Below, in pieces: positions 1-64,000 of a stretch of DNA of 64,000 nucleotides. Both the position numbers and the translations under genes were made by a program. The DNA is from Methanomassiliicoccaceae archaeon DOK (GTDB lineage Archaea; Thermoplasmatota; Thermoplasmata; Methanomassiliicoccales; Methanomethylophilaceae). The notes under the pieces were generated by a model. That model was not told where the DNA came from, made no database searches, and saw only the letters and a program-made list of their open reading frames with translations. The stretch is from assembly GCA_009911715.1 (NCBI GenBank), contig CP047880.1, forward strand, positions 496,001 through 560,000, read 5' to 3'. How positions within the stretch are numbered: the stretch's first letter is position 1; every line of letters begins with the position of its first letter.

Positions 1-2
1 CC

Positions 3-581
3 CGCGAGCTCGAGGAGCAGGGCACGCTCCTTTTCCTGGACGAGACGCTCCTGGAGCTGGTCCCCGGCTACACGGACATAACGCTGTCCGGGATGGTGAG
101 CCGCTTCTCCAACCTCATTGTCGCATCCTCACTCACGAAATCGTTCGCGATCCCCGGCATAAGGATAGGGTTCGGGTTCTCCAACCCCGATATCATCGCC
201 GAGATGGACAAGGTCCGCATGACATGGAACGTGGGCGAGATAGAGCAGACCGTGGCGACGGTCCTGCTGAGGGACAAGATGGACTACGTGGATCATGCGG
301 CGGCCGTCATGGCCGAGGAGTCGGAGCTCATGAACTCCTCGCTCGGGGAGATCGGTTTCCCCGTGGGAGCCGTTTCTGACTCGTTCTTCTACTTCAACTC
401 CCTCGAGTCGCTGGGGATGACCGGCGCCGAGTTCAACAAGAGGATGATCACGCACGGGATCTCCGTCCGCGACTGCGCATCCTTCGGCGACCGCTTCACG
501 AATTACATACGCTACAGCGTGAAGGACAGGGAGCGCAACTGCAGGTTCATCGCTGCCGTAGACGCAGTCATCAACGGGTGA
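3..581 (+). CDS. cobD: Threonine-phosphate decarboxylase, 3' part
   Basis: This is the C-terminal part of a fold-type I PLP enzyme of the HisC/CobD family; the gene begins before the window. The frame is open from base 3. The PLP lysine motif SSLTKSFAIPGIRIGFG is present, with the Schiff-base lysine codon at 138-140, and the C-terminal substrate-binding arginine region (YIRYSVKDRERN) follows. HisC and CobD share this motif. I call CobD because the next four genes assemble the cobalamin lower ligand; CobD decarboxylates L-threonine phosphate to the aminopropanol phosphate that CbiB attaches. It stops 7 bases before cbiB, so the two are probably co-transcribed. Confidence 0.82.
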   Translation, partial: RELEEQGTLLFLDETLLELVPGYTDITLSGMVSRFSNLIVASSLTKSFAIPGIRIGFGFSNPDIIAEMDKVRMTWNVGEIEQTVATVLLRDKMDYVDHAAAVMAEESELMNSSLGEIGFPVGAVSDSFFYFNSLESLGMTGAEFNKRMITHGISVRDCASFGDRFTNYIRYSVKDRERNCRFIAAVDAVING

Positions 582-588
582 TGGTCCA

Positions 589-1611
589 ATGGTTCCGTGG
601 CTGGACGCGATACTGGTCGTCGTTCTGGCCCTGGCCATAGACAGGTACATCGGGGAGGTCCCGAACTCTGTCCACCCGCTCAGGTGGATGGGCAACATCC
701 TCGCCGCGATCGACAGGCATGTCGGCTGCAGGGGGTCCAGGAAGGCCGTCCTGATTGGGTTCCTTTCCTACCTCCTCGTGTTCATACTGTTCGCCGGCAT
801 CGGCCTCCTGTTCACGTCCCTCGTGCGCTACGGGCTGTCCGAGACGGTGTCCCCGCTCGCGGGCGAGATAGCCTGGATCGTCCTGACGGCTGTCCTGTTC
901 AAGGTGTCCTTCGCGATATTCTCGTTCAGGAAGCACTGCGATCCCATCTGCGCAGACTTGGACGCCGGCAGGACCGAGGACGCGGCCGCCAAGGTGCAGA
1001 TGATCGTCAGCCGCAACACGAAGGGCATGGACGCCGAGCACATCGCGTCGTCATGCTGCGAGACGGTGACCGAGAACCTGGTCGACAGCGTCTATTCGCC
1101 CGTCCTGTACTTCGGGATCCTGGGCCTGCCCGGAGCGGTCATGTTCAGGTGCGCCAACCTCATGGATGCCATGTGGGGGTACCTCAACGACAAGTACGCC
1201 CTCCTGGGACGCTTCCCAGCGAGGTTCGACGACGTCCTTGGCTTCGTGACGTCGAGGGTGTCGCCCTACTTCATAGCGCTGGCCGGGATGATCCTCGGGA
1301 TGGACTGGAGGGCCTCGGTGCCCGCCGCCAAGGCCGAGCACACCATGACCCCCAGCCCCAACAGCGGATGGTCGATGACCGCCGCTGCCGCGGTTCTGGG
1401 CATAAGCATGGAGAAGCGCGGGGTCTACGTCATGAACGGAGGGCATCCCATGCCGACGACCGACGATGTGAGGAGGTGCTGCCGTCTGATCGAGCTGTCG
1501 GCGATGATCTACCTCCTTCTCGTGGGCATCATCCTGTACGGGCTCATCGGCATCCAGGTGCAGCTGTTCGTCGAGGATGCCGTCTTCGGATTCTGGGGGT
1601 CGGTGTTCTGA
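589..1611 (+). CDS. cbiB: Adenosylcobinamide-phosphate synthase CbiB
   Basis: This 340-residue membrane protein joins aminopropanol phosphate to adenosylcobyric acid to give adenosylcobinamide phosphate. Diagnostic segments are the N-terminal DRYIGEVPNSVHPLRWMG (the family's D-P-x-x-x-P-HPV-x-x-G element), the soluble SSCCETVTENLVDS block near residue 165, and a C-terminal TPNSGWSMTAAAAVLG-like segment near 265. Several hydrophobic helices span residues 60-110 and 230-340. Length is normal for CbiB. The start ATG lies 7 bases after the cobD stop, and the stop overlaps the likely CTG start of cbiZ. It belongs to a five-gene cob operon. Confidence 0.93.
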   Translation: MVPWLDAILVVVLALAIDRYIGEVPNSVHPLRWMGNILAAIDRHVGCRGSRKAVLIGFLSYLLVFILFAGIGLLFTSLVRYGLSETVSPLAGEIAWIVLTAVLFKVSFAIFSFRKHCDPICADLDAGRTEDAAAKVQMIVSRNTKGMDAEHIASSCCETVTENLVDSVYSPVLYFGILGLPGAVMFRCANLMDAMWGYLNDKYALLGRFPARFDDVLGFVTSRVSPYFIALAGMILGMDWRASVPAAKAEHTMTPSPNSGWSMTAAAAVLGISMEKRGVYVMNGGHPMPTTDDVRRCCRLIELSAMIYLLLVGIILYGLIGIQVQLFVEDAVFGFWGSVF

Positions 1612-2648
1612 GCGGAATCGCTTCGGTCGAGGTCCGCGAGGTCGACGGAACCGCGGTCGGCTTCGTCCGCTTCTCCGGACCAATGGAGGTCACGAGCAGC
1701 GCGGTCCTGAACGGCGGCAGCCGCATGGCCGAGGCGTTCTTCATCATGCAGGTCCCGAAGGACTACGACGGCGACCCGGTGCCCGACGCCGATCGTGTGA
1801 GGCGTTCCCTGGGCCTGCCGGAGGACACCGTCGGGATGATGACCGCTGCCGAGGTCCGTCATGTGTTCAACGTCACGGAGGCGGAGTACAACGGCATCCG
1901 CGTCTCCGCCGTCGCCACGGCCGGTCTGAGCAACCATGTCGTCGCAGGGGACGTCCTGGACAACTATCCCGAGCGCAGGGTGGTTTCGGACCGCAGGGCG
2001 AGCCGCCTGGCCGGCACGATCAACATCGCGATAGTGTCTCCCGTTCCCCTCACCGAGGAGGGGAAGGTCAACATGTTCATCCCTCTGGTCGAGGCGAAAT
2101 CCGCCGCGATGGCGGACAGGGGGTACAGGGAGACCGGGACGACATCGGACTCGATGGCCGTGTTCTCCCCTGTAGGGGAGGACAGGGTGGCATACACCGG
2201 CACCGGGTCGGACATAGGCATCGCGGCTGCCAGGGCAGTCAGGTCCGCTGTGTCCGCCGCCATGGAGGCACGCGACGAGCACCCGGTGATGGAGGAGCCG
2301 TTAAGGGTCCTCCGCAACGCAGGATACGACCTGTCCCGCATATCGGGGCTCGTCGGGATCCCGGAGGGTGTCGTGGAGTCCAACCTCCGTGCAAACCTTT
2401 CAGTTCCAGAGGTCCGCGCTCTGCTGGACCTCGTCATGTTCGCCGCCGACCGCGCCGACTCGATGGCGGCCGACGGATCCCCATGGGAGAGGGACCTCCT
2501 CATGGGACTCATCGAGAGAATCACGGGCTCGAGGCCCGATGGCGCCGGAGGCGCCGTGGAGGCCGTCGTGACGGCCCTTTCGCAACACAGGTGTGAGCGA
2601 TGGAATCAGAGGAAACGAGCAGGACCGCGGGGAAGGGCAGCGCTCTGA
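1608..2648 (+). CDS. cbiZ: Adenosylcobinamide amidohydrolase CbiZ with C-terminal extension
   Basis: CbiZ cleaves the aminopropanol side chain from salvaged adenosylcobinamide so that it can re-enter synthesis as adenosylcobyric acid. The family signature is visible: SSAVLNGGSR near residue 38, SNHVV, AGTINIAIVSP and TTSDSMAVFS. No ATG, GTG or TTG lies in frame before the conserved N-terminal strand. ATG 1683 would delete part of it, while CTG 1608 overlaps the cbiB stop as CTGA, the usual 4-base coupling in this genome, so I place the start there. About 80 residues beyond the CbiZ core are helical and unrecognised. The last 49 bases overlap cobS. Confidence 0.85.
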   Translation: MSGIASVEVREVDGTAVGFVRFSGPMEVTSSAVLNGGSRMAEAFFIMQVPKDYDGDPVPDADRVRRSLGLPEDTVGMMTAAEVRHVFNVTEAEYNGIRVSAVATAGLSNHVVAGDVLDNYPERRVVSDRRASRLAGTINIAIVSPVPLTEEGKVNMFIPLVEAKSAAMADRGYRETGTTSDSMAVFSPVGEDRVAYTGTGSDIGIAAARAVRSAVSAAMEARDEHPVMEEPLRVLRNAGYDLSRISGLVGIPEGVVESNLRANLSVPEVRALLDLVMFAADRADSMAADGSPWERDLLMGLIERITGSRPDGAGGAVEAVVTALSQHRCERWNQRKRAGPRGRAAL

Positions 2649-3457
2649 AGGCGCTGGTGTCATTCTTCACCCTGTGGCACATGGACATCGACCAGGACGA
2701 CATGGACGACATGGAGCGCAAGTTCCATCTCGTCCCCTTCGTCGCCCTGTTCTTCTCCGTGTTCATCATAATAGAGATGGTGGTTATGCAGTGGCTGTCG
2801 AAGAACTACGGCTTCGGGTCGGACCTCTTCGCGGCGGTGGTCGTCCTTGCGACCGTCTTCATCGGTAGCAAGTTCATCCACTTTGACGGGCTCACCGACT
2901 TCGGCGACGGCATGATCGTGTCGGGCGCCCAGGAGGACCACGTCCGTGCCCTGAAGGACACGCTCGTGGGAGCAGGGGGGATAGGGGTCGCGCTGATCGT
3001 CATCCTGTTCTCCGTCTCCACGTACTCCATGGCCGGGATCGCGTTCCTGCTGGTCTTCGCTCCGATATGCGAGGTCATGGTCAAGAACGCCATGGTGTTC
3101 GCCGCGGCGTTCGGCACCCCCGGACACGGCATGGCCGGGAGGCAGGTCTCCATGACCACAACCAACTCCGCCGTCTACTCCGCGGTGATCTCCATCATCC
3201 TCGGTGCCGTCCTGGCTGTTATCACCTGCGCCATCTTCGACCAGATGTTCCCGACGAGGTCCGGGATCGACGTCGTGGCGGTGCTGTTCGGTGTGGTCAT
3301 CGCGACCGCGGTCTCCGCCGTGGTGGGCTACCTCATGGCCAGGAACGCCAACAAGGTGTTCGGCATGGTCAACGGGGACATCCTGGGAGCGACGAACGAG
3401 GTGTCCAGGCCGGTGGTCATGGTGTCCATGGTCCTGCCCTTCATCTGCTGGTTGTGA
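2600..3457 (+). CDS. cobS: Adenosylcobinamide-GDP ribazoletransferase (cobalamin synthase)
   Basis: This 285-residue polytopic membrane enzyme joins adenosylcobinamide-GDP to alpha-ribazole (phosphate), the last step of nucleotide-loop assembly. The defining acidic motif is FIHFDGLTDFGDGM near residues 92-105, equivalent to the HxDGLxDxxDG magnesium motif of CobS. Five or more hydrophobic segments are visible. The N-terminal ALKALVSFFTLW resembles the amphipathic start of CobS. ATG 2600 lies inside the 3' end of cbiZ, implying translational coupling, and cobY follows 4 bases after the stop. Confidence 0.93.
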   Translation: MESEETSRTAGKGSALKALVSFFTLWHMDIDQDDMDDMERKFHLVPFVALFFSVFIIIEMVVMQWLSKNYGFGSDLFAAVVVLATVFIGSKFIHFDGLTDFGDGMIVSGAQEDHVRALKDTLVGAGGIGVALIVILFSVSTYSMAGIAFLLVFAPICEVMVKNAMVFAAAFGTPGHGMAGRQVSMTTTNSAVYSAVISIILGAVLAVITCAIFDQMFPTRSGIDVVAVLFGVVIATAVSAVVGYLMARNANKVFGMVNGDILGATNEVSRPVVMVSMVLPFICWL

Positions 3458-3461
3458 TCCC

Positions 3462-4136
3462 ATGCAGGCATTGGTCAACGCAGGAGGCAAGGGGTCGCGC
3501 ATGGGCAAGTGCGGGATAGAGAAGCCGATGCAGATGGTCGGCGACAAGCACACGGTCCAGAGGGTCGTGGAGGCCCTCTCGGCGTCGTCCCACATCGACC
3601 GTCTGCTGGTCTCCGTCAGCGACAACACGCCGGAGACGGAGAGGTTCCTTAGCAGCATCGGGGTCGAGACCATCCGCACCTCCGGGGAGAGCTTCATGGA
3701 CGACCTCCACGACGCGTTCAAGGTCATGGAAGGGGACTACGTCCTGACATGCCCTTCGGACCTCCCCCTGCTGACGACCGAGGTCGTGGATACGTTCCTG
3801 GAGTACTTCGTGCCGGGGACGATGGACTCGGCCATCGCGGTCGTGGACGAGGAGACCGTCCTCAGGACGGGGATAACGCCCTCGTACACCAGGGAGGACG
3901 GGGGAAGGAACTGGGTCCTGTCGGGGCTGTGCATAATGAACCGCCCGATGACCCTCGCGGGCGAGTACCTGGAGGAGTACCTGTTCCAGACCGACTGGGT
4001 CGAGCTGTCCGTCAACGTGAACACGCCTCGGGAGCTGGAGCTTGCCAGGAGCTATTTCCAAGATAGTAGCTCTGTGATCAGTCATGGACTCCGGGACGAT
4101 GCAGATGGACGGTGTAATTCCATGATTATGAAATAA
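3462..4136 (+). CDS. cobY: GTP:adenosylcobinamide-phosphate guanylyltransferase CobY
   Basis: CobY is the archaeal, non-orthologous replacement of CobU and makes adenosylcobinamide-GDP from GTP. The 224-residue protein opens with the nucleotidyltransferase signature NAGGKGSRMG, followed by the conserved EKPMQMVG lysine region. CPSDLPLL (about residue 100) carries the aspartate typical of MobA/CobY-like folds, and NVNTPRELELA lies near the C-terminus. It is the last gene of the cobD-cbiB-cbiZ-cobS-cobY run. It stops with TAA at the edge of an AT-rich spacer and converges on the MFS transporter gene. Confidence 0.88.
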   Translation: MQALVNAGGKGSRMGKCGIEKPMQMVGDKHTVQRVVEALSASSHIDRLLVSVSDNTPETERFLSSIGVETIRTSGESFMDDLHDAFKVMEGDYVLTCPSDLPLLTTEVVDTFLEYFVPGTMDSAIAVVDEETVLRTGITPSYTREDGGRNWVLSGLCIMNRPMTLAGEYLEEYLFQTDWVELSVNVNTPRELELARSYFQDSSSVISHGLRDDADGRCNSMIMK

Positions 4137-4402
4137 TCTGTCCAATCTCATTACATGTTTGGATCAACATTCTGTTTGTAGGATTATTTCTATATACGAT
4201 ATGAGAATTGTTATTTAACATTCGATAGTTTTCAAAATGAATTTTGGTGAACAAATTATCGAAAATATTTTTCGATATTATCTTTATCAAAAAATTCTGT
4301 ATCAAATTATTACTACCAGATGCCATCACATCGTCAGATGGGAGAACGGGGAAGGGGCCTCCGCGGTACCGGAGCCGCCCCCGAATGGGTTTCAATCGGT
4401 CG
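4137..4402. other. AT-rich convergent spacer with a 21-base palindrome
   Basis: About 190 bases here are strongly AT-rich in an otherwise 60% GC region. They lie between the 3' ends of cobY and the MFS gene. No convincing gene is present on either strand. The clearest structure is a perfect 9+9 base inverted repeat (TATCGAAAA, spacer TAT, TTTTCGATA) at 4257-4277. It could act as a shared transcription stop or a protein-binding site; neither role is established. Confidence 0.5.
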
Positions 4403-5626
4403 TCACGCCTCCGTGGCGGGTTCGGGCTGACCGAGGAATCTTCCCGCCACCAGGACCGCTATGCCGAACAGCAGGACGACGACGGCGGACAGTTGGAACG
4501 ACGACGTGTACCCGATGGCCACTATCACGGGGCCCATGATGACGGTGGAGAGCGACGTGCCCAGGTTCATCAGGCACGAGTAGATCCCCATGGTCTTCCC
4601 CTGGGCGGCGGGAGGCGACATCATGGACAGGTTGTTGGTGATCGTCGGCATCCCGAGTCCCAGGCCCACGCCCATGATCCCGACGCCGACCGTGAGCACG
4701 GCGAGGCTGTCGGACGCGAACATGGTTATGGCGACGGCCTGAAGCAGGAAGGCTGCCAGCAGCATGTACTGGTACTTCGGAATGCGGCGGACCCTGGAGT
4801 ACGCCAGGGATGTGAACACCTGTGTCAGCCCCATCAGAGCCAGGATGAACCCGCACACGGTCATGCTCACATCCATGGATGTCAGGATGTCGGACACGTT
4901 GGCCGTGACTATGAACATCAGGAACATGAGCATGAAGATGGAGGCGTAGAGCACCGCCATGTGGGCCTTGGATCCCTCGGCGAACCGCTGTGCTGGCGCT
5001 GCGCCGTTGCCGGTGGGCAGGATGACGTCCCTCACCGCGATCAGGCCGGCGACAAGTATGGGCACCGCGATTATGTACACCAGGAACGGGACGTTCCAGG
5101 ACACGTCGGCCATCAGGCCCCCGATGATCTCCAGAACGACGCCCCCGAACCCCATGAAGGCGGACTGGACGGCCATGACCCTGCGCCTCTCGTCCCCGTC
5201 GTAGTAGATCCCCATGAGGCCGGTCGCAGCGGTCGATATCCCGGCTATGCCGACCCCGAGGAACACCCTCGTGGCGAGCAGCGTGTAGATGTCGGAGCAG
5301 AAGTACCCGGACACCCCGGCGACGATGAAGAGGACGAGGGAGGCGATGAGGACCTTCGCCAGACCGACCCTGTCAGCCAGGTACCCCATGGGGAACCCGA
5401 AGACGGCCACCACCAGGGACGGCAGCGATATGACCATGGACGCCAGGAACTTGCTCGTCCCCAGCTCCACCTCAATCCCGTGCAGGGCCGGGGAAACCGC
5501 AGCCGACCCCATGAGCACCATCATCGACGCCATCAGGAGCGCGAGCTTCGTGAGCCCCGATGGTTTGAACTGTTTTCCATCGGCGATTGTGAACTGCATG
5601 ATGTCATGTGTTCTTGCAGGAGACAC
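4403..5626 (-). CDS. MFS transporter (DHA1-like)
   Basis: This 407-residue protein has about twelve hydrophobic helices and the major facilitator loop 2-3 signature GFPMGYLADRVGLAKV (about residues 75-92, matching G-x-x-x-D-R-x-G-R-[RK]). An acidic/arginine loop, YDGDERRRVMAVQSAF, follows in the first half. The fold resembles drug:H+ antiporters; the substrate is unknown. It sits alone on the minus strand between the cob genes. GCTTAAGG just upstream of the ATG could be its TATA element. Its position among cobalamin genes invites the idea of a corrinoid-related substrate, but nothing in the sequence shows this. Confidence 0.85.
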   Translation of the reverse strand: MSPARTHDIMQFTIADGKQFKPSGLTKLALLMASMMVLMGSAAVSPALHGIEVELGTSKFLASMVISLPSLVVAVFGFPMGYLADRVGLAKVLIASLVLFIVAGVSGYFCSDIYTLLATRVFLGVGIAGISTAATGLMGIYYDGDERRRVMAVQSAFMGFGGVVLEIIGGLMADVSWNVPFLVYIIAVPILVAGLIAVRDVILPTGNGAAPAQRFAEGSKAHMAVLYASIFMLMFLMFIVTANVSDILTSMDVSMTVCGFILALMGLTQVFTSLAYSRVRRIPKYQYMLLAAFLLQAVAITMFASDSLAVLTVGVGIMGVGLGLGMPTITNNLSMMSPPAAQGKTMGIYSCLMNLGTSLSTVIMGPVIVAIGYTSSFQLSAVVVLLFGIAVLVAGRFLGQPEPATEA

Positions 5627-5703
5627 CTTAAGCCTTTGTTCCGATTAAATGTCCGTTAACAAGGGGCCGTCCTTGGCCCCCGTCCAGACGGGTGGAGAAG
5701 AAT

Positions 5704-5741
5704 GGCCGCCGTCCCGCACCCGATGATCTCGGACGGCGGCC
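5704..5741 (-). terminator. Stem-loop after cobT
   Basis: A perfect 11-base inverted repeat (GGCCGCCGTCC / GGACGGCGGCC) with a 16-base loop lies just past the cobT stop. A smaller GGGGCC/GGCCCC hairpin follows at about 5663-5680. The position suits 3'-end formation or stabilisation of the cobT transcript. Confidence 0.5.
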
Positions 5742-5756
5742 GTAAGGTTTCGTGGA

Positions 5757-6866
5757 TCAGTCGAATCCCATGATCCCCTTGTAGATCTCGTGGACCCTGT
5801 CCTCGAGGTCCCTGCAGGTGACCTTTCCGGAGGATTCTATGATGGCGCCGACGGAGGCGCCGCCGCAGCCGACACCCTCCTTGATGAAGCCCCACTCGTA
5901 GGCCTGGAGGCCCTCGTAGGGGCTGGAGCTGTAGTCCACGTTGACGTACACGATGGGGATGTCGTCGGAGATCGAGTCCATGATCTTCGTCATGCTGGAG
6001 TTGGGGTCGTTCATGAGCCACCTGGTCGTCCCCTGGAAGAAGTTGCCGACCAGCTCCGGGTGGAGCGCCTTGGCGCCTGCCATCACCGCGGCCATCTGGG
6101 TCCCGCCGCCCACGATGACGGGGACGGACTTCGCCGCGCCGCAGAGTATCCCGATGTTGGCGGGCATCATGGGGTCCCCGACGCACTCGATGGCCCTCAG
6201 CGGGTCGTCGGCCAGGGAGCCGGGCTCGATCCCGGCGGCGGCCAGGGCCTCGTTGACCAGCCTTGTCTTGAGCTCCTTGGGGTTGTTGGGCGAGCTGCTA
6301 CTCACCAGGTTCTCCTTGAGGACGCCCATGGCCATCATGACGGCCAGCGCCGTGGTGGTTCCTCCGGCGCAGCTCTCGCTGATGATCACGAAGTCGTACG
6401 CCCTGGCGAGCATCTCGCCGAGCATGTAGCCCTTCTCGTACTCCTCCTTCACGTTCTTGACGGACTTCCCGGTGGTGATCTTCTCGCCGCACTCGCCGCC
6501 CATGTCGAAGTAGGGGACGTAGGGGATCACCTCGCATCCCCCGTTGACGATGTAGTATGGTATGCTGGAGAGGTCCAGGGCGGCCTTTGTGAGCGTGGCC
6601 GGGGTGGGGATGCCTCCGGGGTTGATGGGGATGCCCTTCATGCAGGAGACCCTGCCGCTCACGAGGATCTCCGCGTCCGCCGCGGGGGTGAACATCGTGA
6701 GCTCGGGGGTGTCGCCAGCGTCGGAGACCCCCGGGATCGTGGATGTGCGGGTGTTTGCCACAGTGCATGTGAACACTCCGCGCTTCCCCCAGATCCTGGA
6801 GAGGATGTCCTTCGCGATCTTCTCGTTGCCGTATACGCCCAGAGAGGGCGGGAGTTCGAAATCCAT
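5757..6866 (-). CDS. cobT: Archaeal nicotinate-nucleotide:base phosphoribosyltransferase CobT
   Basis: CobT activates the cobalamin lower-ligand base to alpha-ribazole phosphate using nicotinate mononucleotide. The 369-residue protein carries glycine-rich blocks typical of archaeal CobT (COG2038): VGGGTQMAAVMAGAK, GNFFQGTTRWLMND and EGVGCGGASVGAIIESSG near the C-terminus. The start is the ATG of MDFELPPSLGVYG, 5 bases after the upstream gene's stop; a longer frame upstream only re-reads that gene. It is probably co-transcribed with the AlkP-superfamily gene and hypF. Confidence 0.85.
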   Translation of the reverse strand: MDFELPPSLGVYGNEKIAKDILSRIWGKRGVFTCTVANTRTSTIPGVSDAGDTPELTMFTPAADAEILVSGRVSCMKGIPINPGGIPTPATLTKAALDLSSIPYYIVNGGCEVIPYVPYFDMGGECGEKITTGKSVKNVKEEYEKGYMLGEMLARAYDFVIISESCAGGTTTALAVMMAMGVLKENLVSSSSPNNPKELKTRLVNEALAAAGIEPGSLADDPLRAIECVGDPMMPANIGILCGAAKSVPVIVGGGTQMAAVMAGAKALHPELVGNFFQGTTRWLMNDPNSSMTKIMDSISDDIPIVYVNVDYSSSPYEGLQAYEWGFIKEGVGCGGASVGAIIESSGKVTCRDLEDRVHEIYKGIMGFD

Positions 6867-6871
6867 CTGAT

Positions 6872-7879
6872 TCACCGTTTGTTGTGCAAAAGCGTTTGTA
6901 CCACCGTCGCCAGCTCCATCATGGAGCCGTCGGGCAGGCCTGTGTCGATGCTTGTCCAGAGAGGCACGTCCATGAGGATGTGCTCGCCCGTGACGCATGA
7001 TGTCCCGTGGTCGACGAAGTAGACTATGTTCTCGACGTCCGGGAAGTACTTCTCCATGAGGCGGTCGGTCTCCTCCAGCACCGCCTTCTTCTTGAACGGG
7101 TCCTTCTGGTGGCTGTACTCGTCGACCTCGTCCACGTGCAGGAACACGTTCCCCCTCCCCAGGGCCTCCTGGGCAATCGGGAACCTCTCCTCGAGGTCGT
7201 CGATGACGTGCGTCTCCATCCCGAGGGAGGCGCAGATCCCCATCGACGTGGGGCTGTCTGAGACGGCGACCATCGGCGCGAGCTCAGGGAACGCTGGGTA
7301 CTGCTTCCCGAACTTCCCGCAGCCCCACGGGTAGCCTGTGACGCCGCCCATCTCGGACGCGACGGCCTCGACCAGCTCGCCCAGCCTGCCGGGGACCTCC
7401 TTGTACGGGGCGTCTACCGGAGGCGCCGGGAGGTCGGGGACGTCGTCGCTCACCATCGTGAGCACCGCGCGCCCCTCTATGAAGAACTTGATGGCGGGGT
7501 CGTACTCGGAGAGCATGTCCATGTGGGACATGATCCTCTCCTCCAGCTCGTCCTTGATCTCGGCGGTGTTGTAGTACCAGTGTACCATGCCGTCCCCGAT
7601 GGTGGCGGGGCTCAGGCGGTACGCGGTCCTCCCGGGGTCCTGGATGGGGAGCCCCAGGCCCAGCGCCTCCAGCGCCGCGCGGGGTATCTCCGGCGGATGG
7701 CCGGTGAAGAACTCGTTCAGGAAGAGCTGCGTGTATCCCCTCCCCGTGGTCTTGAGCCTGTGCGGGGCCATGCTCTCGAGGTACGGCATCTCCGCGACCT
7801 CGTATGGTTTCCTCCCGCCCATCTCCGGGTTGGGGTCGTCCTCGGCTCCGTCGAGCAGAACGAAAAGTGTGTTGCTCAT
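6872..7879 (-). CDS. AlkP-superfamily phosphatase/phosphomutase (ApgM-like)
   Basis: The 335 residues resemble archaeal cofactor-independent phosphoglycerate mutase (COG3635): N-terminal LFVLLDGAEDDPNPEMGGRK, the AALEALGLGLP block, DEVDEYSHQKDP and the metal-ligand end FVDHGTSCVTGEH. It is shorter than typical ApgM (about 400), and the usual nucleophile segment (GSD) reads GYTQ by eye. Genes on both sides overlap or abut: it starts 4 bases inside the hypF end (ATGA) and is 5 bases from cobT. Placement beside cobT, with no CobC or CobZ in the window, suggests action on alpha-ribazole phosphate. That role is inference. Confidence 0.72.
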   Translation of the reverse strand: MSNTLFVLLDGAEDDPNPEMGGRKPYEVAEMPYLESMAPHRLKTTGRGYTQLFLNEFFTGHPPEIPRAALEALGLGLPIQDPGRTAYRLSPATIGDGMVHWYYNTAEIKDELEERIMSHMDMLSEYDPAIKFFIEGRAVLTMVSDDVPDLPAPPVDAPYKEVPGRLGELVEAVASEMGGVTGYPWGCGKFGKQYPAFPELAPMVAVSDSPTSMGICASLGMETHVIDDLEERFPIAQEALGRGNVFLHVDEVDEYSHQKDPFKKKAVLEETDRLMEKYFPDVENIVYFVDHGTSCVTGEHILMDVPLWTSIDTGLPDGSMMELATVVQTLLHNKR

Positions 7880-10041
7880 TGTATCCTCCTCAGGGCTATC
7901 GCGGCCTGTCCGACCGAGATGCCCCCGTCCCCGTTGGGGACGTCTCTATGCATCGCGATAGGATGGAGGGATGATATAACCATATCCTCGAACATTCTTG
8001 TGATGACAGAGTTGACGGACACCCCGCCGGTGATGCCTATGTGGTCGAGGCCGGTCCTGTCCGATTCCTGGATGGAAGATTCCACCAGCTCACTCATCAC
8101 GTTATATACTATGGAGTATGCCGCGTCCTCCCTTTTCACGGACCCGTCGATCCTGTCGAAGAGGTGGGCCGTTCTGACCACGCCGTTCACCGTCTCGGTC
8201 TCGAACCCGTCCACCAGCTTCCCCCTGGCCAGCAGCGGCTCCAGCCTCATCGCGGGCTCGCCGTCGTAGGTCCTCTCGCGGCACACGCCGAGGGCGTAGG
8301 CCAGCGCATCGAGGAGCCTGCCCATCGAGGAGCTCCTGACACTCCTGTCCATGAGCTTGGAGAGCACGGCGGCGTCCCTGTCCGGGAAGTCGTGGTTCTC
8401 GGTTCCGTTCATCGTGTCGATCGCGAACTTCAGTCTGCGGAGGTCGTACAGCGCCCTCTCGGACCCCAGCAGCGGGATGTACTCCAGATGCGCTGCCCTG
8501 CTGTAGCCGGAGTAGTCGGCCGACAGCACCTCGCCGCCCCAGGCCATCCCGTCGTCCCCGTGGCCGGTGCCGTCCAGGGTCAGGGCCACGCACCCCTCCA
8601 GGCGGTTGTCAGCCATCAGCGACGCCGCGTGGGCCCAGTGGTGCTGGACCTCCACAAGCTCCGCACCGCTCTCCTCCGCCAGTTTCCTGCCGAGCCTCCT
8701 GTTGACGTAGCCCGGGTGCAGGTCCACCGCCACCGCGGCGGGCTCGCATCCGACGAACCCCATCTGCGTGCGGACGGCCTCCTCCAGGTACTCGGGGACG
8801 CCGACCTTCTCGCCGTTCCCTATGTACTGGGTGGGCCAGATCCTGCCCCGGGATGCGACGGAGCCGGTGAGGTTCTCCTGCGCTCCCAGCGCGACCACGT
8901 CCCCCTGCATGTCGGTGTCCAGGCCGAACGGTATGCTCCCCCTGGACCTGCGGAGGTACTGAGTCCTGTCGCCGTACATCCTCAGGACGGTGTCGTCGGC
9001 GCGGTTGACAATCGGCTGGTCGTGGAGGAGGTAGGCGTCCGCGTTCAGCTCCTTCGCCTTCGTGTCGTCGGTGACCATGGGCTCGCCCGGCACGTTGGCG
9101 GACGTCATGATCAGCGCGTCATGCTCCAGATGCGAGAACAGTATGTGGTGCATGCCGGTGTAGGGGAGGAACATGCCGATGTTGTCGAGTCCGGGGGAGG
9201 CGAGCTCCGTCTCCTCCGTGTCCCTCTTCCTCACAAGGACGATCGGGCGTTGCGGTGACAGCAACCTCTCCTCCTCCGCGGGGGTGGGCACGGCGTACCG
9301 TTTGAGGGCGTCCATGTCCCTGGCCATGACGGCGAAGGGCTTGTTGCGCCTGCCGTACCATTCCCTCATCTCGCCGATGACGTCCAGGTTGCAGCATATG
9401 TGCATCCCTCCCCATCCCTTGACCACCGCCCGCGCGCCCTCGTCCAGCATATGTGCCAGCGTCTCTATCGGGTCGCCGTCGGGGACCGTCCCGTCCCCGA
9501 GCTCCAGCCTGTACCTGGGTCCGCAGACGGGGCAGCAGATCGTCTGGTGGTGGAACCTCTTGTCGGACGGGTCCGAGAACTCTGCGCCGCATTCCGGGCA
9601 GAGGGGGAACGAGTCCATGGATGTCAGGGGGCGGTCGTAGGGCATGCCCCTCAGAAGGGTGAACCTCGGCCCGCAGTCGGTGCAGGTGGTGAAGGGGTAC
9701 ATGTGCCTCCGTCCCGCGGAGAACATCTCGCGGACGCACCTGTCGCAGACGGCGCTGTCCGCCGGGATCGATGCCCCGGTGCCCTCTCCGGAGGAGCGGA
9801 CGATTGAGAACCCCTTCCCGCCGGTGTACGGGACGTCGGACCTGGTCACGGACCTTATTGACGCCAGCGGCGGGAGGTCGGACATGAGCGACTCCAAGAG
9901 CTCCTCTCCCCTGTCGGTGTCGATGACGACCGAGGACCCGTCGTTCCACACGGCGCCGGACGCCCCCACGCGTTCCGCCGCGCGGTAGACCGCCGGTCTG
10001 AACCCGACGCCCTGGACAGTGCCTGTGATCGTCATCCTCAT
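7876..10041 (-). CDS. hypF: Carbamoyltransferase HypF
   Basis: HypF makes the thiocarbamate on HypE that becomes the cyanide ligands of [NiFe] hydrogenase. All domains are visible in the 721 residues: an acylphosphatase domain (GTVQGVGFRPAVYRAA near the start), paired zinc fingers at about 100-180 (CDRCV, CTDCG, CPECG, CPVCG), a YrdC-like domain at about 190-370 (NKPFAVMARDMD), and a Kae1-like carbamoyltransferase domain with VQHHWAHAAS. Length is typical. It overlaps the AlkP gene by ATGA, so hydrogenase maturation and cobalamin genes share a transcript. hypA and hypD lie about 40 kb away in this window. Confidence 0.96.
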   Translation of the reverse strand: MRMTITGTVQGVGFRPAVYRAAERVGASGAVWNDGSSVVIDTDRGEELLESLMSDLPPLASIRSVTRSDVPYTGGKGFSIVRSSGEGTGASIPADSAVCDRCVREMFSAGRRHMYPFTTCTDCGPRFTLLRGMPYDRPLTSMDSFPLCPECGAEFSDPSDKRFHHQTICCPVCGPRYRLELGDGTVPDGDPIETLAHMLDEGARAVVKGWGGMHICCNLDVIGEMREWYGRRNKPFAVMARDMDALKRYAVPTPAEEERLLSPQRPIVLVRKRDTEETELASPGLDNIGMFLPYTGMHHILFSHLEHDALIMTSANVPGEPMVTDDTKAKELNADAYLLHDQPIVNRADDTVLRMYGDRTQYLRRSRGSIPFGLDTDMQGDVVALGAQENLTGSVASRGRIWPTQYIGNGEKVGVPEYLEEAVRTQMGFVGCEPAAVAVDLHPGYVNRRLGRKLAEESGAELVEVQHHWAHAASLMADNRLEGCVALTLDGTGHGDDGMAWGGEVLSADYSGYSRAAHLEYIPLLGSERALYDLRRLKFAIDTMNGTENHDFPDRDAAVLSKLMDRSVRSSSMGRLLDALAYALGVCRERTYDGEPAMRLEPLLARGKLVDGFETETVNGVVRTAHLFDRIDGSVKREDAAYSIVYNVMSELVESSIQESDRTGLDHIGITGGVSVNSVITRMFEDMVISSLHPIAMHRDVPNGDGGISVGQAAIALRRIQ

Positions 10042-10176
10042 GAGTGGAGGTATGTCGGACCGCCATTATTGAACTTCTCCAGGAAGGGGGTAGGCAGGAG
10101 TCGTGGTTGTTGCCCTTGCAATCTCCTCCGCGGTGTCCCGACAACAGGTAATATTCATGTCGCGGATACGGGTGGC

Positions 10177-10518
10177 ATGATCACCGAACTGCCCCCGTGC
10201 CCCGTGGAGACCGCGCTTCTGGTCATAGGCGACAAGTGGGTGGTGCTGATCCTCAGGGACCTGAGGACAGGCACGAAGAGATTCGGGGAGCTTCTGAAAT
10301 CCGTCACCGGAGTGTCCCAGAAGGTCCTGACGGAGAAGCTCCGCTCGATGGAGGAGAGGGGACTCGTCTCGAGGGAGGTGTACCCCGAGGTGCCCCCGAG
10401 GGTGGAGTACAGCCTCACCGACCTGGGGAAGAGCCTGTACCCCGTTCTCGACTCACTGGAGGAGTGGGGCTGGGGCTATAAGAGATTGGTAGCGGAGACG
10501 TCGGACCGCTCATCCTGA
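10177..10518 (+). CDS. HxlR-family transcriptional regulator
   Basis: The 113 residues form a typical HxlR winged helix: CPVETALLVIGDKWVVLILR, then FGELLKSVTGVSQKVLTEKL (recognition helix), and a wing with PPRVEYSLTDLGKSLYPVL. HxlR proteins often sense thiol or aldehyde stress through a conserved N-terminal cysteine, here Cys8 (PPCPVE). ATG 10177 is the only start consistent with family length. The gene diverges from hypF and converges with the sirtuin gene, overlapping its 3' end by 9 bases. Its target is unknown; the neighbouring flavin/sirtuin operon is one candidate. Confidence 0.88.
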   Translation: MITELPPCPVETALLVIGDKWVVLILRDLRTGTKRFGELLKSVTGVSQKVLTEKLRSMEERGLVSREVYPEVPPRVEYSLTDLGKSLYPVLDSLEEWGWGYKRLVAETSDRSS

Positions 10519-11361
10519 CACGGCCTTCAGGACCTCTCCGATGTCCATGTCGATCCCGGCGGAGCGTCTGCTGATGGCATCCGGGACCTGGCAGCTGCCG
10601 AGGCTCACGCTGACGTAATGTGAGCGGCGGTTGTCCGCCGACATGCGCCAGAACGGGAACTTGATGATCGAGGGTGTGTTGTAGCCGACGCCAAGCTCCA
10701 GGTAGAGGGTCCTGCCGGACATCGCCTCCCTGGCGAAGCGGGTGTACCTCTCGGCCGCCCTGTGCCAGCCCGCATCCTCGACGAATGTCTCGTCGCACCG
10801 GAGGTTCATGGTCATGGGCCTTCCGCAGACGGGGCATCTGGGGACGAGCTCCGACGGGACCCTCATGCCCTCCTGCTCCGCGGCCATCCTGCGGACGGCG
10901 TCCTCGTTGTCGTAGGTCCACGGGCGGCAGGGGCCGCTGCACTGCCACAGCCCGTAGTCGCCCTGGGTGTAGAACAGCCTCGTCTTGTCGAACCCGAACC
11001 TCTGGAAGCAGTGGTCGACGTTGGTCGTGAGGACAAAGTAGTCCCTGTCCTTCAGAAGGTCCCGCAGCGCCGCGTACGTCCCGTTGTCCTCGAACTCGTA
11101 GCGGTCCATCATTATGGCCCGGCTCCAGTACGCCCATTTCTCCTCCGGGCAGCTGTACTCCCTGAAGCCCGCGGCGTACATGCTGGGGTCATGGTACTTC
11201 GCGATGAAGTCCGGGAACGCCTCCTCGTATCTGGTGCCGGTGCCTATCATTCCGGCAGCGGCGGACAGGCCCGCTCCGGCTCCGACCAGTATCCTGTCGG
11301 ATCCCTCGATCCATCCCCTGAGCTCCTCAGTCTCTTCCGAGAAGCTCCCTGTATATGTCAT
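10510..11361 (-). CDS. Class M (SirTM-like) sirtuin, probable protein ADP-ribosyltransferase
   Basis: The 283 residues have the sirtuin NAD-binding GAGAGLSAAAG (27-37) and TTNVD (Asn114). Where classical deacetylases have the catalytic His, this protein reads YTQGDYG (Gln133). Asn and Gln are 19 residues apart, the spacing of the Asn118/Gln137 pair reported for Streptococcus pyogenes SirTM. Structural zinc cysteines are C141, C145, C176 and C179. The upstream gene encodes a zinc macrodomain, the known partner of SirTM. This class mono-ADP-ribosylates proteins, in bacteria a lipoylated GcvH-like carrier; none is visible here. The start overlaps the macrodomain gene by 35 bases. Confidence 0.85.
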   Translation of the reverse strand: MTYTGSFSEETEELRGWIEGSDRILVGAGAGLSAAAGMIGTGTRYEEAFPDFIAKYHDPSMYAAGFREYSCPEEKWAYWSRAIMMDRYEFEDNGTYAALRDLLKDRDYFVLTTNVDHCFQRFGFDKTRLFYTQGDYGLWQCSGPCRPWTYDNEDAVRRMAAEQEGMRVPSELVPRCPVCGRPMTMNLRCDETFVEDAGWHRAAERYTRFAREAMSGRTLYLELGVGYNTPSIIKFPFWRMSADNRRSHYVSVSLGSCQVPDAISRRSAGIDMDIGEVLKAVSG

Positions 11362-12094
11362 GGTCCTCCTCCTTGAACACGTCGAACACCACCCTCATGT
11401 CTGGATGCTCCGCCAGGAACCCCCTGACTGTGGACACGGCGATCTCCGCGGCGGGGCGGTTGGGGAAGCGGAACTCCCCCGTGGATATGCAGCAGAACGC
11501 CACTGTGCGGAGGCCCTCCGTCTCGGCGGCCTCCAGGCACGAAATGTAGCACGAGCGCAGAGCGGCCTCGTCACCGGGTGTGACGGATCCCTCCACCATC
11601 GGCCCCACGGTGTGTATGACCCTTCTGCAGGGCAGGTTGTAGGCGTCGGTCACCAGGGCCCCGCCCACGGGCGCCCTCCTCCCGTCCATCCTGCGCGCGC
11701 ATTCAAGCCTGAGCTGCATCCCCGCGTACGTGTGTATGGCGTTGTCTATGCACCTGTGACAGGGTACGAAGCATCCCAGCATCCCGCTGTTGGCGGCGTT
11801 GACTATCGCATCGCATCTGAGGGTGGTAATGTCGCCCTTCCAGAGCGAGATCCCGTCACGGAACTCCAGGTCATCCGCATCGGTGATGCCGCGCTCCTCG
11901 GAGATTCCGGACAGGAGTCCGTCCTGCACCCTGAGGATGTCGTCGGGAACAGGTCCGGGACCTCTCACGTTCATGAGGGCACGGAGGACGTTCCAGCGCT
12001 CCCCAGGGTCGTCCGGTGCGTCCGCCCTGACGCCGATGTCCCTGGACAGGGCGTCTATGAGTACGGCCTCGGCCTCCATCGGGGGCATGGTCAT
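11327..12094 (-). CDS. Zinc-containing macrodomain ADP-ribosyl hydrolase
   Basis: The 255-residue macrodomain carries WKGDIT and CDAIVNAANSGMLG (about 86-107), the ADP-ribose-binding segments. It continues directly into CFVPCHRCIDNAIH, where C108, H113 and C115 match the zinc site of SirTM-linked macrodomains. GPVTDAY/VIHTVGP and CISTGEFRFP complete the fold. It should remove ADP-ribose added by the adjacent sirtuin. The first ~75 residues precede the domain, as in the SirTM-linked bacterial proteins. Its ATG overlaps the stop of the flavin protein gene as ATGA, so the three genes form one operon. Confidence 0.88.
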   Translation of the reverse strand: MTMPPMEAEAVLIDALSRDIGVRADAPDDPGERWNVLRALMNVRGPGPVPDDILRVQDGLLSGISEERGITDADDLEFRDGISLWKGDITTLRCDAIVNAANSGMLGCFVPCHRCIDNAIHTYAGMQLRLECARRMDGRRAPVGGALVTDAYNLPCRRVIHTVGPMVEGSVTPGDEAALRSCYISCLEAAETEGLRTVAFCCISTGEFRFPNRPAAEIAVSTVRGFLAEHPDMRVVFDVFKEEDHDIYRELLGRD

Positions 12095-12747
12095 GGGAGC
12101 CTCCCCGCGGACACCGCGTCCCTCGGACAGGATTCCATGCAGTTCCCGCACCTCAGGCAGTTCCCCTGGACGATCCTGTAGGGGACCGTCGACGTGTCGA
12201 TGCAGGACTGGGGGCAGGACTCCATACAGGCTCCGCAACCGTCGCAGGCGTCCGTGATGCTGTAGCCCGTCTCTTCGAATCCGAACCCTCCGAACGAGAA
12301 ACCGTCCCTGACGATCGGCCTTGCGGACAGGTCGAAGAACTCGCCCTCCCCTCTGACGATGCGGAACGCGGTGAGCGCTCTGCGGGATTCCTCCGTTGGG
12401 TAGATCCGATACATGTACGGGTTCGCCTCGAGCAGTTCGCCGAGACGTTCCGGGACCTCCTCCACATCACCGATGAGCGTGACGGCAACGGAGGTCATGG
12501 TCGTGTCGCCTCTGACCCCGGTGAGGGATACGCGTCCCGTCGCCCTCAGTCTGGAGTACAGGCTCTTGCCGCGGGCGGTCAGGAAGTAGACTCCAAGACG
12601 GTCCGCGAGCATCATGTCCACGGCGCACGTGTGCGGGTATCCGTCATCGCCTATCGTCGCCAGTACGACCGTGTGTATCTCGTCGACGAGCCTGCGGAGA
12701 TACTGACAGGCCATGTCATCCGATTCACCGTCGAATTCTTTGCACAT
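12091..12747 (-). CDS. Flavin-binding (PNPOx-like) protein fused to 2[4Fe-4S] ferredoxin
   Basis: The 218 residues combine an N-terminal split-barrel FMN-binding domain (about 1-150: VVLATIGDDGYPHTCAVD, GKSLYSRLRATGRVSLTG) with a C-terminal ferredoxin holding two four-cysteine clusters (CDGCGACMESCP and CLRCGNCMESCP). An electron-transfer or flavin reductase role is likely; the substrate is unknown. ATG 12747 is preferred over an upstream TTG, because a TATA-like CCCTTAAG at about 12765-12777 places the transcript start at the ATG. It is first in the operon with the macrodomain and SirTM genes, suggesting a redox link to that ADP-ribosylation pair. Confidence 0.8.
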   Translation of the reverse strand: MCKEFDGESDDMACQYLRRLVDEIHTVVLATIGDDGYPHTCAVDMMLADRLGVYFLTARGKSLYSRLRATGRVSLTGVRGDTTMTSVAVTLIGDVEEVPERLGELLEANPYMYRIYPTEESRRALTAFRIVRGEGEFFDLSARPIVRDGFSFGGFGFEETGYSITDACDGCGACMESCPQSCIDTSTVPYRIVQGNCLRCGNCMESCPRDAVSAGRLP

Positions 12748-13027
12748 GGTTGAACACAACGACGAGCCTTTCTTAAGGGTCGCAGTTACCGCAGGGTAAC
12801 GGTCGTTGACGTTTGGATAATATACAACAAAAATGGTAATACATCGAAGCGATTTTCAATCAAGTCCTGTTGATTCATCTCTTTCCAACGAAGAACATGC
12901 TTGTTTTCAACGGTCATTTCCGATGGTTACTCCTAGGTGACTATCTTACTACCAGGTTTCTGGTTACTACAAATATCCACCGTGCCATGTAGCTGCTGAG
13001 ACCGAAACGGTCAAGGAGACATCGGAA
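12748..13027. promoter_or_regulatory. Divergent AT-rich promoter region with a long leader
   Basis: Between the flavin protein gene (-) and the MBL-like gene (+), 280 bases are AT-rich. A TATA-like element at 12765-12777 serves the minus gene. GGATAATATAC at about 12815 may serve the plus gene, which would leave a leader of nearly 190 bases. That leader holds a small hairpin (ACCAG, GTTT, CTGGT; 12951-12964) and a strong ribosome-binding site AAGGAGA at 13013-13019. A strong SD site is unusual here, where many genes look leaderless or overlap their neighbour. Confidence 0.45.
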
Positions 13028-13837
13028 ATGAACAGCACTACAAAGGATCTGAAGAACGGCGCAGTGACCATTATCGACGGAGGCAAGCTCCGCATCCACG
13101 TCTACAACACCAAGGACGCGATCGACGACCAGGTGATCGTGGTCGAGAAACCCCACATAATCAGGAAGGGCGGCAGCGGGGTCGTCATCGAGCTCCCCTG
13201 CTTCAAGGACAGCATCGCCGAGATGACCCAGTACCTCAAGGACAACTCCATCGACATAGAGGGCAAGCTCGTGTCCTACCACGCCGCAGGGGACTCATTC
13301 CTTCCAGGCGTGAAGGCTTACATGACAGAGAGCGCGCACAAGTACAACACCGTCGGAGGAGGCAAGGGGCTCATCGACAACTTCACCGGGATCTTCGGAG
13401 ACGCCTTCGACTCCACCGTCACCGGGGACGGCCAGAGGATCGGAGCCGGAAAGCTCGAGATCGCCGGTGTGGACATGGTCATCAACCCCGACAACGATGC
13501 GTACGAGGTCGAGATCCCCGAGATGAAGGCCGTGTACATGCACATGCTCGGACACGACTGCCACTCCATCGTGGCCGGTGCGGGGCACGCCGACGCGATC
13601 ATCGCCAACCTGAAGGGCTATCTCGACAGGGGATTCGAGATCTTCCTCTCCGCCCACTACGGACCCGAGACCAGGCAGGACGTCCAGACGAAGATAGACT
13701 ACCTCGAGGGTCTGAAGGCCATCGCCGCCGGGTGCACCACCGCCGACGAGTTCAAGCAGAAGGTCAACGAGAAGTATCCCGGCTACTCCGGCGCCAACTA
13801 CCTCGACATGACCGCCGGGTTCTTCTTCCCCCAGTAA
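13028..13837 (+). CDS. MBL-fold-like protein lacking the canonical metal motif
   Basis: The 269-residue protein looks like a metallo-beta-lactamase-fold protein by its late blocks (HMLGHDCHSIVAGAGHADAI, LSAHYGPE). Where HxHxDH should be it reads SYHAAGDSFLPG, so ordinary metal catalysis is doubtful. I do not recognise a characterised family. Codon choice is strongly biased (CTC, GGA, ATC, GTC), as in the SAM synthetase and enolase genes, and an AAGGAGA ribosome-binding site sits 8 bases before the ATG, so it is probably abundant. It stands alone, with a strong 3' hairpin. The fold assignment is tentative. Confidence 0.55.
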   Translation: MNSTTKDLKNGAVTIIDGGKLRIHVYNTKDAIDDQVIVVEKPHIIRKGGSGVVIELPCFKDSIAEMTQYLKDNSIDIEGKLVSYHAAGDSFLPGVKAYMTESAHKYNTVGGGKGLIDNFTGIFGDAFDSTVTGDGQRIGAGKLEIAGVDMVINPDNDAYEVEIPEMKAVYMHMLGHDCHSIVAGAGHADAIIANLKGYLDRGFEIFLSAHYGPETRQDVQTKIDYLEGLKAIAAGCTTADEFKQKVNEKYPGYSGANYLDMTAGFFFPQ

Positions 13838-13851
13838 ATTCCACGGGGGAA

Positions 13852-13873
13852 CCGCCGGCCCGAGGGCCGGCGG
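13852..13873 (+). terminator. GC hairpin after the MBL-like gene
   Basis: A perfect 9-base stem (CCGCCGGCC / GGCCGGCGG) closes on a CGAG tetraloop 15 bases after the stop codon. It probably marks or protects the 3' end. Confidence 0.5.
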
Positions 13874-13881
13874 AAACGATT

Positions 13882-14253
13882 TCATCTTGGTCTGTTGCCG
13901 CAGGCGCAGGCGGGCATGATGTCGTTGCCCATCGCCGGGGGCCCCTGCTTGTTGACGCTGAGAGTCCCGTCCGGGGCGTCGAGGAAGTCCGCCAGGTCCT
14001 GGTCGGACGGGTACTCTCCGACAGCGATGGAGACATCCTGGTACAGGCAGATGGGGAGGGCGTCCATCCCCTTGGCGGCGACGATCTCCGCCGCCTCCCC
14101 CTCGCCGATGTCATCGGGTGACGAGCACATGATCCTCCCGATGCCGATGCCCGCGGACTCGAGGGCGGCGTAGGACTTCTCGAACCTCTCGGTGTCGGCG
14201 GGGTTCCTTCTCCTGGAGTCCTCCGACTCGTAGATCACCATGTCGTAGTTCAT
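13882..14253 (-). CDS. ArsD-like metal-binding protein
   Basis: The 123-residue protein follows the ArsD pattern: an N-terminal thioredoxin-like strand (MNYDMVIYESE), a central GMDALPICLYQDVSIAVGEYP corresponding to the ArsD 'ALP-x-x-x-v-dg-x-x-x-x-G-x-YP' segment, and a C-terminal cysteine pair (ACACGN). ArsD passes As(III)/Sb(III) to the ArsA pump. The N-terminal vicinal cysteines of classical ArsD are absent, and no arsA or arsB is nearby; the nearest arsR lies 40 kb away. It may be a general thiol-metal carrier. Confidence 0.55.
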   Translation of the reverse strand: MNYDMVIYESEDSRRRNPADTERFEKSYAALESAGIGIGRIMCSSPDDIGEGEAAEIVAAKGMDALPICLYQDVSIAVGEYPSDQDLADFLDAPDGTLSVNKQGPPAMGNDIMPACACGNRPR

Positions 14254-14324
14254 AACGCCGTTTAACCGATTTCCTTATTTAAAAGGAACCTGGATTGGCA
14301 GGGATTTGAAAGTCCGTGAAGACT

Positions 14325-14355
14325 CCTGCCGCCCGAGAATCGCGCCGGCGGCAGG
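14325..14355 (-). terminator. Stem-loop after pyrophosphatase gene
   Basis: CCTGCCGCC and GGCGGCAGG form a perfect 9-base stem around a 13-base loop, 22 bases past the ppa stop on the minus strand. Confidence 0.5.
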
Positions 14356-14376
14356 AAGAAGCCGTTTGTGTCAAGC

Positions 14377-14907
14377 TCAGCAGAAGCTGTTCTTGTAGTT
14401 GTCGATGGCGCCCCTGATGATGTCCTGGACCTTGTCGGATCCGATGATCTCGTCGACGGCGGTGGTCTTGTTCTCCAGCGCCTTGTAGACGGTGAAGAAG
14501 TGGGCCATCTCGTCGAACAGGTGCTTGGGCAGCTCGGAGATGTCCTTGTAGCTGTTGTAGGTGGGGTCGTCGAAGGGGATGGCGATGATCTTCTCGTCGT
14601 TGGCACCGTTGTCGATCATCTTGATGGCACCGATGGGATAGCACCTGACGAGAGTCATGGGGAGGATGGGCTCGGAGCAGAGGACCAGGGCGTCCAGGGG
14701 GTCGCCGTCGTCGGCGTAGGTCCTGGGGATGAATCCGTAGCTGGCGGGGTAGTGGGTGGATGTGTAAAGGATCCTGTCCAGCTTCAGGAGGCCGGTCTCC
14801 TTGTCGAGCTCGTACTTGTTCTTGCTCCCCTTGGTGATCTCCACGACCACCATGAAGTCGGAGGGGGAGATCCTCTTGGGGTTCATGTCGTGCCATATGT
14901 TGCTCAT
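14377..14907 (-). CDS. ppa: Inorganic pyrophosphatase (family I)
   Basis: This soluble enzyme hydrolyses pyrophosphate to phosphate and pulls biosynthetic reactions forward. The family signature DDGDPLDALVL is present near residue 66, with KYELDKETG and YPASYGFIPRTYADD before it and ENKTTAV near the end. At 176 residues it has the usual bacterial/archaeal size. It is monocistronic with a 3' hairpin. Confidence 0.96.
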   Translation of the reverse strand: MSNIWHDMNPKRISPSDFMVVVEITKGSKNKYELDKETGLLKLDRILYTSTHYPASYGFIPRTYADDGDPLDALVLCSEPILPMTLVRCYPIGAIKMIDNGANDEKIIAIPFDDPTYNSYKDISELPKHLFDEMAHFFTVYKALENKTTAVDEIIGSDKVQDIIRGAIDNYKNSFC

Positions 14908-15022
14908 ATGAAGCCTCTGTGAAGACCTTAGTCGCCGTCGTTAATGTACCTTTCTGAGCCACATACGGACTCCGAGAATCACACAATCACGATTATAACG
15001 GCATGATGCCCTTCAGGCCCTC

Positions 15023-15499
15023 ATGGAGCAGAAGACCAACCCGATGAGGCACCTGGAGAAGCTCGGCATACCATACACAGCCCATCACTACGAGGGAGGG
15101 GCGCTCAGCGGCATGGAGGTCGCCAGGGCGCAGGGGCAGGATCCGGACCTGGTCTTCAAGACGCTCGTCACAGAGGGGAAGGAGAGGAGCTACTACGTGT
15201 TTCTCGTGCCCGTCTCAGGCGACCTGGACCTGAAGAAGGCGGCTACCAGCGTCGGTGAGAAGTCCGTCTCCATGATCAAGTCGAAGGACCTCCTGCCGTT
15301 GACGGGATACGTGCACGGCGGATGCTCCCCGCTGTGTCTCAAGAGGCCCATGAGGGTCACCATCGACTCTTCCGCGCAGCAGCACGAGAGGATCTACTTC
15401 AGCGCGGGGAAGGTCGGATACCAGGTGGAGGTCGCCGTCGCGGACCTGCCCAAGGCGCTGGACTTCCAGTTCGCCGACGTGAGGAAGATCCTGGGCTGA
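15023..15499 (+). CDS. Cys-tRNA(Pro)/Cys-tRNA(Cys) deacylase YbaK-like
   Basis: This 158-residue YbaK/EbsC-type editing protein removes mischarged amino acids from tRNA. Markers are VFKTLVTEG, the catalytic-lysine region, LDLKKAATSVGEKSV, and the near-invariant GYVHGGCSPLCLKRP (usually GYxxGGCSPxGxKK). The position of the second conserved glycine differs slightly. No operon partner is evident. Start ATG 15023 gives the usual N-terminus (NPMRHLEKLGIPY). Confidence 0.88.
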   Translation: MEQKTNPMRHLEKLGIPYTAHHYEGGALSGMEVARAQGQDPDLVFKTLVTEGKERSYYVFLVPVSGDLDLKKAATSVGEKSVSMIKSKDLLPLTGYVHGGCSPLCLKRPMRVTIDSSAQQHERIYFSAGKVGYQVEVAVADLPKALDFQFADVRKILG

Positions 15500-15564
15500 A
15501 CCCAAGGATGCGGGGAGGGCGGCGGCCCCCCGGTTCCAACGATTCATGTGCGGTAGCAAATGTA

Positions 15565-15744
15565 ATGTCCCTCCGTGTCATTCCAATCATCAGGGCTCAG
15601 GAACTCAATCCCAACTGCAACTGTCCCAAGACCGAATGCCCCAGGCACGGGGACTGCATCGCCTGCGTCGAGGCCCACAAGGCCGTCGAGGGAGGCAAGA
15701 TCCCGTACTGCCTCAGGTTCATGGTCAAGGTGCAGGGCATCTGA
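15565..15744 (+). CDS. Small Cys-rich protein (DUF6485-like)
   Basis: The 59-residue protein has cysteines in the pattern CNCPKTECPRHGDCIACVEAH...YCL, typical of small metal-binding proteins of the DUF6485 type found in anaerobes. The family function is unknown. It lies 65 bases after the YbaK gene on the same strand. The upstream frame has no better start, and the motif begins only about 18 residues in. Confidence 0.6.
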   Translation: MSLRVIPIIRAQELNPNCNCPKTECPRHGDCIACVEAHKAVEGGKIPYCLRFMVKVQGI

Positions 15745-15845
15745 GGCCGGAAACATCCGGGAGCGCCAAGTCCCCGGATTCTTACCCCATCTTTTCCTTC
15801 GTCCGATTCCTTCCGACGCCGTCTGCGGGCCAGACTTCACCGCCC

Positions 15846-17225
15846 TCATCCGGTCAGGGGTCCCGTGTCGATCGGATTGTGCATCCTGAATATGCCCTTC
15901 CTTGCGCCGACGCACAGTATCGCGGCGGAGAACGCTGCCGAGCCCACCGATGCTGCAACCATCGACCACCAGATGCCGTCCAAACCGAACGCCGACATCG
16001 GAACCAGGAATGCCGTCGGCACGATCAGCTGGGACATCACGCCTATGGACAGCGCGTGTGCGGGCAGATCTGCGGCGGCAAGAGTCTGGTTGACGTTCAC
16101 GGCGACCCATGACAGCAGGTAAGTCAGGGCGAATATCTGGAGTCCCGCGACTGCCATGTCCGCGACCTCTGGGCTGCCGTCGCCCAGGAAGAGTCTCGTG
16201 AGTGGTCCGTCTCCCAGGATGCACATCGCCGCCACAGCGATTCCCATGACCGCCGACGCCACCGACATGACCGTGAACAGGGATCTCACCCTGTGCCCGT
16301 CCCCGGATCCGTGGTTGTAGCTTATGGCGGGCTGCATTGCCGCGTTCATGCCGGTGAACAGCGAGAAGACCACGGAGTTGACGTACATGATTATCCCGTA
16401 TGCCGCGACACCGTCGTTCCCTGCCACCGACAGGAGGACGGCGTTGGCAATGATCCCGAACAGGGAGCCGGACACGCTGTTGAAGAACGTGGACGTCCCG
16501 TTGTAGAGGACCCTCCTGGTCGTGTCCGCGTCCATCCATCCGCCCACGAACCTGAGGACGAACCTCCTGCGGAGGAAGGGGATCAGGGCCACGATGGAGC
16601 CCAGGGCGACGCTGAAGCTGGTGGCGAAGGCGCTGGCCCAGGTCCCGCAGCCGAGCCACCCGATCAGGACGGCCAGCAGCGCGACGTTCAGGACCGCGAC
16701 CCCGACGTTGATCCACATGCTGAGGTTCACGGCTCCGCAGATCCTCAGGTAGTTGTCCGTGGCGAAGAACAGCAGACCCACCGGTGCGAAGAGGGAGAAC
16801 ACCGCTATGTACTGAGCGGCCATGTCCGCGACCTCGCCCTCGGCACCCATGAAGGTTACGATGGGGCCACCGAGGAAGACGCCTATCAGCAGGAATCCCA
16901 CCGATATCGCCACGATGAGCTTCACGGATCCGGTGAACACCCTCCTGGCCATGTCAGTGTCCCCGTTGCCCAGGTGCATCGAGATCCTCACGGACGATCC
17001 CGCCGCCACCATGTCGGAGACCGCCATGAACACGGTCATGATGGGCCATGCCAGGTTGACGGCGGCGAGGGCGTCGCTCCCGAGGTAGTTCCCGACGAAG
17101 ATCCCGTCCATGATGGAGCAGAACGCCCACACGAGTCCCGATATCATCCCCGGTATCGAGCACTTCAAGAAGAGGCGCCAGACAGGCATCCGGCCGTACA
17201 TCTCGTGCTCCGCATCGGATGTCAT
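15846..17225 (-). CDS. MATE-family efflux transporter
   Basis: The 459-residue protein has twelve hydrophobic helices in two homologous halves. The first repeat begins WRLFLKCSIPGMISGLVWAF...DGIFVGNYLGSDALAAVNL and a second-half counterpart includes GMNAAMQPAISYNHGSGD, both MATE hallmarks. These Na+- or H+-coupled antiporters export cationic drugs and metabolites. The ATG overlaps the stop of the upstream marR as ATGA, so the pair is a classic regulator-pump operon under the operator at 17642-17670. Confidence 0.92.
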   Translation of the reverse strand: MTSDAEHEMYGRMPVWRLFLKCSIPGMISGLVWAFCSIMDGIFVGNYLGSDALAAVNLAWPIMTVFMAVSDMVAAGSSVRISMHLGNGDTDMARRVFTGSVKLIVAISVGFLLIGVFLGGPIVTFMGAEGEVADMAAQYIAVFSLFAPVGLLFFATDNYLRICGAVNLSMWINVGVAVLNVALLAVLIGWLGCGTWASAFATSFSVALGSIVALIPFLRRRFVLRFVGGWMDADTTRRVLYNGTSTFFNSVSGSLFGIIANAVLLSVAGNDGVAAYGIIMYVNSVVFSLFTGMNAAMQPAISYNHGSGDGHRVRSLFTVMSVASAVMGIAVAAMCILGDGPLTRLFLGDGSPEVADMAVAGLQIFALTYLLSWVAVNVNQTLAAADLPAHALSIGVMSQLIVPTAFLVPMSAFGLDGIWWSMVAASVGSAAFSAAILCVGARKGIFRMHNPIDTGPLTG

Positions 17226-17638
17226 CTGGAGATCTCCTCCGTCAGGATCCTCAGGGCGCGGCACACGGCGCCAACCCCGTCCGGTCCCAGTTCCTCGCGG
17301 ATCCTGTCGATTGCGCGGTCGTACGGCTCGTCGTACCTGTTGTAGAGCTCCTCCATGTCGGGGCTGAGTCCCAGCAATGTGACCCTGCCGTCCCCGTCGT
17401 CCTTCCGCTTGACGACCAGGCCCTCCCTCACGAGGGACTCCACCTTGCGGGACACGGTGGACTTGTCGAGGTCCAGCATATCGGACAGCTTCCCGACGGT
17501 GCAGCGGTCTGTGTATCTAATCAGGTTCAGGTAGATGAGCGACTGGTAGCCTATGTCCTTCGGACTGTCCCTGTAGAAGGAGAGGTCGTCCATCAGCATC
17601 GCGGCCAGACAGCGCTCCATCTCGGATTGGAGCTCCAT
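17222..17638 (-). CDS. MarR-family transcriptional regulator
   Basis: The 138-residue winged-helix protein shows CTVGKLSDMLDLDKSTVSRKVESLVREGLVVKRK and the wing DDGDGRVTLLGLSPDM, the MarR DNA-binding core. ATG 17638 (MELQSEMERC) sits directly beside a palindrome that overlaps the promoter, indicating autoregulation. It is first in an operon with the MATE pump, so it probably represses both until a ligand binds. A longer upstream frame runs through the operator and is not used. Confidence 0.9.
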   Translation of the reverse strand: MELQSEMERCLAAMLMDDLSFYRDSPKDIGYQSLIYLNLIRYTDRCTVGKLSDMLDLDKSTVSRKVESLVREGLVVKRKDDGDGRVTLLGLSPDMEELYNRYDEPYDRAIDRIREELGPDGVGAVCRALRILTEEISR

Positions 17639-17641
17639 AAT

Positions 17642-17670
17642 TGGTTGAATAAATACAACTATTTCAACCA
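17642..17670 (-). promoter_or_regulatory. Operator palindrome of the marR-MATE operon
   Basis: A perfect inverted repeat, TGGTTGAA and TTCAACCA with a 13-base AT-rich spacer, begins 4 bases upstream of the marR ATG. Arm length, spacing and overlap with the core promoter fit a MarR dimer site. Confidence 0.65.
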
Positions 17671-17732
17671 GACGGGTCGTCCGTCGGCGGTGCCGTAGAA
17701 ATCGGTTAGTACACCATCGCGATACAGACGGC

Positions 17733-18101
17733 ATGGACATGAGTCCCGTGGTCCCGTTCGTGGCTGTCGCCGTGGGCGGAGCCCTGGGCGCCCTCTCCAG
17801 GTTCTGCGTCTACCGCACGGTGGAGACGGCGTTCCCCTGGGCGACGTTCATAGTGAACATCGTCGGGTGCTGCCTGGCGTCGTTCCTGATGTTCAGGTAC
17901 GGGATATATGCCGACGGGCCGGTCAAGACCATGGTGTTCACCGGGTTCTTCGGAGCGTTCACGACAATGTCCACGTTCTCCATCGACACAGTCAACCTGC
18001 TCGAAGGCGGCCAGTACTGGCAGGCGGGCGGGAACATCGTCCTCAACTCCGTCGTGTGCGTCCTCGGCGCGATCGGCGGAAGGTACCTGGCGACGATGTG
18101 A
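17733..18101 (+). CDS. crcB: Fluoride channel FluC/CrcB
   Basis: This small four-helix membrane protein forms dual-topology dimers that expel fluoride. The 122 residues contain GGALGALSRFCVYR, WATFIVNIVGC (the pore Asn) and GFFGAFTTMSTFSIDT (the phenylalanine/threonine track), then a C-terminal helix. It is a single-copy channel. The upstream sequence does not resemble the fluoride riboswitch. ATG 17733 or 17739 could initiate. Confidence 0.93.
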   Translation: MDMSPVVPFVAVAVGGALGALSRFCVYRTVETAFPWATFIVNIVGCCLASFLMFRYGIYADGPVKTMVFTGFFGAFTTMSTFSIDTVNLLEGGQYWQAGGNIVLNSVVCVLGAIGGRYLATM

Positions 18102-18175
18102 TCCATGGTGTCCAGAATCAGTACGTATTGTCCTCGAACAGGTGTCTGTGCCTGTATCATGATGGGCGTGAGAAT

Positions 18176-18208
18176 GGTTCGGAACTAGTTCGGAACTAGT
18201 TCGGAACC
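18176..18208 (+). promoter_or_regulatory. Three-unit operator before the AlbA_2 regulator gene
   Basis: GTTCGGAAC occurs three times (18177-18185, 18188-18196, 18199-18207), separated by TA, so the period is exactly 11 bases, about one helical turn. Each unit is nearly palindromic (GTTC/GAAC). The array touches a TATA-like TTTAATAC at 18210-18217, 30-odd bases before ATG 18249. A bound protein would block TBP. Confidence 0.6.
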
Positions 18209-18248
18209 ATTTAATACCCATTGGTTGCTGTGATATCAGGTGTGATTC

Positions 18249-19589
18249 ATGAATCTGGGCAGGGAGAGCGAGACGGTAGAGTTCAAGGAGAGTATGTCGC
18301 AGCTGGACAAGGCCATTCTCTCCCTCACAGCCATGTTGAACAGACGCAACCAGGGCACCGTCTACATAGGCGTGGACGACGGAGGCGAAGTTGTCGGGAT
18401 GGACATAGGCCCCAGTACCCTGGAGACCATCAGGAACAGGATCCGCAGTGCAGTGCTTCCGCAGACAGTTCCTGAGATCACAGAGTGTGTGACGGACGAC
18501 GGTCGCGCGTACGTCCGCATCCATGTCACGGGGTACAGCATCCCATATTCTTATGACGGTAGATACTACATCAGGAACGTATCCTCCAATGAGTCCGCCG
18601 GACCGGATGTGGTGGTCCAGATGGTGATGTCCAGAGGGATAGACCCTCTCAGAGGGCAGTTGTCCGATGTCCAGGACCTGTCGTTTTCGATGCTTTTCTC
18701 GGTGATGTCGTCCCGTGGCCAGCATCCTCGCAACGATGATGGCTTCTTCAGGAGCCATGGCATGAAGGACGAGCAGGGGCTGTTCAACCTTACAGCATAT
18801 CTCGTCTCGGATCAGAACACGGTGCCGATGCAAGTCGTCCGTTTCAACGGCACTGACCGTTCGGCCGTATCCTCGAGGACGGATTTCGGTGGACAGAGCC
18901 TCATAGCCTCTACGAGGGCCGTGATGGATCACATCTCGACCTACATGGTCACAAGAGTGGACCTTTCAAGGGGTGAGAGGGTCGAGACGGCCCTGTTCGA
19001 TTTCGAATCGTTCAGAGAGGCATGGGTGAACGCCTGTGTCCATAACGCCTGGAGGGCCATGATACCCCCGTCCGTCATGATGTTCGATGACAGGATAGAG
19101 GTCGTCTCATACGGCGGCATACCGTTCCCTGCATCTACCGAGGAGTTCTACAAAGGGGACAGCCGTCCCGTGAACAGGTCTCTGTTCTCCCTGTTCACAC
19201 TCGCTGGTCTGACGGAGCAGAGCGGTCATGGGGTGCCGGTCATTGTCCGTAGGTACGGGCGCGAAGCCTTCCACCTTTCCGACAACGGTGTGGTGGTGAC
19301 GATCCCGTTCTCTTTCGAGCCGGACTATGTGTCCGTCAGGCGCGAGACGGAGCGGAGCAGGGCCGGACTGGATCCAGACAGCGCTCGTGTGCTGGCATAT
19401 CTGGAGGCCAATCCCGAGGCGAAGCTGTCTCAGGCGGCGGACGCGTCGGGGATGTCCCTATCATCTGTGAAGAAGGTGGTGTCTTCCCTCAAGCGCGACG
19501 GTGTTCTGAGGAACGACGGAACGAACAGGAACAGCAGATGGGTTGTCCTCCGAGGGTGTTCTGGGGAGTTCGTCCGACTGGGTTCATAA
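18249..19589 (+). CDS. AlbA_2 (Schlafen-like) regulator with ATPase-like domain and wHTH
   Basis: The 446 residues begin with an AlbA_2 domain (SETVEFKES near residue 8, GTVYIGVDDGGEVVGMD near 37). A GHKL-type ATPase-like C-terminal region of this family follows (FREAWVNACVHNAW, then FDDRIEVVSYGGIP, then LAGLTEQSGHGVPVI). The last 60 residues are a winged helix (ARVLAYLEANPEAKLSQAAD...SLSSVKKVVSSLKRDG). Such proteins are predicted ATP-responsive transcription factors. The array of GTTCGGAAC units directly upstream suggests it represses itself. It stands alone; targets are unknown. Confidence 0.8.
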   Translation: MNLGRESETVEFKESMSQLDKAILSLTAMLNRRNQGTVYIGVDDGGEVVGMDIGPSTLETIRNRIRSAVLPQTVPEITECVTDDGRAYVRIHVTGYSIPYSYDGRYYIRNVSSNESAGPDVVVQMVMSRGIDPLRGQLSDVQDLSFSMLFSVMSSRGQHPRNDDGFFRSHGMKDEQGLFNLTAYLVSDQNTVPMQVVRFNGTDRSAVSSRTDFGGQSLIASTRAVMDHISTYMVTRVDLSRGERVETALFDFESFREAWVNACVHNAWRAMIPPSVMMFDDRIEVVSYGGIPFPASTEEFYKGDSRPVNRSLFSLFTLAGLTEQSGHGVPVIVRRYGREAFHLSDNGVVVTIPFSFEPDYVSVRRETERSRAGLDPDSARVLAYLEANPEAKLSQAADASGMSLSSVKKVVSSLKRDGVLRNDGTNRNSRWVVLRGCSGEFVRLGS

Positions 19590-19611
19590 CCTTGGAAGGC
19601 ATCCGGTATCC

Positions 19612-20793
19612 ATGGACCTTACAAGGGAGGAGGAAGACATCCTCAACGGAGAGGAGGGCGAAGGGAAGCAGAAGGCGATGGAGCTCGTCACAGCCCTGGG
19701 GAAGATATACGGGGCGGACGACCTCATCGACATCACGTCGGCGCATCTTTCCGGTGCGTCGTACAAGACCATCGGAGACGGGGGTCTGAAGTATCTCGAG
19801 GACATGGCGGCCGGAGGCGCCAAGGTCAGCGTCCCGTCGACCCTGAACCCCGTCGGCATGGACCGTGAGCGCTGGGCCGAGATGCACATCTCCAAGGAGT
19901 TCGCCGAGAAGCAGCTGAGGATCATCGACCTGTACGGTCAGATGGGCATCAGGACCACCTGCTCGTGCACCCCGTACACTGGGGCGAACGTCCCGTCCTT
20001 CGGGGACCATGTGGCATGGGCCGAGTCTTCCGCTTTGTCGTTCGTGAACTCCTACATCGGGGCCAGGACGAACAGGGAGGGCGGACCCGGCGCCCTCGCC
20101 GCGGCGATCCTGGGGAAGACCGCCAACTACGGCCTTCATCTGGACGAGAAGAGGAGGCCGACAGTGGTGATCGATGCCGACATAGACGGCTCCGTGTTCT
20201 CATACTCCCTACTGGGTCAGGCCGTGGGCATGGCGATCGGCTCGGGCATCCCGTACTTCAGGGGCCTGGGCCCCGAGATGGGCGTGGAGGAGGCGAAGGC
20301 GCTGTCATCGGCGATGGCGGCGTCCGGTTCCGTGGCGCTCTGGCACGCAGAGGGCGTCACGCCCGAGGCCGGGGGCCACGACGTCTCCGGTCTGGAGACG
20401 ATACACATCGGGGAGGCGGAGCTCAAGGCCGCCTACGACAAGCTGAACACCGTCGACGACGTGCAGCTGATCGCGATAGGGTGCCCGCACCTGACCGAGA
20501 AGGAGATGCACCAGATCGCAGCGTTCCTGAAAGGCAAGAAGAAGGTCAACAAGGACATCGAGATATGGTTCTGCACCTCGGAGGAGGTCAGGGCCAAATG
20601 CCCCGAGGACGTCAGGATAATGGAGGAGTTCGGACCGGTTCTGGCGGACACGTGCATGGTCGTGGCGCCCATCGAGGGATCGTTCCAGCGCACCGGGACC
20701 AACTCGGCAAAGGCAGGGAACTACCTGCCCACGCTGTGCTCGCAGAAGGCGATATGCAGGGACATCCCCGCACTCATGGAGCTGGTAATGTGA
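19612..20793 (+). CDS. Aconitase X / phosphomevalonate dehydratase large subunit
   Basis: The 393-residue protein matches the AcnX catalytic domain (formerly DUF521): LTREEEDILNGEEGEGKQKAMELV at the start, SAHLSGASYKT, IRTTCSCTPY (cluster cysteines), NREGGPGALAAAILGKT, and ADTCMVVAPIEG near the end. In archaea this subunit with its small partner dehydrates mevalonate 5-phosphate to trans-anhydromevalonate 5-phosphate, in the route to isopentenyl phosphate. The iron-sulfur cluster makes it oxygen-sensitive. The next gene starts inside its stop codon. Confidence 0.88.
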   Translation: MDLTREEEDILNGEEGEGKQKAMELVTALGKIYGADDLIDITSAHLSGASYKTIGDGGLKYLEDMAAGGAKVSVPSTLNPVGMDRERWAEMHISKEFAEKQLRIIDLYGQMGIRTTCSCTPYTGANVPSFGDHVAWAESSALSFVNSYIGARTNREGGPGALAAAILGKTANYGLHLDEKRRPTVVIDADIDGSVFSYSLLGQAVGMAIGSGIPYFRGLGPEMGVEEAKALSSAMAASGSVALWHAEGVTPEAGGHDVSGLETIHIGEAELKAAYDKLNTVDDVQLIAIGCPHLTEKEMHQIAAFLKGKKKVNKDIEIWFCTSEEVRAKCPEDVRIMEEFGPVLADTCMVVAPIEGSFQRTGTNSAKAGNYLPTLCSQKAICRDIPALMELVM

Positions 20794-21569
20794 TCGTCGA
20801 GGGACGCACGATAATGTCGGGAAAGGCGACCGGCGAGGTTGTCAAGCTGGGGGAGCCCCTGAGCTTCCTCGGAGGGGTCGACGGGTCGACAGGGGACCTC
20901 CGCGTCGGTGGCGGAGGGAACGTCGCCGGCAAGGTCCTGGTGTTCCCGAAGGGCAAGGGCAGCACGGTCGGATCCTTCGTGATGTACGACCTCATGGTCC
21001 ACGGCGTGGCCCCTGCAGCGGTGATCAACGAGACCGCGGAGACCATCGTCGCCACCGGCGCCGTGATATCGTCCATCCCGATGGTGGACTCGGTCCCGTC
21101 CATCGACATGTTCGAGGACGGGGACATCGTCACCGTCAATGCGACCGCGGGGACCGTGGAGATCGAGGGCGTGGAGATGAAGGAGAGCGTGTCCTCAGCC
21201 GTCGTCATGGACGGCAGGGTCCTGATGCTCAAGCGTCCGGAGTCGTCCCACTCCTTCCCCGGAGTGTGGTCCCTCGTCGCCGGCAGGATCGAGCCCGGGG
21301 AGTCGCCCGAGGATGCTGCCAGGCGCGAGATAAGGGAGGAGACGGCCATCGAGGTCGGTTCCCCCGCGGCATCACTGGACCCCGTGTACGTCAGGGAGGG
21401 ACGCATCCTGTGGAAGGTGCACCCGTTCGCGTTCAGCGTGTCCGGAGTGGAGCCCGTCCTGAACGAGGAGAACGAGGGCTTCCAGTGGGTCCTTCCCGAG
21501 GACATCCCCGGAGTCGAGACCGTCAAGGACACGGTGCCCATCGTGGAAGGGCTCCTGAAGCAGTTCTGA
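20790..21569 (+). CDS. AcnX small subunit fused to a Nudix hydrolase domain
   Basis: GTG 20790 overlaps the stop of the large-subunit gene (GTGA). Residues 1-125 are the AcnX swivel subunit (former DUF126): IMSGKATGEV, GKVLVFPKGKGSTVGSFVMY, GVAPAAVINETAE and a GDIVTVNATAGTVEIEG end. From about 128 a complete Nudix domain follows, with VLMLKRP and the Nudix box (G-x5-E-x7-REIREET, about 164-186). The final glycine of the box reads as alanine. The substrate of the Nudix half is unknown. There is no stop or linker between the domains, so this is one reading frame. Confidence 0.87.
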   Translation: MIVEGRTIMSGKATGEVVKLGEPLSFLGGVDGSTGDLRVGGGGNVAGKVLVFPKGKGSTVGSFVMYDLMVHGVAPAAVINETAETIVATGAVISSIPMVDSVPSIDMFEDGDIVTVNATAGTVEIEGVEMKESVSSAVVMDGRVLMLKRPESSHSFPGVWSLVAGRIEPGESPEDAARREIREETAIEVGSPAASLDPVYVREGRILWKVHPFAFSVSGVEPVLNEENEGFQWVLPEDIPGVETVKDTVPIVEGLLKQF

Positions 21570-21629
21570 AAAACTACAGCGCCGAGGCCCGAAAAGGGTC
21601 CCGGCCGATTTCCTTCTCGACGGACCGGG

Positions 21630-21971
21630 TCAGTTCCCCGACGATGGGGCCTCCGACTCGATGTCCGTCTTCTCCAGTTTGAATATCACGGGCCTGAGGC
21701 CGTCGTTGCAGCTGCAGATCGCGATCCCGGGCTTCCTGATCCAGTCCCCGTAGTAGAACAGCTCGTCCCCCTTCATGTGCGATAGGGCGAACACATATTG
21801 GTACATGGCCTTCCACGCCTCGTCGCACAGCCCCTCGGGTTTGGCGTAGTCCGCGTAGAACACCTGACCCTCCTTCAGCATGGGGCATCTTCCGAGTCCG
21901 TCGATGCCGTACTCCTCCGCCAGCTCCTCGTCCAGTGTGGTCTTCAGGACGGTTATCCTCACCTTGTGCAT
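21630..21971 (-). CDS. TIGR04076-family protein
   Basis: The 113-residue protein fits the TIGR04076 family of small anaerobe proteins: MHKVRITVLKTTLDEELAEEY, a CPMLKEGQVF segment, GLCDEAWKAMYQYVFAL, and DGLRPVIFKLE at the end. Conserved cysteines suggest a metal or redox role; the function is unknown. ATG 21971 matches the family N-terminus, while an earlier ATG at 21986 would add five residues. Confidence 0.75.
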   Translation of the reverse strand: MHKVRITVLKTTLDEELAEEYGIDGLGRCPMLKEGQVFYADYAKPEGLCDEAWKAMYQYVFALSHMKGDELFYYGDWIRKPGIAICSCNDGLRPVIFKLEKTDIESEAPSSGN

Positions 21972-22080
21972 GGATGCGAATCGCATGGCGAATAGAAGAA
22001 ACTGAGCCGATGCCGGACGTCGTGGCGTGAAATGGGTTTCAATGCCCGCGCGGCACGGCGGCCGCACGGGCGGTTTGCCA

Positions 22081-25029
22081 TCACTCAGCCGGAGAGATGC
22101 CGATGGTGATGTCCTTGCCGGTGACGTCCCAGGTCTTGACCTCGGCGCCCTTGGGCTCGGATGTGAAGGTCAGCGACTTCGCCCTGACCTCGTTGGAGAT
22201 GTGGTCCTTCCAGGTCTCGAAGAGCCCGATGAGCCTCTCCTCGGCGGACACCTCGCAGGTGATGAACTGCTCCACGTTGAGCTTCATGTCCTTGCGCATC
22301 TGCTGGATCCTCCTGATGAGCTCCCTGGCGTAGCCCTCCGCCTCGATCTCGGGGGTGACGCTGAAGTCGATGAACAGCGTGCCCTCCTCGAACTCGACGG
22401 GCTCTATGTCGGTCGTGGCCGGGATCTCGTCCTTTCCGAGGTAGACGACCTTCTTCACGTTGGCCTGGTCCTCGAGGACCCCCTCGAACCTCTTGACGGC
22501 GGCGTTCACGCCCGCGTCGTTGCCGCGGACGAAGATCTGCAGGAGGGGCCACCTGAGCTTGGAGCCCATCTTCGCCCTCTCGGCGGCGACCAGGTCCACG
22601 ATGCCGCGGACCAGGGACATGCTGTGCTCCAGCTCGTCGTCGATGAGGCTCTGGTCGCATTTCGGCCAGTCCTCCATGTGCACCGTCAGGAGCTTGCCGC
22701 CCATGTGCTGGTAGACCTCCTCCGCGATGTACGGGGCGATGGGGGCCAGGACCAGGGCGGTCTTCATGATGGCGTAATCCAGGGTGAAGTACGAGGCGTT
22801 CTTGTCCTTCTCCATGTCGGCGTCCTCGGACCAGGACCTGTCCCTGACAAGGCAGACGTACCACCTGGAGAGGTCCTCCATGATGTAGTCGTCCAGCATC
22901 CTGGCGAGCTTGTGCAGCTCCCTGGACTCGAGGAACTCCGTCGCGGACGCGACCATCTTCTCCGTCCTGGAGATCATCCAGCGGTCCTCGTCCCTGAGGT
23001 ACGGGGACATCTCCTCCATCGTGTGCGCGTCGGGGTCGTAGCCGTCGATGATCATGTAGGTGGACGAGAAGTTCACAACGTTCCAGTACGTGTTCAGGAC
23101 CTTCCTGGCGTTCTTCGGTCCGTCCTTCTGGAACGCCGTGTCCTCCCATGGGGCGTTGCTCTTGATGAGGTAGTACCTGAGGGAGTCCGCTCCGACCTGG
23201 TCGATGAGGTCCAGGGGCTCGATGACGTTGCCAAGGGACTTCGACATCTTCTGGCCCTTGGGGTCCAGCACCCATCCGTGCATCATGACCTCGTCGTAGG
23301 GTGCGCGGTCGAAGGAGATCACGCCTGCTCCCAGCTGGGAGTAGAACCATCCGCGGGTCTGGTCGTGGGCCTCCACGATGAACCTCGGGGGCCACCAGAG
23401 GTCGAACTCGTCCTTCCTCCTGGGGTATCCGAGGTCGGCCCATGCGGCGACGCCCGAGTCGAACCAGACGTCCAGGACGTCCGGGATCCTGTGCATGGTC
23501 TTGCCGCACTTGGGGCACTTGAAGGTGACGCCGTCGATCCAGGGCCTGTGGGTGTCCATGCCCTCCGTGTACCCCTCGCCCTCCTTGAGCTCCTCGTACT
23601 GGCCGACGACCTTCCTCTCGCCGCACTCGCACTCCCAGACGGGCATGGGGATCCCCCAGTACCTCTGCCTGGAGATGCACCAGTCCCTGGCGCCCTCGAC
23701 CCAGTTCCTCTCCCTGGTGGAGCCGGCCCAGTCGGGGACCCATTTGACGCGGTCGATCTCGGACAGCATCTCGTCCTTGATGTCGGGCACGGTGATGAAC
23801 CACTGCCTGGTGTTCCTGTAGATGATCGGGGACTTGCATCTCCAGCAGTGTCCGTACCTGTGCTTGATCTTGCTCTTGTTGTACATCAGGCCATTCTCGT
23901 CGAGGTTCTTGATGACCTCGTCCGCGACGGTCTTGACCTTCTTGCCGGCCATGAGGGGGAACTCGTCAGTGTACCTGCCGTTCTCAGCAACGGGGCAGAA
24001 CGGGGCGATGCCGTACCTCTTACCGGTCTCGTAGTCGTCTGGTCCGTGCCCGGGGGCTGTGTGGACCAGTCCGGTGTTGTCCTTCTCGACGTAGTCGGCG
24101 GTGACGACCCTGAACGTCCACTCGGACTTCGGGACGTTCTCGTTCTCGAAGGGCGGGATGTACTCCATCCCCTCCATGTCCTTGCCTTTCATCCTCTCCA
24201 GGACCTCGAAGCTCTCGTAGCCGCCCTTCTGCATGACGTACTCCGCCTGGGACTCGAGGACGTAGACGGTCTCCTCCCCGGAGGCCCCCTTCATCCTGAC
24301 CTTGGCGTACTCGAAGTCGGGGTGGACCGCGACGGCCATGTTGGCGGCGAGGGTCCAGGGCGTGGTCGTCCAGATGAGGAGGGACCCGTCCCCGTTCCTG
24401 AGGGGGAACCTGACCATGATCGACGGGTCGGTCTCGTCCCAGTACTCGATCTCGGCCTCAGCCAGCGCGGTCTCGCATCTGGGGCACCATGTGACGACCC
24501 TGCTGGAGGCCTTCAGGAGCTTCTTCTCCTCGGCCTTCTGGATGGTCCACCATGCGGACTCGAGGTAGTCGAGCTTGATCGTCTGATAGGGGTTCTCCCA
24601 GTCCATCCAAACTCCGAGCTGCTTGAACTGCTCGGTCATGTCGGCGTGGAGGCCCAGGGCGAACTCCCTGCAGGTGGACACGAACTTGTCGATGCCGAGC
24701 TCCTCGATGTCCTTCTTGGAGTGGACGCCGATGTTCTTCTCGACCTTGACCTCGATGGGGAGGCCGTGCATGTCGAACCCGGGCTGGTCGCGGACGTTGT
24801 ACCCGCACATCCTCCAGTACCTGAGGAGGATGTCCTTGACGGTCTTGTTCATCGCGGTGCCCAGGTGGATCGCCCCCGTGGTGTACGGAGGTCCGTCGAC
24901 GAAGTAGAACCTCTCGCCCTCGGCGCGGTGCTCCTTCGTCTTGTGGTAGGCGTCGGTCTCATCCCAGTATGCCTGGACATCCCTCTCGATGCCCTTGGCG
25001 TCATAATTGGCACGGATCTGCTTTATCAT
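22081..25029 (-). CDS. ileS: Isoleucyl-tRNA synthetase
   Basis: This 982-residue class Ia synthetase charges tRNA-Ile and edits valine. It shows the PPYTTGAIHLGTAMNK signature (HIGH motif as HLGT), the CP1 editing domain (WTTTPWTLAANMAVAVHPD), the tryptophan-rich WFxxxP segment region, zinc-type cysteine pairs (WCPRC, HCWRCKSP) and KGQKMSKSLGNV (KMSKS). The C-terminal 250 residues form the anticodon-binding region. It is monocistronic; a GC hairpin lies beyond the stop near 22045-22075. Confidence 0.97.
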   Translation of the reverse strand: MIKQIRANYDAKGIERDVQAYWDETDAYHKTKEHRAEGERFYFVDGPPYTTGAIHLGTAMNKTVKDILLRYWRMCGYNVRDQPGFDMHGLPIEVKVEKNIGVHSKKDIEELGIDKFVSTCREFALGLHADMTEQFKQLGVWMDWENPYQTIKLDYLESAWWTIQKAEEKKLLKASSRVVTWCPRCETALAEAEIEYWDETDPSIMVRFPLRNGDGSLLIWTTTPWTLAANMAVAVHPDFEYAKVRMKGASGEETVYVLESQAEYVMQKGGYESFEVLERMKGKDMEGMEYIPPFENENVPKSEWTFRVVTADYVEKDNTGLVHTAPGHGPDDYETGKRYGIAPFCPVAENGRYTDEFPLMAGKKVKTVADEVIKNLDENGLMYNKSKIKHRYGHCWRCKSPIIYRNTRQWFITVPDIKDEMLSEIDRVKWVPDWAGSTRERNWVEGARDWCISRQRYWGIPMPVWECECGERKVVGQYEELKEGEGYTEGMDTHRPWIDGVTFKCPKCGKTMHRIPDVLDVWFDSGVAAWADLGYPRRKDEFDLWWPPRFIVEAHDQTRGWFYSQLGAGVISFDRAPYDEVMMHGWVLDPKGQKMSKSLGNVIEPLDLIDQVGADSLRYYLIKSNAPWEDTAFQKDGPKNARKVLNTYWNVVNFSSTYMIIDGYDPDAHTMEEMSPYLRDEDRWMISRTEKMVASATEFLESRELHKLARMLDDYIMEDLSRWYVCLVRDRSWSEDADMEKDKNASYFTLDYAIMKTALVLAPIAPYIAEEVYQHMGGKLLTVHMEDWPKCDQSLIDDELEHSMSLVRGIVDLVAAERAKMGSKLRWPLLQIFVRGNDAGVNAAVKRFEGVLEDQANVKKVVYLGKDEIPATTDIEPVEFEEGTLFIDFSVTPEIEAEGYARELIRRIQQMRKDMKLNVEQFITCEVSAEERLIGLFETWKDHISNEVRAKSLTFTSEPKGAEVKTWDVTGKDITIGISPAE

Positions 25030-25178
25030 CGCATTCCCTCTTTTCCGGGGGTTCTCTTTCCCCGGTGAGTCAGTCGGCTATCCTGGCATATGTTAAAAAA
25101 GTGTCGAGGTGGGGCAGTCGCCGGGGCCGACGTGCATCCATCCATCCGTCAAGCTTATCAAGTCTCCCGACAGGCGGG

Positions 25179-26564
25179 ATGACGATGACCGAGTCCGAGA
25201 ACAGAACGGGGAACATCCTCGGAGACCCGAGGAAGTCTCTAATCGCGATGGTGGTGCCGATCGCCATCGGCATGATCGTGCAGTCGCTGAACAACTTCGT
25301 CGACGCCATCTGGGTCTCGGGGATAGGCACCGCCGCACTGGCCGCGACGGGCGTGGTGTTCCCGTTCTTCTTCATCCTCATCGGCATCGGAAACGGACTC
25401 GGGGTGGGGGCCTCGCAGGCCATAGCCAGACGCATCGGTCTGGGGGACCGCGAGGGCGCCAGCAGGGTGGCGGCGCAGGTGCTGGTCATCGGCGTCCTGG
25501 TGGGATTCGCCATAACTGCGGTGTTCGCGCTGTTCCCGGAGCCGATATTCCGTGCCGCGGGCGCAGGCGCGTACCTCGAGGAGGTCATGGCATACGGCGT
25601 GCCGATCATGGTGTGCGCCCCCATCTACATGCTGAGCTTCATATTCAGCGCGCTTCTGAGGTCCGAGGGCGACGCCAGGAAGTCGATGGTCATCCAGGTC
25701 GCAGGGGTCGCGGTGCACATGGTCATGGACCCCATCCTCATCATCGGCCTTGGCCTGGGGGTCGGGGGTGCCGCAATAGCCAGCGCCCTATCCGCGCTCA
25801 TGGCCGCGGGGATGGCGGTCCGTTACTACAGGCGCGGGGAGATGTACGTCGACCTTAGCTTCAAGGGGTTCAGGTTCGACCGTGCTCTCGACGCCGACAT
25901 CCTCAGGGTGGGTTTCCCGGCGTCCCTGGAGATGATCCTGCTCTCCATCTCCACGCTGTTCATGAACATCATAATCGAGATGGTAGACCCTGTCAACGGC
26001 GTGGCGATATACACCACGGGGTGGAGGATCCTGGACCTGCTGATGGTCCTCGCGGTGTCGTTCGGGTCGGCGCTGGTGCCGATCAGCGCAGCCGCATACG
26101 GCCAGAGGAGCTTCGAGCGCATCAAGGCCGTCTACGTCTACGCCCTGAAGTACGGCGTGGCCCTGATGGTCGTCATCGCGGCTGTTGCCATGGTCGCCGC
26201 CCCCGTGCTGGTCTACATGTTCACGTACACGGGGTCGACCGCGGAGCTGTCCGAGGAGATGACGAGGTTCGTGAGGATAGGCTGCCTGTTCCTGCCGTTC
26301 TCCATGGTGGGGATACTGACATCCAGCGTCTTCCAGTCGGTGGGCAAGGGCCTGTGGTCGATGTGCGCCACCAGTCTCCGCAACTTCCTGCGCGTCCCGC
26401 TGTGCTACGCCCTGGCTGCGGCAGGTTCCCTGACCCTTGTCTGGTGGGGCGTGACCCTGGGGGAGGTCATCGGGACGACCGTCGTCGCCGTGGCAGGGGT
26501 CATCGCCCTGAGGTTCATCCGCAGGCAGATCGAGTCCATGAACGGGGTCGTGGGTGAACCATGA
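25179..26564 (+). CDS. MATE-family efflux transporter (second copy)
   Basis: The 461-residue protein has twelve hydrophobic segments with MATE markers: ILGDPRKSLIAMVVPIAIGM, VDAIWVSGIGTAALAATGVVFP, GVGASQAIARRIGLGD and DPILIIGLGLGVGGAAIAS. It is only distantly similar to the MATE protein at 15.8-17.2 kb and has no adjacent regulator. ATG 25179 is chosen, with ATG 25185 also possible. Small hairpins (ATGCC/GGCAT and CCCGC/GCGGG) lie 75-110 bases after the stop. Confidence 0.9.
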   Translation: MTMTESENRTGNILGDPRKSLIAMVVPIAIGMIVQSLNNFVDAIWVSGIGTAALAATGVVFPFFFILIGIGNGLGVGASQAIARRIGLGDREGASRVAAQVLVIGVLVGFAITAVFALFPEPIFRAAGAGAYLEEVMAYGVPIMVCAPIYMLSFIFSALLRSEGDARKSMVIQVAGVAVHMVMDPILIIGLGLGVGGAAIASALSALMAAGMAVRYYRRGEMYVDLSFKGFRFDRALDADILRVGFPASLEMILLSISTLFMNIIIEMVDPVNGVAIYTTGWRILDLLMVLAVSFGSALVPISAAAYGQRSFERIKAVYVYALKYGVALMVVIAAVAMVAAPVLVYMFTYTGSTAELSEEMTRFVRIGCLFLPFSMVGILTSSVFQSVGKGLWSMCATSLRNFLRVPLCYALAAAGSLTLVWWGVTLGEVIGTTVVAVAGVIALRFIRRQIESMNGVVGEP

Positions 26565-26694
26565 GACGGGGTCGACCCGCGGCATCGCACGGACAGGACA
26601 CTCTGGATAAAGGAGCCTGACGGCTCCGATAGAATGAGACATGCCCCAGAAGGCATGGGTTGACGCCCGCGGTTGCGGGCCTCGGTCGCCGGAA

Positions 26695-26778
26695 TCACAT
26701 GTAGGTCCAGGAGACCAGGAGACAGACGATGATGACGACGGCTGCGACACCCATCATCTTGACGTTGTTCTTTCCCAT
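26695..26778 (-). CDS. Possible 27-residue membrane peptide
   Basis: A short frame starts at ATG 26778 and encodes MGKNNVKMMG followed by one hydrophobic helix (AAVVIIVCLLV) and a short SWTYM tail. It lies 22 bases beyond the TcdA-like gene. A TATA-like CTTTAAG lies 20-30 bases upstream and overlaps that gene's end. The charged N-terminus followed by a single helix is typical of real small membrane proteins. No homologue is known to me, so the evidence is modest. Confidence 0.35.
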   Translation of the reverse strand: MGKNNVKMMGVAAVVIIVCLLVSWTYM

Positions 26779-26800
26779 GGTCGGGAGAATGCCGAGCGAC

Positions 26801-27535
26801 TTAAAGTGGTTTCGTTCCTCCACGGCCAGCATCCACGCCGAGGACGTGCATTATCGTCAGGTTCGCGAGCGTCATGCCGAAGACGGCGGGGACCGTCGGC
26901 AGCGATCCCAGGACGCTCTTCCCGTGCTCGTCCCTGTCTGTGGGCACGGATATCGGCGGCTCTTCCGAGTAGACGCACGTGATGCTGGACGTGTCGCAGT
27001 CGCGGAGCCCCTTGCGGACGGCGGCCGCCAGGGGGCAAACCGACGTATTCCTGAGGGGTGCCACGCGCACCTTCTGGGTGTCCAGATGGAGGGCCGCCCC
27101 CATGGATGAGAACGTCTCGATCCCGGTCTCCGAGGCCCTCCTCAGGAGGGAGATCTTGCATCTGACGGTGTCGATGGCGTCGACCAGCACGTCGAAATCG
27201 CCCGAGAGGATCTCCTCGACGGTGGAGTCGTCCACGAGGACGGACATGGGCTCTATGTCGATGCCGGGGTTGATGGACCTGGCCCTCTCGCAGGCGACCT
27301 CCGCCTTCGGCCTTCCGACCGTGTCCACAGTGGCGAGGACCTGGCGGTTGAGGTTGCTGGGGCTGAATACGTCCGCGTCCACCACCCTGATCCTTCCGAT
27401 GCCGGCCCGGACCAGTCCCTCCAGGGCGTACCCGCCCACCGCTCCGGCGCCCGTCAGCACGACGGAGGCCTCCGCGAGCCTCCTGATGCCATCCTCGCCC
27501 ACAAGCAGCCCGGTCCTCTCGCTCATCTCAGACAT
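26801..27535 (-). CDS. ThiF/MoeB-fold protein, TcdA-like (tRNA t6A dehydratase)
   Basis: The 244 residues show the E1-like adenylation core: VVLTGAGAVGGYALEGLVRAG, DADVFSPSNLNRQ and the DVLVDAIDTVRCK segment. Spacing and overall length match TcdA (YgdL), which cyclises N6-threonylcarbamoyladenosine in tRNA at the cost of ATP. The late SVCPLAAAVRK and CVYSEEPP segments also match. It overlaps the tatD gene by 8 bases, so the two are co-transcribed. MoeB or ThiF activity is a less likely alternative. Confidence 0.8.
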   Translation of the reverse strand: MSEMSERTGLLVGEDGIRRLAEASVVLTGAGAVGGYALEGLVRAGIGRIRVVDADVFSPSNLNRQVLATVDTVGRPKAEVACERARSINPGIDIEPMSVLVDDSTVEEILSGDFDVLVDAIDTVRCKISLLRRASETGIETFSSMGAALHLDTQKVRVAPLRNTSVCPLAAAVRKGLRDCDTSSITCVYSEEPPISVPTDRDEHGKSVLGSLPTVPAVFGMTLANLTIMHVLGVDAGRGGTKPL

Positions 27536-28253
27536 CTGCGATCCTCCTCGCGTTATCCAGGGTCAGTCTCATCAACTCTTCGCCGGTGGTCCCCAGGATC
27601 CCGGCGAGCCTGTCGGCGAACCCCGTCATCCCGGAGAACTCCCGTGCGAGGTAGGGGGCGTCGGTCTCCAGCAGCAGCCTGTCCTCTGGAACGGAACGGA
27701 GCAGCCTGGCGATGCGGGACTCCGACCTTGCAAGGATCCGCGGGTTGACGGAGAACATGCATCCGGCCTCGGCGAAAGGTTTCACGTAGCTCTCCGATGA
27801 GAACGAGTGCAGTACGACCGCCCTGCATCCTCCTGCGTGCCTCCTGATGGACTCGAGGACGTCCCGCTCGCATCCGACCATGTGGACGTTGGCAATCCTC
27901 CCGAACCCGGAGGCGATGTCCAGCTGGGATTCGAATGCCGGTCTCTGCAGGGACGGGTCCCCACGTTTGCCGTCCAGTCCGATCTCCCCGACGTTCGCGC
28001 GAGGGTCCTCCTCCAGGATGGATTCCAGCCTTCCAGCGGAGGCCTCGTCCCACTCGTCCATGTACCAGGGGTGGACGCCGTAGAACCTCACGGTGCCCGG
28101 GACGGCACACCCCGCCATCGAATCCCACTCGGACGGTCTGGCGGTGCAGCCGAACACGATCACGGCGCGGTCGAAGTCGGGGTAGCGGTCGCTGAATCCT
28201 TTTTCGGACACGTGCGCGTGAGCATCGGCGAACCCGTGTGTTTCCAGGACCAT
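27528..28253 (-). CDS. TatD-family metal-dependent hydrolase/DNase
   Basis: This 241-residue TIM-barrel amidohydrolase shows ADAHAHV (metal site 1), YGVHPWYMDEW, NVGEIGLDG, HSFSSE and LLETDAPYL (the terminal Asp ligand). TatD proteins are 3'-5' exonucleases or metal-dependent hydrolases. It is the first gene of a pair with the TcdA-like gene. The promoter region is shared back-to-back with the DUF3793 gene and its DtxR-type boxes. Confidence 0.88.
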   Translation of the reverse strand: MVLETHGFADAHAHVSEKGFSDRYPDFDRAVIVFGCTARPSEWDSMAGCAVPGTVRFYGVHPWYMDEWDEASAGRLESILEEDPRANVGEIGLDGKRGDPSLQRPAFESQLDIASGFGRIANVHMVGCERDVLESIRRHAGGCRAVVLHSFSSESYVKPFAEAGCMFSVNPRILARSESRIARLLRSVPEDRLLLETDAPYLAREFSGMTGFADRLAGILGTTGEELMRLTLDNARRIADV

Positions 28254-28315
28254 GCTTCCGTGTATCCTTTCTGAACGTTTATCGCTGCCGACTCGCAGGG
28301 TTTGAGCATATTGAT

Positions 28316-28381
28316 TTAGGTTGAATTACAATTTTTTAGAAGAACCTAAATCATTATATACTCATTTTAGGATGTCCTAAA
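28316..28381 (+). promoter_or_regulatory. DtxR/IdeR-type metal boxes around the DUF3793 promoter
   Basis: The pattern TTAGG-N4-CCTAA occurs perfectly at 28367-28380 (TTAGG ATGT CCTAA, extended to an 8+8 palindrome), with one mismatch at 28336-28349 (TTAGA AGAA CCTAA), and as a half-site at 28316-28320. A TATA box ATTATATA (28353-28360) lies between the two fuller boxes, 26 bases before ATG 28386. The consensus is that of iron-dependent DtxR-family repressors. Confidence 0.7.
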
Positions 28382-28385
28382 CACC

Positions 28386-29051
28386 ATGAGGCCGGAGAAC
28401 CATGAATGCGGGGAGAGGGGACTTTCCGACGACATAGTATTCCATGAGCCAGGTACCCTCGAAAATGAGACATGCCCCGAGGGCGCCCAAACCTCCGTTC
28501 CCGACCTGCACGAACGCATCGTTCGGCACTGCGCTCCGACCCTTGCGGGTCTGAAGTGCGGGAGCATGTTCAGGGTCAACTCCGACCCTCATGGTATTCT
28601 GTCCCAGGTGTCGGAGCTGGAGTACGAGCTGTCCCACAGGGGGCTCAGGCTCGACGCGCTGGTGGTCGACGAGGAGGGCTGCCTGCTCTACGTCTACCGC
28701 CCGAAGCTCCTGGAGGCCCGTCTGGCCGATCCGGAGGTCAGGGACTTCCTTTCGTGCTACGGGTACGCCGCCAGGAGCTGCAGCTCGACGCTCGCCGAGC
28801 TGTTCGACAGGTTCGCGCACTGCCCGACCGTCCCTCCCGAGGTCGGGGTCTTCCTCGACTACCCCATGGAGGATGTCAGGGGATACATCGAGAACGAGGG
28901 CAGGTGCAGCAGGTGCATCGGATGCTGGAAGGTCTACGGGGACGTGGAGGCCGCCGAGAAGAGGTTCAACTGTTACAAGAGATGCCGTGACGTCTTCTCG
29001 AAGAGGCTCGCCGAGGGGTGCAGCCTCGTCAGGCTCACCGTGAAGTGCTGA
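28386..29051 (+). CDS. DUF3793 protein, probably iron-regulated
   Basis: The 221-residue protein matches DUF3793: HCAPTLAGLKCGSMF near residue 48, LLYVYRPKLLE, GVFLDYPMEDVRGYIENEG, CSRCIGCWKVYGD and a final FNCYKRC. This family occurs in anaerobes, often beside flavodoxin or iron-uptake genes, and its biochemical role is unknown. The TATA box at 28353-28360 implies an almost leaderless transcript. DtxR-type boxes flank it, so the gene should be switched on when iron (or Mn) is scarce. The stop is 11 bases from the convergent fen gene. Confidence 0.82.
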   Translation: MRPENHECGERGLSDDIVFHEPGTLENETCPEGAQTSVPDLHERIVRHCAPTLAGLKCGSMFRVNSDPHGILSQVSELEYELSHRGLRLDALVVDEEGCLLYVYRPKLLEARLADPEVRDFLSCYGYAARSCSSTLAELFDRFAHCPTVPPEVGVFLDYPMEDVRGYIENEGRCSRCIGCWKVYGDVEAAEKRFNCYKRCRDVFSKRLAEGCSLVRLTVKC

Positions 29052-29062
29052 TCCGGTCCGGC

Positions 29063-30091
29063 TCAGAACCACTGGTCCAGGGATCTCTGCTTCCTTCTGT
29101 TGGACTCGGCCTTGCGGGCCGCCTCGATCTTGTTGAGGACCGTGTTGACCCTGTCATAGGAGAACCCGTGGTCGGTCATGAGCTCCAGAACTCCCTCGGG
29201 GTCCGCCTTGCCGGGCTTCACCGAGTAGTCGTCGGATCTCGGGCCGTTGAGGAAGATCGCCCTCACGTCCTCGTACTCGGGGATGTCTATGTCCGTCTTG
29301 GCCATTACCGTCTCGAGGTCGCCGTGTTTCTGGATGAGCTTCAGCCCCTTCTTCGGTCCGATCCCGGGGACGCCCGCGTTGAAGTCGGTCCCTATCATTA
29401 TGCAGACGTCCACCAGCTGCTCCCTGGTGATCCCCAGGTCCTCGAGCATGCGCTTGGAGTCCACTATCTCCGTCTTGACGTCCTTGTAGACGCTCTTGCC
29501 GGGGACCTTCCTCCTCCCGGAGATGGTGAGGTTCCTGACCAGGAGCGGTGCGCCGAACAGGAGCGAGTCGTAGTCCTGGGACGCGGACGCGTAGACGTCG
29601 CCCTTCAGGCACATGTACGCGCCCTGGGCCTCGCCGTCGCTCGGCGCCTGGACCACGGGGATGCCGAGGAGCGTGAGCAGCTCCTTAGAGGTCTCCAGGA
29701 TGTCCGGGGTCATGCGGGACGTCTGCTGGGCCTTGGAGAACGCCTTCTTGAGGTCCCCTTCCTCCAGCGCCTGCTGGTACTCCACCATGGCCTTCTCCCT
29801 GCGGGCTATGCGCTCCTCGATCGTGCCCGCCTTCATCTCGTTGGGCTTCCCGTCGAAGACGAACGACGGCTCGATGCCCGCCTCTATGAGGTTGGCGGTG
29901 CGGTACAGTATCCCCGAGAGATGGGACGTGACGCGGCCCTGGGAGTCCTGGAGGGGCTTCCCGTCCGGTTGCCTAATGATTGAAAGGAACTGGAAAATCG
30001 TGTTGTACGCGTCAATGGCGACGCTCTTGCCGCGGAGGTACTCCAGGTCGATCTCCGTGGCCTCGGTGATGGGTGAAAGGTTTACTCCCAT
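29063..30091 (-). CDS. fen: Flap endonuclease FEN-1
   Basis: This 342-residue structure-specific nuclease removes 5' flaps during Okazaki-fragment maturation and repair. Visible elements are the N-terminal nuclease region (GKSVAIDAYNTIFQFL, FVFDGKP), the internal EAQGAYMCLKGDVYASASQDYDSLLFG with its catalytic acids, IGTDFNAGVPGIGPKKGLKLI (helix-hairpin-helix and metal site), and a C-terminal PCNA-binding PIP box (QRSLDQWF). The initiator is trimmed to expose Gly2, as FEN-1 requires. It lies 6 bases from the rpe stop. Confidence 0.96.
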   Translation of the reverse strand: MGVNLSPITEATEIDLEYLRGKSVAIDAYNTIFQFLSIIRQPDGKPLQDSQGRVTSHLSGILYRTANLIEAGIEPSFVFDGKPNEMKAGTIEERIARREKAMVEYQQALEEGDLKKAFSKAQQTSRMTPDILETSKELLTLLGIPVVQAPSDGEAQGAYMCLKGDVYASASQDYDSLLFGAPLLVRNLTISGRRKVPGKSVYKDVKTEIVDSKRMLEDLGITREQLVDVCIMIGTDFNAGVPGIGPKKGLKLIQKHGDLETVMAKTDIDIPEYEDVRAIFLNGPRSDDYSVKPGKADPEGVLELMTDHGFSYDRVNTVLNKIEAARKAESNRRKQRSLDQWF

Positions 30092-30097
30092 GGCGCA

Positions 30098-30760
30098 TCA
30101 CCCGCGGTTGGGCCCGAACCCCTTCCACTCGGTCACGGTGGGCCCCATGTCGTCGAGCCTGAACAGCGACGAACCGGCCACGAGGACGGAAGCGCCGGCT
30201 GAAACGCATGTCCTGCCGGTGACCGTGTTTATGCCGCCGTCGACGGAGATCTCGAGGGACGGGTTGTTGCGGTTCGCCCACTCCCTTATCGATGCGATCT
30301 TGGGGACACAGTCCTCTATGAAGGACTGCCCTCCGAACCCCGGGTGGACGGTCATGACCAGCGCGATGTCCGCATCCTCCAGGAACGGGAGGACGTCCTC
30401 CACAGGCGTCTCCGGGTTGAGCGAGATGCCGACCCTGAGGCCCTTCCTGTCAATCTTCCGCATGGCGGCGTGGACGTCCCCCGTGGCCTCGCAGTGCACG
30501 GTGATGCTGTCGCATCCCGCCGCGGCGAAGTCGTCTATGTAGCGGACGGGGTCCTGGATCATGAGGTGGGCGTCGAACGGGATGTCCGAGCATTTCCTGA
30601 TGGCCTTTATCACAGGTGCGCCGAAGGTTATGTTCGGGACGAACATCCCGTCCATCACGTCGAGGTGGGCCCAGTCGGCCCCGGCTTTCTCAACACGGAC
30701 GAGCTCCTCCCCGAGCCTGGAGAAGTCTGCGGAGAGCATGGACGGCGATACCTTGGTCAT
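30098..30760 (-). CDS. rpe: Ribulose-phosphate 3-epimerase
   Basis: This TIM-barrel enzyme interconverts ribulose 5-phosphate and xylulose 5-phosphate. The 220 residues show SPSMLSADFSRLGEE, HLDVMDGMFVPNITFG (signature 1, metal ligands), FDAHLMIQDP, VMTVHPGFGGQSFI and EISVDGGINTVT. ATG 30760 gives the family N-terminus; ATG 30772 is possible. It runs into fen, so these two form a short operon. A TATA-like GATTATCTA at about 30790 suits a leaderless transcript. Confidence 0.93.
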   Translation of the reverse strand: MTKVSPSMLSADFSRLGEELVRVEKAGADWAHLDVMDGMFVPNITFGAPVIKAIRKCSDIPFDAHLMIQDPVRYIDDFAAAGCDSITVHCEATGDVHAAMRKIDRKGLRVGISLNPETPVEDVLPFLEDADIALVMTVHPGFGGQSFIEDCVPKIASIREWANRNNPSLEISVDGGINTVTGRTCVSAGASVLVAGSSLFRLDDMGPTVTEWKGFGPNRG

Positions 30761-30872
30761 CGGCGCCCGCATTGATGTGCTGGGTAGATAATCATGATGG
30801 ACGCCAGGGAGCGCGGGGTCCAGGAGCATCCAGTAGCCAGATATATTTACGAGACAACTGGTTATCCCACTC

Positions 30873-31085
30873 ATGGCATTGGCAAAGCACGGTTCTGCCG
30901 AGGAGACATGCGACGTCGCGGGCTGCGACAAGCCCGCGGAGAGGTCCTTCAACATCAAACAGGTCGCCAAGACATCCCTGTCCCTGAAGTCCAACGACCT
31001 CCGCCAGGTCCACCTGTGCAAGGACCACTACAAGGAGTTCAAGAAGCAGACCAAGACCGACAGGGAGCTCGACTCCTACTACTGA
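30873..31085 (+). CDS. Small zinc-binding-type protein
   Basis: The 70-residue basic protein has four potential metal ligands: CDVAGC near residue 13 and HLCKDH near 47. It is not one I can name. AGATATATTTACG at 30838-30850 is a good TATA element 25 bases before the ATG, so the message is probably leaderless. The stop overlaps the start of the RNase Z gene by one base (TGATG), coupling the two. Confidence 0.68.
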   Translation: MALAKHGSAEETCDVAGCDKPAERSFNIKQVAKTSLSLKSNDLRQVHLCKDHYKEFKKQTKTDRELDSYY

Positions 31086-32014
31086 TGGAGATCCTGTTTC
31101 TGGGGACGAGCGCCGCGGTGCCGTCCAAGGAGCACTCCACCTCATGCATAGCCGTGAGGAGCGGATCTGACATCCTCCTCCTCGACTGCGGGGAGGGATC
31201 GCAGCGTCAGCTGATGCTCTCGCCCTTCTCTTTCATGAAGATCAGGGCAGTCCTCATCACACATCTGCACGGCGACCACGTTTTCGGTCTGCCGGGTCTG
31301 ATCCAGACGATGAGCCTCTCCAACCGCACCGAGCCTCTGCTGGTGTGCGGGCCTCCCGGCACCTCCCATGCGCTCGACGCGATGATGTCGGTGACGGAGG
31401 GGGAGGCGACTTACGATGTCGAGGTCGTCGAGGTGTCCGGCGGGGAGGTCCTGGATGTGAAGGGGATGGCCGTGAGGCCGTACGCCACCGACCACGGCAT
31501 AGCGTCGGTGGGATACGTTGTCCAGGACCGCGAGAGGCCGGGGAAGCTGGATGCCGACAAGGCGCGCTCGATGGGCGTGACCTCGGGGCGCGACATGGCT
31601 CGTCTCAAGAACGGCGAGACGGTGAACGGGGTCCGTCCGGAGGACGTCATCGGCCCCGTGATCCCGGGGTACAGGGTCGCGTACAGCGGGGACACCCGTC
31701 CCTGCGGGTCCGAATCCGATGCGGTCGCTGGTGCTGACGTCATCGTCCACGAGGCGACCTACATGGACTCGGAGGCGTCGCAGGCCGCGGACCACTTCCA
31801 CACCACGGCTCTCCAGGCCGGGGAGGTGGCCAGGGACGCCGGCGCCAGATATCTCATACTGACGCACATAAGCAACCGTTACGACGACCGTTCCGCCGTG
31901 GAGGCCGAGGCCAGGTCCGTGTTCCCGGAATCATACGTGGCGGAGGACATGGCCATGTACACCCTGTCGTCATCGGGCCTCCGCTTCGACGGGGTCTTCG
32001 ACAGGAGCGCCTGA
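31085..32014 (+). CDS. rnz: Ribonuclease Z (tRNA 3' endonuclease)
   Basis: This MBL-fold endonuclease trims tRNA 3' trailers. The 309 residues begin MEILFLGTSAAVPSKEHSTS, as in all RNase Z proteins, and carry LLDCGEGSQRQLM, the zinc motif ITHLHGDHVFGLPG, AYSGDTRPC and LILTHISNRY. The length is that of the short RNase Z form. It is translationally coupled to the small zinc-type protein upstream. Confidence 0.94.
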   Translation: MEILFLGTSAAVPSKEHSTSCIAVRSGSDILLLDCGEGSQRQLMLSPFSFMKIRAVLITHLHGDHVFGLPGLIQTMSLSNRTEPLLVCGPPGTSHALDAMMSVTEGEATYDVEVVEVSGGEVLDVKGMAVRPYATDHGIASVGYVVQDRERPGKLDADKARSMGVTSGRDMARLKNGETVNGVRPEDVIGPVIPGYRVAYSGDTRPCGSESDAVAGADVIVHEATYMDSEASQAADHFHTTALQAGEVARDAGARYLILTHISNRYDDRSAVEAEARSVFPESYVAEDMAMYTLSSSGLRFDGVFDRSA

Positions 32015-32026
32015 GTCCCCCTTCCC

Positions 32027-32623
32027 TCAGATAAGCTTCAGGATGTCGGCGCTGGTTATCATGCCGACGATCTTCCCCTTCTTCGAGACCAGGACCGCGC
32101 CGCTGCTGCTCATGAGCGACGTGACGGAGGACATCGGCGTGCTGTCCGCCACGACTGGGTACGACTCGTCCATGACCTTCGCGATCACCGTCTGTGCGAG
32201 CTGATCCATGGTGGACCCCTGCCTCAGGAGCTCGAAGATCCCCCTCTCCGAGATGCTCCCGACCGGGATGTCGCCCTTCAGTACCGGGAGCTGGGAGTAC
32301 CCGGTTGCCCTCATGAGGTCGGAGGCCTGGTGCACCTTGTCGGTGCTCTGGACGGTGACGACCTTGTCGGATGCCACGTCCGCGGCGGTCAGGTCCCTCT
32401 TCTCGCTCTTCCTCATGCCCTCGAGGGTCTCGAAGAGCTTCACGACGGTCTCGTAGCTGGCGGACATCCTCCCGCGCTCTATCTTCGCGATGGTGCTCTG
32501 GCTGACACCGGAGGCGGCGGCGAGCTCGGTCTGGGTGACGTCCAGGGACTTGCGTATGCGCTTTATGTCCGACACCGGCGGGAACGATCCGTTCATATCG
32601 GAGGATACGGGATATTCGTACAT
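32027..32623 (-). CDS. HTH (XRE) regulator with two CBS domains
   Basis: The 198-residue protein has an N-terminal XRE helix-turn-helix (IRKSLDVTQTELAAASGVSQSTIAKIERGRMS) and two CBS repeats (about 80-135: VVTVQSTDKVHQASDLMRATGYSQLPVL; about 140-198: VMDESYPVVADSTPMSSVTSLM). CBS pairs bind adenosyl ligands such as AMP, ATP or SAM. It diverges from the SAM synthetase gene 80 bases away, so regulation of that gene in response to an adenosyl ligand is attractive, though not demonstrated. Confidence 0.88.
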   Translation of the reverse strand: MYEYPVSSDMNGSFPPVSDIKRIRKSLDVTQTELAAASGVSQSTIAKIERGRMSASYETVVKLFETLEGMRKSEKRDLTAADVASDKVVTVQSTDKVHQASDLMRATGYSQLPVLKGDIPVGSISERGIFELLRQGSTMDQLAQTVIAKVMDESYPVVADSTPMSSVTSLMSSSGAVLVSKKGKIVGMITSADILKLI

Positions 32624-32702
32624 TAATATTCTTTTACGAATAATATCGACAGCGTTGTTTATTAATAACGAAATAATGAGGCCCTAAAGAGGTGTAAGCC
32701 AG

Positions 32703-33926
32703 ATGAGTAAGAACATCTACGTAGAGGGTCTCAACGAGATCCCCGTCCCCATGAAAAAGGTAGAGATCGTCGAGAGGAAAGGAATCGGACACCCCGACAG
32801 TGTCGCCGATGCCCTCGCGGAGGAGGTCAGCAAGGCCCTCTGCAAGATGTACAAGAAGGAGTTCGGCCACGTCCTCCACCACAACACCGACGAGACGCAG
32901 ATCGCAGCCGGTCAGGCGGCCCCTGCCTTCGGAGGCGGACACATCATCGACCCCTCCTACATCCTGCTCGTCGGACGCGCCACCACACACGTCGGAGAGG
33001 GCAAGGACCTCAAGTCCCTCCCCTGCAAGCCCGTCGCGCTGAAGGCCGCCAGGGAGTACCTGAGGAAGACCTTCCCCAACCTGGACGTCGACTCCGAGAT
33101 CATCCTCGACGCCAAGCTCGGAATGGGATCCGACGACCTGACCGGTGTCTACAAGGCATCCGGGCACCTCGCCAACGACACTTCCTTCGGAGTCGGATAC
33201 GCCCCCTTCTCCATCACAGACAGGCTCGTCCTCCAGACCGAGGAGTACATCAACGGCGTCATGAAGAAGGACCTGCCCGAGACCGGACAGGACGTCAAGG
33301 TCATGGCCTCCAGGGTCGGAGACGACATCACCATGACCGTCGCCTGCGCCATGATCGACAAGCGCATCGACGACGCAGACCACTACAAGTCCTCCATCGA
33401 GCAGCTGTACAACAAGGTCTACGACAACGCCCTCAAGATCATCGGCAGCGAGAAGGTCAACTTCAAGCTCGACATCAACACCGGAGACGACTACGACCGC
33501 GGAGTGTACTACCTCACATGCACCGGAATGTCCCAGGAGATGGGAGACGACGGATCCGTCGGAAGGGGCAACAGGTGCAACGGTCTGATTACCCCCTACA
33601 GGCCCATGTCCATGGAGGCCACCTCCGGAAAGAACCCCATCACCCACATCGGAAAGATCTACAACGTGATGTCCAAGCTCATCGCCGACGACGTCGCCGC
33701 CAAGGTCACCAACGAGGCCGAGATCAGGGTCAGGCTTCTGTCCCAGATCGGAAAGCCCGTCTCCGAGCCCCTCAACGCGTCCGTGCAGATCGTCCTGCCC
33801 GACGCCGAGACCAACCCCAACCTGCCCAAGTGGAAGTCCGAGGCCGAGGCCATCGCCGCCGACTGGCTGGACAACGTGGACAAGGTTTCCGACATGATCA
33901 TCGAGGGCAAGGTCCGCACTTTCTGA
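32703..33926 (+). CDS. Archaeal S-adenosylmethionine synthetase
   Basis: The 407 residues belong to the archaeal MAT family (COG1812), unrelated at sequence level to bacterial Met[23 protein letters not shown] at the start, [33 protein letters not shown], and [20 protein letters not shown]. Codon bias is strong, consistent with high demand for SAM in a methyl-using methanogen. The TATA-like TTTATTAATA at 32657-32666 and AGAGGTG near 32687 precede the ATG. A GC hairpin follows the stop. Confidence 0.96.
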
Positions 33927-33947
33927 AGCTCGTTTAAAAACCATTTA

Positions 33948-33967
33948 CCCCAGCCAGCGTGCTGGGG
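33948..33967 (+). terminator. Hairpin after SAM synthetase gene
   Basis: CCCCAGC and GCTGGGG pair perfectly around a 6-base loop, 21 bases after the stop codon. Confidence 0.5.
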
Positions 33968-34044
33968 GAACCACCTTGCTTGTCATTTTCCAAGGTACAT
34001 CTTTAAGCATGATGAATCGCATTATCATCCAACCGGGTGAAACT

Positions 34045-34629
34045 ATGAAGATTATCGACGAGCCGCAGTTCGGGCCGATGTTCCGCTTCAATGACGCGAA
34101 CGTCTACTGGTCGCTGTACATCCTGTCCGACGGCAGGCGCATGGGACGCAAGAGGCTGGCCGAGGAGGTCGGCGTCGGAGAGGGGAGCATGCGCAGGATC
34201 ATAGACACCCTGAAGGAGTGGGACTTCATTCTCATCAAGCAGACCGGCATAACCATCACCAAGGCCGGTCAGGCGTTCCTCTCCCAGCTGCCCATCAGGC
34301 CTGTCGACGTCTACATCGAGGGCTCCGTGGTGGGCAAGTACCAGCAGGCCGTCCTCGTGCTCGGCTGCGCCGACAAGGTCGTCAACGGCATGGAGCAGAG
34401 GGACATCGGCATAAAGGTAGGCGGCGAGGGATGCACGACGATCGTGATCCGCGACGGCAACCTGCTCATTCCGCCGGACTGGAACCTCGACGAGAAGGAT
34501 CCGGAGCTGGCGTACAACATCCGCAAGGAGACGGGAATAACCAAGTCCGACGCGCTAATCATCGGCGGGGGCGACACGAAGACGTCCGCGGTGGACGCCG
34601 CAGTGTCCGCGGCCCTCAACATGTTCTGA
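34045..34629 (+). CDS. Winged-helix regulator with DUF4443-like domain
   Basis: The 194-residue archaeal protein has an N-terminal winged helix (ILSDGRRMGRKRLAEEVGVGEGSMRRIIDTLKEW; about 28-62) and a C-terminal DUF4443-like domain (RPVDVYIEGSVVGKYQQAVLV, NIRKETGITKSDALIIGGG). It is a predicted transcription factor of unknown target. ATG 34045 is preceded by GGGTGAAAC; a longer upstream frame lacks the conserved pattern. The TIM-barrel gene starts 4 bases downstream, making an operon with it and the Fic-like gene. Confidence 0.72.
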   Translation: MKIIDEPQFGPMFRFNDANVYWSLYILSDGRRMGRKRLAEEVGVGEGSMRRIIDTLKEWDFILIKQTGITITKAGQAFLSQLPIRPVDVYIEGSVVGKYQQAVLVLGCADKVVNGMEQRDIGIKVGGEGCTTIVIRDGNLLIPPDWNLDEKDPELAYNIRKETGITKSDALIIGGGDTKTSAVDAAVSAALNMF

Positions 34630-34633
34630 GCCG

Positions 34634-35572
34634 ATGCAGCATCTCCTGAGCTTCACCGTCTACGACGACAGGTCGATGCTGGGCCCCGATCCCGGCGCGA
34701 CGCTCGGCTCCATCGGGGCAGACGGGGTGGAGCTCCTCACATCATATTCCGTTCCTGACCCGTGGTACAGGGGCATCGCCCGTGCCGTCCACCTCCCGTA
34801 CGCCACGGACTGGCTCGCCGCGTGGGAGGGCAGGCCGTACGACATGGACGGGGACTCCTCGCGCTTCTACATGTTCGGGAGGGACCGCGACGAGGTCATA
34901 GGCTCCGTCTCCGAGGCGATACGCTGCGCTGCCGTCCTGGAGCCGGCGTACGGAGTCTTCCATGCCGGCAACGGGGACATCCGCGAGCTGATCAGCAGGG
35001 GGTCGTCGCTGGACGACGGGAGGGTCATCGACGCATACGCCGAGATGGTCAACAGCGTCGTCGCCGGGTTCCCCGGCGGTGAGCCCCCGTTCCGGATCCT
35101 GTTCGAGAACCTCTGGTGGCCCGGCCTGAAGCTGACCGACGGACGCGACTTCAGGCGCCTGGAGTCGAGGATCGAGTTCGGGAACTGGGGCATCTGCCTG
35201 GACACGGGTCACATGATGAACTGCCTGCCGGGCATCGTCACGGAGCAGGACGGGATCGACGCCCTGGAGGGGATCTTCTCCCGTTACCCGGATGACCTGA
35301 TCGACAGGGTGGTCACCGTCCATCTCCACTGGAGCGCCTCGTATCCGTACCGCAGCTCCTTCGAGGAGAGGAGGCCGGGTGACGACATCATGGCGTTCAT
35401 CACGCAGGCGTACGGCCACATCTCCAGCATAGACCAGCACATGCCGTTCGACGATCCCCGCTGTCTGAGGCTCACGGACATCCTGAAGCCGGAGTTCGTG
35501 ACCCACGAGATGCCCGGGTCGAAGGCAGGCATGCTCGAGGACTTCCGCACCCAGCGCTCGCTCTTCCCGTGA
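34634..35572 (+). CDS. TIM-barrel protein (xylose isomerase/endonuclease IV fold)
   Basis: The 312-residue protein has the AP endonuclease 2 type barrel: GADGVELLTSY near the N-terminus, ILFENLWWPGLKL, NWGICLDTGHMMNC (metal ligands Asp/His), VVTVHLHWS and FVTHEMPGSKAGM. The family includes sugar isomerases and epimerases, and no specific substrate can be assigned. The next gene begins within its stop (GTGA), so expression is coupled with the Fic-like protein. Confidence 0.75.
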   Translation: MQHLLSFTVYDDRSMLGPDPGATLGSIGADGVELLTSYSVPDPWYRGIARAVHLPYATDWLAAWEGRPYDMDGDSSRFYMFGRDRDEVIGSVSEAIRCAAVLEPAYGVFHAGNGDIRELISRGSSLDDGRVIDAYAEMVNSVVAGFPGGEPPFRILFENLWWPGLKLTDGRDFRRLESRIEFGNWGICLDTGHMMNCLPGIVTEQDGIDALEGIFSRYPDDLIDRVVTVHLHWSASYPYRSSFEERRPGDDIMAFITQAYGHISSIDQHMPFDDPRCLRLTDILKPEFVTHEMPGSKAGMLEDFRTQRSLFP

Positions 35573-36249
35573 CGTTGGATGTCCCGTCCATCTTCATCCG
35601 TATATACGAACAGGGCGATTCCGACATCGTGAACCAGTCGGATGAGTTTTTCCAACCCGACGAGGGAACCCAGGCGAAGTACGACGAGGGATACAGGATG
35701 CTGCATCTCTGCACGGGCGCGTTGGAGGGTCTCTGCTCAATCACGATACGCGAGGACGTCAGGAATCAGAGCGTGGATGCCACCACGGCGATGGACCCCT
35801 TCGACAGGAACCTGGTCAGAGCGGCCTACGCAATGGCGGACGAGGTGGACCTGTGGTCCCCGGAGTCCCTCGAGCAGGTCCACGGCGTCATGTATCCCGA
35901 AGGACCCGGGATGCGGGAGGGCGCCGCCGACGAGCTGAAGAGCCTCTTCGACAGATGCTTCATGTCGAACCTCCCGATGTCCATGCTGGCAGCGATCTCC
36001 CACAACGGGATTCTGCGCATCCGTCCCTTCGACGAGGGAAACGGGATCCTGGCCAGGATGTGGTACTCGGAGCTCCTGGGCAGGTCGTTCAAGACGTTCC
36101 AGTACATCTCCCCGGAGGCGGAGTTCCTCCGCACAAGGGACGAGTACGAGGCACTCATAAGCAATCCGGAAGACCTGAAGGGCTTCGTGGACTACAGCCT
36201 CGACTGCGACAGGGAGGCCCTGTCAAGGCTGTTCGGGTCCATGTGGTGA
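35569..36249 (+). CDS. Fic-fold protein with altered catalytic motif
   Basis: GTG 35569 overlaps the upstream stop by 4 bases. The 226 residues show a Fic core ([16 protein letters not shown], then the motif helix). The canonical HPFxxGNGRxxR reads [15 protein letters not shown] (151-165): the catalytic His is Arg152 and the phosphate-binding Arg is Ile160, while the GNG loop and the last Arg are kept. AMP transfer by the usual mechanism is therefore unlikely. It may bind a nucleotide, use another chemistry, or serve as a decoy. Genes upstream encode a regulator and a TIM-barrel enzyme. Confidence 0.75.
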
Positions 36250-36349
36250 CAGGTATCGGACGGACCGTCCTCTTCTTTCTCTATTTAAAATCAGAGGGGA
36301 TGAATGCTTTTATATTACCTCTTTATTCGCTGTTCCCAGAGGAATAAAA

Positions 36350-36499
36350 ATGGCACGCTTCAAAGAGGCCGAGGCAAGGCTCCTTGACAAGACCGTTTGC
36401 ATGACCTGCTACGCCACCAACCCCAAGAAGGCTGACAAGTGCAGGAAGTGCGGGTCCCGCGACCTTAGGCCCAAGGCCAAAGAGAGCAGGAAGCAGTGA
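36350..36499 (+). CDS. rpl40e: Ribosomal protein L40e
   Basis: This short gene encodes 49 residues beginning [20 protein letters not shown] and holding the L40e zinc finger (CMTC ... CRKC, about residues 17-34), ending in a basic tail. The length is normal for archaeal L40e. A TATA box TTTATATTA lies at about 36309-36317. Strong hairpins follow, as expected for an abundant monocistronic ribosomal-protein message. Confidence 0.92.
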
Positions 36500-36526
36500 T
36501 TCCCACTGCTCCACATTGATTTTTAC

Positions 36527-36577
36527 GGCCGGCCATCGGCCGGTTCTCATTCGGACCAGCTCCGGCTATGGCCGGAG
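36527..36577 (+). terminator. Tandem hairpins after rpl40e
   Basis: Two GC stems lie in tandem: CCGGCC-ATC-GGCCGG within 36528-36543, and CTCCGGC-TATG-GCCGGAG at 36560-36577. The first follows a short T run. Confidence 0.5.
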
Positions 36578-36653
36578 CACCGGTCCATTGTCAGCAATCC
36601 CGTGACCGATAGGTTATAACGTTCCAGAATGATGACCCAGCGGAGCTGAGCGG

Positions 36654-37595
36654 ATGAAGATTCTGATCGTCGACGACAACGTGGCAGTCCAGGAGATCAT
36701 CAGGGACATCCTAGCAGAGAGGAGCCACAACGTGCGTCTGGCGAGCACAGTGGACGAGGCCGTCGAGAAGATAAAGACCTTCGAGCCGGACGTCGTCATG
36801 CTCGACTCATGGGTCGGGGACGAGGACGGGATGCACGTCATATCCCGCACGAAGGAGGAGATGCCGAACTTCGACCTGAAGGTCATCCTCATAAAATCGT
36901 CCGGAGAGCTCGCTCCCACGGACAACCCGAACATCAAGGGCTGGGTGGACAAGCCGTTCAAGTCCTCCGACATCATCGACGCGATCGAGGACCTGAAGCT
37001 CGCCGAGGCCGAGGCCGTGCAGGCCGAGGAGAAGAAGAAGTCCAAGCGCAAGACCAGGCAGAAGGAGTCCGGAGGCTTCTTCTCCAGGAAGAAGAAGGCC
37101 GCTCCGGAGCCGGTCCAGGACCTGTCGGAGAGCGGCGTGGTGTTCGGACTCTCCTACGTGATGTTCGAGCCCGAGCCCGAACTGGTGTACGAGTTCGTGT
37201 CTCTGTTCGATCCCTCAAAGTACAGCATGATGGTCATCACCTCGGACAGGGCGAAGGCCATCAAGGAGAGGTTCAGCTACGAGGACATGGACGTCCTGCC
37301 CCTGACCTCCAGCGGAAGGGCGGGGACCATGGAGATCCAGGCGCTCGGGTCCATGATGGTTCGCATCTCACAGTTCATCGAGGAAAAGGAGAGGCCGGTG
37401 GTGGTCTTCGACACGTTCGGGGACATCATAGAGGCCAACGGGATGAACCCGTCCCTGCTCATGCTTCAGCAGCTCATGGCGGGGATGACCAAGACCTGCA
37501 CGTTCGCGGTCTCGGTCGACGGGACGCCGCTCACCGACAAGGACCGCGGCATTCTGCTGCACAACATGCAAATCTACGACAAGGAGAGTATCTGA
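36654..37595 (+). CDS. Response-regulator receiver protein with DUF835-like domain
   Basis: Residues 1-120 form a REC domain: acidic pocket DD (7-8), phosphoacceptor Asp51 in VVMLDSWVGDEDG, and the WVDKPF lysine near 102. A basic linker (about 122-150, KKKSKRKTRQKE) leads to a C-terminal DUF835-like domain (SGVVFGLSYVMFEPE ... VVVFDTFGDIIEANG ... MQIYDKE). There is no DNA-binding domain and no kinase nearby, so the output is probably protein-protein. The stop overlaps the enolase ATG (TGATG), an unusual coupling of signalling and glycolysis genes. Confidence 0.82.
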   Translation: MKILIVDDNVAVQEIIRDILAERSHNVRLASTVDEAVEKIKTFEPDVVMLDSWVGDEDGMHVISRTKEEMPNFDLKVILIKSSGELAPTDNPNIKGWVDKPFKSSDIIDAIEDLKLAEAEAVQAEEKKKSKRKTRQKESGGFFSRKKKAAPEPVQDLSESGVVFGLSYVMFEPEPELVYEFVSLFDPSKYSMMVITSDRAKAIKERFSYEDMDVLPLTSSGRAGTMEIQALGSMMVRISQFIEEKERPVVVFDTFGDIIEANGMNPSLLMLQQLMAGMTKTCTFAVSVDGTPLTDKDRGILLHNMQIYDKESI

Positions 37596-38860
37596 TGCAG
37601 ATCGAGAAGGTTTGGGCAAGGGAGGTGCTCGACTCCAGGGGGAACCCCACCGTCGAGGCCGAGATCACGGTCAAAGGTCACAGGATTACGGCCATCGCGC
37701 CGTCCGGAGCGTCCACCGGCACATGGGAGGCCCACGAGCTGAGGGACGGCGGGGACAGGTACGGCGGGAAGGGCGTCCTCAAAGCCGTGGAGAACGTCCG
37801 CACGGAGATCGCCAAGAAGATCACCGGTATGGACCCCACGGACCAGAAGGGGATCGACTACGCCATGATCGAGCTCGACGGAACCGACAACAAGACCAGG
37901 CTCGGCGGTAACGCCACTGTGGCCGTCTCCCTGGCCGTGGCAAGGGCCGGAGCCCTCGCAGAGGGTGTCCCCGTCTACGAGCACATAGGAAACGACCACG
38001 TCACGCTGCCCGTGCCCATGCTGAACATCATCAACGGCGGAAAGCACGCGGGAGGGAACCTGAGGATACAGGAGTGCATGATCATCCCCGCCGGAGCCAA
38101 GACGTTCTCAGACTGCCTCAGGATGTCCTCCGAGGTCTATATGCACCTCAAGTCCATCCTGAAGTCCAAGTACGGTGTCGGCGCCATCAACATCGGTGAC
38201 GAGGGCGGATTCGCACCTCCGCTGGACACCGTGGACGAGGCGCTCTCCACCATCGTGTCCGCCATCTCCGATGCCGGGTACGTCCCCGGCAAGGATGTGT
38301 ACCTCGCGATCGACGCCGCATCGTCCGAGTTCTACAGCGACGGCGTCTACGACGTCGACGACATGAAGCTGACCGCCGGCGAGCTCGCCGACCACTATGT
38401 CGAGCTCACGAAGGCGCACCCCCTCATCAGCATCGAGGACCCGTTCTTCGAGGACGACTTCGCGGCAACCGCCGAACTGACCAAGAAGGTCGGCGGTCAC
38501 GTGCAGATCGTCGGAGACGACCTCTTCGTCACCAACAGCAAGCGTCTCAGGCGCGGAATCGACGAGGGTGCCGCGAACGCCCTGCTCCTGAAGGTCAACC
38601 AGATCGGAACCATCACCGAGGCTGGAGAGGCCGCGCAGATGAGCTTCGACAACGGCTACAACGTTGTGGTGTCCCACAGGTCCGGGGAGTCCGAGGACAC
38701 GACCATCGCAGACCTGTCCGTCGGCTGGGGATCCGGGGAGATCAAGACCGGGGCCCCCGCACGCGGCGAGAGGACGGCCAAGTACAACCGCCTGCTGAGG
38801 ATCGAAGAGGACCTCGGTTCCAAGGCGAGATTCCCTGGCGTGTCCAAGTTCAGGCTCTGA
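37595..38860 (+). CDS. eno: Enolase
   Basis: Enolase interconverts 2-phosphoglycerate and phosphoenolpyruvate. The 421 residues carry REVLDSRGNPTVE, the SGASTGTWEAHELRD loop, NIINGGKHAGGN, GDEGGFAPPL, ISIEDPFFEDD, VGDDLFVTN, LLLKVNQIGTITEA and VSHRSGESED, all hallmark segments including magnesium and catalytic Lys residues. Codon bias is strong. It shares one base with the response-regulator stop. A GGGCC-TTCG-GGCCC hairpin follows at 38872-38885. Confidence 0.97.
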   Translation: MQIEKVWAREVLDSRGNPTVEAEITVKGHRITAIAPSGASTGTWEAHELRDGGDRYGGKGVLKAVENVRTEIAKKITGMDPTDQKGIDYAMIELDGTDNKTRLGGNATVAVSLAVARAGALAEGVPVYEHIGNDHVTLPVPMLNIINGGKHAGGNLRIQECMIIPAGAKTFSDCLRMSSEVYMHLKSILKSKYGVGAINIGDEGGFAPPLDTVDEALSTIVSAISDAGYVPGKDVYLAIDAASSEFYSDGVYDVDDMKLTAGELADHYVELTKAHPLISIEDPFFEDDFAATAELTKKVGGHVQIVGDDLFVTNSKRLRRGIDEGAANALLLKVNQIGTITEAGEAAQMSFDNGYNVVVSHRSGESEDTTIADLSVGWGSGEIKTGAPARGERTAKYNRLLRIEEDLGSKARFPGVSKFRL

Positions 38861-38870
38861 TTCCAATTAA

Positions 38871-38886
38871 CGGGCCTTCGGGCCCA
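38871..38886 (+). terminator. UUCG-tetraloop hairpin after eno
   Basis: GGGCC and GGCCC form a stem on a TTCG tetraloop, 11 bases past the stop codon. A pyrimidine-rich stretch follows. Confidence 0.55.
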
Positions 38887-39160
38887 TTTCCTTAATTTTC
38901 CACGGTTTCGTGCAGAATCTCATGTTTTTCCGACTTTCAATCCCTGTGAACACTCGAAAATAATATTATTTAAAGTTAACGTATCGGAAAATCCTTGGAA
39001 TCTGGAATTCAACGCTGTTAGGCATGGTTATTTTTTCCCCCTTCCGGACCTCGGTGACAAGGCTTATATTGGGAATGGGGCATAGGGCTTAGTGCACCTC
39101 TACGGAGTCTATGGATGGGATTGGAGACTTCGGAAAGACGTGTGATCTCGGGGGAGAGAA
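38887..39160. promoter_or_regulatory. AT-rich spacer and promoter before the small Cys protein gene
   Basis: This stretch is AT-rich, with an AATAATATTATTTAAAG block at 38958-38974. A TATA-like GCTTATATTG lies at 39061-39070. A GGGGGAG purine tract sits just before TTG 39161, possibly its ribosome-binding site. I see no gene in it. Confidence 0.35.
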
Positions 39161-39433
39161 TTGATCGAGGAATACGATTGCTACAGCGGTAGCTACGCAT
39201 CAAGCAACAAGAATCTGCGTACGCTGGACAGAATCTGCGGTAACGCGGCCATGAGTGTCTACTGTGAGTGCGGACGCATCGTCATCCTGGACCGTGCCGA
39301 GATGAAGCTCAGGCTCAGCCTGGGGAAGGAACTCGAGTGCATGTCTTGCAGAAACGCAAGGATATCGCGCGAGATCGACGCCCTGAACGATCACTTCAAC
39401 GGAATCGAGGAAGCCGACTGCGAGCTCCTCTGA
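39161..39433 (+). CDS. Small zinc-ribbon-like protein
   Basis: The 90-residue frame opens with TTG preceded by GGGGGAG. Its core YCECGRIVILDRAEMKLRL followed by CMSCRNARISREID has two Cys pairs (CxC and CxxC) about 25 residues apart, fitting a zinc ribbon. The N-terminal 30 residues are polar and serine-rich. No family is recognised. It stands alone and converges on topA. Confidence 0.55.
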   Translation: MIEEYDCYSGSYASSNKNLRTLDRICGNAAMSVYCECGRIVILDRAEMKLRLSLGKELECMSCRNARISREIDALNDHFNGIEEADCELL

Positions 39434-39533
39434 TTCACTCTCTTTTATATCTGTTCTAAGAAAGTTAAAGGGTAACACGAATCAATTTTTCGTGTTACCA
39501 TAAAAACCAGTTTTAAAGACCGCCGTGTCTGGC

Positions 39534-41840
39534 TCATTCGGAAGGTGCCGCCGCCTTCTCGGCATCGGTCTTCTCGGTCTTCTTGGATCTCGAGGACTTC
39601 TTCCTTCCGGGGCAGTCCGGGTTGATGCACTCCTCGGTGTTCCCGAGGTTGATCATAGGCGCCTTGCAGATGGTGCACTGCCTTCCGGCGTACGATATGC
39701 TCCCTCTGGGTCTGAGCGGGTACGTCTGCGTGCATGCGGGCCATTCGGAGCATCCTGCGAACCTCTTCCCGGCCTTGGAGTACATTATCCTGAGCCTGCC
39801 CTTCTCGCAGGTGGGGCAGGGGCCGAGGTCGTTCTTCTCGGTGTTGCTGGGACACTTGGGGTCGATGCACTGCAGGGACGGAGGGTTCCCCTTCCTGATG
39901 ATCCTTAGCTGCGGGAGGCCGCACACGGGGCAAGTGGTCTCCACCGTCTGTATGAGCGCCCCTCTGGGCACTGGGTACGCGCGCTTGCAGTCCGGGTACC
40001 CGTCGCATCCGATGAAGTTGCCGTTCTTGGACCTCTTGATGGTCATGTTGTTCCCGCAGGACGGGCATATGCCTATGTGCTGCTGTGAACGGAGGGCGGC
40101 CTTGATCTCCGACCCTATCTCCTCGGAATCGTCAGAGATCTTCTGGGCGACGTCGTGGAGCATGTCCTGGGACTCGGTTACGACCGAGTCCAGCGTGCGC
40201 TCGCCGTCCATTATCTTCAGCATGTCGGATTCGAGCTTCGCCGTCATGTCGGGCTCGGTGATGCCCCCTCCGTGGTTCTCCAGAGCCTTCGTCAGCGCTA
40301 TGCCGCTGGGAGTGGGGATCATGTAGTTGCCCTGGACGTAGTTCCTGGAGTACAGCTTGCCGATGATGTCGTGCCTGGTGGACTTGGTCCCCAGCTGCAG
40401 CCTGTCCATCTCCTGGATGAGCGAACCCTGGTTATACCTGTAGGGGGGCTTGGTCTCGGACTCGACGATGCCCATGGACCTTATGTCGACGGTGTCGCCG
40501 ACCTTCAGTGCGGGTAGTTTGCTGTCGTTGGACTTGATGTACTTGCCGTAGTACTTCTTCCAGCCCTTCTTCTTCAGGACGTAGCCCTCGGCGTTGAAGT
40601 CCTCCCCTCCGACATCGATGACGCAGTGGGTGACCTCGGATTCGGCGTTGGGGGCGACGGTCGCCAAGAACCTCCTGACTATGAGCTCGTAGAGCTTCCA
40701 CTTGTCCCCCTTCATCTTGTCCGCCGAGGCGCCGGCAGTGGGGTAGATCGGAGGGTGGTCCGTGGTCCTCCTCTTGCCCTTGGAGGGGATGATCTTCTCC
40801 TGTGCCAGGATCTCCTCCGCCTCGGACTTGAATTCTCCGTCCTTGAGCTTCTCGAGCACCGACCTGAGGTTGAGCGTCTTGGGGTACTCGGTGTTCTCGG
40901 TACGCGGATATGAGATGTAACCTCCTGTGTACAGGTCCTCCGCCAGCTTCATGGCGGTGGTCGGCGGGATGCCGATCTTGTTGGCCTCCACCTGCATCTG
41001 GGTCGTGTCGAAGGGTGCCGGCCTGTACTCCTCCTTGGGAGTGACCTCGAAGGATTTCACGGTGCCCTCCTTGTAATCAGCCACGACCGCCAGTATCGCC
41101 TCGGCCTCGTCCTTGTCCCAGAACGGGTTGGAGGCGTGGGACCCTTTGAATGCGAGTATGCCGAACTTCCCCACAAGCTCCCAGTACGGTTTGGGCACGA
41201 AGCTCTCGATCTCCTCGTGCCTGTCCACCAGCAGCTTGAGAGTGGGGCTCTGGACCCTCCCCACGGACATGAAGTTCTTCCCGACCTGACCCGAGGAGAG
41301 CGAGATCAGCCTCGTGAGGACGGCGCCCCATGCGAGGTCGATGATCTGCCTGGCCTCAGCGGCGTCGGCAAGCTTCTTGTCGGGGTCGGTCAGGTTGCTG
41401 AACGCGTTCTCGACCTCGCCCTTGGTCAGGGCGCTGAACTTGGCCCTGCGGACGATGCCCATGTCGGCGCCCGCCTCGCGGACGGTCTCCATTCCGATGA
41501 GCTCTCCCTCCCTGTCGTAGTCGGTGGCGATGATGATCTCGTCAGCCTTCGTCGCGAGGTCCTTGATCATGTTGAGGATGGACTTCACCCTCACGGTCTT
41601 GACCTGGGGGGCGTACACCAGATCCACGGGGGATGTGCTGCTCCAGTCGTTGTACTCCTTCGGGTAGTCCAGTTCGATGATGTGTCCCCTGAGGCTCACG
41701 ACGTCGTAGTCGTCACCTCCGGACTCGAATGATATCACCGTCACACCGCCTGATGTGGAGGAATGGGACTTTCCGTCCGACAGAATGGTGGAGATCCTCC
41801 TAGCGGCGTTGGCCTTCTCGGTGATAATCAGCTTTCTCAT
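39534..41840 (-). CDS. topA: DNA topoisomerase I (type IA)
   Basis: The 768-residue enzyme relaxes negative supercoils. TOPRIM residues are visible (ITEKANAARRIS; ATDYDREGELIG), the active-site tyrosine lies in YISYPRTENTEYP, and MSVGRVQSPTLKLLVDR follows the TOPRIM half. The last 180 residues carry four zinc-finger-like modules (CPSCGNNM, CPVCGLPQL, CPTCEKGRL, CTICKAPM). It has its own promoter (TTAAATAA on the minus strand at about 41863-41870), placing the transcript start at or near the ATG, separate from the RNAs upstream. Confidence 0.95.
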   Translation of the reverse strand: MRKLIITEKANAARRISTILSDGKSHSSTSGGVTVISFESGGDDYDVVSLRGHIIELDYPKEYNDWSSTSPVDLVYAPQVKTVRVKSILNMIKDLATKADEIIIATDYDREGELIGMETVREAGADMGIVRRAKFSALTKGEVENAFSNLTDPDKKLADAAEARQIIDLAWGAVLTRLISLSSGQVGKNFMSVGRVQSPTLKLLVDRHEEIESFVPKPYWELVGKFGILAFKGSHASNPFWDKDEAEAILAVVADYKEGTVKSFEVTPKEEYRPAPFDTTQMQVEANKIGIPPTTAMKLAEDLYTGGYISYPRTENTEYPKTLNLRSVLEKLKDGEFKSEAEEILAQEKIIPSKGKRRTTDHPPIYPTAGASADKMKGDKWKLYELIVRRFLATVAPNAESEVTHCVIDVGGEDFNAEGYVLKKKGWKKYYGKYIKSNDSKLPALKVGDTVDIRSMGIVESETKPPYRYNQGSLIQEMDRLQLGTKSTRHDIIGKLYSRNYVQGNYMIPTPSGIALTKALENHGGGITEPDMTAKLESDMLKIMDGERTLDSVVTESQDMLHDVAQKISDDSEEIGSEIKAALRSQQHIGICPSCGNNMTIKRSKNGNFIGCDGYPDCKRAYPVPRGALIQTVETTCPVCGLPQLRIIRKGNPPSLQCIDPKCPSNTEKNDLGPCPTCEKGRLRIMYSKAGKRFAGCSEWPACTQTYPLRPRGSISYAGRQCTICKAPMINLGNTEECINPDCPGRKKSSRSKKTEKTDAEKAAAPSE

Positions 41841-41924
41841 CGAACGTCTGGACGTCCTCGGACTTATTTAATTATAATTGATAGGGGACAGCGGTCCGCC
41901 CCTTGTCGTTTTGAGGCGGAGGTC

Positions 41925-42108
41925 GCCGGTCGGGACCGAGAAACCGACCGGCAGGAGAAGAGTAAATGTCAGTTACTTTCCCAGAGGACGTTTAACGTCC
42001 GCATCTCGATTTCGTTCGAAACGGAGAGTCTCGTCCACTTGTGGGTGGGTGTACCCTGGCAACAACGCCCCTGTTCAAGTCTCCCCATGTTCGGTTCGGG
42101 TGCGTATA
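41925..42108 (-). ncRNA. Putative structured RNA, copy 1
   Basis: This is the topA-proximal member of a duplicated element repeating every 400 bases. On the minus strand a TATA box (ATTATAAATA, about 42126-42136) predicts a start near 42108. Conserved blocks follow: an ACCCGAACCGA leader, a GGC/GCC hairpin, a CCAC/GTGG hairpin, GGACG-TTAAA-CGTCC, AGTAA/TTACT, and a terminal 9-base stem GCCGGTCGG/CCGACCGGC (41925-41952). Stems keep their pairing where the two copies differ. No reading frame is conserved. I match it to no known RNA class. Confidence 0.6.
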
Positions 42109-42323
42109 TGACATCGACGAGGTTTTATTTATAATATTGTTTTGACAATCAATAGCTATAATACAGATTCAATTTCCGAATGGGAAAGCAGACCTACAAT
42201 CATCTCGTGTATCGGTACCTTTCATCCACATTTTCGGAGGCAGGATGGTTTATCTTGGGTATTCTGGGAATCAACGTGACCGCACGGTGCCTCCTTTAAG
42301 AAGCATAGCGGAGAAGTGGGATG
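42109..42323. other. Spacer between the two RNA copies
   Basis: No gene is seen. The part next to copy 1 contains its promoter, and the sequence CTATtGAtTGTC upstream of that TATA box matches the equivalent position of copy 2 (CTATcGAaTGTC). The promoter was therefore duplicated along with the RNA. Confidence 0.45.
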
Positions 42324-42517
42324 GCCGGCCGGGCAACGAGATCCCGACCGGCAGGAGAAGAGTAAATGAATCTTACTTTCCTCCGGAGGACGTTTAACGT
42401 CCGGATCTCGGTCACAATCCTCGGGATTGAGATCGAGATCTCCGTCCAGTGATGGACGGACAAACCCTGGCCGCAAGGCCCCGGGCCTGTATGGAGCAGG
42501 CTCGGTTCGGGTATGTA
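42324..42517 (-). ncRNA. Putative structured RNA, copy 2
   Basis: This second copy lies 400 bases from copy 1. The minus-strand promoter has a BRE-like CGAAACGA and TTTAAATA (about 42537-42544), predicting a start near 42517. Shared with copy 1 are CAGGAGAAGAGTAAATG and GAGGACGTTTAACGTCC (both + strand). Between them TTACT/AGTAA pairing is kept. The CCGTCCA/TGGACGG hairpin replaces the shorter hairpin of copy 1. The terminal stem (42324-42352, 10 pairs with one G-U) is kept although several bases differ. This pattern is expected of selected RNA structure. Confidence 0.6.
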
Positions 42518-42704
42518 TGTTGGAACGTCGAGGAAGTATTTAAAGAATCGTTTCGACATTCGATAGCGTTAGTGCAATCTATATTGCCATATTCAAAGCA
42601 GGAACCATCCTTCTCGATTTTAGCAACAGGCATAATCTCGGTGTTATGCGACGCCTAGGGTCTAAGACGATATTGGAATATACATCCAATACATACATGC
42701 CCGC

Positions 42705-43289
42705 ATGGAGCTTGCCGCGGAGCGTCATGATGTCGTATGTCCTATGAACGAGTCCGATGTCATGGAGTATATTCTGTAGAAGGAAGGCGTCCTGCGCGTG
42801 GAGCCGCTGGATCGGCGGACCGTGGGACGTCTGGTCGAGGCAGAGGAGTCCATCACACGGGTCTCTGGGGGGATGAGGCTGGAGAACAGGGGCATGACGG
42901 ACTGTGCCGGGATGGAACGGAACTTCGTGATGTTCTGCGACGCATCGTTCCCCAGGCCGGACGAGGTGACGATGGAGATGGTGGACGATAGGGGCGTCGT
43001 GATCGGTCATGACGTGCCGCCGTGCATGAGGCAGGATTTCGCCGCTCGCGACGACATCATCTGGATGGCTGACGGGTTCGTGTTGTATCCGAGGCGTGTG
43101 GGCGAACACGACGTCCGGATGGTCATGCTCTCCAGCCGCTTCGATGTCCCGGAGCCTCTGGTCTCGAGGATCTTCTATCCGTCGCTGACCACCGCCCGCA
43201 TGCTGAATGGGATGTTCGGCGTCGAGTGCGAGGGGCTGGCCTCCGTGGTGATCGGTGTGAACGGTCTTGATGCGGTTCAGTTCCTGTGA
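42705..43289 (+). CDS. Unknown protein with in-frame TAG (possible pyrrolysine)
   Basis: From ATG 42705 the frame reads 24 sense codons, TAG at 42777-42779, then 169 more codons to TGA. Sequence on both sides of the TAG reads like protein (ESDVMEYIL before, KEGVLRVEPLDRRT after). A TATA-like GGAATATAC at 42674-42682 places the transcript start at ATG 42705. GTG 42798 is an alternative start that avoids the TAG. The 194-codon product is soluble, acidic and unrecognised. Its 3' end overlaps nikR by 13 bases. If TAG is read as pyrrolysine it would be Pyl25; otherwise this is a shorter gene or a pseudogene. Confidence 0.55.
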
Positions 43290-43717
43290 CCGATGTGGTG
43301 GAGGTTCCCTGACGAGGGGGCGGCCATAGTCAGCCTTCCCCTGAGGACGCCCTTGACGGACGTGATCTCGTTGGCGAACTTCTTGAGGTCCCCGAGTCTG
43401 CCCTCGCAGATCAGGATCTCCATGCATTTGTCGTGGTCCAGATGGATGTGGACGGACGTGTTGACCAGTGACTGGTGGTCGTGCTGCATGTCCGTAAGCT
43501 TGTCCCCGACGGAGCTCATGGTGTGGTCGTAGACCATGACCACGGTGCCGACCATCCATTCGTCCTCGTTCTTCCACTCGTTCTCGGCCAGGGAGTCGCG
43601 CACGAGGTCGCGTATCGCCTCGGATCTGCTTACATAGCCCTTCTTGGAAATCGATTCGTCGAATGCCTTCAGGAGCTCCGGTTCCAGGGATACTCCTATG
43701 CGTGTCACTCCGTCCAT
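43277..43717 (-). CDS. nikR: Nickel-responsive regulator NikR
   Basis: The 146-residue protein has an N-terminal ribbon-helix-helix (VTRIGVSLEPELLKAFDESI...YVSRSEAIRDLVRD) and a C-terminal ACT-like nickel domain with HDHQSLVNTSVHIHLDHDKCMEIL, including the His/His/Cys ligands of the square-planar Ni site. NikR represses nickel uptake when Ni is sufficient. Nickel is needed for hydrogenases and F430, in line with the hyp genes in this window. An inverted repeat upstream may be its own operator. Confidence 0.95.
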   Translation of the reverse strand: MDGVTRIGVSLEPELLKAFDESISKKGYVSRSEAIRDLVRDSLAENEWKNEDEWMVGTVVMVYDHTMSSVGDKLTDMQHDHQSLVNTSVHIHLDHDKCMEILICEGRLGDLKKFANEITSVKGVLRGRLTMAAPSSGNLHHIGHRN

Positions 43718-43762
43718 GCCGATGTAACCTCCGAGGCGGTATTAACACTTTACACACGCGAC

Positions 43763-43781
43763 GTGCGCGTTGAGCGCGCAC
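43763..43781 (-). promoter_or_regulatory. Inverted repeat upstream of nikR
   Basis: GTGCGCG and CGCGCAC flank a 5-base loop, about 15 bases upstream of a TATA-like GTTAATAC (about 43739-43746) on the minus strand. The site could be a NikR operator or a stem, and could also affect the divergent AsnB-like gene. Confidence 0.35.
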
Positions 43782-43904
43782 GACGGCATCGATGCACGCG
43801 TCCGGACCTGAATGGCGACACCGGGATGCGATGTGTTCCATGTCGTCTGCGACGCTCTGTCTGGCCAGATTAACATTTTAAAATCAAGCATCGATACCGG
43901 CTCT

Positions 43905-44699
43905 ATGTCGGCCGATATCGAGAATCTCGAGCGCGCAATCGTATCCGCTATCAGGAACGGGGTGGAGGACCAGGACGTCGCCGTGGCGTTCTCCGGCGGT
44001 CTCGACTCCGGACTCGTCGCAGCTGTCGCGAAGGACTACGCCAGGTCAGTCACGCTCTACACCTCCGGAAAGGACCAGTCATACGACGTCGTCATGGCAC
44101 AGGACATGTCCGAGAGGCTCGGACTCCCGTGGCTACACATCCCGATCACAAAGGACAACATCGAGCAGAGGCTCAGGGAGATGATCTCGATCACCAGGAC
44201 GTCCAGTCCCCTCACGCTCTCGTTCGAGCTCCCGCTGTTCTTCGTCTGCAAGACCGTCCATGAGAAGTACATCCTGGGCGGGCAGGGCTCCGACGAGCTG
44301 TTCTACGGCTACAACAAGTACGTGGGCCTGCCCGACGACGAGCTCGTCAGGACGAGGAAGACCGACCTGGGCAAGCTCATATCCCAGACGATCCCCCACG
44401 AGACCATCGTCGCCGACCACTTCGGCAAGAAGATCCTGTACCCCTACATGGACCCCATCGTGACCATGCAGGTAAACGCCATGGACCTCAAGGACCTCAA
44501 GCCCATGGACGCCGACTCCAGGAAGCTGGTCCTCAGGCAGGTCGCCAGGAACCTCGGGTACCCGTTCATAGCTGAGAAGAGGAAGAAGGCGGCCCAGTAC
44601 GGGTCCGGGACGATGGACCTTGTCAGGGAGGTCGCCAAGGACAAGGGCATGACCTACCCGGAGCTCGTGGATTCGATTTACAAGGAACTCTTCGAGTGA
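43905..44699 (+). CDS. Asparagine synthase-like ATP pyrophosphatase
   Basis: The 264 residues correspond to the C-terminal synthetase half of asparagine synthetase without the glutaminase domain: AVAFSGGLDSGLVAAVAKD (PP-loop), VTLYTSGKDQSYDV, LGGQGSDELFYGYNKY (the family's GxGADELFxGY) and EKRKKAAQYGSG. Such stand-alone enzymes use ATP to activate a carboxylate and take ammonia from a partner; the product is unknown. A TATA box TTTTAAAAT at 43874-43882 places the start at ATG 43905. It converges on the ATP-grasp pair. Confidence 0.8.
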   Translation: MSADIENLERAIVSAIRNGVEDQDVAVAFSGGLDSGLVAAVAKDYARSVTLYTSGKDQSYDVVMAQDMSERLGLPWLHIPITKDNIEQRLREMISITRTSSPLTLSFELPLFFVCKTVHEKYILGGQGSDELFYGYNKYVGLPDDELVRTRKTDLGKLISQTIPHETIVADHFGKKILYPYMDPIVTMQVNAMDLKDLKPMDADSRKLVLRQVARNLGYPFIAEKRKKAAQYGSGTMDLVREVAKDKGMTYPELVDSIYKELFE

Positions 44700-45460
44700 A
44701 CGCACTCCATCAGGAGACGGGCGGGGTCCAGGTCCGTAAGCGAGTACAGCATCCTGGTCCCCACCACGTCCTCCACCTCGTTCAGGTAGACGCGACCGTC
44801 CCCGAACGTGAAATCCACCCCGACGAACGTCGGGGCGAGCCTTTCCACAACCTCCTCTATGATCCCGACGCATTCCTCCGGGGGATCGCACAGCTCCGCC
44901 CGTCCTCCGAGGCTGAAGTTCGCACGGAAGTCCGTGTCCGACGAGCGCATCACGCATGCCAGTATCCTCCCGTCGAGGACGTATGCGCGCATGTCCCTCC
45001 CGAGCACTCCGGCGACCTCCTGGACGAGGGCGTCGTCCATCCCTGCGCAGGCCGTCGCGAGCTCCTCCGAATCGTGGGCCATTCTGACCTGTCCCCCTCC
45101 GTGTCCCGAGCGGGACTTCACCACCCACGGGGGTCCCGGCGGGAGGCCCTCGCCGGGGAGGGAGCACTCCAGATGGGGTACTCCCAGCGAGTCGGCCATC
45201 CTGTAGGTCTCAAGCTTGTCGTTGCAGACCCTGCACACCTCGGAGCCGTTGAAGACGAGGGCCCCCTCCGACTCCAGCGAACGGGAGACTCCCCAGTCCC
45301 TCTGGCGGGAGACCACGACGTCGGGCGTCATGTCCGGCATGGCGTCCGTGGTGACAACCGACGTCTCCATCCCGAGGGACTCGCCGCAGGCGCGGAGCCT
45401 TCCGGCGAAGAACCCGTTCTTGGACAGGTCGTCCCTCTCGTACAGTATCCAGCACCTCAA
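44678..45460 (-). CDS. RimK-like ATP-grasp ligase (1)
   Basis: The 260-residue protein has the ATP-grasp fold: VFNGSEVCRVCNDKLETYRM, WVVKSRSGHGGGQVRM (phosphate loop), LVQEVAGVLGRDMRAYVLDG, FRANFSLGGRA and the magnesium site VGVDFTFGDGRVYLNEVED. RimK relatives add amino acids, often glutamate, to carboxylates of coenzymes such as F420 or pterins. It follows the second ATP-grasp gene by 4 bases, so the two are likely co-expressed and may act in sequence or together. The specific acceptor cannot be read from sequence. Confidence 0.8.
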   Translation of the reverse strand: MRCWILYERDDLSKNGFFAGRLRACGESLGMETSVVTTDAMPDMTPDVVVSRQRDWGVSRSLESEGALVFNGSEVCRVCNDKLETYRMADSLGVPHLECSLPGEGLPPGPPWVVKSRSGHGGGQVRMAHDSEELATACAGMDDALVQEVAGVLGRDMRAYVLDGRILACVMRSSDTDFRANFSLGGRAELCDPPEECVGIIEEVVERLAPTFVGVDFTFGDGRVYLNEVEDVVGTRMLYSLTDLDPARLLMECVHSKSSL

Positions 45461-45464
45461 CGGA

Positions 45465-46334
45465 TCACCAGATCATCTTCTCTATGTGGCCCAGGATGTC
45501 GTATGAGACGTCCCTGCCGGTGCACTCGTACAGGTTCCTGATGTGGGCGTTGGAGTTCACCTCGCACACCTTGGGCCCCTCGCCGGTGCGTATGATGTCG
45601 ACCCCGCAGAAGTCCGCGCCGACGGCGTCCGCGGCGGCCACCGCCAGGTCGCTCTCCTGTCTGGTGGGCCTGTAGGGGATCATCCTCCCGCCGATGCTGC
45701 AGTTGGACCTGAAGTCACCCGGAGGTCCGTGTCTGAGGACCGATGCCACGACCTCGCCGCCCACGACCTCCAGGCGGATGTCGGTGGACGAGCATTCGAT
45801 GTACCTCTGGAGAATCCTCGGGATGTACGGCCCCTTGAAGATGTCCCTGAGGGATTCGACGTCCCTCACCAGGCGGACCTGCATGCCGAGCGAGCCATAG
45901 CAGTCCTTCACCACCATCGGGAAACCGAGTCTGTACACAGCCTCGTCGAGGAAGTCCAGGTCGGGGTACTCCCCGAAACACATCGGACAGACCAGGGTCT
46001 CGATCGACGGTATCATGTGGTCGGCGAGGACTATGTGCGTCATCGCCTTGTCGTCGCACACCTCGATGCAGCGCGGGGCGTTGAACACCTGGTAGCCGCA
46101 GACCTGCAGGTTGCGGGCGAGGCGGACGTCCTTGTCCCAGAAGATCACGAAGTCGCCGTACTCGCCCAGGATGTCCTCGAACTCCGAGGAGGCGCCGATG
46201 GCGCACGGGAGGTCCGCGTTGGTGATGCACCTCAGGCCGATCCCCATCTCCTTCGCCGCCGCGCTGAGCATCTGCGCCGGCTCGGCGAACTTTGGGTCGC
46301 GGAGGTAGGCGTTGGACACGAAGACGCCGTTCAT
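45465..46334 (-). CDS. RimK-like ATP-grasp ligase (2)
   Basis: The 289-residue paralogue of the downstream ligase shows VFIFWDKDVRLARNL-like N-terminal sequence, VFNAPRCIEVCDDKAMTHIVLADHMIPSIETLV, PMVVKDCYGSLGMQVRLV (phosphate loop), ILQRYIECSSTDIRLEVVG, GDFRSNCSIGGRMIPY and the magnesium site FCGVDIIRTGEGPKVCEVNSNA. It may be a glutamate ligase acting on a coenzyme tail. It begins 79 bases from folC, which diverges from it across a shared promoter region. Confidence 0.8.
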   Translation of the reverse strand: MNGVFVSNAYLRDPKFAEPAQMLSAAAKEMGIGLRCITNADLPCAIGASSEFEDILGEYGDFVIFWDKDVRLARNLQVCGYQVFNAPRCIEVCDDKAMTHIVLADHMIPSIETLVCPMCFGEYPDLDFLDEAVYRLGFPMVVKDCYGSLGMQVRLVRDVESLRDIFKGPYIPRILQRYIECSSTDIRLEVVGGEVVASVLRHGPPGDFRSNCSIGGRMIPYRPTRQESDLAVAAADAVGADFCGVDIIRTGEGPKVCEVNSNAHIRNLYECTGRDVSYDILGHIEKMIW

Positions 46335-46413
46335 GCCTGTCCAATCGCCGATACATTTTAAAGAGTGTCGCATATGGGCCCGGACGGAGATCATTTTGGA
46401 CCCAGACGGGAAC

Positions 46414-47661
46414 ATGGAATGGTTCGACGGACTCACCAGAAGGGGGGTCAAGCCGGGCCTGGACAACACTGAGGAGCTTCTGAGACGCATCGGCGATCCC
46501 CGCGAGGGCATGAGGTACATCCATGTGGCGGGGACCGACGGCAAGGGGTCCGTCTGCGCGATGGTGGAGTCGGTGCTGAAGGCGTCGGGTTTCCGCGTCG
46601 GTGCATTCACGTCCCCCTTCATCATGAGGGTGAACGAGTGCATCCGCATCGACGGGGAGGAGATCCCCGACGCGGACCTGGACCAGCTCATAGGGATGGT
46701 CAGGCCCCACGCGGAGGCCATGGCGGCGGAGGGCAGGGAGTGCACCAACTTCGAGGTCCTCACCGTCCTTGCCCTGAAGTACTTCTCTCTGGTGTCCGCG
46801 GACATCGTCGTCGTCGAGGTCGGCATGGGCGGCAGGCTAGACAGCACCAACGTCATCGTACCCGAGGTGTCCGTGATCAACAACATAGGCATGGAGCACA
46901 CCGAGTTCCTGGGCGACAGCATACAGAAGATCGCCCTGGAGAAGGCCGGGATCATGAAGCCCGGAGTGCCCTGCGTCACGATGAACCCCGACGAGGTTTA
47001 CCGCACGCTGGAGGGTCATGCCGCCGAGGTCGGATGCCCTCTGAGGCGCGTCATGCAGGAGGACGTCGAGGTCATGGCGAGCTGGCCCGACTGCGTGGAC
47101 ATGGTGTACAAGGGCGAGAGCTACACCGTGGCCCTGCCGGGAAGGCACCAGGCGAGGAACGCCTCCCTGGCCATAGAGGCGGTCATGGCCCTGCCGGAGT
47201 ACGAGGACAGGATATCCGAGCATCTGTCCGAGGGTCTGGAGACGGTGTCGTGGCCGTGCAGGATGCAGAAGCTCCTGGCGGAGCCGATCATACTGGACGT
47301 GACCCACACCATGAACGGGGCCAGATGCCTCCATTCGGACGTCTCGGAGATCTACGGCAAGGTGGTCCTGGTCCTGGCCATGCTCAGCGACAAGGACATC
47401 GAGGGGGTCTCGATGGAGCTGGCCCCGATCGCCGAGAAGGTCTACGTCGCAGCCCCAAGGTCGCCCAGGGCGGCGTCCCCGGAAAGGGTCGCGGACATAA
47501 TGTCCGGTTACCACGAGGTCGACGGTGTGTTCCCCACGGTGGACGACGCACTGGATGCGGCGCTCGAGGAGAGGGACGACATGAACGTGCTGGTCACCGG
47601 GTCGTTCCGTACAGCGGAGGATGCGTTGAGATGGCTTCAGAGCAGATATGCGAGATCCTGA
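46414..47661 (+). CDS. folC: Folylpolyglutamate/dihydrofolate synthase FolC
   Basis: This 415-residue Mur-ligase-family enzyme shows HVAGTDGKGSVCAMVESVL (P-loop), GAFTSPFIMRVNECIRIDGEEI, FEVLTVLALKYF, VEVGMGGRLDSTNVI, NIGMEHTEFLGDSIQKIALEKAGI and LPGRHQARNASLAIEA. FolC makes dihydrofolate and adds gamma-glutamates to folates. Its presence suits an archaeon using tetrahydrofolate. ACATTTTAAAGAG at about 46352-46364 is a promoter candidate; TTG 46396 is an alternative start. The last 31 bases overlap nth. Confidence 0.9.
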   Translation: MEWFDGLTRRGVKPGLDNTEELLRRIGDPREGMRYIHVAGTDGKGSVCAMVESVLKASGFRVGAFTSPFIMRVNECIRIDGEEIPDADLDQLIGMVRPHAEAMAAEGRECTNFEVLTVLALKYFSLVSADIVVVEVGMGGRLDSTNVIVPEVSVINNIGMEHTEFLGDSIQKIALEKAGIMKPGVPCVTMNPDEVYRTLEGHAAEVGCPLRRVMQEDVEVMASWPDCVDMVYKGESYTVALPGRHQARNASLAIEAVMALPEYEDRISEHLSEGLETVSWPCRMQKLLAEPIILDVTHTMNGARCLHSDVSEIYGKVVLVLAMLSDKDIEGVSMELAPIAEKVYVAAPRSPRAASPERVADIMSGYHEVDGVFPTVDDALDAALEERDDMNVLVTGSFRTAEDALRWLQSRYARS

Positions 47662-48293
47662 ACATAATGTCGGAGGACTACGACCAGGGCGTGTACCCCG
47701 GGAGGAACTCCGAGGGCCTCAACCCGGAATGGCCGTGCGACCCGTTCCACGTGCTCATAGCCACCATCCTGTCGCAGAGGACCAGGGACGACAACACGAG
47801 GAAGGCGTCCGATGCGCTGTTCCACAGGTACGACTCCGTCGACGAGATCGCCGACGCAGACCCGGAGGAGATTGCCGAGCTCGTGCGTCCCGCCGGATTC
47901 CCGAAGCAGAAGGGCAAGGCGATCGTGGACTGCTGCAGGATGCTCAGGGACGTCTACGGCGGGAAGGTGCCGGAGGAGACGGAGGAGCTTGTCAAGCTGC
48001 CGATGGTCGGCAGGAAGACGGCGGCCTGCGTCAGGTCCTACGCCATGTGCATCCCGTCCGTGTGCGTGGACACGCACGTCCACAGGATTTCCAACCTGAT
48101 GGGTCTCGTCGACACCAGGACCCCCGAGGAGACGGAGTTCGCGCTGATGGAGATCACCCCGCGCGAGAGGTGGTCCGACATCAACAGGTACTTCGTCCGC
48201 CACGGACAGGTCACGTGCCTGCCCAACCATCCCCACTGCGAGCGGTGCCGCGTGACACAGTTCTGCAGATTTTATTCGGATAACCGCCGTTAA
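47631..48293 (+). CDS. nth: Endonuclease III (DNA glycosylase/AP lyase)
   Basis: Nth removes oxidised pyrimidines in base excision repair. The 220 residues contain DPFHVLIATILSQRTRDDNT, the helix-hairpin-helix LPMVGRKTAACVRSYA with the catalytic Lys, VDTHVHRISNLMGLV with the catalytic Asp, and a C-terminal [4Fe-4S] loop C-x6-C-x2-C-x5-C (CLPNHPHCERCRVTQFC). The ATG lies inside the folC end, implying coupling. Confidence 0.95.
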   Translation: MASEQICEILNIMSEDYDQGVYPGRNSEGLNPEWPCDPFHVLIATILSQRTRDDNTRKASDALFHRYDSVDEIADADPEEIAELVRPAGFPKQKGKAIVDCCRMLRDVYGGKVPEETEELVKLPMVGRKTAACVRSYAMCIPSVCVDTHVHRISNLMGLVDTRTPEETEFALMEITPRERWSDINRYFVRHGQVTCLPNHPHCERCRVTQFCRFYSDNRR

Positions 48294-48330
48294 AGCAATT
48301 GGCTTAAACCAATCAGCGGATACGTGCGCG

Positions 48331-48711
48331 ATGCATGAAGTGTCGGTAGTGACGAGCCTCGTGGATGCGGTCATCGCGGAGCTCCAGAAGTACAACGTCA
48401 TCAAGGTCAACAGCGTGACCGTGGTGATCGGCGACCTCACCAACCTGGGCGAGGAGCAGATGAGTTTCGCGTACGACATCGTCACCCAGGGCACCATCCT
48501 GGAGGGCTCCGAGTTCATCGTGGAGCACGAGCCCATAGAGCTCGAATGCTGGGACTGCGGATACAAGGGGCCAGCGAAGGTGCTCTCCGACCCTGATTTC
48601 GACACCCATTCCATACCGATCCTCGCGTGCCCCGAGTGCGGCGGCAAGGTCACGGTCACGAGCGGGCAGTCCTGCATGGTGAAATGCATGGATATCGAGG
48701 AGGCTGATTGA
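48331..48711 (+). CDS. hypA: Hydrogenase nickel chaperone HypA
   Basis: HypA delivers nickel to [NiFe] hydrogenase precursors. The 126 residues start with the invariant MHE nickel motif and hold two zinc CxxC pairs (CWDCGYKG and CPECGGKV), with VTVVIGDLTNLGEEQMSFAYD between. GGCTTAAACC at about 48300-48310 within a small inverted repeat (ATTGG/CCAAT) may be the promoter. The stop overlaps hypD by one base. Confidence 0.95.
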   Translation: MHEVSVVTSLVDAVIAELQKYNVIKVNSVTVVIGDLTNLGEEQMSFAYDIVTQGTILEGSEFIVEHEPIELECWDCGYKGPAKVLSDPDFDTHSIPILACPECGGKVTVTSGQSCMVKCMDIEEAD

Positions 48712-49796
48712 TGTTCAAGTATAGGGACGAGCAGACTGCGAAGAAGATTCTCGAACGCATCGGAGAGATGGACCTGGATGTGAGGTTCATGCACATCTGC
48801 GGGACCCACCAGGACACCATCGTGCGCTTCGGACTGGAGGAGATGCTCGAGGACGTGGGCGTGCACATCGCCCAGGGTCCCGGGTGCCCGGTGTGCGTCA
48901 CCACCAGTAGGGAGGTCGCCGAGGCGATCACCCTCGCCAGGAACGGGGTCACAGTCACCGCTTTCGGGGACATGATGAGGGTCCCGACCACCGCCGGGTC
49001 CCTGTTCGACGCCAAGGCCGACGGGGCCGACGTCAGGATCGTCTACTCCATAGACGACGCCGTCCAGATGGCCCGCGAACAGCCGGACAAGCCCCTGGTG
49101 TTCGTGGGGGTGGGGTTCGAGACAACCGCCCCGTCCACCGCGGTGCCTCTTCACAAGGACGACTGTCCCGAGAACTTCAGCGTCTACAGCTGCCACAGGA
49201 TCTGCCCGCCCATCATCCAGACCCTGTTCGACCTGGGCGAGAACAGGATCGACGGGTTCATCATGCCCGGCCATGTGGCCGTGATCACAGGGACCAAGAT
49301 GTTCGAACCCGTGTCGGAGGTCCACAAGGTCCCGCAGGTCGTCGCCGGCTTCGAGCCCCTGGACGTCCTGATGTCCTGCTACATGCTCTGCAAGCAGATC
49401 AAGGAGGGCAGGCACGAGGTGGAGAACGAGTACACAAGGCTGGTCAGGCCGGAGGGCAACCCAACCGCCCTGAAGCTGATGTGGGACACCTTCGAGCCCG
49501 TCGACCGCTCCTGGAGGGGCTTCCCCGTCATCCCCAAGAGCGCCCTGGCCCTGAAGCCCGAGTTCCAGGACCACGACGCGACCAAGGTCCACGAGGACAT
49601 CCTCAGACTGACTCCCGAGGTGGAGGTGGAGGCCAAGGGATGCAAGTGCGGGGACGTCCTGAGGGGACTGATCAAGTCCGAGCAGTGCCCCATGTTCGGC
49701 AAGGTGTGCAAGCCGATGAACCCCATGGGCCCGTGCATGGTGTCCGCAGAGGGCAACTGCAGCATCGCCTACAGGCTCGGACCGAAGAGGTACTGA
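48711..49796 (+). CDS. hypD: Hydrogenase maturation protein HypD
   Basis: HypD is a [4Fe-4S] protein that assembles the Fe(CN)2CO unit with HypC. The 361 residues include FMHICGTHQDTIVRFGLE, GPGCPVCVTT, FGDMMRVPT, GVGFETTAPSTA, MPGHVAVITG and the C-terminal cluster cysteines (CKCGDVLRG, CPMFGKVC, CMVSAEGNC). ATG 48711 overlaps the hypA stop (TGATG); a TTG three bases earlier is less likely. HypC, HypB and HypE are not in this window. Confidence 0.97.
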   Translation: MFKYRDEQTAKKILERIGEMDLDVRFMHICGTHQDTIVRFGLEEMLEDVGVHIAQGPGCPVCVTTSREVAEAITLARNGVTVTAFGDMMRVPTTAGSLFDAKADGADVRIVYSIDDAVQMAREQPDKPLVFVGVGFETTAPSTAVPLHKDDCPENFSVYSCHRICPPIIQTLFDLGENRIDGFIMPGHVAVITGTKMFEPVSEVHKVPQVVAGFEPLDVLMSCYMLCKQIKEGRHEVENEYTRLVRPEGNPTALKLMWDTFEPVDRSWRGFPVIPKSALALKPEFQDHDATKVHEDILRLTPEVEVEAKGCKCGDVLRGLIKSEQCPMFGKVCKPMNPMGPCMVSAEGNCSIAYRLGPKRY

Positions 49797-49797
49797 C

Positions 49798-50358
49798 ATG
49801 ACGAAGATCTACGCAGAGACCAAGCTGATGAAGAGGATCCTGATAGTCACCAACGACTCCACCGTGTTCCTCGTGAAGAACCGCATCGCCACGGCCTTCG
49901 AGCTGTTCGGCGGGAGGGTCACCGAGGTGAAGAACCTGGTCAAGCGCCTGGACACGGCGGTCGACGACAGGGGTCAGAAGCTCTGCGACGTCTCGTTCGG
50001 CGTCATCACCACGAAGTACGGTTTCGTGCCCGGGAACTACCAGATCATGGAGTACCCGAACGTCATGTCCAACAGGGAGGAGTACCTCCAGGCGGACCTG
50101 GACAAGAACTTCGTGTCGCAGACCTCGTTCATGACCAGGCCCTTCGACAAGGTCATCATGTGCGTGCCCAAGGACATGTTCTCCATGTTCCTCGACGCCG
50201 ACGAGATCGAGCACGGGAAGGTCATCGCCGTCACGAGCCCCGAGTTCAGGGAGGAGTGCGAGAAGCGCGGTTGGACCTTCCTGGAGAGGAAGGGCGCCAG
50301 GGTCGGGGACGCCAACGCCGACGAGATCGAGAGGCTCGTCAGGGAGCTGTGCGCCTGA
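49798..50358 (+). CDS. Unknown protein in hypA-hypD operon
   Basis: The 186-residue soluble protein starts one base after the hypD stop. I recognise no family. Alternating hydrophobic strands and helices (RILIVTNDSTVFLVKNRIA, DVSFGVITTKYGFVPGNY, KVIMCVPKDMFSMFLD, KVIAVTSPEFREEC) suggest an alpha/beta fold. FGVITTKYGFVPGNY looks like a substrate loop. It has only one or two cysteines. Tight packing with hypA and hypD suggests a link to hydrogenase maturation or use, unproven. It converges on the alkD-like gene with a 20-base overlap. Confidence 0.8.
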   Translation: MTKIYAETKLMKRILIVTNDSTVFLVKNRIATAFELFGGRVTEVKNLVKRLDTAVDDRGQKLCDVSFGVITTKYGFVPGNYQIMEYPNVMSNREEYLQADLDKNFVSQTSFMTRPFDKVIMCVPKDMFSMFLDADEIEHGKVIAVTSPEFREECEKRGWTFLERKGARVGDANADEIERLVRELCA

Positions 50359-51025
50359 GTGCGCCCAGCTCTTCCTTCTTCTCCTTCGGCACACGCCTGG
50401 ACTCCCTGATCTTCTGGATCGACTTGTTGTGTGTCCAGGCCTCCATCCTCCCGGAGCGGATCAGGTCCTCCGCGATCCCGGGATGGTCGACGTACACCAT
50501 AGAGACCGCCCATGCGGCCCCCATCCTGTAGTAGTATCCCGGGTTGTCGTGGGTCGCGATGTCCTCCAGCAGGATGCGGCAGTGCTCCTCGTCCTTGAAA
50601 AGGGACATCCTGGCTATTATCGAGACCCTCATCCTGTACTCCTGTCCGGAGTCGATCAGCGACGAGAAGTAGTCCCAGACGAGGTCCGACTCGCCCTTCC
50701 TGAACTTCCAGGAGTTGCAGAAGATGTCGCACGTGGCCCAGTTGTCCACATACCCAAGGAAGTCCTCCGTGAGGCGGATCCTCTCCTCGGCGGCGACCGG
50801 TGCGGTGGCGATGACGACGCCCCTCAGCATCTCCTCCTCGAAGCTCTCGGGCTCCCCGTCCAGGATCTGCTCCCAGCCGTCCTTCACGACCTGTCTGGCT
50901 ATGTTCCTTATCACGGGGACGCGGACGCCCATTATGCCCTGCTTCCCGGGGGTCAGCTTGGAGCTGAACTCCGCAAGATCCGGTTCCGCAGCTTCGCGGA
51001 GCATGCCGCGGAAGTCGACTGTCAA
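50339..51025 (-). CDS. AlkD-like DNA alkylation repair protein
   Basis: The 228-residue helical (HEAT-like) protein resembles the AlkD/AlkC family (COG4912): MGVRVPVIRNIARQVVKDGW near residue 34, VDNWATCDIFCNS and RMGAAWAVSMVYVDHP. AlkD excises N3/N7-alkylpurines. TTG 51025 overlaps the ogt stop as TTGA; ATG 51004 (MLREAAEP) is the alternative. Pairing with ogt makes a two-gene alkylation-repair operon. Confidence 0.8.
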   Translation of the reverse strand: MTVDFRGMLREAAEPDLAEFSSKLTPGKQGIMGVRVPVIRNIARQVVKDGWEQILDGEPESFEEEMLRGVVIATAPVAAEERIRLTEDFLGYVDNWATCDIFCNSWKFRKGESDLVWDYFSSLIDSGQEYRMRVSIIARMSLFKDEEHCRILLEDIATHDNPGYYYRMGAAWAVSMVYVDHPGIAEDLIRSGRMEAWTHNKSIQKIRESRRVPKEKKEELGALRRTAP

Positions 51026-51495
51026 GCGTTCTCCCTCTCGAACTCCAGGAGCCTCCTCTTCATGCTGGAGCCTCCGGCGTAGCTTCCGACCCCGCCTGCG
51101 GTCGGGACCACCCTGTGGCAGGGGATGACGATGGGGAGGGGGTTCTCCGCGCATGCGGTGCCCACCGCACGGTACGCCCTCGGGGATCCGACCGCCTCTG
51201 CGACCTGGGCGTAGGTGCGGGTCTCACCGTACGGTATGTCCCTCAGGGCGTCCAGGACGGACACCCTGAACTCGGACCCGTCGTAGGACAGGGGGAGGTC
51301 GAAATCCCTTCTCTTTCCGGAGAAGTACTGGTTCAGCTGGTCCGCGGCCTCCAGAAGGACGTCTGTCTCTGCCTCGTCCATGCACGGGAGGTTGCTGTTG
51401 GGCAGGTACACGCCTGTCACGTTCCCATCGCCGTCCTCCGTGATGCTCACGGTTCCGATGAGGGTTATGCAGGAGAGGATACACGGGCCACGCAT
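51022..51495 (-). CDS. ogt: Methylated-DNA-protein cysteine methyltransferase
   Basis: This suicide enzyme transfers O6-alkyl groups from guanine to its own cysteine. The 157 residues contain VLDALRDIPYGETRTYAQVA, the helix-turn-helix GSPRAYRAVGTACAENP with the arginine finger, and the active-site PIVIPCHRVVP. The C-terminal GSYAGGSSMKRRLLEFE is typical. It is the first gene of the ogt-alkD pair. Confidence 0.95.
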   Translation of the reverse strand: MRGPCILSCITLIGTVSITEDGDGNVTGVYLPNSNLPCMDEAETDVLLEAADQLNQYFSGKRRDFDLPLSYDGSEFRVSVLDALRDIPYGETRTYAQVAEAVGSPRAYRAVGTACAENPLPIVIPCHRVVPTAGGVGSYAGGSSMKRRLLEFERENA

Positions 51496-51599
51496 GAGAG
51501 CGGGAATGGCATTGTCTATGTATTATTTTGGCTGGTAAGATGCATCCATCGGACCCGTCCACCACCAGGTATCTCTACCCGTTCCACGTTGGAGTGCCG

Positions 51600-52529
51600 A
51601 TGATCATCTGCGCCAGCCGCCGCACCGACATCCCGGCGTTCCATTCCGGGTGGATGATGAACAGGCTGAGGGCTGGCTATGCGCTGGTGCGCAATCCGGT
51701 CTCGCGGACGACCGTGCACCGCGTGGATCTCACCAGGCGCAACGTGGACTGCATAATCTTCATGACCAAGGATCCGAGGCCCATGGTCCCCCACATGAGG
51801 GAGGTGTCCTCGATGGGCCACATGACGGTCTTCCAGGTCACCATCACCCCATACGGGAAGGACATCGAGCCGGGTGTGCCGTTCAAGGCGGACATAAGCG
51901 ACGCCTGCGAGGAGATAGCGGGCAGGATCGGAAGGGACAGGATGGTCTGGAGGTACGACCCGGTGATCCTCAACTCCAGGATCTCGATGGAGTACCACCG
52001 CAGGAAGTTCGACATGATGTGCCGCGAGGCCTCCAGATGGACGGACCGCTGCGTGTTCAGCTTCGTCGACATATACGGCAAGCTCCTCAGGCTCGAGGAG
52101 GAGGGGGTGCTCCGCAGGGTCTCCGTCGCGGAGATGGACGCCTTCGCCGATATGGCCTCCCGGACGGCGGAGGAGTACGGCATCACGCTGTCCTGCTGCT
52201 GCGGTGCCAGGGATTTCACGAGGTTCGGCATTGAGCCCAGGGGGTGCGTGGACAGGGAGATGATGCGCTCGCTCGACATCCCCTACGAGACCCAGTCGGT
52301 GCCGGTGCGCGACGGGTGCAGATGCGTGAAGAGCATCGACATCGGGGAGTACGACACATGCGGCCACGGGTGCGTGTACTGCTACGCCGGCCGCGGGGGT
52401 TCCGACCCGTCCCGGAGGCGCCTGTACTCGGACGACACCGAGCTGCTGTGGGGTGCCGTGATGCCCAGGGACAGGATAGTGGACCTGAAGGGGCGCGGGA
52501 CCAGCCGCGTCGATGATTATATAGGATGA
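51600..52529 (+). CDS. DUF1848 protein
   Basis: The 309 residues match DUF1848: MIICASRRTDIPAFHSGWMMNRL at the start, CIIFMTKDPRPM, QVTITPYGKDIEPG and the C-terminal Cys cluster CRCVKSIDIGEYDTCGHGCVYCYA, reminiscent of radical-SAM/spore photolyase-like iron-sulfur proteins. No experimental function is known to me. ATG 51600 matches the family N-terminus and has GGAGTG 4 bases upstream. Earlier in-frame ATGs lie near the promoter (TATGTATTATTTT, about 51515). Confidence 0.85.
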   Translation: MIICASRRTDIPAFHSGWMMNRLRAGYALVRNPVSRTTVHRVDLTRRNVDCIIFMTKDPRPMVPHMREVSSMGHMTVFQVTITPYGKDIEPGVPFKADISDACEEIAGRIGRDRMVWRYDPVILNSRISMEYHRRKFDMMCREASRWTDRCVFSFVDIYGKLLRLEEEGVLRRVSVAEMDAFADMASRTAEEYGITLSCCCGARDFTRFGIEPRGCVDREMMRSLDIPYETQSVPVRDGCRCVKSIDIGEYDTCGHGCVYCYAGRGGSDPSRRRLYSDDTELLWGAVMPRDRIVDLKGRGTSRVDDYIG

Positions 52530-52544
52530 CCAGGATGCCGAGGC

Positions 52545-53105
52545 ATGGATTTCCTGAGCCTCGTGCTCATAGCGGTCGGACTGGCTATGGACGCCTTCGC
52601 GGTGTCCATATGCAAGGGCCTGGCCATGAAGAGGCCCGGCCCCAAGGCGATAATCGTGGTGGGGCTCTGGTTCGGTTTCTTCCAGGCCCTGATGCCGCTG
52701 ATCGGCTACTATCTGGGGAGTTCGTTCTACGACTACATCTCGGACTATGACCACTGGATCGCTTTCATCCTGCTGGCCGCGATAGGTCTGAACATGATAC
52801 GCGAGGCCCTGTCCGGAGAGGAGGAGGGGGTCGACGACAGCATCGGATTCAGGACAATGCTGGTCCTCGCCGTGGCCACGAGCATAGACGCCCTCGCAGT
52901 GGGGATATCCCTGGCGATGACGGGCGACGACATAGTGTCGTCCGCTCTGCTGATAGGCATCGTCACGTTCCTGATCTCCGCTGTCGGTGTGAAGATCGGA
53001 AGCGTGTTCGGTGACAGGTTCGGTCAGAAGGCCGAACTGGTCGGAGGAGTGATCCTCATCATCATCGGCCTGAAGATCTTACTCGAGCACCTGGGGTTCC
53101 TCTGA
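52545..53105 (+). CDS. mntP: Manganese efflux pump MntP
   Basis: The 186-residue, six-helix membrane protein carries both conserved halves: VGLAMDAFAVSICKGLAM and VATSIDALAVGISLAM (paired Asp-containing motifs), and GLKILLEHLGF at the end. MntP exports Mn(II). No Mn riboswitch-like structure is seen upstream, since the gene starts 15 bases after the DUF1848 stop. It overlaps the convergent zinc-ribbon gene by 27 bases. Confidence 0.93.
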   Translation: MDFLSLVLIAVGLAMDAFAVSICKGLAMKRPGPKAIIVVGLWFGFFQALMPLIGYYLGSSFYDYISDYDHWIAFILLAAIGLNMIREALSGEEEGVDDSIGFRTMLVLAVATSIDALAVGISLAMTGDDIVSSALLIGIVTFLISAVGVKIGSVFGDRFGQKAELVGGVILIIIGLKILLEHLGFL

Positions 53106-54086
53106 GGCCTCGGCCTCTTCCGGATCGAGCAGAAGGCATCTCCTGACGTACGAGTCTACGGCGATGTCGATGTCCACGGGGGCCTCGTCGGTCTTCCTGG
53201 AGAGGAGCTTCCCGAACATCCCCTCGATGCGCGGGAGCATGGCCTCCAGCAGGTACTCGTTCTCCCTCAGCATCTCGTCGTTCCAGTGTGCGTTCGCCCT
53301 GCGGACGTCCGCCGGATCCATGCCCTCGGTGTAGAATCTCATCCTCTGGGCGATCAGGTCGTAGACGTGGGCGTCCTCCTGGTCGTCGTCCTCGTAGGTC
53401 TCCGGGTCGTATCCGATGGCCGCGAGGTACTCGTTGATGACATGGGGCAGGGACCAGAAGTTGTGTCCGTACTCCACGACCCTGCGGAAGAGCTCCGGGA
53501 CGATCTCGTTGAATCCCTCGTTCCCGCTCGCCTCGTTCCTGCCGAGGATCTTCCTGTACTCCATGTACACGCTGTAGTACATGAACGCCTTGCAGGACTC
53601 GTTCGTGTTGGCGTATATCTCGTCGCACAGCTTGTCGAGGTACTTCACGGGGTGGAACTCGACGAACTCCTCCTCCTTCTTGAAGATCATCTCGGACACG
53701 CAGCGCGTCATGAGACAGACGTAGGCGTCGATGTTGGTGTAGACGGACAGGAGCTCCAGGCCCCTCTTCCAGTCGTTGAACGCCTTCCCGTCCTCGCCCT
53801 CGTAGGCGTAAATGGCCCCCCTGAGGAAGAACGCGTCGAAGTCGGTCTCCTCCGAGGCCTTGAGAATGTCGTCGGCGAGAGCCAGAGCCTTCTTGGGGTT
53901 GTCGTCCTCCAGGGCGTCGAGCGCCTCTCTGAACGTGTCCTCCAGCTCTCCGGGGCGGATGAACTGGCGGATGCTCTCGCGGTCCGTGTAGATGTTCTTG
54001 CCGCACTCCTTGCAGAGGTACCTCGATCCGTCGCCGGTCTCGATGTCACCGCCGCAGTACGGGCAGAACATCAGTGCGAAATCCAT
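53079..54086 (-). CDS. Zinc-ribbon protein with TPR-like helices
   Basis: The 335-residue acidic protein starts with a zinc ribbon (FCPYCGGDIETGD ... YLCKECGKNIYTD, residues 8-35). Helical repeats of TPR type follow (FREALDALEDDNPKKALALADD, then FLRGAIYAYEGEDGKAFNDWKRGLELL). The rest (150-335) is helical and unrecognised. It may be an adaptor. It is monocistronic and lies just outside the tRNA-Pro island. Confidence 0.7.
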   Translation of the reverse strand: MDFALMFCPYCGGDIETGDGSRYLCKECGKNIYTDRESIRQFIRPGELEDTFREALDALEDDNPKKALALADDILKASEETDFDAFFLRGAIYAYEGEDGKAFNDWKRGLELLSVYTNIDAYVCLMTRCVSEMIFKKEEEFVEFHPVKYLDKLCDEIYANTNESCKAFMYYSVYMEYRKILGRNEASGNEGFNEIVPELFRRVVEYGHNFWSLPHVINEYLAAIGYDPETYEDDDQEDAHVYDLIAQRMRFYTEGMDPADVRRANAHWNDEMLRENEYLLEAMLPRIEGMFGKLLSRKTDEAPVDIDIAVDSYVRRCLLLDPEEAEASEEPQVLE

Positions 54087-54198
54087 GAACCGCTATTTGC
54101 CCGACGGTATTTTAGGGTTACCAATCGGAATCGGACGTTTTCGAACGGTATCCGTTGCCACAGTGGGGCGAGGACGGGAAATACGTTAGGATCGGTCG

Positions 54199-54483
54199 TC
54201 AGAAGCGGTCTTCCGTTCGGAGGATGTCGCCGAGGGCGGCGTTCAGGAAGCCCAGTGCCTCCTCGTCGATCTCGTAGTCGTACCATCTCCCGGTGGGGAT
54301 GGTCCTCACGAGACCGGCGTCAAGGAGCACGGACATGTGGTGGGACAGGGTCGGCTGCGATATGTCCATGTCCTTGAGGATCTGGCACGAACACAGCCTC
54401 CTCCCCTTGAGTATCCTGAGTATGGTCAGGCGGTTGGGGTCCGACAGGGCGCGCATCATGCACAGGAACTTCTCGTCGTCCAT
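54199..54483 (-). CDS. ArsR-family transcriptional repressor
   Basis: The 94-residue winged helix has the ArsR core: LSDPNRLTILRILKGRRLCSCQILKDMDISQPTLSHHMSVLLDAGLV and a wing GRWYDYEIDEE. CSC in the LCSCQI segment matches the ELCVCDL arsenic-sensing motif of ArsR. It stands alone; targets could include the ArsD-like gene 40 kb away or genes outside the window. Confidence 0.88.
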   Translation of the reverse strand: MDDEKFLCMMRALSDPNRLTILRILKGRRLCSCQILKDMDISQPTLSHHMSVLLDAGLVRTIPTGRWYDYEIDEEALGFLNAALGDILRTEDRF

Positions 54484-54619
54484 AACGAAGCAGGACTATG
54501 TGTCTGTGGTATTTAGCGGATGTTACAGTTATTCCATCCCCCGCTCCGTCCCATCCCGGTACCGCCCTACGTGCATGCTTAAATACCGCATACCTGGATG
54601 GATACAGGCGGGTCGCAGG

Positions 54620-54730
54620 TCATCGGAGATCGTGACCCTTCACGACCTCGTCATGTGTGCGGACAACGGGGTTCGTGTTGAAGCGTCCGATCGCCTTCTC
54701 GCACATCTCAGCATCCAGTTCATCATCCAT
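54620..54730 (-). pseudogene. Short protein fragment beside tRNA-Pro, possibly antitoxin-like
   Basis: On the minus strand, a frame with protein-like composition runs to TGA at 54620-54622. It includes MDDELDAEMCEKAIGRF followed by NPVVRTHDEVVKG. The pattern recalls C-terminal parts of small bacterial antitoxins, but the match is from memory and weak. Upstream the same frame runs unbroken into the tRNA promoter without a good start, suggesting a truncated remnant. Confidence 0.25.
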
Positions 54731-54788
54731 TCGATTGACATCTGCACAGACATCGTGGCGATGCCGGATCGTGCGATCCAGTCTGTCA

Positions 54789-54800
54789 AAGTATTTATTT
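54789..54800 (+). promoter_or_regulatory. tRNA-Pro promoter
   Basis: AGTATTTATTTA is a good archaeal TATA element centred about 28 bases before the tRNA 5' end. Confidence 0.6.
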
Positions 54801-54822
54801 AGGAATCCGTTGGGGTTCTCTG

Positions 54823-54896
54823 TGGGCCCGTGGGGTAGCTTGGTATCCTTGTGGCTTCGGGAGCCATTGACTCCGGTTCAAATCCGGGCGGGCCCA
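54823..54896 (+). tRNA. tRNA-Pro (anticodon CGG)
   Basis: The 74-base gene folds into a standard cloverleaf. The acceptor stem GGGCCCG/CGGGCCC pairs perfectly. The anticodon arm is GTGGC-TTCGGGA-GCCAT, giving anticodon CGG, which reads CCG. The T arm is TCCGG-TTCAAAT-CCGGG. CCA is not encoded. Its 3' end is the attachment site of the island that follows. Confidence 0.93.
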
Positions 54897-54902
54897 CTCA
54901 TC
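54887..54902 (+). repeat. attL (16-base direct repeat)
   Basis: GGCGGGCCCACTCATC covers the tRNA-Pro acceptor 3' strand and 6 downstream bases. It is identical to 63646-63661. Confidence 0.75.
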
Positions 54903-55125
54903 TTGAAGGATTTTCGACCCCTTTCCGAGAGCCTCGGTTGCATATATGTTGTTTCTGGACGGACATCGCGTCCCGTATGCGACGTTCCACCCCCTATGGA
55001 TGAAAAATCGACGGTTGCATCCAACAGGATGCCTCCGGGGAGTCACGGGAGTGACATGTGGATTAACCTTATTAACTGGTTTAACCGACGCTCCCGGACG
55101 ACGGGGCGTCGGATATGTATTGTGA

Positions 55126-55581
55126 TTACGTCTTTGTGATGACTTTCTGGTCGTTCTTCATCTGGAATATCTTGTCCAGAACGTTGCGCTCCGGGTAGTC
55201 CGCGTAGAACTTCTGGATGGTCTCGATGGTCGCATGCCCCATGGACTTGGACACGAGCTTGATGGGATGGCCGACGTCGAACATCCTCTGCCCGTTAGCA
55301 CGGTGCCCGTCCCTGAACTCGAACCTGACGTCCAGCATCTTCTCCTCCCTCTCCTTTAGGCGGCCGAAGGACTGCTGGCGCATGAACTCCCTGCCGCTCC
55401 TGAGCGGCGGGAACATTGCTTCCGATTCGATACCGAGGGTCCTGAGCCTCTCCGCCCTGAACGTCAGGTATCTCTCAAGGAAGTCCTTCACGCCGTCCAT
55501 GACGGGGACGGAGCGCCTGCGGCCCCACGTCCCCTCGCCCATGACGTACTGCACGGATATGGTGGACTTGTCGCCCATCAT
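55126..55581 (-). pseudogene. Tyrosine recombinase, C-terminal fragment
   Basis: About 150 residues of the catalytic half remain: the beta-hairpin GEGTWGRRRSVPVMDG, the box II region FRDGHRANGQRMFDVGHPIK, KSMGHATIETIQKFYADY (His/Tyr, with the nucleophilic Tyr in KFYADY), and a C-terminal tail. The N-terminal arm-binding/core-binding domain and the box I Arg are missing, because the frame loses sense before about 55581. It probably drove integration at the adjacent tRNA, then was truncated. Confidence 0.72.
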
Positions 55582-55587
55582 GTGACG

Positions 55588-55811
55588 TTGCCGGCGTACA
55601 ACCTGCTGGAGGTGGAGGAGGGCTACAGAATGGAGACCATCCACTCCCTCTCCGACTCGGGAGGAGGATCGCTGAGCACCTGGACGCGATCTGCGAGATA
55701 CTGGACGAGATCAGACCCGGCATGAACGACGACGGCACTGTGTATATGGATCCGAATGCGGACGGGTTCATGGATAGATTCAGGAATGATTCCGATACAT
55801 CCTCGAAGTGA
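55588..55811 (+). pseudogene. Frameshifted gene remnant at the recombinase junction
   Basis: Coding-like sequence runs rightward in one frame (LPAYNLLEVEEGYRMETIHSL) and, after a shift near 55655-55665, continues in another (AEHLDAICEILDEIRPGMND, then FMDRFRND) to TGA 55809-55811. It abuts the broken end of the recombinase, so a deletion probably joined two genes here. The family is unrecognised. Confidence 0.35.
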
Positions 55812-55891
55812 TCAGACCTTGAATCAACCTGTCTTAATCCAAATGTCAACGATGGATTCTGAATATCTGGATGATTTAAAGACAAAAAAAA

Positions 55892-55908
55892 GTAATGTTT
55901 TTAATTAC
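55892..55908 (+). promoter_or_regulatory. Possible TetR operator
   Basis: GTAAT and ATTAC flank a 7-base T-rich spacer 20 bases before the tetR ATG, within AAAAAAAGTAAT. The related AAAAAAGTAATTAA occurs at 56537-56550 before the large cargo gene. Confidence 0.4.
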
Positions 55909-55927
55909 GTGAAGCGATTCATCAATC

Positions 55928-56524
55928 ATGTCGAGGAAGGCTTACTCCGAGGAAGAGCGCGATCTCATACGCTCAAGACTCATGGACGTAGCCGCCGCAC
56001 TCTTCAAGGAGAAGGGAATCCGCGATACGAATATAGACGAGATCTACACGCCTGTGGGGATCTCGAAGACCTTCTTCTACTCGTTCTTCCCGTCCAAGGC
56101 GGTTTTGGCCATAGCCATAATGAAGGAAGGCATGGGAGGGATTGGAGACCTGTTCCGCAGGAATGTCTGGGAATACGGGGCTGAGAATGGCATAAGGGAG
56201 ACATTCTCCGAGGTCATCTCCGGTGGATTCTACATTCCGGGGGAAGACGACCAGGCGTACATAAGGGAACACCTGTCGGAGCAGGAGCTGATCGGATTTC
56301 AGAACGACCTTGTTGTGCTGTTCTCCGACATGCTGTACACCGTAGGGGTCCCGGCATCCAAACTGGATCCAAGGGTGGTGTGCAACATGACGATGTCTGT
56401 TCTGACGACCAGGATGACAGAAGGGAGGAGGATGTTGCTCACTTTCGCCGAAACTGCCGACAATACCTCGTCCCTGCAGATCAAGTCACTAGTGGCGCTT
56501 GTATTGGAGAACAGAGTAATATAA
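55928..56524 (+). CDS. TetR/AcrR-family regulator
   Basis: The 198-residue protein has a TetR N-terminal helix-turn-helix (LMDVAAALFKEKGIRDTNIDEIYTPVGISKTFFYSFFPSK, about 18-58) and a helical ligand-binding domain with no recognisable relatives. It is the first cargo gene of the island, 55 bases before the large modular gene. Similar AT-rich motifs precede both genes, so it probably controls the island operon in response to an unknown ligand. Confidence 0.85.
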   Translation: MSRKAYSEEERDLIRSRLMDVAAALFKEKGIRDTNIDEIYTPVGISKTFFYSFFPSKAVLAIAIMKEGMGGIGDLFRRNVWEYGAENGIRETFSEVISGGFYIPGEDDQAYIREHLSEQELIGFQNDLVVLFSDMLYTVGVPASKLDPRVVCNMTMSVLTTRMTEGRRMLLTFAETADNTSSLQIKSLVALVLENRVI

Positions 56525-56579
56525 AGACTGAATCATAAAAAAGTAATTAAGTAGAGAAAAGAGAAGGAGTGGGATCTGC

Positions 56580-59500
56580 ATGATGGATGAGAAGGGGTTG
56601 CTCGAACAATGCGAGACGTGGCACGAGGCGGGGGAATACTCCAGGATAGTGGAGGCACTGGAGAGAGTGCCCGAGGATGAACGTACGACCGAAATCGACA
56701 TGGAACTGGCTAGAGCGTACAACAACCTCGGAGAACCCGGCGACATTGAGGGAAGGAGAAAGTACAGGAAGGCCCTGGATCTGCTGAGATCCCATTCGGA
56801 CGAGATGGCAGACGATTACAGCTGGAACTTCAGGACAGGGTATTCGCTCTTCTACCTGGAGAGGGAGGGGGAGGCGCTCCCCTACTTCGAGAAGGCACTG
56901 GAACTCCATCCCGGAGACGATCCGAAGTACAATTCCAAGGAGGACATCCAGGAGTTCATCGACGGATGCAGGGAGATGATGGCCCTGCCCAGATTCAACA
57001 AGAGCTTCAGGGACAGGGTCGCCGAGGCCTGGGAGGTGTTTGCGGATGAGGAAGCGGAGATCCGCAGGATGATGGACTCCGATAAGAGGGAGGAATACTC
57101 GGAGGAACTCGTGAAGACCGTCCAGGAAATCCTGGAGATCGCCCTGGAGGACCCGACGTTCGAGGTCGGCATCGACGAAGGGATGTACGACCTGGTGCTG
57201 TCCACCCAGGGCGACAAGGTCAGGCTGTTCGAGTACGTCTACTTCAGAGACCATGCCCCCGAATCCGTCCGCGAAAGATGGAAGGTTACCATCGGGCGCC
57301 ATTCCAGTCCGGGATTCCATCTGCGCGCCTTCGACCTGGATGTCTCCGGGGAGGACGTCGACGTCTGGGTGGAGAAGGGGGAGGAGGACCGCATCTCCGT
57401 ATCTGTTCACTGCGGCAAGGTCCAGGATGCGCTGGAGGACGAGAACAGGGTCTGGTGGATGCTGTTCACGATTCTGGACCACACCATAGGGGAGATTGCT
57501 AACATGAGACACATCGACAGCTTCGAGGTTGTGGACCAACCCCTGGAAGGCAGTCCGGTGAAGCTCAGAGACCTGCCGAGAGCCCTGGAGGACATGGGCA
57601 TCATCCTGACGAACGATGCCGATTCATTTCTGCAGAGATACACCGTCTACAAGTCGGAACCGGACACGGAATCAGACGGTCCGTGGCGCTTCGACATCCT
57701 GTCCGGATCGGACTGCTGCCCTCCGATAATCAACGACTACTACTCCGGTGAAAGGGGATGCGTCGACCTGCTGCACGCCGACGGCGCCGTAGCGGGATAC
57801 CTCGCATATCCACTGGACTCGTTCAACGGCGAGGACAGGAGCGAGAGGATCTTCGACTTCCGCGACAGCCTCCAGGAGGCCATCGAGGACAAGGCGGGAG
57901 CGGATGCAGTCTCCTTCATCGGCGGAGCGACAGGTCTCCGCTACGGATACCTGGATCTCATCGCATGGGACCTTCAGTCCGTCGTCGATGCGGCGCAGGA
58001 GTTCCTCACAGGATCGGATGTCTCGAAGGCGTACTTCCGCGTGTTCTCGATGGACGTCCCCACCTGCCTGATAGCCAACAATAGGGACGGGGATGTGGAC
58101 CTCGATCTGGATGGCATCGATTACATCCCCTACGATCCAGAGGACCCAGAGCCGTTCTACGATCAGATCTCGAAGTGGAACGATGAGGACGAGTACTCCC
58201 GCTGCATCGCCGTACTGGAGACCATCCCGGAGGAACAGATGGACTACCGCGCCAGCTATGCGCTGGCCCGTGCGTTGCAGAACTACGCCGTCATCGGGGA
58301 CCACGACGAGGGCACTCCCGGTTACAAGGCGGACAGGGCCCTGGAACACTCCTTGGAGATCCTCGAATCCATCCGTGGCGAGGGCGAGGACAAGGCCGAG
58401 TGGAACATGCGCATGGCATACGGTCACCAGTACCTCAGCGGACAGGAGGAGAAGGCCATACCTTATGCTGAGAGGTGGGCGGAGCTGGACCCCGAGGACG
58501 AGAACGCGCCGGGGGTGATCAAGGAATGCCTCGAGGCGATAGAGAGACGGTCCGACGGTTCGGAATCCGATGTCGATGATGATGAGGCCGGTGTCTTCGC
58601 GGGATTCGTCCTCCTGTCCAGGGTCTCCTGGAGCAAGCGGCAGCTGATACGCGACCTGGATGAGTTGTGGGACATCGTCGCCGAGGAGGATGACGACGAC
58701 TCCAACGACGACGTGCTTGTCTTCGAGGTCGACGGGAGAGTGGCGGCCATCAGCCTCATGAAGGGACCCATCCCGGACGGCGAGGCTGAAGCCAATGCCG
58801 AGAACAACTACATGTGGCCCGAGGCCGTGGATGTCGCCAGAGAGCACAGGGCGCACCTCCTGGTGTTCGTCGGTGAGAGGGATGACGACGATCTAATCGA
58901 GAGGGGGAAGCTGTTCGTGAAGCTCCTCGCGGCATGCTGCCGTCAGGAGAACGCCTCTGGCATCTACACCAGCGGAGTGGTGTTCCAGCCGGAGTTCTAC
59001 GAAGGCATGGCCGGGATGATGAGGGAGGACGAGCTCCCGATCTTCAACTGGATATGGTTCGGACTGTACAGGACGGAGAAGGGCATATCCGGATACACCT
59101 ACGGGATGAGGACATTCGGAAGGGAGGAGATGGAGGTCCTCGACGCTGATGGGGAACCGAACGACGTCAGGGACTTCCTGGCGAACCTCGTATCATACCA
59201 GCTCGAGTGCGACGTCCGTCTGAAGGACGGAGAGACCATAGGGTTCTCCGAGAACGACAGACACACAATCGCTCTCAGCGAGGGCGTGGCCCTCCCGGGG
59301 ATGACACTCAAGGTATCCTATGAATCCCAGGAGGTATTCATGGACGACGCGTCGTTCCACCTGGAAAGCATCGAGGAGAAGTCCCTGCCCGTGGACCCCA
59401 TCAACGCCTACAACCATATGGCCATCTATCTGCGCTGGTGCGTCGAACACGACTTGATTAATGAGGACTTCGCTGAGGATCACTGCGACAGCCTCTCGGT

Positions 59501-60581
59501 AAAGGACCTGCGCCCGTTCATCAGGGACGTCCTCAACGGAAGGCTCGATGCCAGCATCTTCAACGAAGAGGGCTGGCAGTTCGCCCGCTACTACTACAAC
59601 TACTGCAGTGAGATGGACTCGCCGCACTACCCCTCGGACATAGACGACTACGCGCTGAGATTCTTCGGGCCGGAGCGCTACCATTCGGACGAGTTCCAAT
59701 CGGAGGCGTACCTTTTCATCCCGTTCGACGACAGGTACTACGAGGACATGTCGGAGGTCATCGGAAAGCGCTTCGGGAACTGGGAGAACCAGGAGATCGA
59801 CCCGGACACCAGGGAACCCTCCGAACTGGCCAGGGCAATGATGGATTACCTCGGATGCGAATGCGAGTACTTCCCGTCCATGAGGGACGATGACCCGCTC
59901 ATGTCAGCATACGGCTACGCCAGGCGTCTGGGCGTCAGGGAGGGGTACGTACCGGTTCTCGTGAGCGTCGACGACATCCTTTGGGAGTGCCTGGTTTTGA
60001 ACTCCGACCCGGACAGCGACGGGGAGGCCGACTACACATTCGACCCAGAGAAGGTGGCGCAGTACCGCCGGAACATCCTTGCCGCCCCTACAACGGACGG
60101 CAGATGCGTCCTGGATTCCATGGTCGGACAGCGCAGAGCCGAGGCGGAGGATGACGAGCTCGATTGGGATGATGAAATCGTCGGAAACATGGAGGGAGGT
60201 GAGGGACGTGACCGCCTCTCCAGCTACTGGAACTACGAGACGAACATGACTCATCCGACGATACTTGCGAAGATCCCCGTGGACGAGCCTTGGAAGGTGT
60301 TCGCCTGGCTGCCCTTCGGAGGCTGGAACGAGTGCCCCGACACCCAGACGCTCATGGCGGTCTCGAAGTACTGGTACGAGCGCTTCGGAGCCGTCCCGGC
60401 AGCGATCACGCACGACGAGCTGGAGTACATCCTGCCTGAACCCATCGACGACGGATCCGCGATAGACACCGCCATCGACCAGTACGGCTTCTGCCCGGAC
60501 AGCGACCAGAACCACGAGACCGTAGGGGAGCTGGCGGACGAGCTCCGCCAATCCACGGTGTGGTACATGTGGTGGGATTGA
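56580..60581 (+). CDS. 1333-residue modular protein with DUF4261 and DUF4253 domains (polyimmunity-like)
   Basis: A very acidic, soluble protein. Modules in order: TPR-like helical module (1-115; EYSRIVEALERVPEDE); an unnamed domain (about 190-500; RDHAPESVRERWKVTIGRHS); a second helical module (about 519-645; EYSRCIAVLETIPEEQ); DUF4261 (about 670-915; GPIPDGEAEANAENNYMWPE, GYTYGMRTFGREEMEVLDAD); an unnamed domain beginning YNHMAIYLRWC (about 940-1070); and a DUF4253-type end (about 1095-1333; FGGWNECPDT, closing WYMWWD). There is no signal peptide. AAGGAGTGGG precedes the ATG. The architecture resembles stand-alone polyimmunity proteins of polymorphic toxin systems. Function is inferred. Confidence 0.8.
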   Translation: MMDEKGLLEQCETWHEAGEYSRIVEALERVPEDERTTEIDMELARAYNNLGEPGDIEGRRKYRKALDLLRSHSDEMADDYSWNFRTGYSLFYLEREGEALPYFEKALELHPGDDPKYNSKEDIQEFIDGCREMMALPRFNKSFRDRVAEAWEVFADEEAEIRRMMDSDKREEYSEELVKTVQEILEIALEDPTFEVGIDEGMYDLVLSTQGDKVRLFEYVYFRDHAPESVRERWKVTIGRHSSPGFHLRAFDLDVSGEDVDVWVEKGEEDRISVSVHCGKVQDALEDENRVWWMLFTILDHTIGEIANMRHIDSFEVVDQPLEGSPVKLRDLPRALEDMGIILTNDADSFLQRYTVYKSEPDTESDGPWRFDILSGSDCCPPIINDYYSGERGCVDLLHADGAVAGYLAYPLDSFNGEDRSERIFDFRDSLQEAIEDKAGADAVSFIGGATGLRYGYLDLIAWDLQSVVDAAQEFLTGSDVSKAYFRVFSMDVPTCLIANNRDGDVDLDLDGIDYIPYDPEDPEPFYDQISKWNDEDEYSRCIAVLETIPEEQMDYRASYALARALQNYAVIGDHDEGTPGYKADRALEHSLEILESIRGEGEDKAEWNMRMAYGHQYLSGQEEKAIPYAERWAELDPEDENAPGVIKECLEAIERRSDGSESDVDDDEAGVFAGFVLLSRVSWSKRQLIRDLDELWDIVAEEDDDDSNDDVLVFEVDGRVAAISLMKGPIPDGEAEANAENNYMWPEAVDVAREHRAHLLVFVGERDDDDLIERGKLFVKLLAACCRQENASGIYTSGVVFQPEFYEGMAGMMREDELPIFNWIWFGLYRTEKGISGYTYGMRTFGREEMEVLDADGEPNDVRDFLANLVSYQLECDVRLKDGETIGFSENDRHTIALSEGVALPGMTLKVSYESQEVFMDDASFHLESIEEKSLPVDPINAYNHMAIYLRWCVEHDLINEDFAEDHCDSLSVKDLRPFIRDVLNGRLDASIFNEEGWQFARYYYNYCSEMDSPHYPSDIDDYALRFFGPERYHSDEFQSEAYLFIPFDDRYYEDMSEVIGKRFGNWENQEIDPDTREPSELARAMMDYLGCECEYFPSMRDDDPLMSAYGYARRLGVREGYVPVLVSVDDILWECLVLNSDPDSDGEADYTFDPEKVAQYRRNILAAPTTDGRCVLDSMVGQRRAEAEDDELDWDDEIVGNMEGGEGRDRLSSYWNYETNMTHPTILAKIPVDEPWKVFAWLPFGGWNECPDTQTLMAVSKYWYERFGAVPAAITHDELEYILPEPIDDGSAIDTAIDQYGFCPDSDQNHETVGELADELRQSTVWYMWWD

Positions 60582-60582
60582 G

Positions 60583-62502
60583 ATGAAAGGGGTCGGCAAC
60601 AGCACCAGGGTCCTGGAGAAGGCGGAGTTGCTAAAGAGCCTCGGCGAGTACTCCGGATGCATACGGACGATCGAATCCGTTCCGGAAGAGGAGAGGAGCT
60701 ATCGCATGACCCTGCTGCTGGGATGGGCGTACAGCGACCTGGCGGTCCTCGGAGACAAGGACTCCGGCCGCGACGAGCCGGATCAGGAGCTCCTCGGGAA
60801 GGCCGTGAGCATCCTCGAATCGGTAGGGGACCAGGGAAAAGAGGATCCGACCTGGAACGCGCGCATGTGCTATGCTCTCTGGATGACCGACGGGAGGGAG
60901 GCCGATGCACTGGAATACGCAATGATATGGAAGGAGTTGGACCCGAACAGCGAGGATGCCCGCAAGCAGGAGGTCACCATCAGGAGATACATCGACGAGA
61001 ACGTGGACCAGAACCCTGAGATGTACGACGAGGCGCAGTGGGATGCCGTCGAGGATCACATCGCCGAACATTTCGGGGACTTCCCCAACGTGTTCCACGA
61101 GCTCGTGTCCCCGGACATCCACGTCGACATCTGCATCATCCCTCCCAGGAGGGACCACGACTACTACACCCTGGTCACCATGGGCATGGGCGCCCACGAG
61201 ATGGATGTCCCCGAAGGAATCGAGGATGTCCGCAGAAGGGCGGAGGTGCTGATCAACCTCCCCCGTGACTGGAGGCTGGATGAGGAGTCCCTGCAGGACA
61301 ACAGGTGGTACTGGCCGATCAGGATGCTCAAGGATGTGGCCAGGCTGCCGGTCAGCACGGGATGCTGGCTCGGATGGGGCCACACCGTGGGGATGGACGA
61401 GGGAGAGAGGTACGACGAAAGCACCGAGCTGTGCGGATGCATCCTGCTGAGCCCCGGCGTGTTCGGGGAGGACTCGTACAGATGCGCGCTGCCGGACGGG
61501 GACGAAATCGAGTTCTTCCAGGTGATCCCCTTGTACCAGGAGGAGATCCAGCACAAGATCGAGAATGATGCGGAGACCCTCCTGGACGTCATGAACGACG
61601 ATCTGCTGGAGGTGATAGATCCGCTGAGGCTCAACGCCGTGACGGACTTCGACAGGATCGATCACGATGATGCCGTCATGGACGACGCCCGCAGGCATCA
61701 GCGCATCATAGACCGCCTTGGCCTCGACACGGAGAAACTGGCGGCGTACGGCCACATGTCGATCTATCTGGAATGGTGCATCAGGCATGGAATGATGAAC
61801 GGGTCGTTCGTCTCGAGGCACCGTGAAGTCGTGGAATCAGTGAGGTCAGGGGAGATGACGGACCTCCGCGGGTTCATACAAGACGACCCTGACATGGACG
61901 GTAGGCTGACCACGCTGCATCTGAACCGTATCGGCTCGTTCTTCACACAGTGGTACAACTGGGGGGACAAATCCAACCCCTACGAGTTCCTCAGAGACGT
62001 CAAGGACTATGTAGACACTGTGTTCGAGGGCAGGGAATGGCGGGACGAGGAGGAGATGTTCAACGCGTACCTCCTGGTCCCGTGGTCCGATGAGTACCGC
62101 CTCCGCATGATGGATACCATAGACGAACGGTTCGCCCAGCTCATGGAGTCTTTCCAGGATTCCCCGTGGCTCGTCGAGGACGACGGCTTCCCGGATCCAG
62201 ACGGGTGGGGCGGCGCCAGGGACTGTGCCGTCAGCGAGAGGATCATCTCCGGGGAGCCGATAGGATACTGCCTGCGCCGCAGACCGGAAAGGGAGGACGA
62301 GGGCTGGGAGTCTGGATGGTGCTTCTTCGCAGATGACGATGATGACAGCCGGGAGCGCATGGTGTTCCGCAGCCTGGGATACATCTGCGACCTGTCACCG
62401 GACATCAGGAGGATACTTGACCTGCCGTACGGGACGGCGTTCATGCGCGAAGAAGACGGCATGCTCCATCCATATGAGGGGAATGACGAAGAGGATAGAT
62501 AA
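60583..62502 (+). CDS. 639-residue modular protein with SUFU domain (polyimmunity-like)
   Basis: It starts one base after the preceding gene's stop. Residues 1-125 repeat the helical module of that protein (EYSGCIRTIESVPEEE, then NARMCYALWMTDGREADALEYAM). Residues about 146-345 form a bacterial-type SUFU domain (YYTLVTMGMGAHEMDVP, RAEVLINLPRDWRL, VARLPVSTGCWLGWGHTV, FFQVIPLYQEEI). Residues about 385-530 match the YNHMAIYLRWC-type domain (YGHMSIYLEWCIRHG) of the larger protein. SUFU domains are known immunity modules in bacterial toxin systems. It is soluble and acidic. The stop is TAA. Confidence 0.8.
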   Translation: MKGVGNSTRVLEKAELLKSLGEYSGCIRTIESVPEEERSYRMTLLLGWAYSDLAVLGDKDSGRDEPDQELLGKAVSILESVGDQGKEDPTWNARMCYALWMTDGREADALEYAMIWKELDPNSEDARKQEVTIRRYIDENVDQNPEMYDEAQWDAVEDHIAEHFGDFPNVFHELVSPDIHVDICIIPPRRDHDYYTLVTMGMGAHEMDVPEGIEDVRRRAEVLINLPRDWRLDEESLQDNRWYWPIRMLKDVARLPVSTGCWLGWGHTVGMDEGERYDESTELCGCILLSPGVFGEDSYRCALPDGDEIEFFQVIPLYQEEIQHKIENDAETLLDVMNDDLLEVIDPLRLNAVTDFDRIDHDDAVMDDARRHQRIIDRLGLDTEKLAAYGHMSIYLEWCIRHGMMNGSFVSRHREVVESVRSGEMTDLRGFIQDDPDMDGRLTTLHLNRIGSFFTQWYNWGDKSNPYEFLRDVKDYVDTVFEGREWRDEEEMFNAYLLVPWSDEYRLRMMDTIDERFAQLMESFQDSPWLVEDDGFPDPDGWGGARDCAVSERIISGEPIGYCLRRRPEREDEGWESGWCFFADDDDDSRERMVFRSLGYICDLSPDIRRILDLPYGTAFMREEDGMLHPYEGNDEEDR

Positions 62503-62554
62503 GAACTGCCGATACAAAGTTAGAGATGAATCAACACAGACAGGAGTGGGAGTT

Positions 62555-63280
62555 ATGCAGACGGAAGAGTGGAAGAGGCAATACGAGAAGTACAGGGATA
62601 AGCTAACATGCTGGACTGACCTGGAGGCATACTTTACAAACGAAGAGGTGGGAAACACAGCCGTGGACACCATGGACATCGGTACAGTCAATTTCCCCAC
62701 AGGGCAGATACTGGCATGTGACCCGCTGATAGAACTGGAGGACAGGCTGCCATACATCCAGACAGTGCCTCCTGGGACCTATCCGGTGACGATCTGCGTG
62801 GTGCCCAGCGAGGAGTACGGCGACCGTTACGCCTGTGTGAAGGTGACGGTTTCGGATTCCAGACCGGTGCGCTACGAACTGGCCATGATCGGCGACGAGA
62901 ATCTGGACGAGGAGCTCGAAGACGGAGACTACTTCGGATTCATCGTCGACGCCGGCATGGGGTGCATCATTGATGTCGAGTCCCAGAACGCGTTCAAGAA
63001 GTATTGGGCGGAGCGTCTGGAAGAGGACGAGGACATAGATCCGTACAACGACCTTTTCTGCGACCTTCTCGAAGAGAGCTACAACGAGAACCCACGCTAC
63101 CAGAGGGATGGAGGGGACTGGGTGAACTGGACCGTTCCCGGAACCGGTCTTAACATCCCGATATTCGCATCGGGATGGGGCGACGGCGTCTATCCCTGCT
63201 ACTTCGGTTATGATTCCAACGGGGATGTCTGCGGAGTGTACATCCTGTTCATCGACTTGGAAAATAGATCAGAGGATTGA
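62555..63280 (+). CDS. DUF4241-domain protein
   Basis: The 241 residues fit DUF4241: NFPTGQILACDPLIELED (about 49-66), VPPGTYPVTICVV, YELAMIGDENLDEEL, FGFIVDAGMGCIIDVES and a C-terminal FASGWGDGVYPCYFGYDSNGDV. The family is common in bacteria, has unknown chemistry and often sits with SUFU- and DUF4261-type genes. AGGAGTGGGAG lies 8-18 bases before ATG 62555, like the SD of the first cargo gene. It is the last cargo gene, 53 bases after the SUFU gene. Confidence 0.82.
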   Translation: MQTEEWKRQYEKYRDKLTCWTDLEAYFTNEEVGNTAVDTMDIGTVNFPTGQILACDPLIELEDRLPYIQTVPPGTYPVTICVVPSEEYGDRYACVKVTVSDSRPVRYELAMIGDENLDEELEDGDYFGFIVDAGMGCIIDVESQNAFKKYWAERLEEDEDIDPYNDLFCDLLEESYNENPRYQRDGGDWVNWTVPGTGLNIPIFASGWGDGVYPCYFGYDSNGDVCGVYILFIDLENRSED

Positions 63281-63645
63281 TTCAGAACCCAACAGACGAT
63301 GTAGTGGAAAAGGACAAGGATTCAAAACAACCAGATTATGCGAGAGTCTGATCCGAAGATGCTCGCCCTACCCACCACAGAGGTCCTGCGGTGCGGAAAG
63401 GATGTGCTCCTGTATCTGGAAGTCAATGCTGAAAGCAAGTCATCCTGACTAGGCAGGCGTCAGTCCCCCAGTATGACGCGGAGCTACCACGATCCGGCAG
63501 TCTTTGGTTCGTTTGAGATCGAATATCGGGATGTCACCTCGGAACCCACCTTCCCCAGACGGGTTCGGTACTGAACCAATGCCAGGAAAACAGGGCCTCC
63601 GTTCCTTCGAAGGAGGTCCTGCTGGCCAGGGTCATAGTGAAGTCA
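63281..63645. other. Gene-poor right end of the island
   Basis: No convincing gene is seen in these 365 bases. One 29-codon frame (63358-63447) has protein-like composition but no recognisable family. The region probably holds decayed sequence and the right attachment end. Confidence 0.4.
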
Positions 63646-63661
63646 GGCGGGCCCACTCATC
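63646..63661 (+). repeat. attR (16-base direct repeat)
   Basis: GGCGGGCCCACTCATC is repeated here without the rest of the tRNA. The preceding base differs from the left copy (A versus G), so the identity is exactly 16 bases. Confidence 0.75.
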
Positions 63662-63770
63662 GCTTCAGCCAGCTTGTTCTTCTGAGTCCCTTGTTCAGCG
63701 TTCGTTCGAGTCATGATTTCCGTCGGACCCACCCGGATTGGTTCCGTTCTCCGACGGAATTGCCATTCTG

Positions 63771-63890
63771 TCACACACTCGTACCAATCTTCGGGTCATC
63801 TCTCATCTGGAAGAACCTGTCCAGGATGTTTCTGTCCCGATAGTCCGTGTAGAACCTTTGGGCGGTCTCTCGCCCGCGGGAGATGTCATA
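63771..63890 (-). pseudogene. Second tyrosine-recombinase remnant
   Basis: On the minus strand a frame ending at TGA 63771-63773 encodes ETAQRFYTDYRDRNILDRF and FQMRDDPKI. This aligns with the C-terminus of the recombinase fragment at 55.1 kb (ETIQKFYADYPERNVLDKI, FQMKNDQKV), including the nucleophilic-Tyr segment. Only about 35 residues align, with no start. It lies 110 bases outside attR in the same orientation. Confidence 0.65.
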
Positions 63891-63967
63891 TCATCACCTT
63901 TTGCCACGATCAACAGAGATAATGGTCTGAAGGGGAAAACTGAATCCCGGAAAGGAAAGAGGTTGAT

Positions 63968-63988
63968 GGGAGGGGCGGAGCCCCTCCC
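63968..63988. repeat. Perfect 9-base GC hairpin
   Basis: GGGAGGGGC and GCCCCTCCC surround a GGA loop. It could be a terminator or a dispersed palindromic unit; there is no gene context at the window edge. Confidence 0.4.
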
Positions 63989-64000
63989 GGAAGCGTTCAC

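Follow-up and report, generated by a model that had tools for sequence, protein, structure and literature searches.

We identified, in Methanomassiliicoccaceae archaeon DOK and its relatives, a family of small repeated elements that combine conserved RNA folds, a short open reading frame (ORF) and two promoter-like sequences, and whose site near topA is empty in related genomes. We favor, with somewhat better than even confidence, the explanation that each element is an antisense-silenced peptide gene organized like bacterial type I toxin-antitoxin loci, present in several copies and encoding a peptide that is probably growth-inhibiting. The elements were examined in a window of 64,000 nucleotides (contig CP047880.1, positions 496,001 to 560,000) from the host genome, a single contig of 1.89 Mb; coordinates below are positions in this window. 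The original prediction had described a pair of structured minus-strand RNAs between 41925 and 42517. The tandem pair was confirmed, with copies A and B lying 400-411 nt apart and sharing the quoted sequence blocks, as was the minus-strand TATA box at an equal distance in each. The feature proved larger than this interval, with a plus-strand promoter from 42269 and a minus-strand promoter reaching about 42577. The accompanying claim that no reading frame is conserved did not hold, as a conserved frame lies on the plus strand of copy B; it was missed when A was compared with B because copy A is frameshifted and truncated (MSVTFPEDV*). Copy A (41925-42112, plus strand) is a diverged element that has lost the plus promoter and whose broken ORF begins at an ATG at 41966.

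Copies A and B lie between topA (39534-41840, minus strand) and a plus-strand gene near 42700-43289, which is followed by a nikR homologue. Seven related genomes lack, at the corresponding site, the block that holds both copies (41872-42666), and only a short gap separates topA from the downstream gene there; the block may have been gained here or lost in the relatives. A role as topA leader, already considered unlikely in the original prediction, was dropped, as these relatives possess topA without the element. The NikR-type regulator gene near the topA locus (43277-43717, with RHH and NikR_C domains) aligns downstream of topA in the relatives examined.

In copy B, the ORF MNLTFLRRTFNVRISVTILGIEIEISVQ (42366-42452, plus strand) spans 28 codons and follows a Shine-Dalgarno (SD) site, AGGAG (42353-42357, plus strand), at a spacing of 8 nt. 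ORF-bearing relatives carry AGGAG, AGGAGG or GGGAGG a few nucleotides before the start, mostly at 6-9 nt. The frame is intact in eight of the 11 close elements, with no indel inside it, although indels are present outside it. Pairwise differences at the three codon positions (271, 139 and 305, respectively) are lowest at the second, where they are about halved. The ratio dN/dS is mostly below 1 in the ORF frame (about 0.3-0.8) and higher in the other two frames taken together, though frame 1 is still below 1 in many pairs. We also scattered the observed changes at random among equivalent bases and compared the resulting peptide likeness. Among close elements this gave P values of 0.003-0.29, lowest for the more divergent pairs (most of them 0.003-0.08), though some close pairs fell short of significance. 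For divergent elements whose start is intact the P values were 0.001-0.05, and among those without one not all pairs were more alike than random. Substitutions in the ORF are conservative. The comparisons thus point to moderate selection at the peptide level, with helix and peptide constraints on the same codons being hard to separate.

The predicted peptides are 28-30 residues long, alternate hydrophobic with polar residues and have GRAVY values of 0.6-1.3. Judged by residue pattern, they lack the hydrophobic transmembrane helix typical of most type I toxins; one account describes such a hydrophobic alpha-helical segment for the membrane-associated toxins (PMC8309996). Searches of the peptide against Pfam and PADLOC gave no match, PHROGs returned a single insignificant one (E 0.15), and a peptide-profile search of viral contigs found no relative. 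Five divergent elements (in G100, G072, G064 and two in G073) have an intact ATG or GTG start. At loci L083, L084, L087, L091 and L061 the start position is instead occupied by AAG, AGG or TGA; a conserved ATC follows immediately and the rest of the frame is open, as would fit lost starts or non-standard initiation. AUC occupies this second-codon position in G013, G012, one G075 element and one G073 element. Initiation at AUC was rejected as the main reading, because sister elements carry ATG or GTG directly before that codon, and the AUC-only cases look like lost starts.

Both strands carry promoter-like sequences. On the plus strand of copy B, AATCAACGTGACCGCACGGTGCC (42269-42291) is followed by a TATA-like CTTTAAG (42294-42300), together spanning 42269-42300. 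The genome contains exactly eight instances of the upstream element AATCAACGTGACCGCACGGTRCC, before copy B, before three further copies (L003, L004 and L005) and before four protein genes. In three of these four genes the start codon lies 29-34 nt past the TATA, and in the fourth (L012) it lies further away and is less clear. Since the element is common to protein genes, it provides good evidence that plus-strand transcription of the copies begins shortly ahead of the first helix. The plus TATA lies 49-56 nt before the SD in all close copies except A and a dead copy. Besides the window site (42269-42300), occurrences of the upstream element were noted on the host contig (G000 C1) at 469281, 713626, 1043920 and 1484009, and it is also found in relatives of the genus (L017-L019, L022). 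Two of the four protein genes are pilin-like or secreted. Taken with the RNA copies, these genes look like an uncharacterized regulon.

The minus-strand promoter of copy B (42537-42577) consists of a TATA box, TTTAAATA (42544-42537), and a conserved upstream element, whose upstream block occurs only at the four B-type copies. Its counterpart in copy A (42103-42135, minus strand) has a TATA box at about 42135-42124 and a predicted start at about 42108. For copy B the predicted antisense RNA covers 42320-42517 on the minus strand; its start (about 42514-42517) is placed by the TATA position, and its 3' end is uncertain. In each of the 18 non-dead elements measured, the stop hairpin is followed at 86-92 nt by the minus-strand TATA; this count includes the ortholog in G012 and stands apart from the four last-found elements, one of which (G072) has by eye a weak box only. 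Eight elements with a broken ORF keep this TATA (G012 not counted again), which suggests that the putative antitoxin outlives the putative toxin. In the 3' flank of the G013 and G012 elements (L083, L084, L087), the antisense TATA is flanked by the inverted halves CTGCATTC and GAATGCAG, an arrangement reminiscent of an operator overlapping this promoter.

A common feature of these elements is a fold that runs through the whole predicted mRNA. Helix 1 (42324-42352, plus strand) is a 5' hairpin at the predicted mRNA start, with 91.8% of alignment cells paired and eight of nine pairs changed on both sides across 18 relatives. It is followed by the helix 2 hairpin (42354-42384, plus strand; double changes at 10 of 11 pairs in the 18-member alignment), in which the SD pairs with coding sequence and the start codon sits in the loop; as modelled, this would provide the occlusion of SD and start by which type I toxin mRNAs are recognized. 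Helices 3 and 4 (42388-42440, plus strand) lie within the ORF and covary in the alignments. Helix 5 (42441-42460, plus strand; 95.8% paired, six of eight pairs changed on both sides) holds the stop codon UGA in a GUGA loop, and most elements have GUGA or GUAA there with the stop inside. Helix 6 (42464-42512, plus strand) is a three-way junction with a GCAA loop and a weak outer helix (57% paired). In an alignment made without reference to structure, 27 of the 67 pairs show changes on both sides, a number reached in none of 500 shuffles. In the 18-member alignment, which was fitted to the covariance model and therefore leans towards structure, 54 of 67 do so, against 15-28 when the partners are slid. 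The stems are thus kept in related genomes and covary far beyond chance, as had been predicted, though the statement that every stem is kept was too strong for copy A, where helix 4 has lost length to a 9-nt deletion and helix 6 pairs weakly. Copy A keeps helix 5 with CUUG in place of the stop-bearing GUGA loop, and the RNA structure can therefore persist without the peptide.

Searches by sequence and with a covariance model brought the family to 22 distinct elements in 10 genomes, plus one ortholog, all in the family Methanomethylophilaceae. Eleven are of a close type (five in the host genome, three in G075 and one each in G077, G074 and G079) and 11 of a divergent type (two in G075, four in G073, two in G013, with the ortholog in G012, and one each in G100, G072 and G064). 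The three further copies in the host genome are 86-93% identical to copy B over about 330 bp, and these and copy B each have their own plus-strand promoter, 5' hairpin and SD site. The 28-codon ORF is intact in copy B and in two of the three, L005 being frameshifted like copy A. Presence is patchy, with elements in eight of 31 genomes of the genus and in three genomes from two other genera of the family; by eye, the L004 element is absent beside the corresponding pilin-like gene of the close relative G076. A class-wide search of 400 genomes under stricter filters found nothing beyond the genus members already known. Thirteen of the 22 elements keep the ORF and nine have no usable one, and a dead copy (G075 C6, L043) has lost the SD, the start and both TATA boxes. 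Related elements also stand upstream of leuS in two genomes (L061, 2075-2620, in G073, and L015 in G077), those in G073 forming a tandem pair that resembles A and B. The element matched nothing in the plasmid and phage collections, and neither the window, the region at lax thresholds nor the relatives matched an Rfam family (gathering and lax thresholds), as had been anticipated. The description as a new RNA family therefore stands insofar as the elements are structured, multi-copy, absent from Rfam and each equipped with a minus-strand promoter, but they are not simply minus-strand non-coding small RNAs; in most relatives a plus-strand promoter faces the minus-strand one, together with an SD-preceded ORF conserved at the peptide level.

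We hypothesize that the full element comprises two convergent, overlapping transcripts. The plus transcript would be an mRNA of about 190 nt with extensive folding. It would begin with the 5' hairpin, and a further hairpin, whose stem closes the SD and whose loop holds the start codon, would keep translation low; the amphipathic ORF of 28-30 residues would run through two more hairpins to a stop in a GNRA-type loop. The minus transcript, best read as the antisense partner of this mRNA, would start about 60 nt past the stop and be antisense to all of it, including the ribosome-binding site. Pairing of the two would silence the mRNA, so that the peptide would be made only when antisense RNA is short. 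From this arrangement, we infer that both strands are transcribed, that the mRNA is translated and can be silenced, and that the peptide is toxic. It is the combination of convergent promoters, a closed ribosome-binding site, a tiny peptide (28-30 codons with an SD, within the usual bound of fewer than 60 residues, and intact in 13/22), multi-copy and patchy occurrence, and an ORF lost more often than the antisense promoter that argues for a type I-like organization.

All of this anatomy would fit equally well a non-toxic small peptide with its level under antisense control, such as a micropeptide of the membrane or one used in signalling, and the plus promoter shared with two secreted or pilin-like genes suggests co-regulation with surface proteins. 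We nevertheless consider a harmless product unlikely, as an ORF that is often lost while the antisense promoter stays, patchiness and multiple copies are more typical of toxin-antitoxin loci.

That the minus RNA is instead a free-standing structured small RNA acting elsewhere, with an incidental plus-strand ORF, was the original view. The minus promoter is the most constant part of the element and survives in ORF-less copies, and both strands fold; the minus-strand RNAs fold better than their shuffles in copy B (z -6.3) and, to a lesser degree, in copy A (z -2.5). A G-U pair on one strand corresponds to an A-C mismatch on the other, so the balance of the two tells which strand folds. Helices 4 and 5 together show 30 G-U against 5 A-C in a sequence-only hairpin test with symmetric scoring, and internal stem positions of the fitted alignment show 32 against 9; helices 1 and 2 show no G-U excess in the symmetric test. 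The GNRA-type loops GUGA, GUAA and GCAA also lie on the plus strand. Together, wobbles and loops favor a fold maintained mainly in plus-strand RNA, the overall balance leaning that way. With a conserved plus promoter, an SD and an in-frame ORF of 28-30 codons under amino-acid constraint as well, an independent minus-strand RNA appears improbable.

A structured non-coding RNA on the plus strand, with the ORF a by-product of palindromic stems, would account for the extreme conservation of the stems and for the different stable loop on helix 5 of the ORF-less copy A. It is very improbable given an ORF free of indels in eight diverged copies, its second-position constraint, and SD, start and stop at fixed places with both GTG and ATG starts. 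Finally, a non-autonomous, MITE-like mobile element with palindromes for transposition, as dispersed copies and the empty site might suggest, can be practically dismissed, since no inverted repeat pairs of the kind that terminate MITE or IS elements lie within 41500-43000 around copies A and B, no transposase was seen by eye among the flanking ORFs, and flanks and ends vary between subfamilies at fixed promoter spacing.

Returning to an antisense-silenced peptide gene, the closest known layout is that of the tandem Ibs/Sib loci of E. coli (sibA/ibsA, sibB/ibsB), which are likewise repeated; there each small RNA gene measures about 140-190 nt and fully encloses a tiny ORF read from the other strand. 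The elements described here differ in their archaeal promoters, in a peptide of 28-30 rather than 18-19 residues that is amphipathic rather than a hydrophobic helix, with no sequence relation seen, and in a fold conserved in the mRNA strand. AapA/IsoA of Helicobacter pylori similarly pairs a small peptide mRNA with SD-sequestering hairpins and an opposite-strand antisense RNA, features that are predicted here and, for AapA3/IsoA3, reported as established (SD sequestration and an essential antisense RNA; PMC6733600); the host here is archaeal and there is no known homology. MsoT1/MsoA1 of Microcystis aeruginosa was also found by computation, as a type I system outside the classical phyla (PMC12390103), though that system is bacterial and was tested in E. 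coli. The same 2025 paper on this cyanobacterial locus names only bacterial phyla as sources of type I systems (PMC12390103), and the titles and abstracts listed by full-text searches of open-licence papers contained no archaeal case.

There is an even chance that these elements are the first type I toxin-antitoxin family known from Archaea, one whose peptide would be of a new amphipathic kind, possibly a beta-hairpin, and whose mRNA would be folded along its entire length. RNase III is generally absent from Archaea, so a toxic mRNA silenced by antisense pairing would need another route there for handling the duplex. More generally, when a structured "non-coding" RNA is known from two copies, an ORF on its opposite strand can go unnoticed. 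The covariance model offers a means of finding more members, and as the elements are short, occur in several copies and differ in presence between close relatives, the idea is directly testable.

Follow-up and report, generated by a model that had tools for sequence, protein, structure and literature searches.

A predicted pyrrolysine codon at a variable site of a Thermoplasmata-family gene convergent with nikR

The window analysed here, a stretch of 64,000 nucleotides, corresponds to bases 496001-560000 of a single-contig genome (1,889,135 bases, 99.79% complete) from a methane-producing archaeon of the order Methanomassiliicoccales (Methanomethylophilaceae-like). An intact frame on the plus strand of the window runs from ATG 42705 to TGA 43287-43289 and contains a single TAG at 42777-42779, codon 25, its translation comprising 24 codons, the TAG, 169 codons and the TGA. 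The features of the locus are as follows:

42668..42689, plus strand: TATA-type promoter-like element, conserved (near-identical in the closest orthologue, L068, and similar in L074)
42705..43289, plus strand: predicted gene, function not assigned; 194 residues if the TAG is read, stop codon TGA
42705..42776, plus strand: codons 1-24, a variable N-terminal segment of equal length in L068 and L074, with helix 16-24 of the structure model at its end
42777..42779, plus strand: TAG in frame at codon 25, predicted to encode pyrrolysine, where the closest orthologue has TCG (Ser)
42798..42800, plus strand: GTG, codon 32, the first possible downstream start, use of which would drop a nearly invariant Gly28
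43277..43717, minus strand: nikR (NikR_C and ribbon-helix-helix domains; Pfam), a convergent neighbour that overlaps gene 42705-43289

The AT-rich element at 42668-42689 upstream of the ATG, CGATATTGGAATATACATCCAA, is present as a single copy within the window, and its distance to the ATG is identical in L068, with a less exact copy in L074. A transcript directed by this element would probably start at or near ATG 42705, i.e. be leaderless. Without read-through, the longest ORF in the standard ORF list is one of 163 residues from GTG 42798, and zero possible start codons lie between TAG 42777 and Gly28. In the preliminary description, the frame had been judged sensible on both sides of the TAG, a TATA box had been seen pointing to the upstream ATG and GTG 42798 had been placed 31 codons past that ATG; all of this was borne out, with homologous coding sequence on either side of the TAG, a real AT-rich element whose spacing recurs in L068, and the GTG at codon 32. 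The 24 codons before the TAG are nevertheless weak evidence when taken alone, since 17% of open intergenic windows reach the same codon score and conservation relative to L068 is poor.

Family matches were found in 144 of the 147 genomes of the order, the nearest named relatives by this gene being assemblies of Candidatus Methanomethylophilaceae and Methanomassiliicoccales. L068 can be aligned gap-free over 194 codons, from ATG to the same TGA, which together with the breadth of the family places the open frame beyond chance. Convergent nikR accompanies the family gene in 24 of 30 loci (window locus counted), and this conserved arrangement marks the orthologues of the window gene. Codon 25 of L068 is TCG, suggesting that the TAG was gained by a single C-to-A change, and L074 likewise has 24 codons followed by a serine in this column. 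Of 24 aligned homologues, 22 reach the codon-25 column, which is defined by the alignment, including for L007 and L023, and all 22 show a sense codon there (S 7, G 4, A 3, R 2, E 2, K 2, T 1, V 1). Those examined closely run approximately 11 to 24 residues upstream of the TAG column; a start of the homologues at GTG 42798, which the preliminary description had named as an observation against its own reading, is thus not what they show. A catalytic pyrrolysine site, with the TAG conserved across orthologues, was considered and rejected, as 0 of the 22 other homologues have TAG in the column.

Constraint on the gene differs along its length. Codons 1-24 share 6 of 24 residues with L068 and give a dN/dS of 0.76, so the N-terminal piece appears free to vary, while codons 26-194 give a dN/dS of 0.245. 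Thirteen columns reach 90% conservation or more in the other 24 sequences; the window protein retains every one of them, and its divergence from the other homologues is not above that of L007, two results that argue against a dead gene. The structure model (mean pLDDT 88; eight sequences), in which lysine stands in for pyrrolysine, places residue 25 right after helix 16-24 and ahead of strand 29-35; this position and the variable column fit a site that tolerates replacement. Searches of Pfam and NCBIfam returned zero families for the window protein, and 25 homologues gave nothing better than a weak match to DUF6165, in two members. Sequence searches found neither a solved relative nor a phage relative. 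Fold comparisons, in which a nitroreductase-like flavoprotein fold was considered, were middling and too weak for a fold to be assigned, the top VIA-align rows being flavin nitroreductase-type proteins with Z at most 7.0 and the best Foldseek E-value for the window protein model being 0.086.

The genome holds pylS, pylB, pylC and pylD, whose absence the preliminary description had set against its own reading. All four are above the NCBIfam cut-offs (270 bits against a cut-off of 178 for PylS), with PylB, PylC and PylD coming after PylS. A 69-nt stretch just before pylS can be folded into a cloverleaf whose anticodon loop carries CTA; it was called by neither ARAGORN nor Rfam. Genes for MtbB, MttB and two MtmB (Pfam) in the pyl stretch have one in-frame TAG each. 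The pylB gene (L036:16610-17665) itself terminates with TAG; read-through would extend its product by approximately 24 residues, with an overlap into the start of pylC, and might provide feedback on the pyrrolysine genes.

Usage of TAG was assessed in a sample of 464,000 of the 1,889,135 bases, consisting of the window and twenty 20-kb stretches, two of which were picked for the pyl region. Under the standard code, the 365 well-scored ORFs of this sample stop at TGA (329), TAA (28) or TAG (8). Five of the eight TAG-ended ORFs continue as coding sequence, namely four methyltransferases and a prismane/hybrid-cluster protein; the other three are pylB, a carbonic-anhydrase-like gene and a gene with the TAG almost directly before a TGA. 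This make-up leaves approximately 3 apparently real TAG terminators in 365 ORFs, in agreement with the earlier impression that the organism avoids TAG as a stop. A coding score on both sides was obtained for 25 of 4485 in-frame TAGs and for 4 of 2666 in-frame TAAs; the count is weak evidence, as the four methyltransferases and a degree of antisense noise are included in it. Two other genes encode candidate pyrrolysine proteins: the prismane/hybrid-cluster protein (L053:1881-3458, minus strand), with a Pfam domain covering 500 residues across a mid-domain TAG, and a GNAT acetyltransferase (L055:11552-12106, plus strand), with a TAG at codon 58, within the Pfam domain. A TPP-enzyme domain in L044 probably also spans a TAG. 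At window positions 17222-17983 on the minus strand, a 57-codon coding-like stretch ends at TAG 17812 and is followed by a non-coding score before a MarR-like domain; this TAG may be a real terminator.

Internal stops were also found in other genes of the family. Among the family matches listed, a TAG was flagged in seven genomes; it lies truly within the family gene in six (G000, G083, G091, G075, G038 and G088) and precedes the gene start in G090. All six genomes with an internal TAG have pylS, which is weak evidence by itself since pylS is present in 92 of the 147 genomes of the order. In L014 and L017 (from G083 and G091), a common TAG follows codon 115 of the match, elsewhere than codon 25, and the dN/dS between the two is 0.040 over the 115 codons before the TAG and 0.059 over the 63 codons after it. 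Such low values on both sides provide the best indication that the family has its TAG codons translated. Each TGA among the listed order-wide matches is terminal, lies before the start or, in L063, stands at a frame break. One family member with an internal TAA, L059 (G094:C64), is located near a contig end and may be a pseudogene or the product of faulty assembly.

The family is represented by three copies in this genome: the window copy beside nikR, a copy (L037:7690-8229; G000:C1:1282690-1283229) convergent with the cobalt chelatase gene cbiK and approximately 12 kb from pylS, and a copy (L107:4526-5086; G000:C1:1408526-1409086) 1.9 kb from mcrA. Two copies thus flank metal genes, and cbiK adjoins a family gene in five loci (L075-L079, own counted). 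In a class sample of 150 genomes searched, in which family and mcrA positions were compared by eye, 19 of 21 mcrA-bearing genomes have a family copy no more than 6 kb from mcrA, so that this family, without a Pfam or NCBIfam name, merits attention. Strict co-occurrence of the family with mcrA was ruled out, 19 of the 40 family-positive genomes of the class sample being without an mcrA match. A listed family member is on the pylS contig in 32 of the 92 pylS-positive genomes and within 30 kb of pylS in all 32. In G009, the copy linked to pylS is the mcr-linked copy, so the linkage between family and pylS may reflect nothing more than the closeness of mcr, cbiK and pyl to one another. This neighbourhood allows the guess that the family functions close to methanogenesis or its metal cofactors.

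Pyrrolysine outside the methylamine methyltransferases, as the preliminary description had proposed for this gene, is supported by the pyl genes and the homologues. It is very probable, as judged from sequence, that a TCG was converted to TAG at a tolerant site in a functional gene of this Thermoplasmata family and that the TAG is now decoded as pyrrolysine. One C to A change in this species would have turned the serine codon TCG into TAG; the transcript starting near ATG 42705 would be translated, with tRNA-Pyl (CUA), charged by PylS, inserting pyrrolysine at codon 25, and the majority or a part of the ribosomes would pass the TAG to reach TGA 43287 and yield a protein of 194 residues. The effect would be to make the full-length protein dependent on the pyrrolysine system. 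Termination at codon 25 may compete with decoding, since TAG still terminates a few genes (pylB, the carbonic-anhydrase-like gene and the TAG-TGA tandem). Pyrrolysine at this position is probably an incidental, tolerated replacement that serves no chemical purpose in itself. It is very unlikely that read-through of codon 25 instead gauges the state of the pyrrolysine system and that the repeated gain of TAG in the family was selected rather than incidental; if so, scarcity of methylamines and of charged tRNA-Pyl would lead to a stop at codon 25, and the level of this protein, with its paralogues next to mcrA and cbiK, would track methylamine methanogenesis.

Other readings of the TAG were weighed against decoding as pyrrolysine. 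Termination at the TAG, with a shortened protein beginning at GTG 42798, would agree with the purine-rich AAGGAAGG upstream of the GTG, with the 163-residue ORF of the standard list and with the poor conservation of the part before the TAG. Such a protein would however lack Gly28, which is nearly invariant, and a portion of strand 29-35, the homologues reach further upstream, and the promoter and ATG conserved in L068 favour the upstream start, making this reading very unlikely.

Since the codon-25 TAG was seen in one genome only, it could also stem from a recent mutation or a sequencing error. A recent nonsense mutation in a gene that is dead or dying would be in keeping with a TAG limited to one species and one base away from TCG, in an organism with two more paralogues. 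The comparison with L068 nevertheless shows zero other stops or indels and the dN/dS of 0.245 after the TAG, all 13 conserved columns are kept with divergence not above that of L007, and with the pyl genes present a TAG need not kill a gene; decay of the gene is therefore highly improbable. An error of one base in sequencing or assembly has in its favour that each species is represented by one genome and that a single base decides; it is more improbable still, given that the genome is a single contig of the completeness stated above and that the family has independent TAGs at other sites, evidence that codons of this kind exist. Decoding of codon 25 as pyrrolysine would add one more well-supported protein containing this residue solely because the host reads TAG, and would illustrate a route of gain, in which a TCG becomes TAG where replacement is tolerated. 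Truncation of such genes by standard gene callers is to be expected.

In the methyltransferases MtmB, MtbB and MttB, the TAG is conserved and catalytic. The window gene shares with these the same TAG-reading machinery, their genes being in the same genome, and differs from them in that its column is variable and the site lies where the first helix ends. A report from 2025 reportedly describes archaea in which every TAG is read as pyrrolysine. For this order, the pyl genes and a low use of TAG as a stop are described in the parts consulted of PMC3941956. In the portions consulted of the reports on 'Ca. Methanomethylophilus alvus' and ISO4-H5, 16 pyrrolysine proteins beyond the methyltransferases are predicted in M. 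alvus, along with 1.6% TAG terminators and the argument that a newly arisen in-frame TAG would be stable in that organism (Borrel et al. 2014, PMC4153887), and the ISO4-H5 genome is given 46 amber-containing genes, mentioning 17 hypothetical proteins without giving their sequences (PMC5011839). No entry of the M. alvus table as consulted could be recognised as belonging to the family of the window gene (PMC4153887). As far as these sources were consulted, the M. alvus and ISO4-H5 proteins resemble the window gene in belonging to the same order, with pyl genes, TAG in ordinary families and rare TAG terminators, and many of them likewise have TAG-less homologues. In-frame TAG genes outside the methyltransferases having thus already been reported for the order in the parts of PMC4153887 and PMC5011839 consulted, the phenomenon is not new, and the window gene is a further case of the TAG reading that is ordinary for this lineage, an expected habit that involves no new mechanism.
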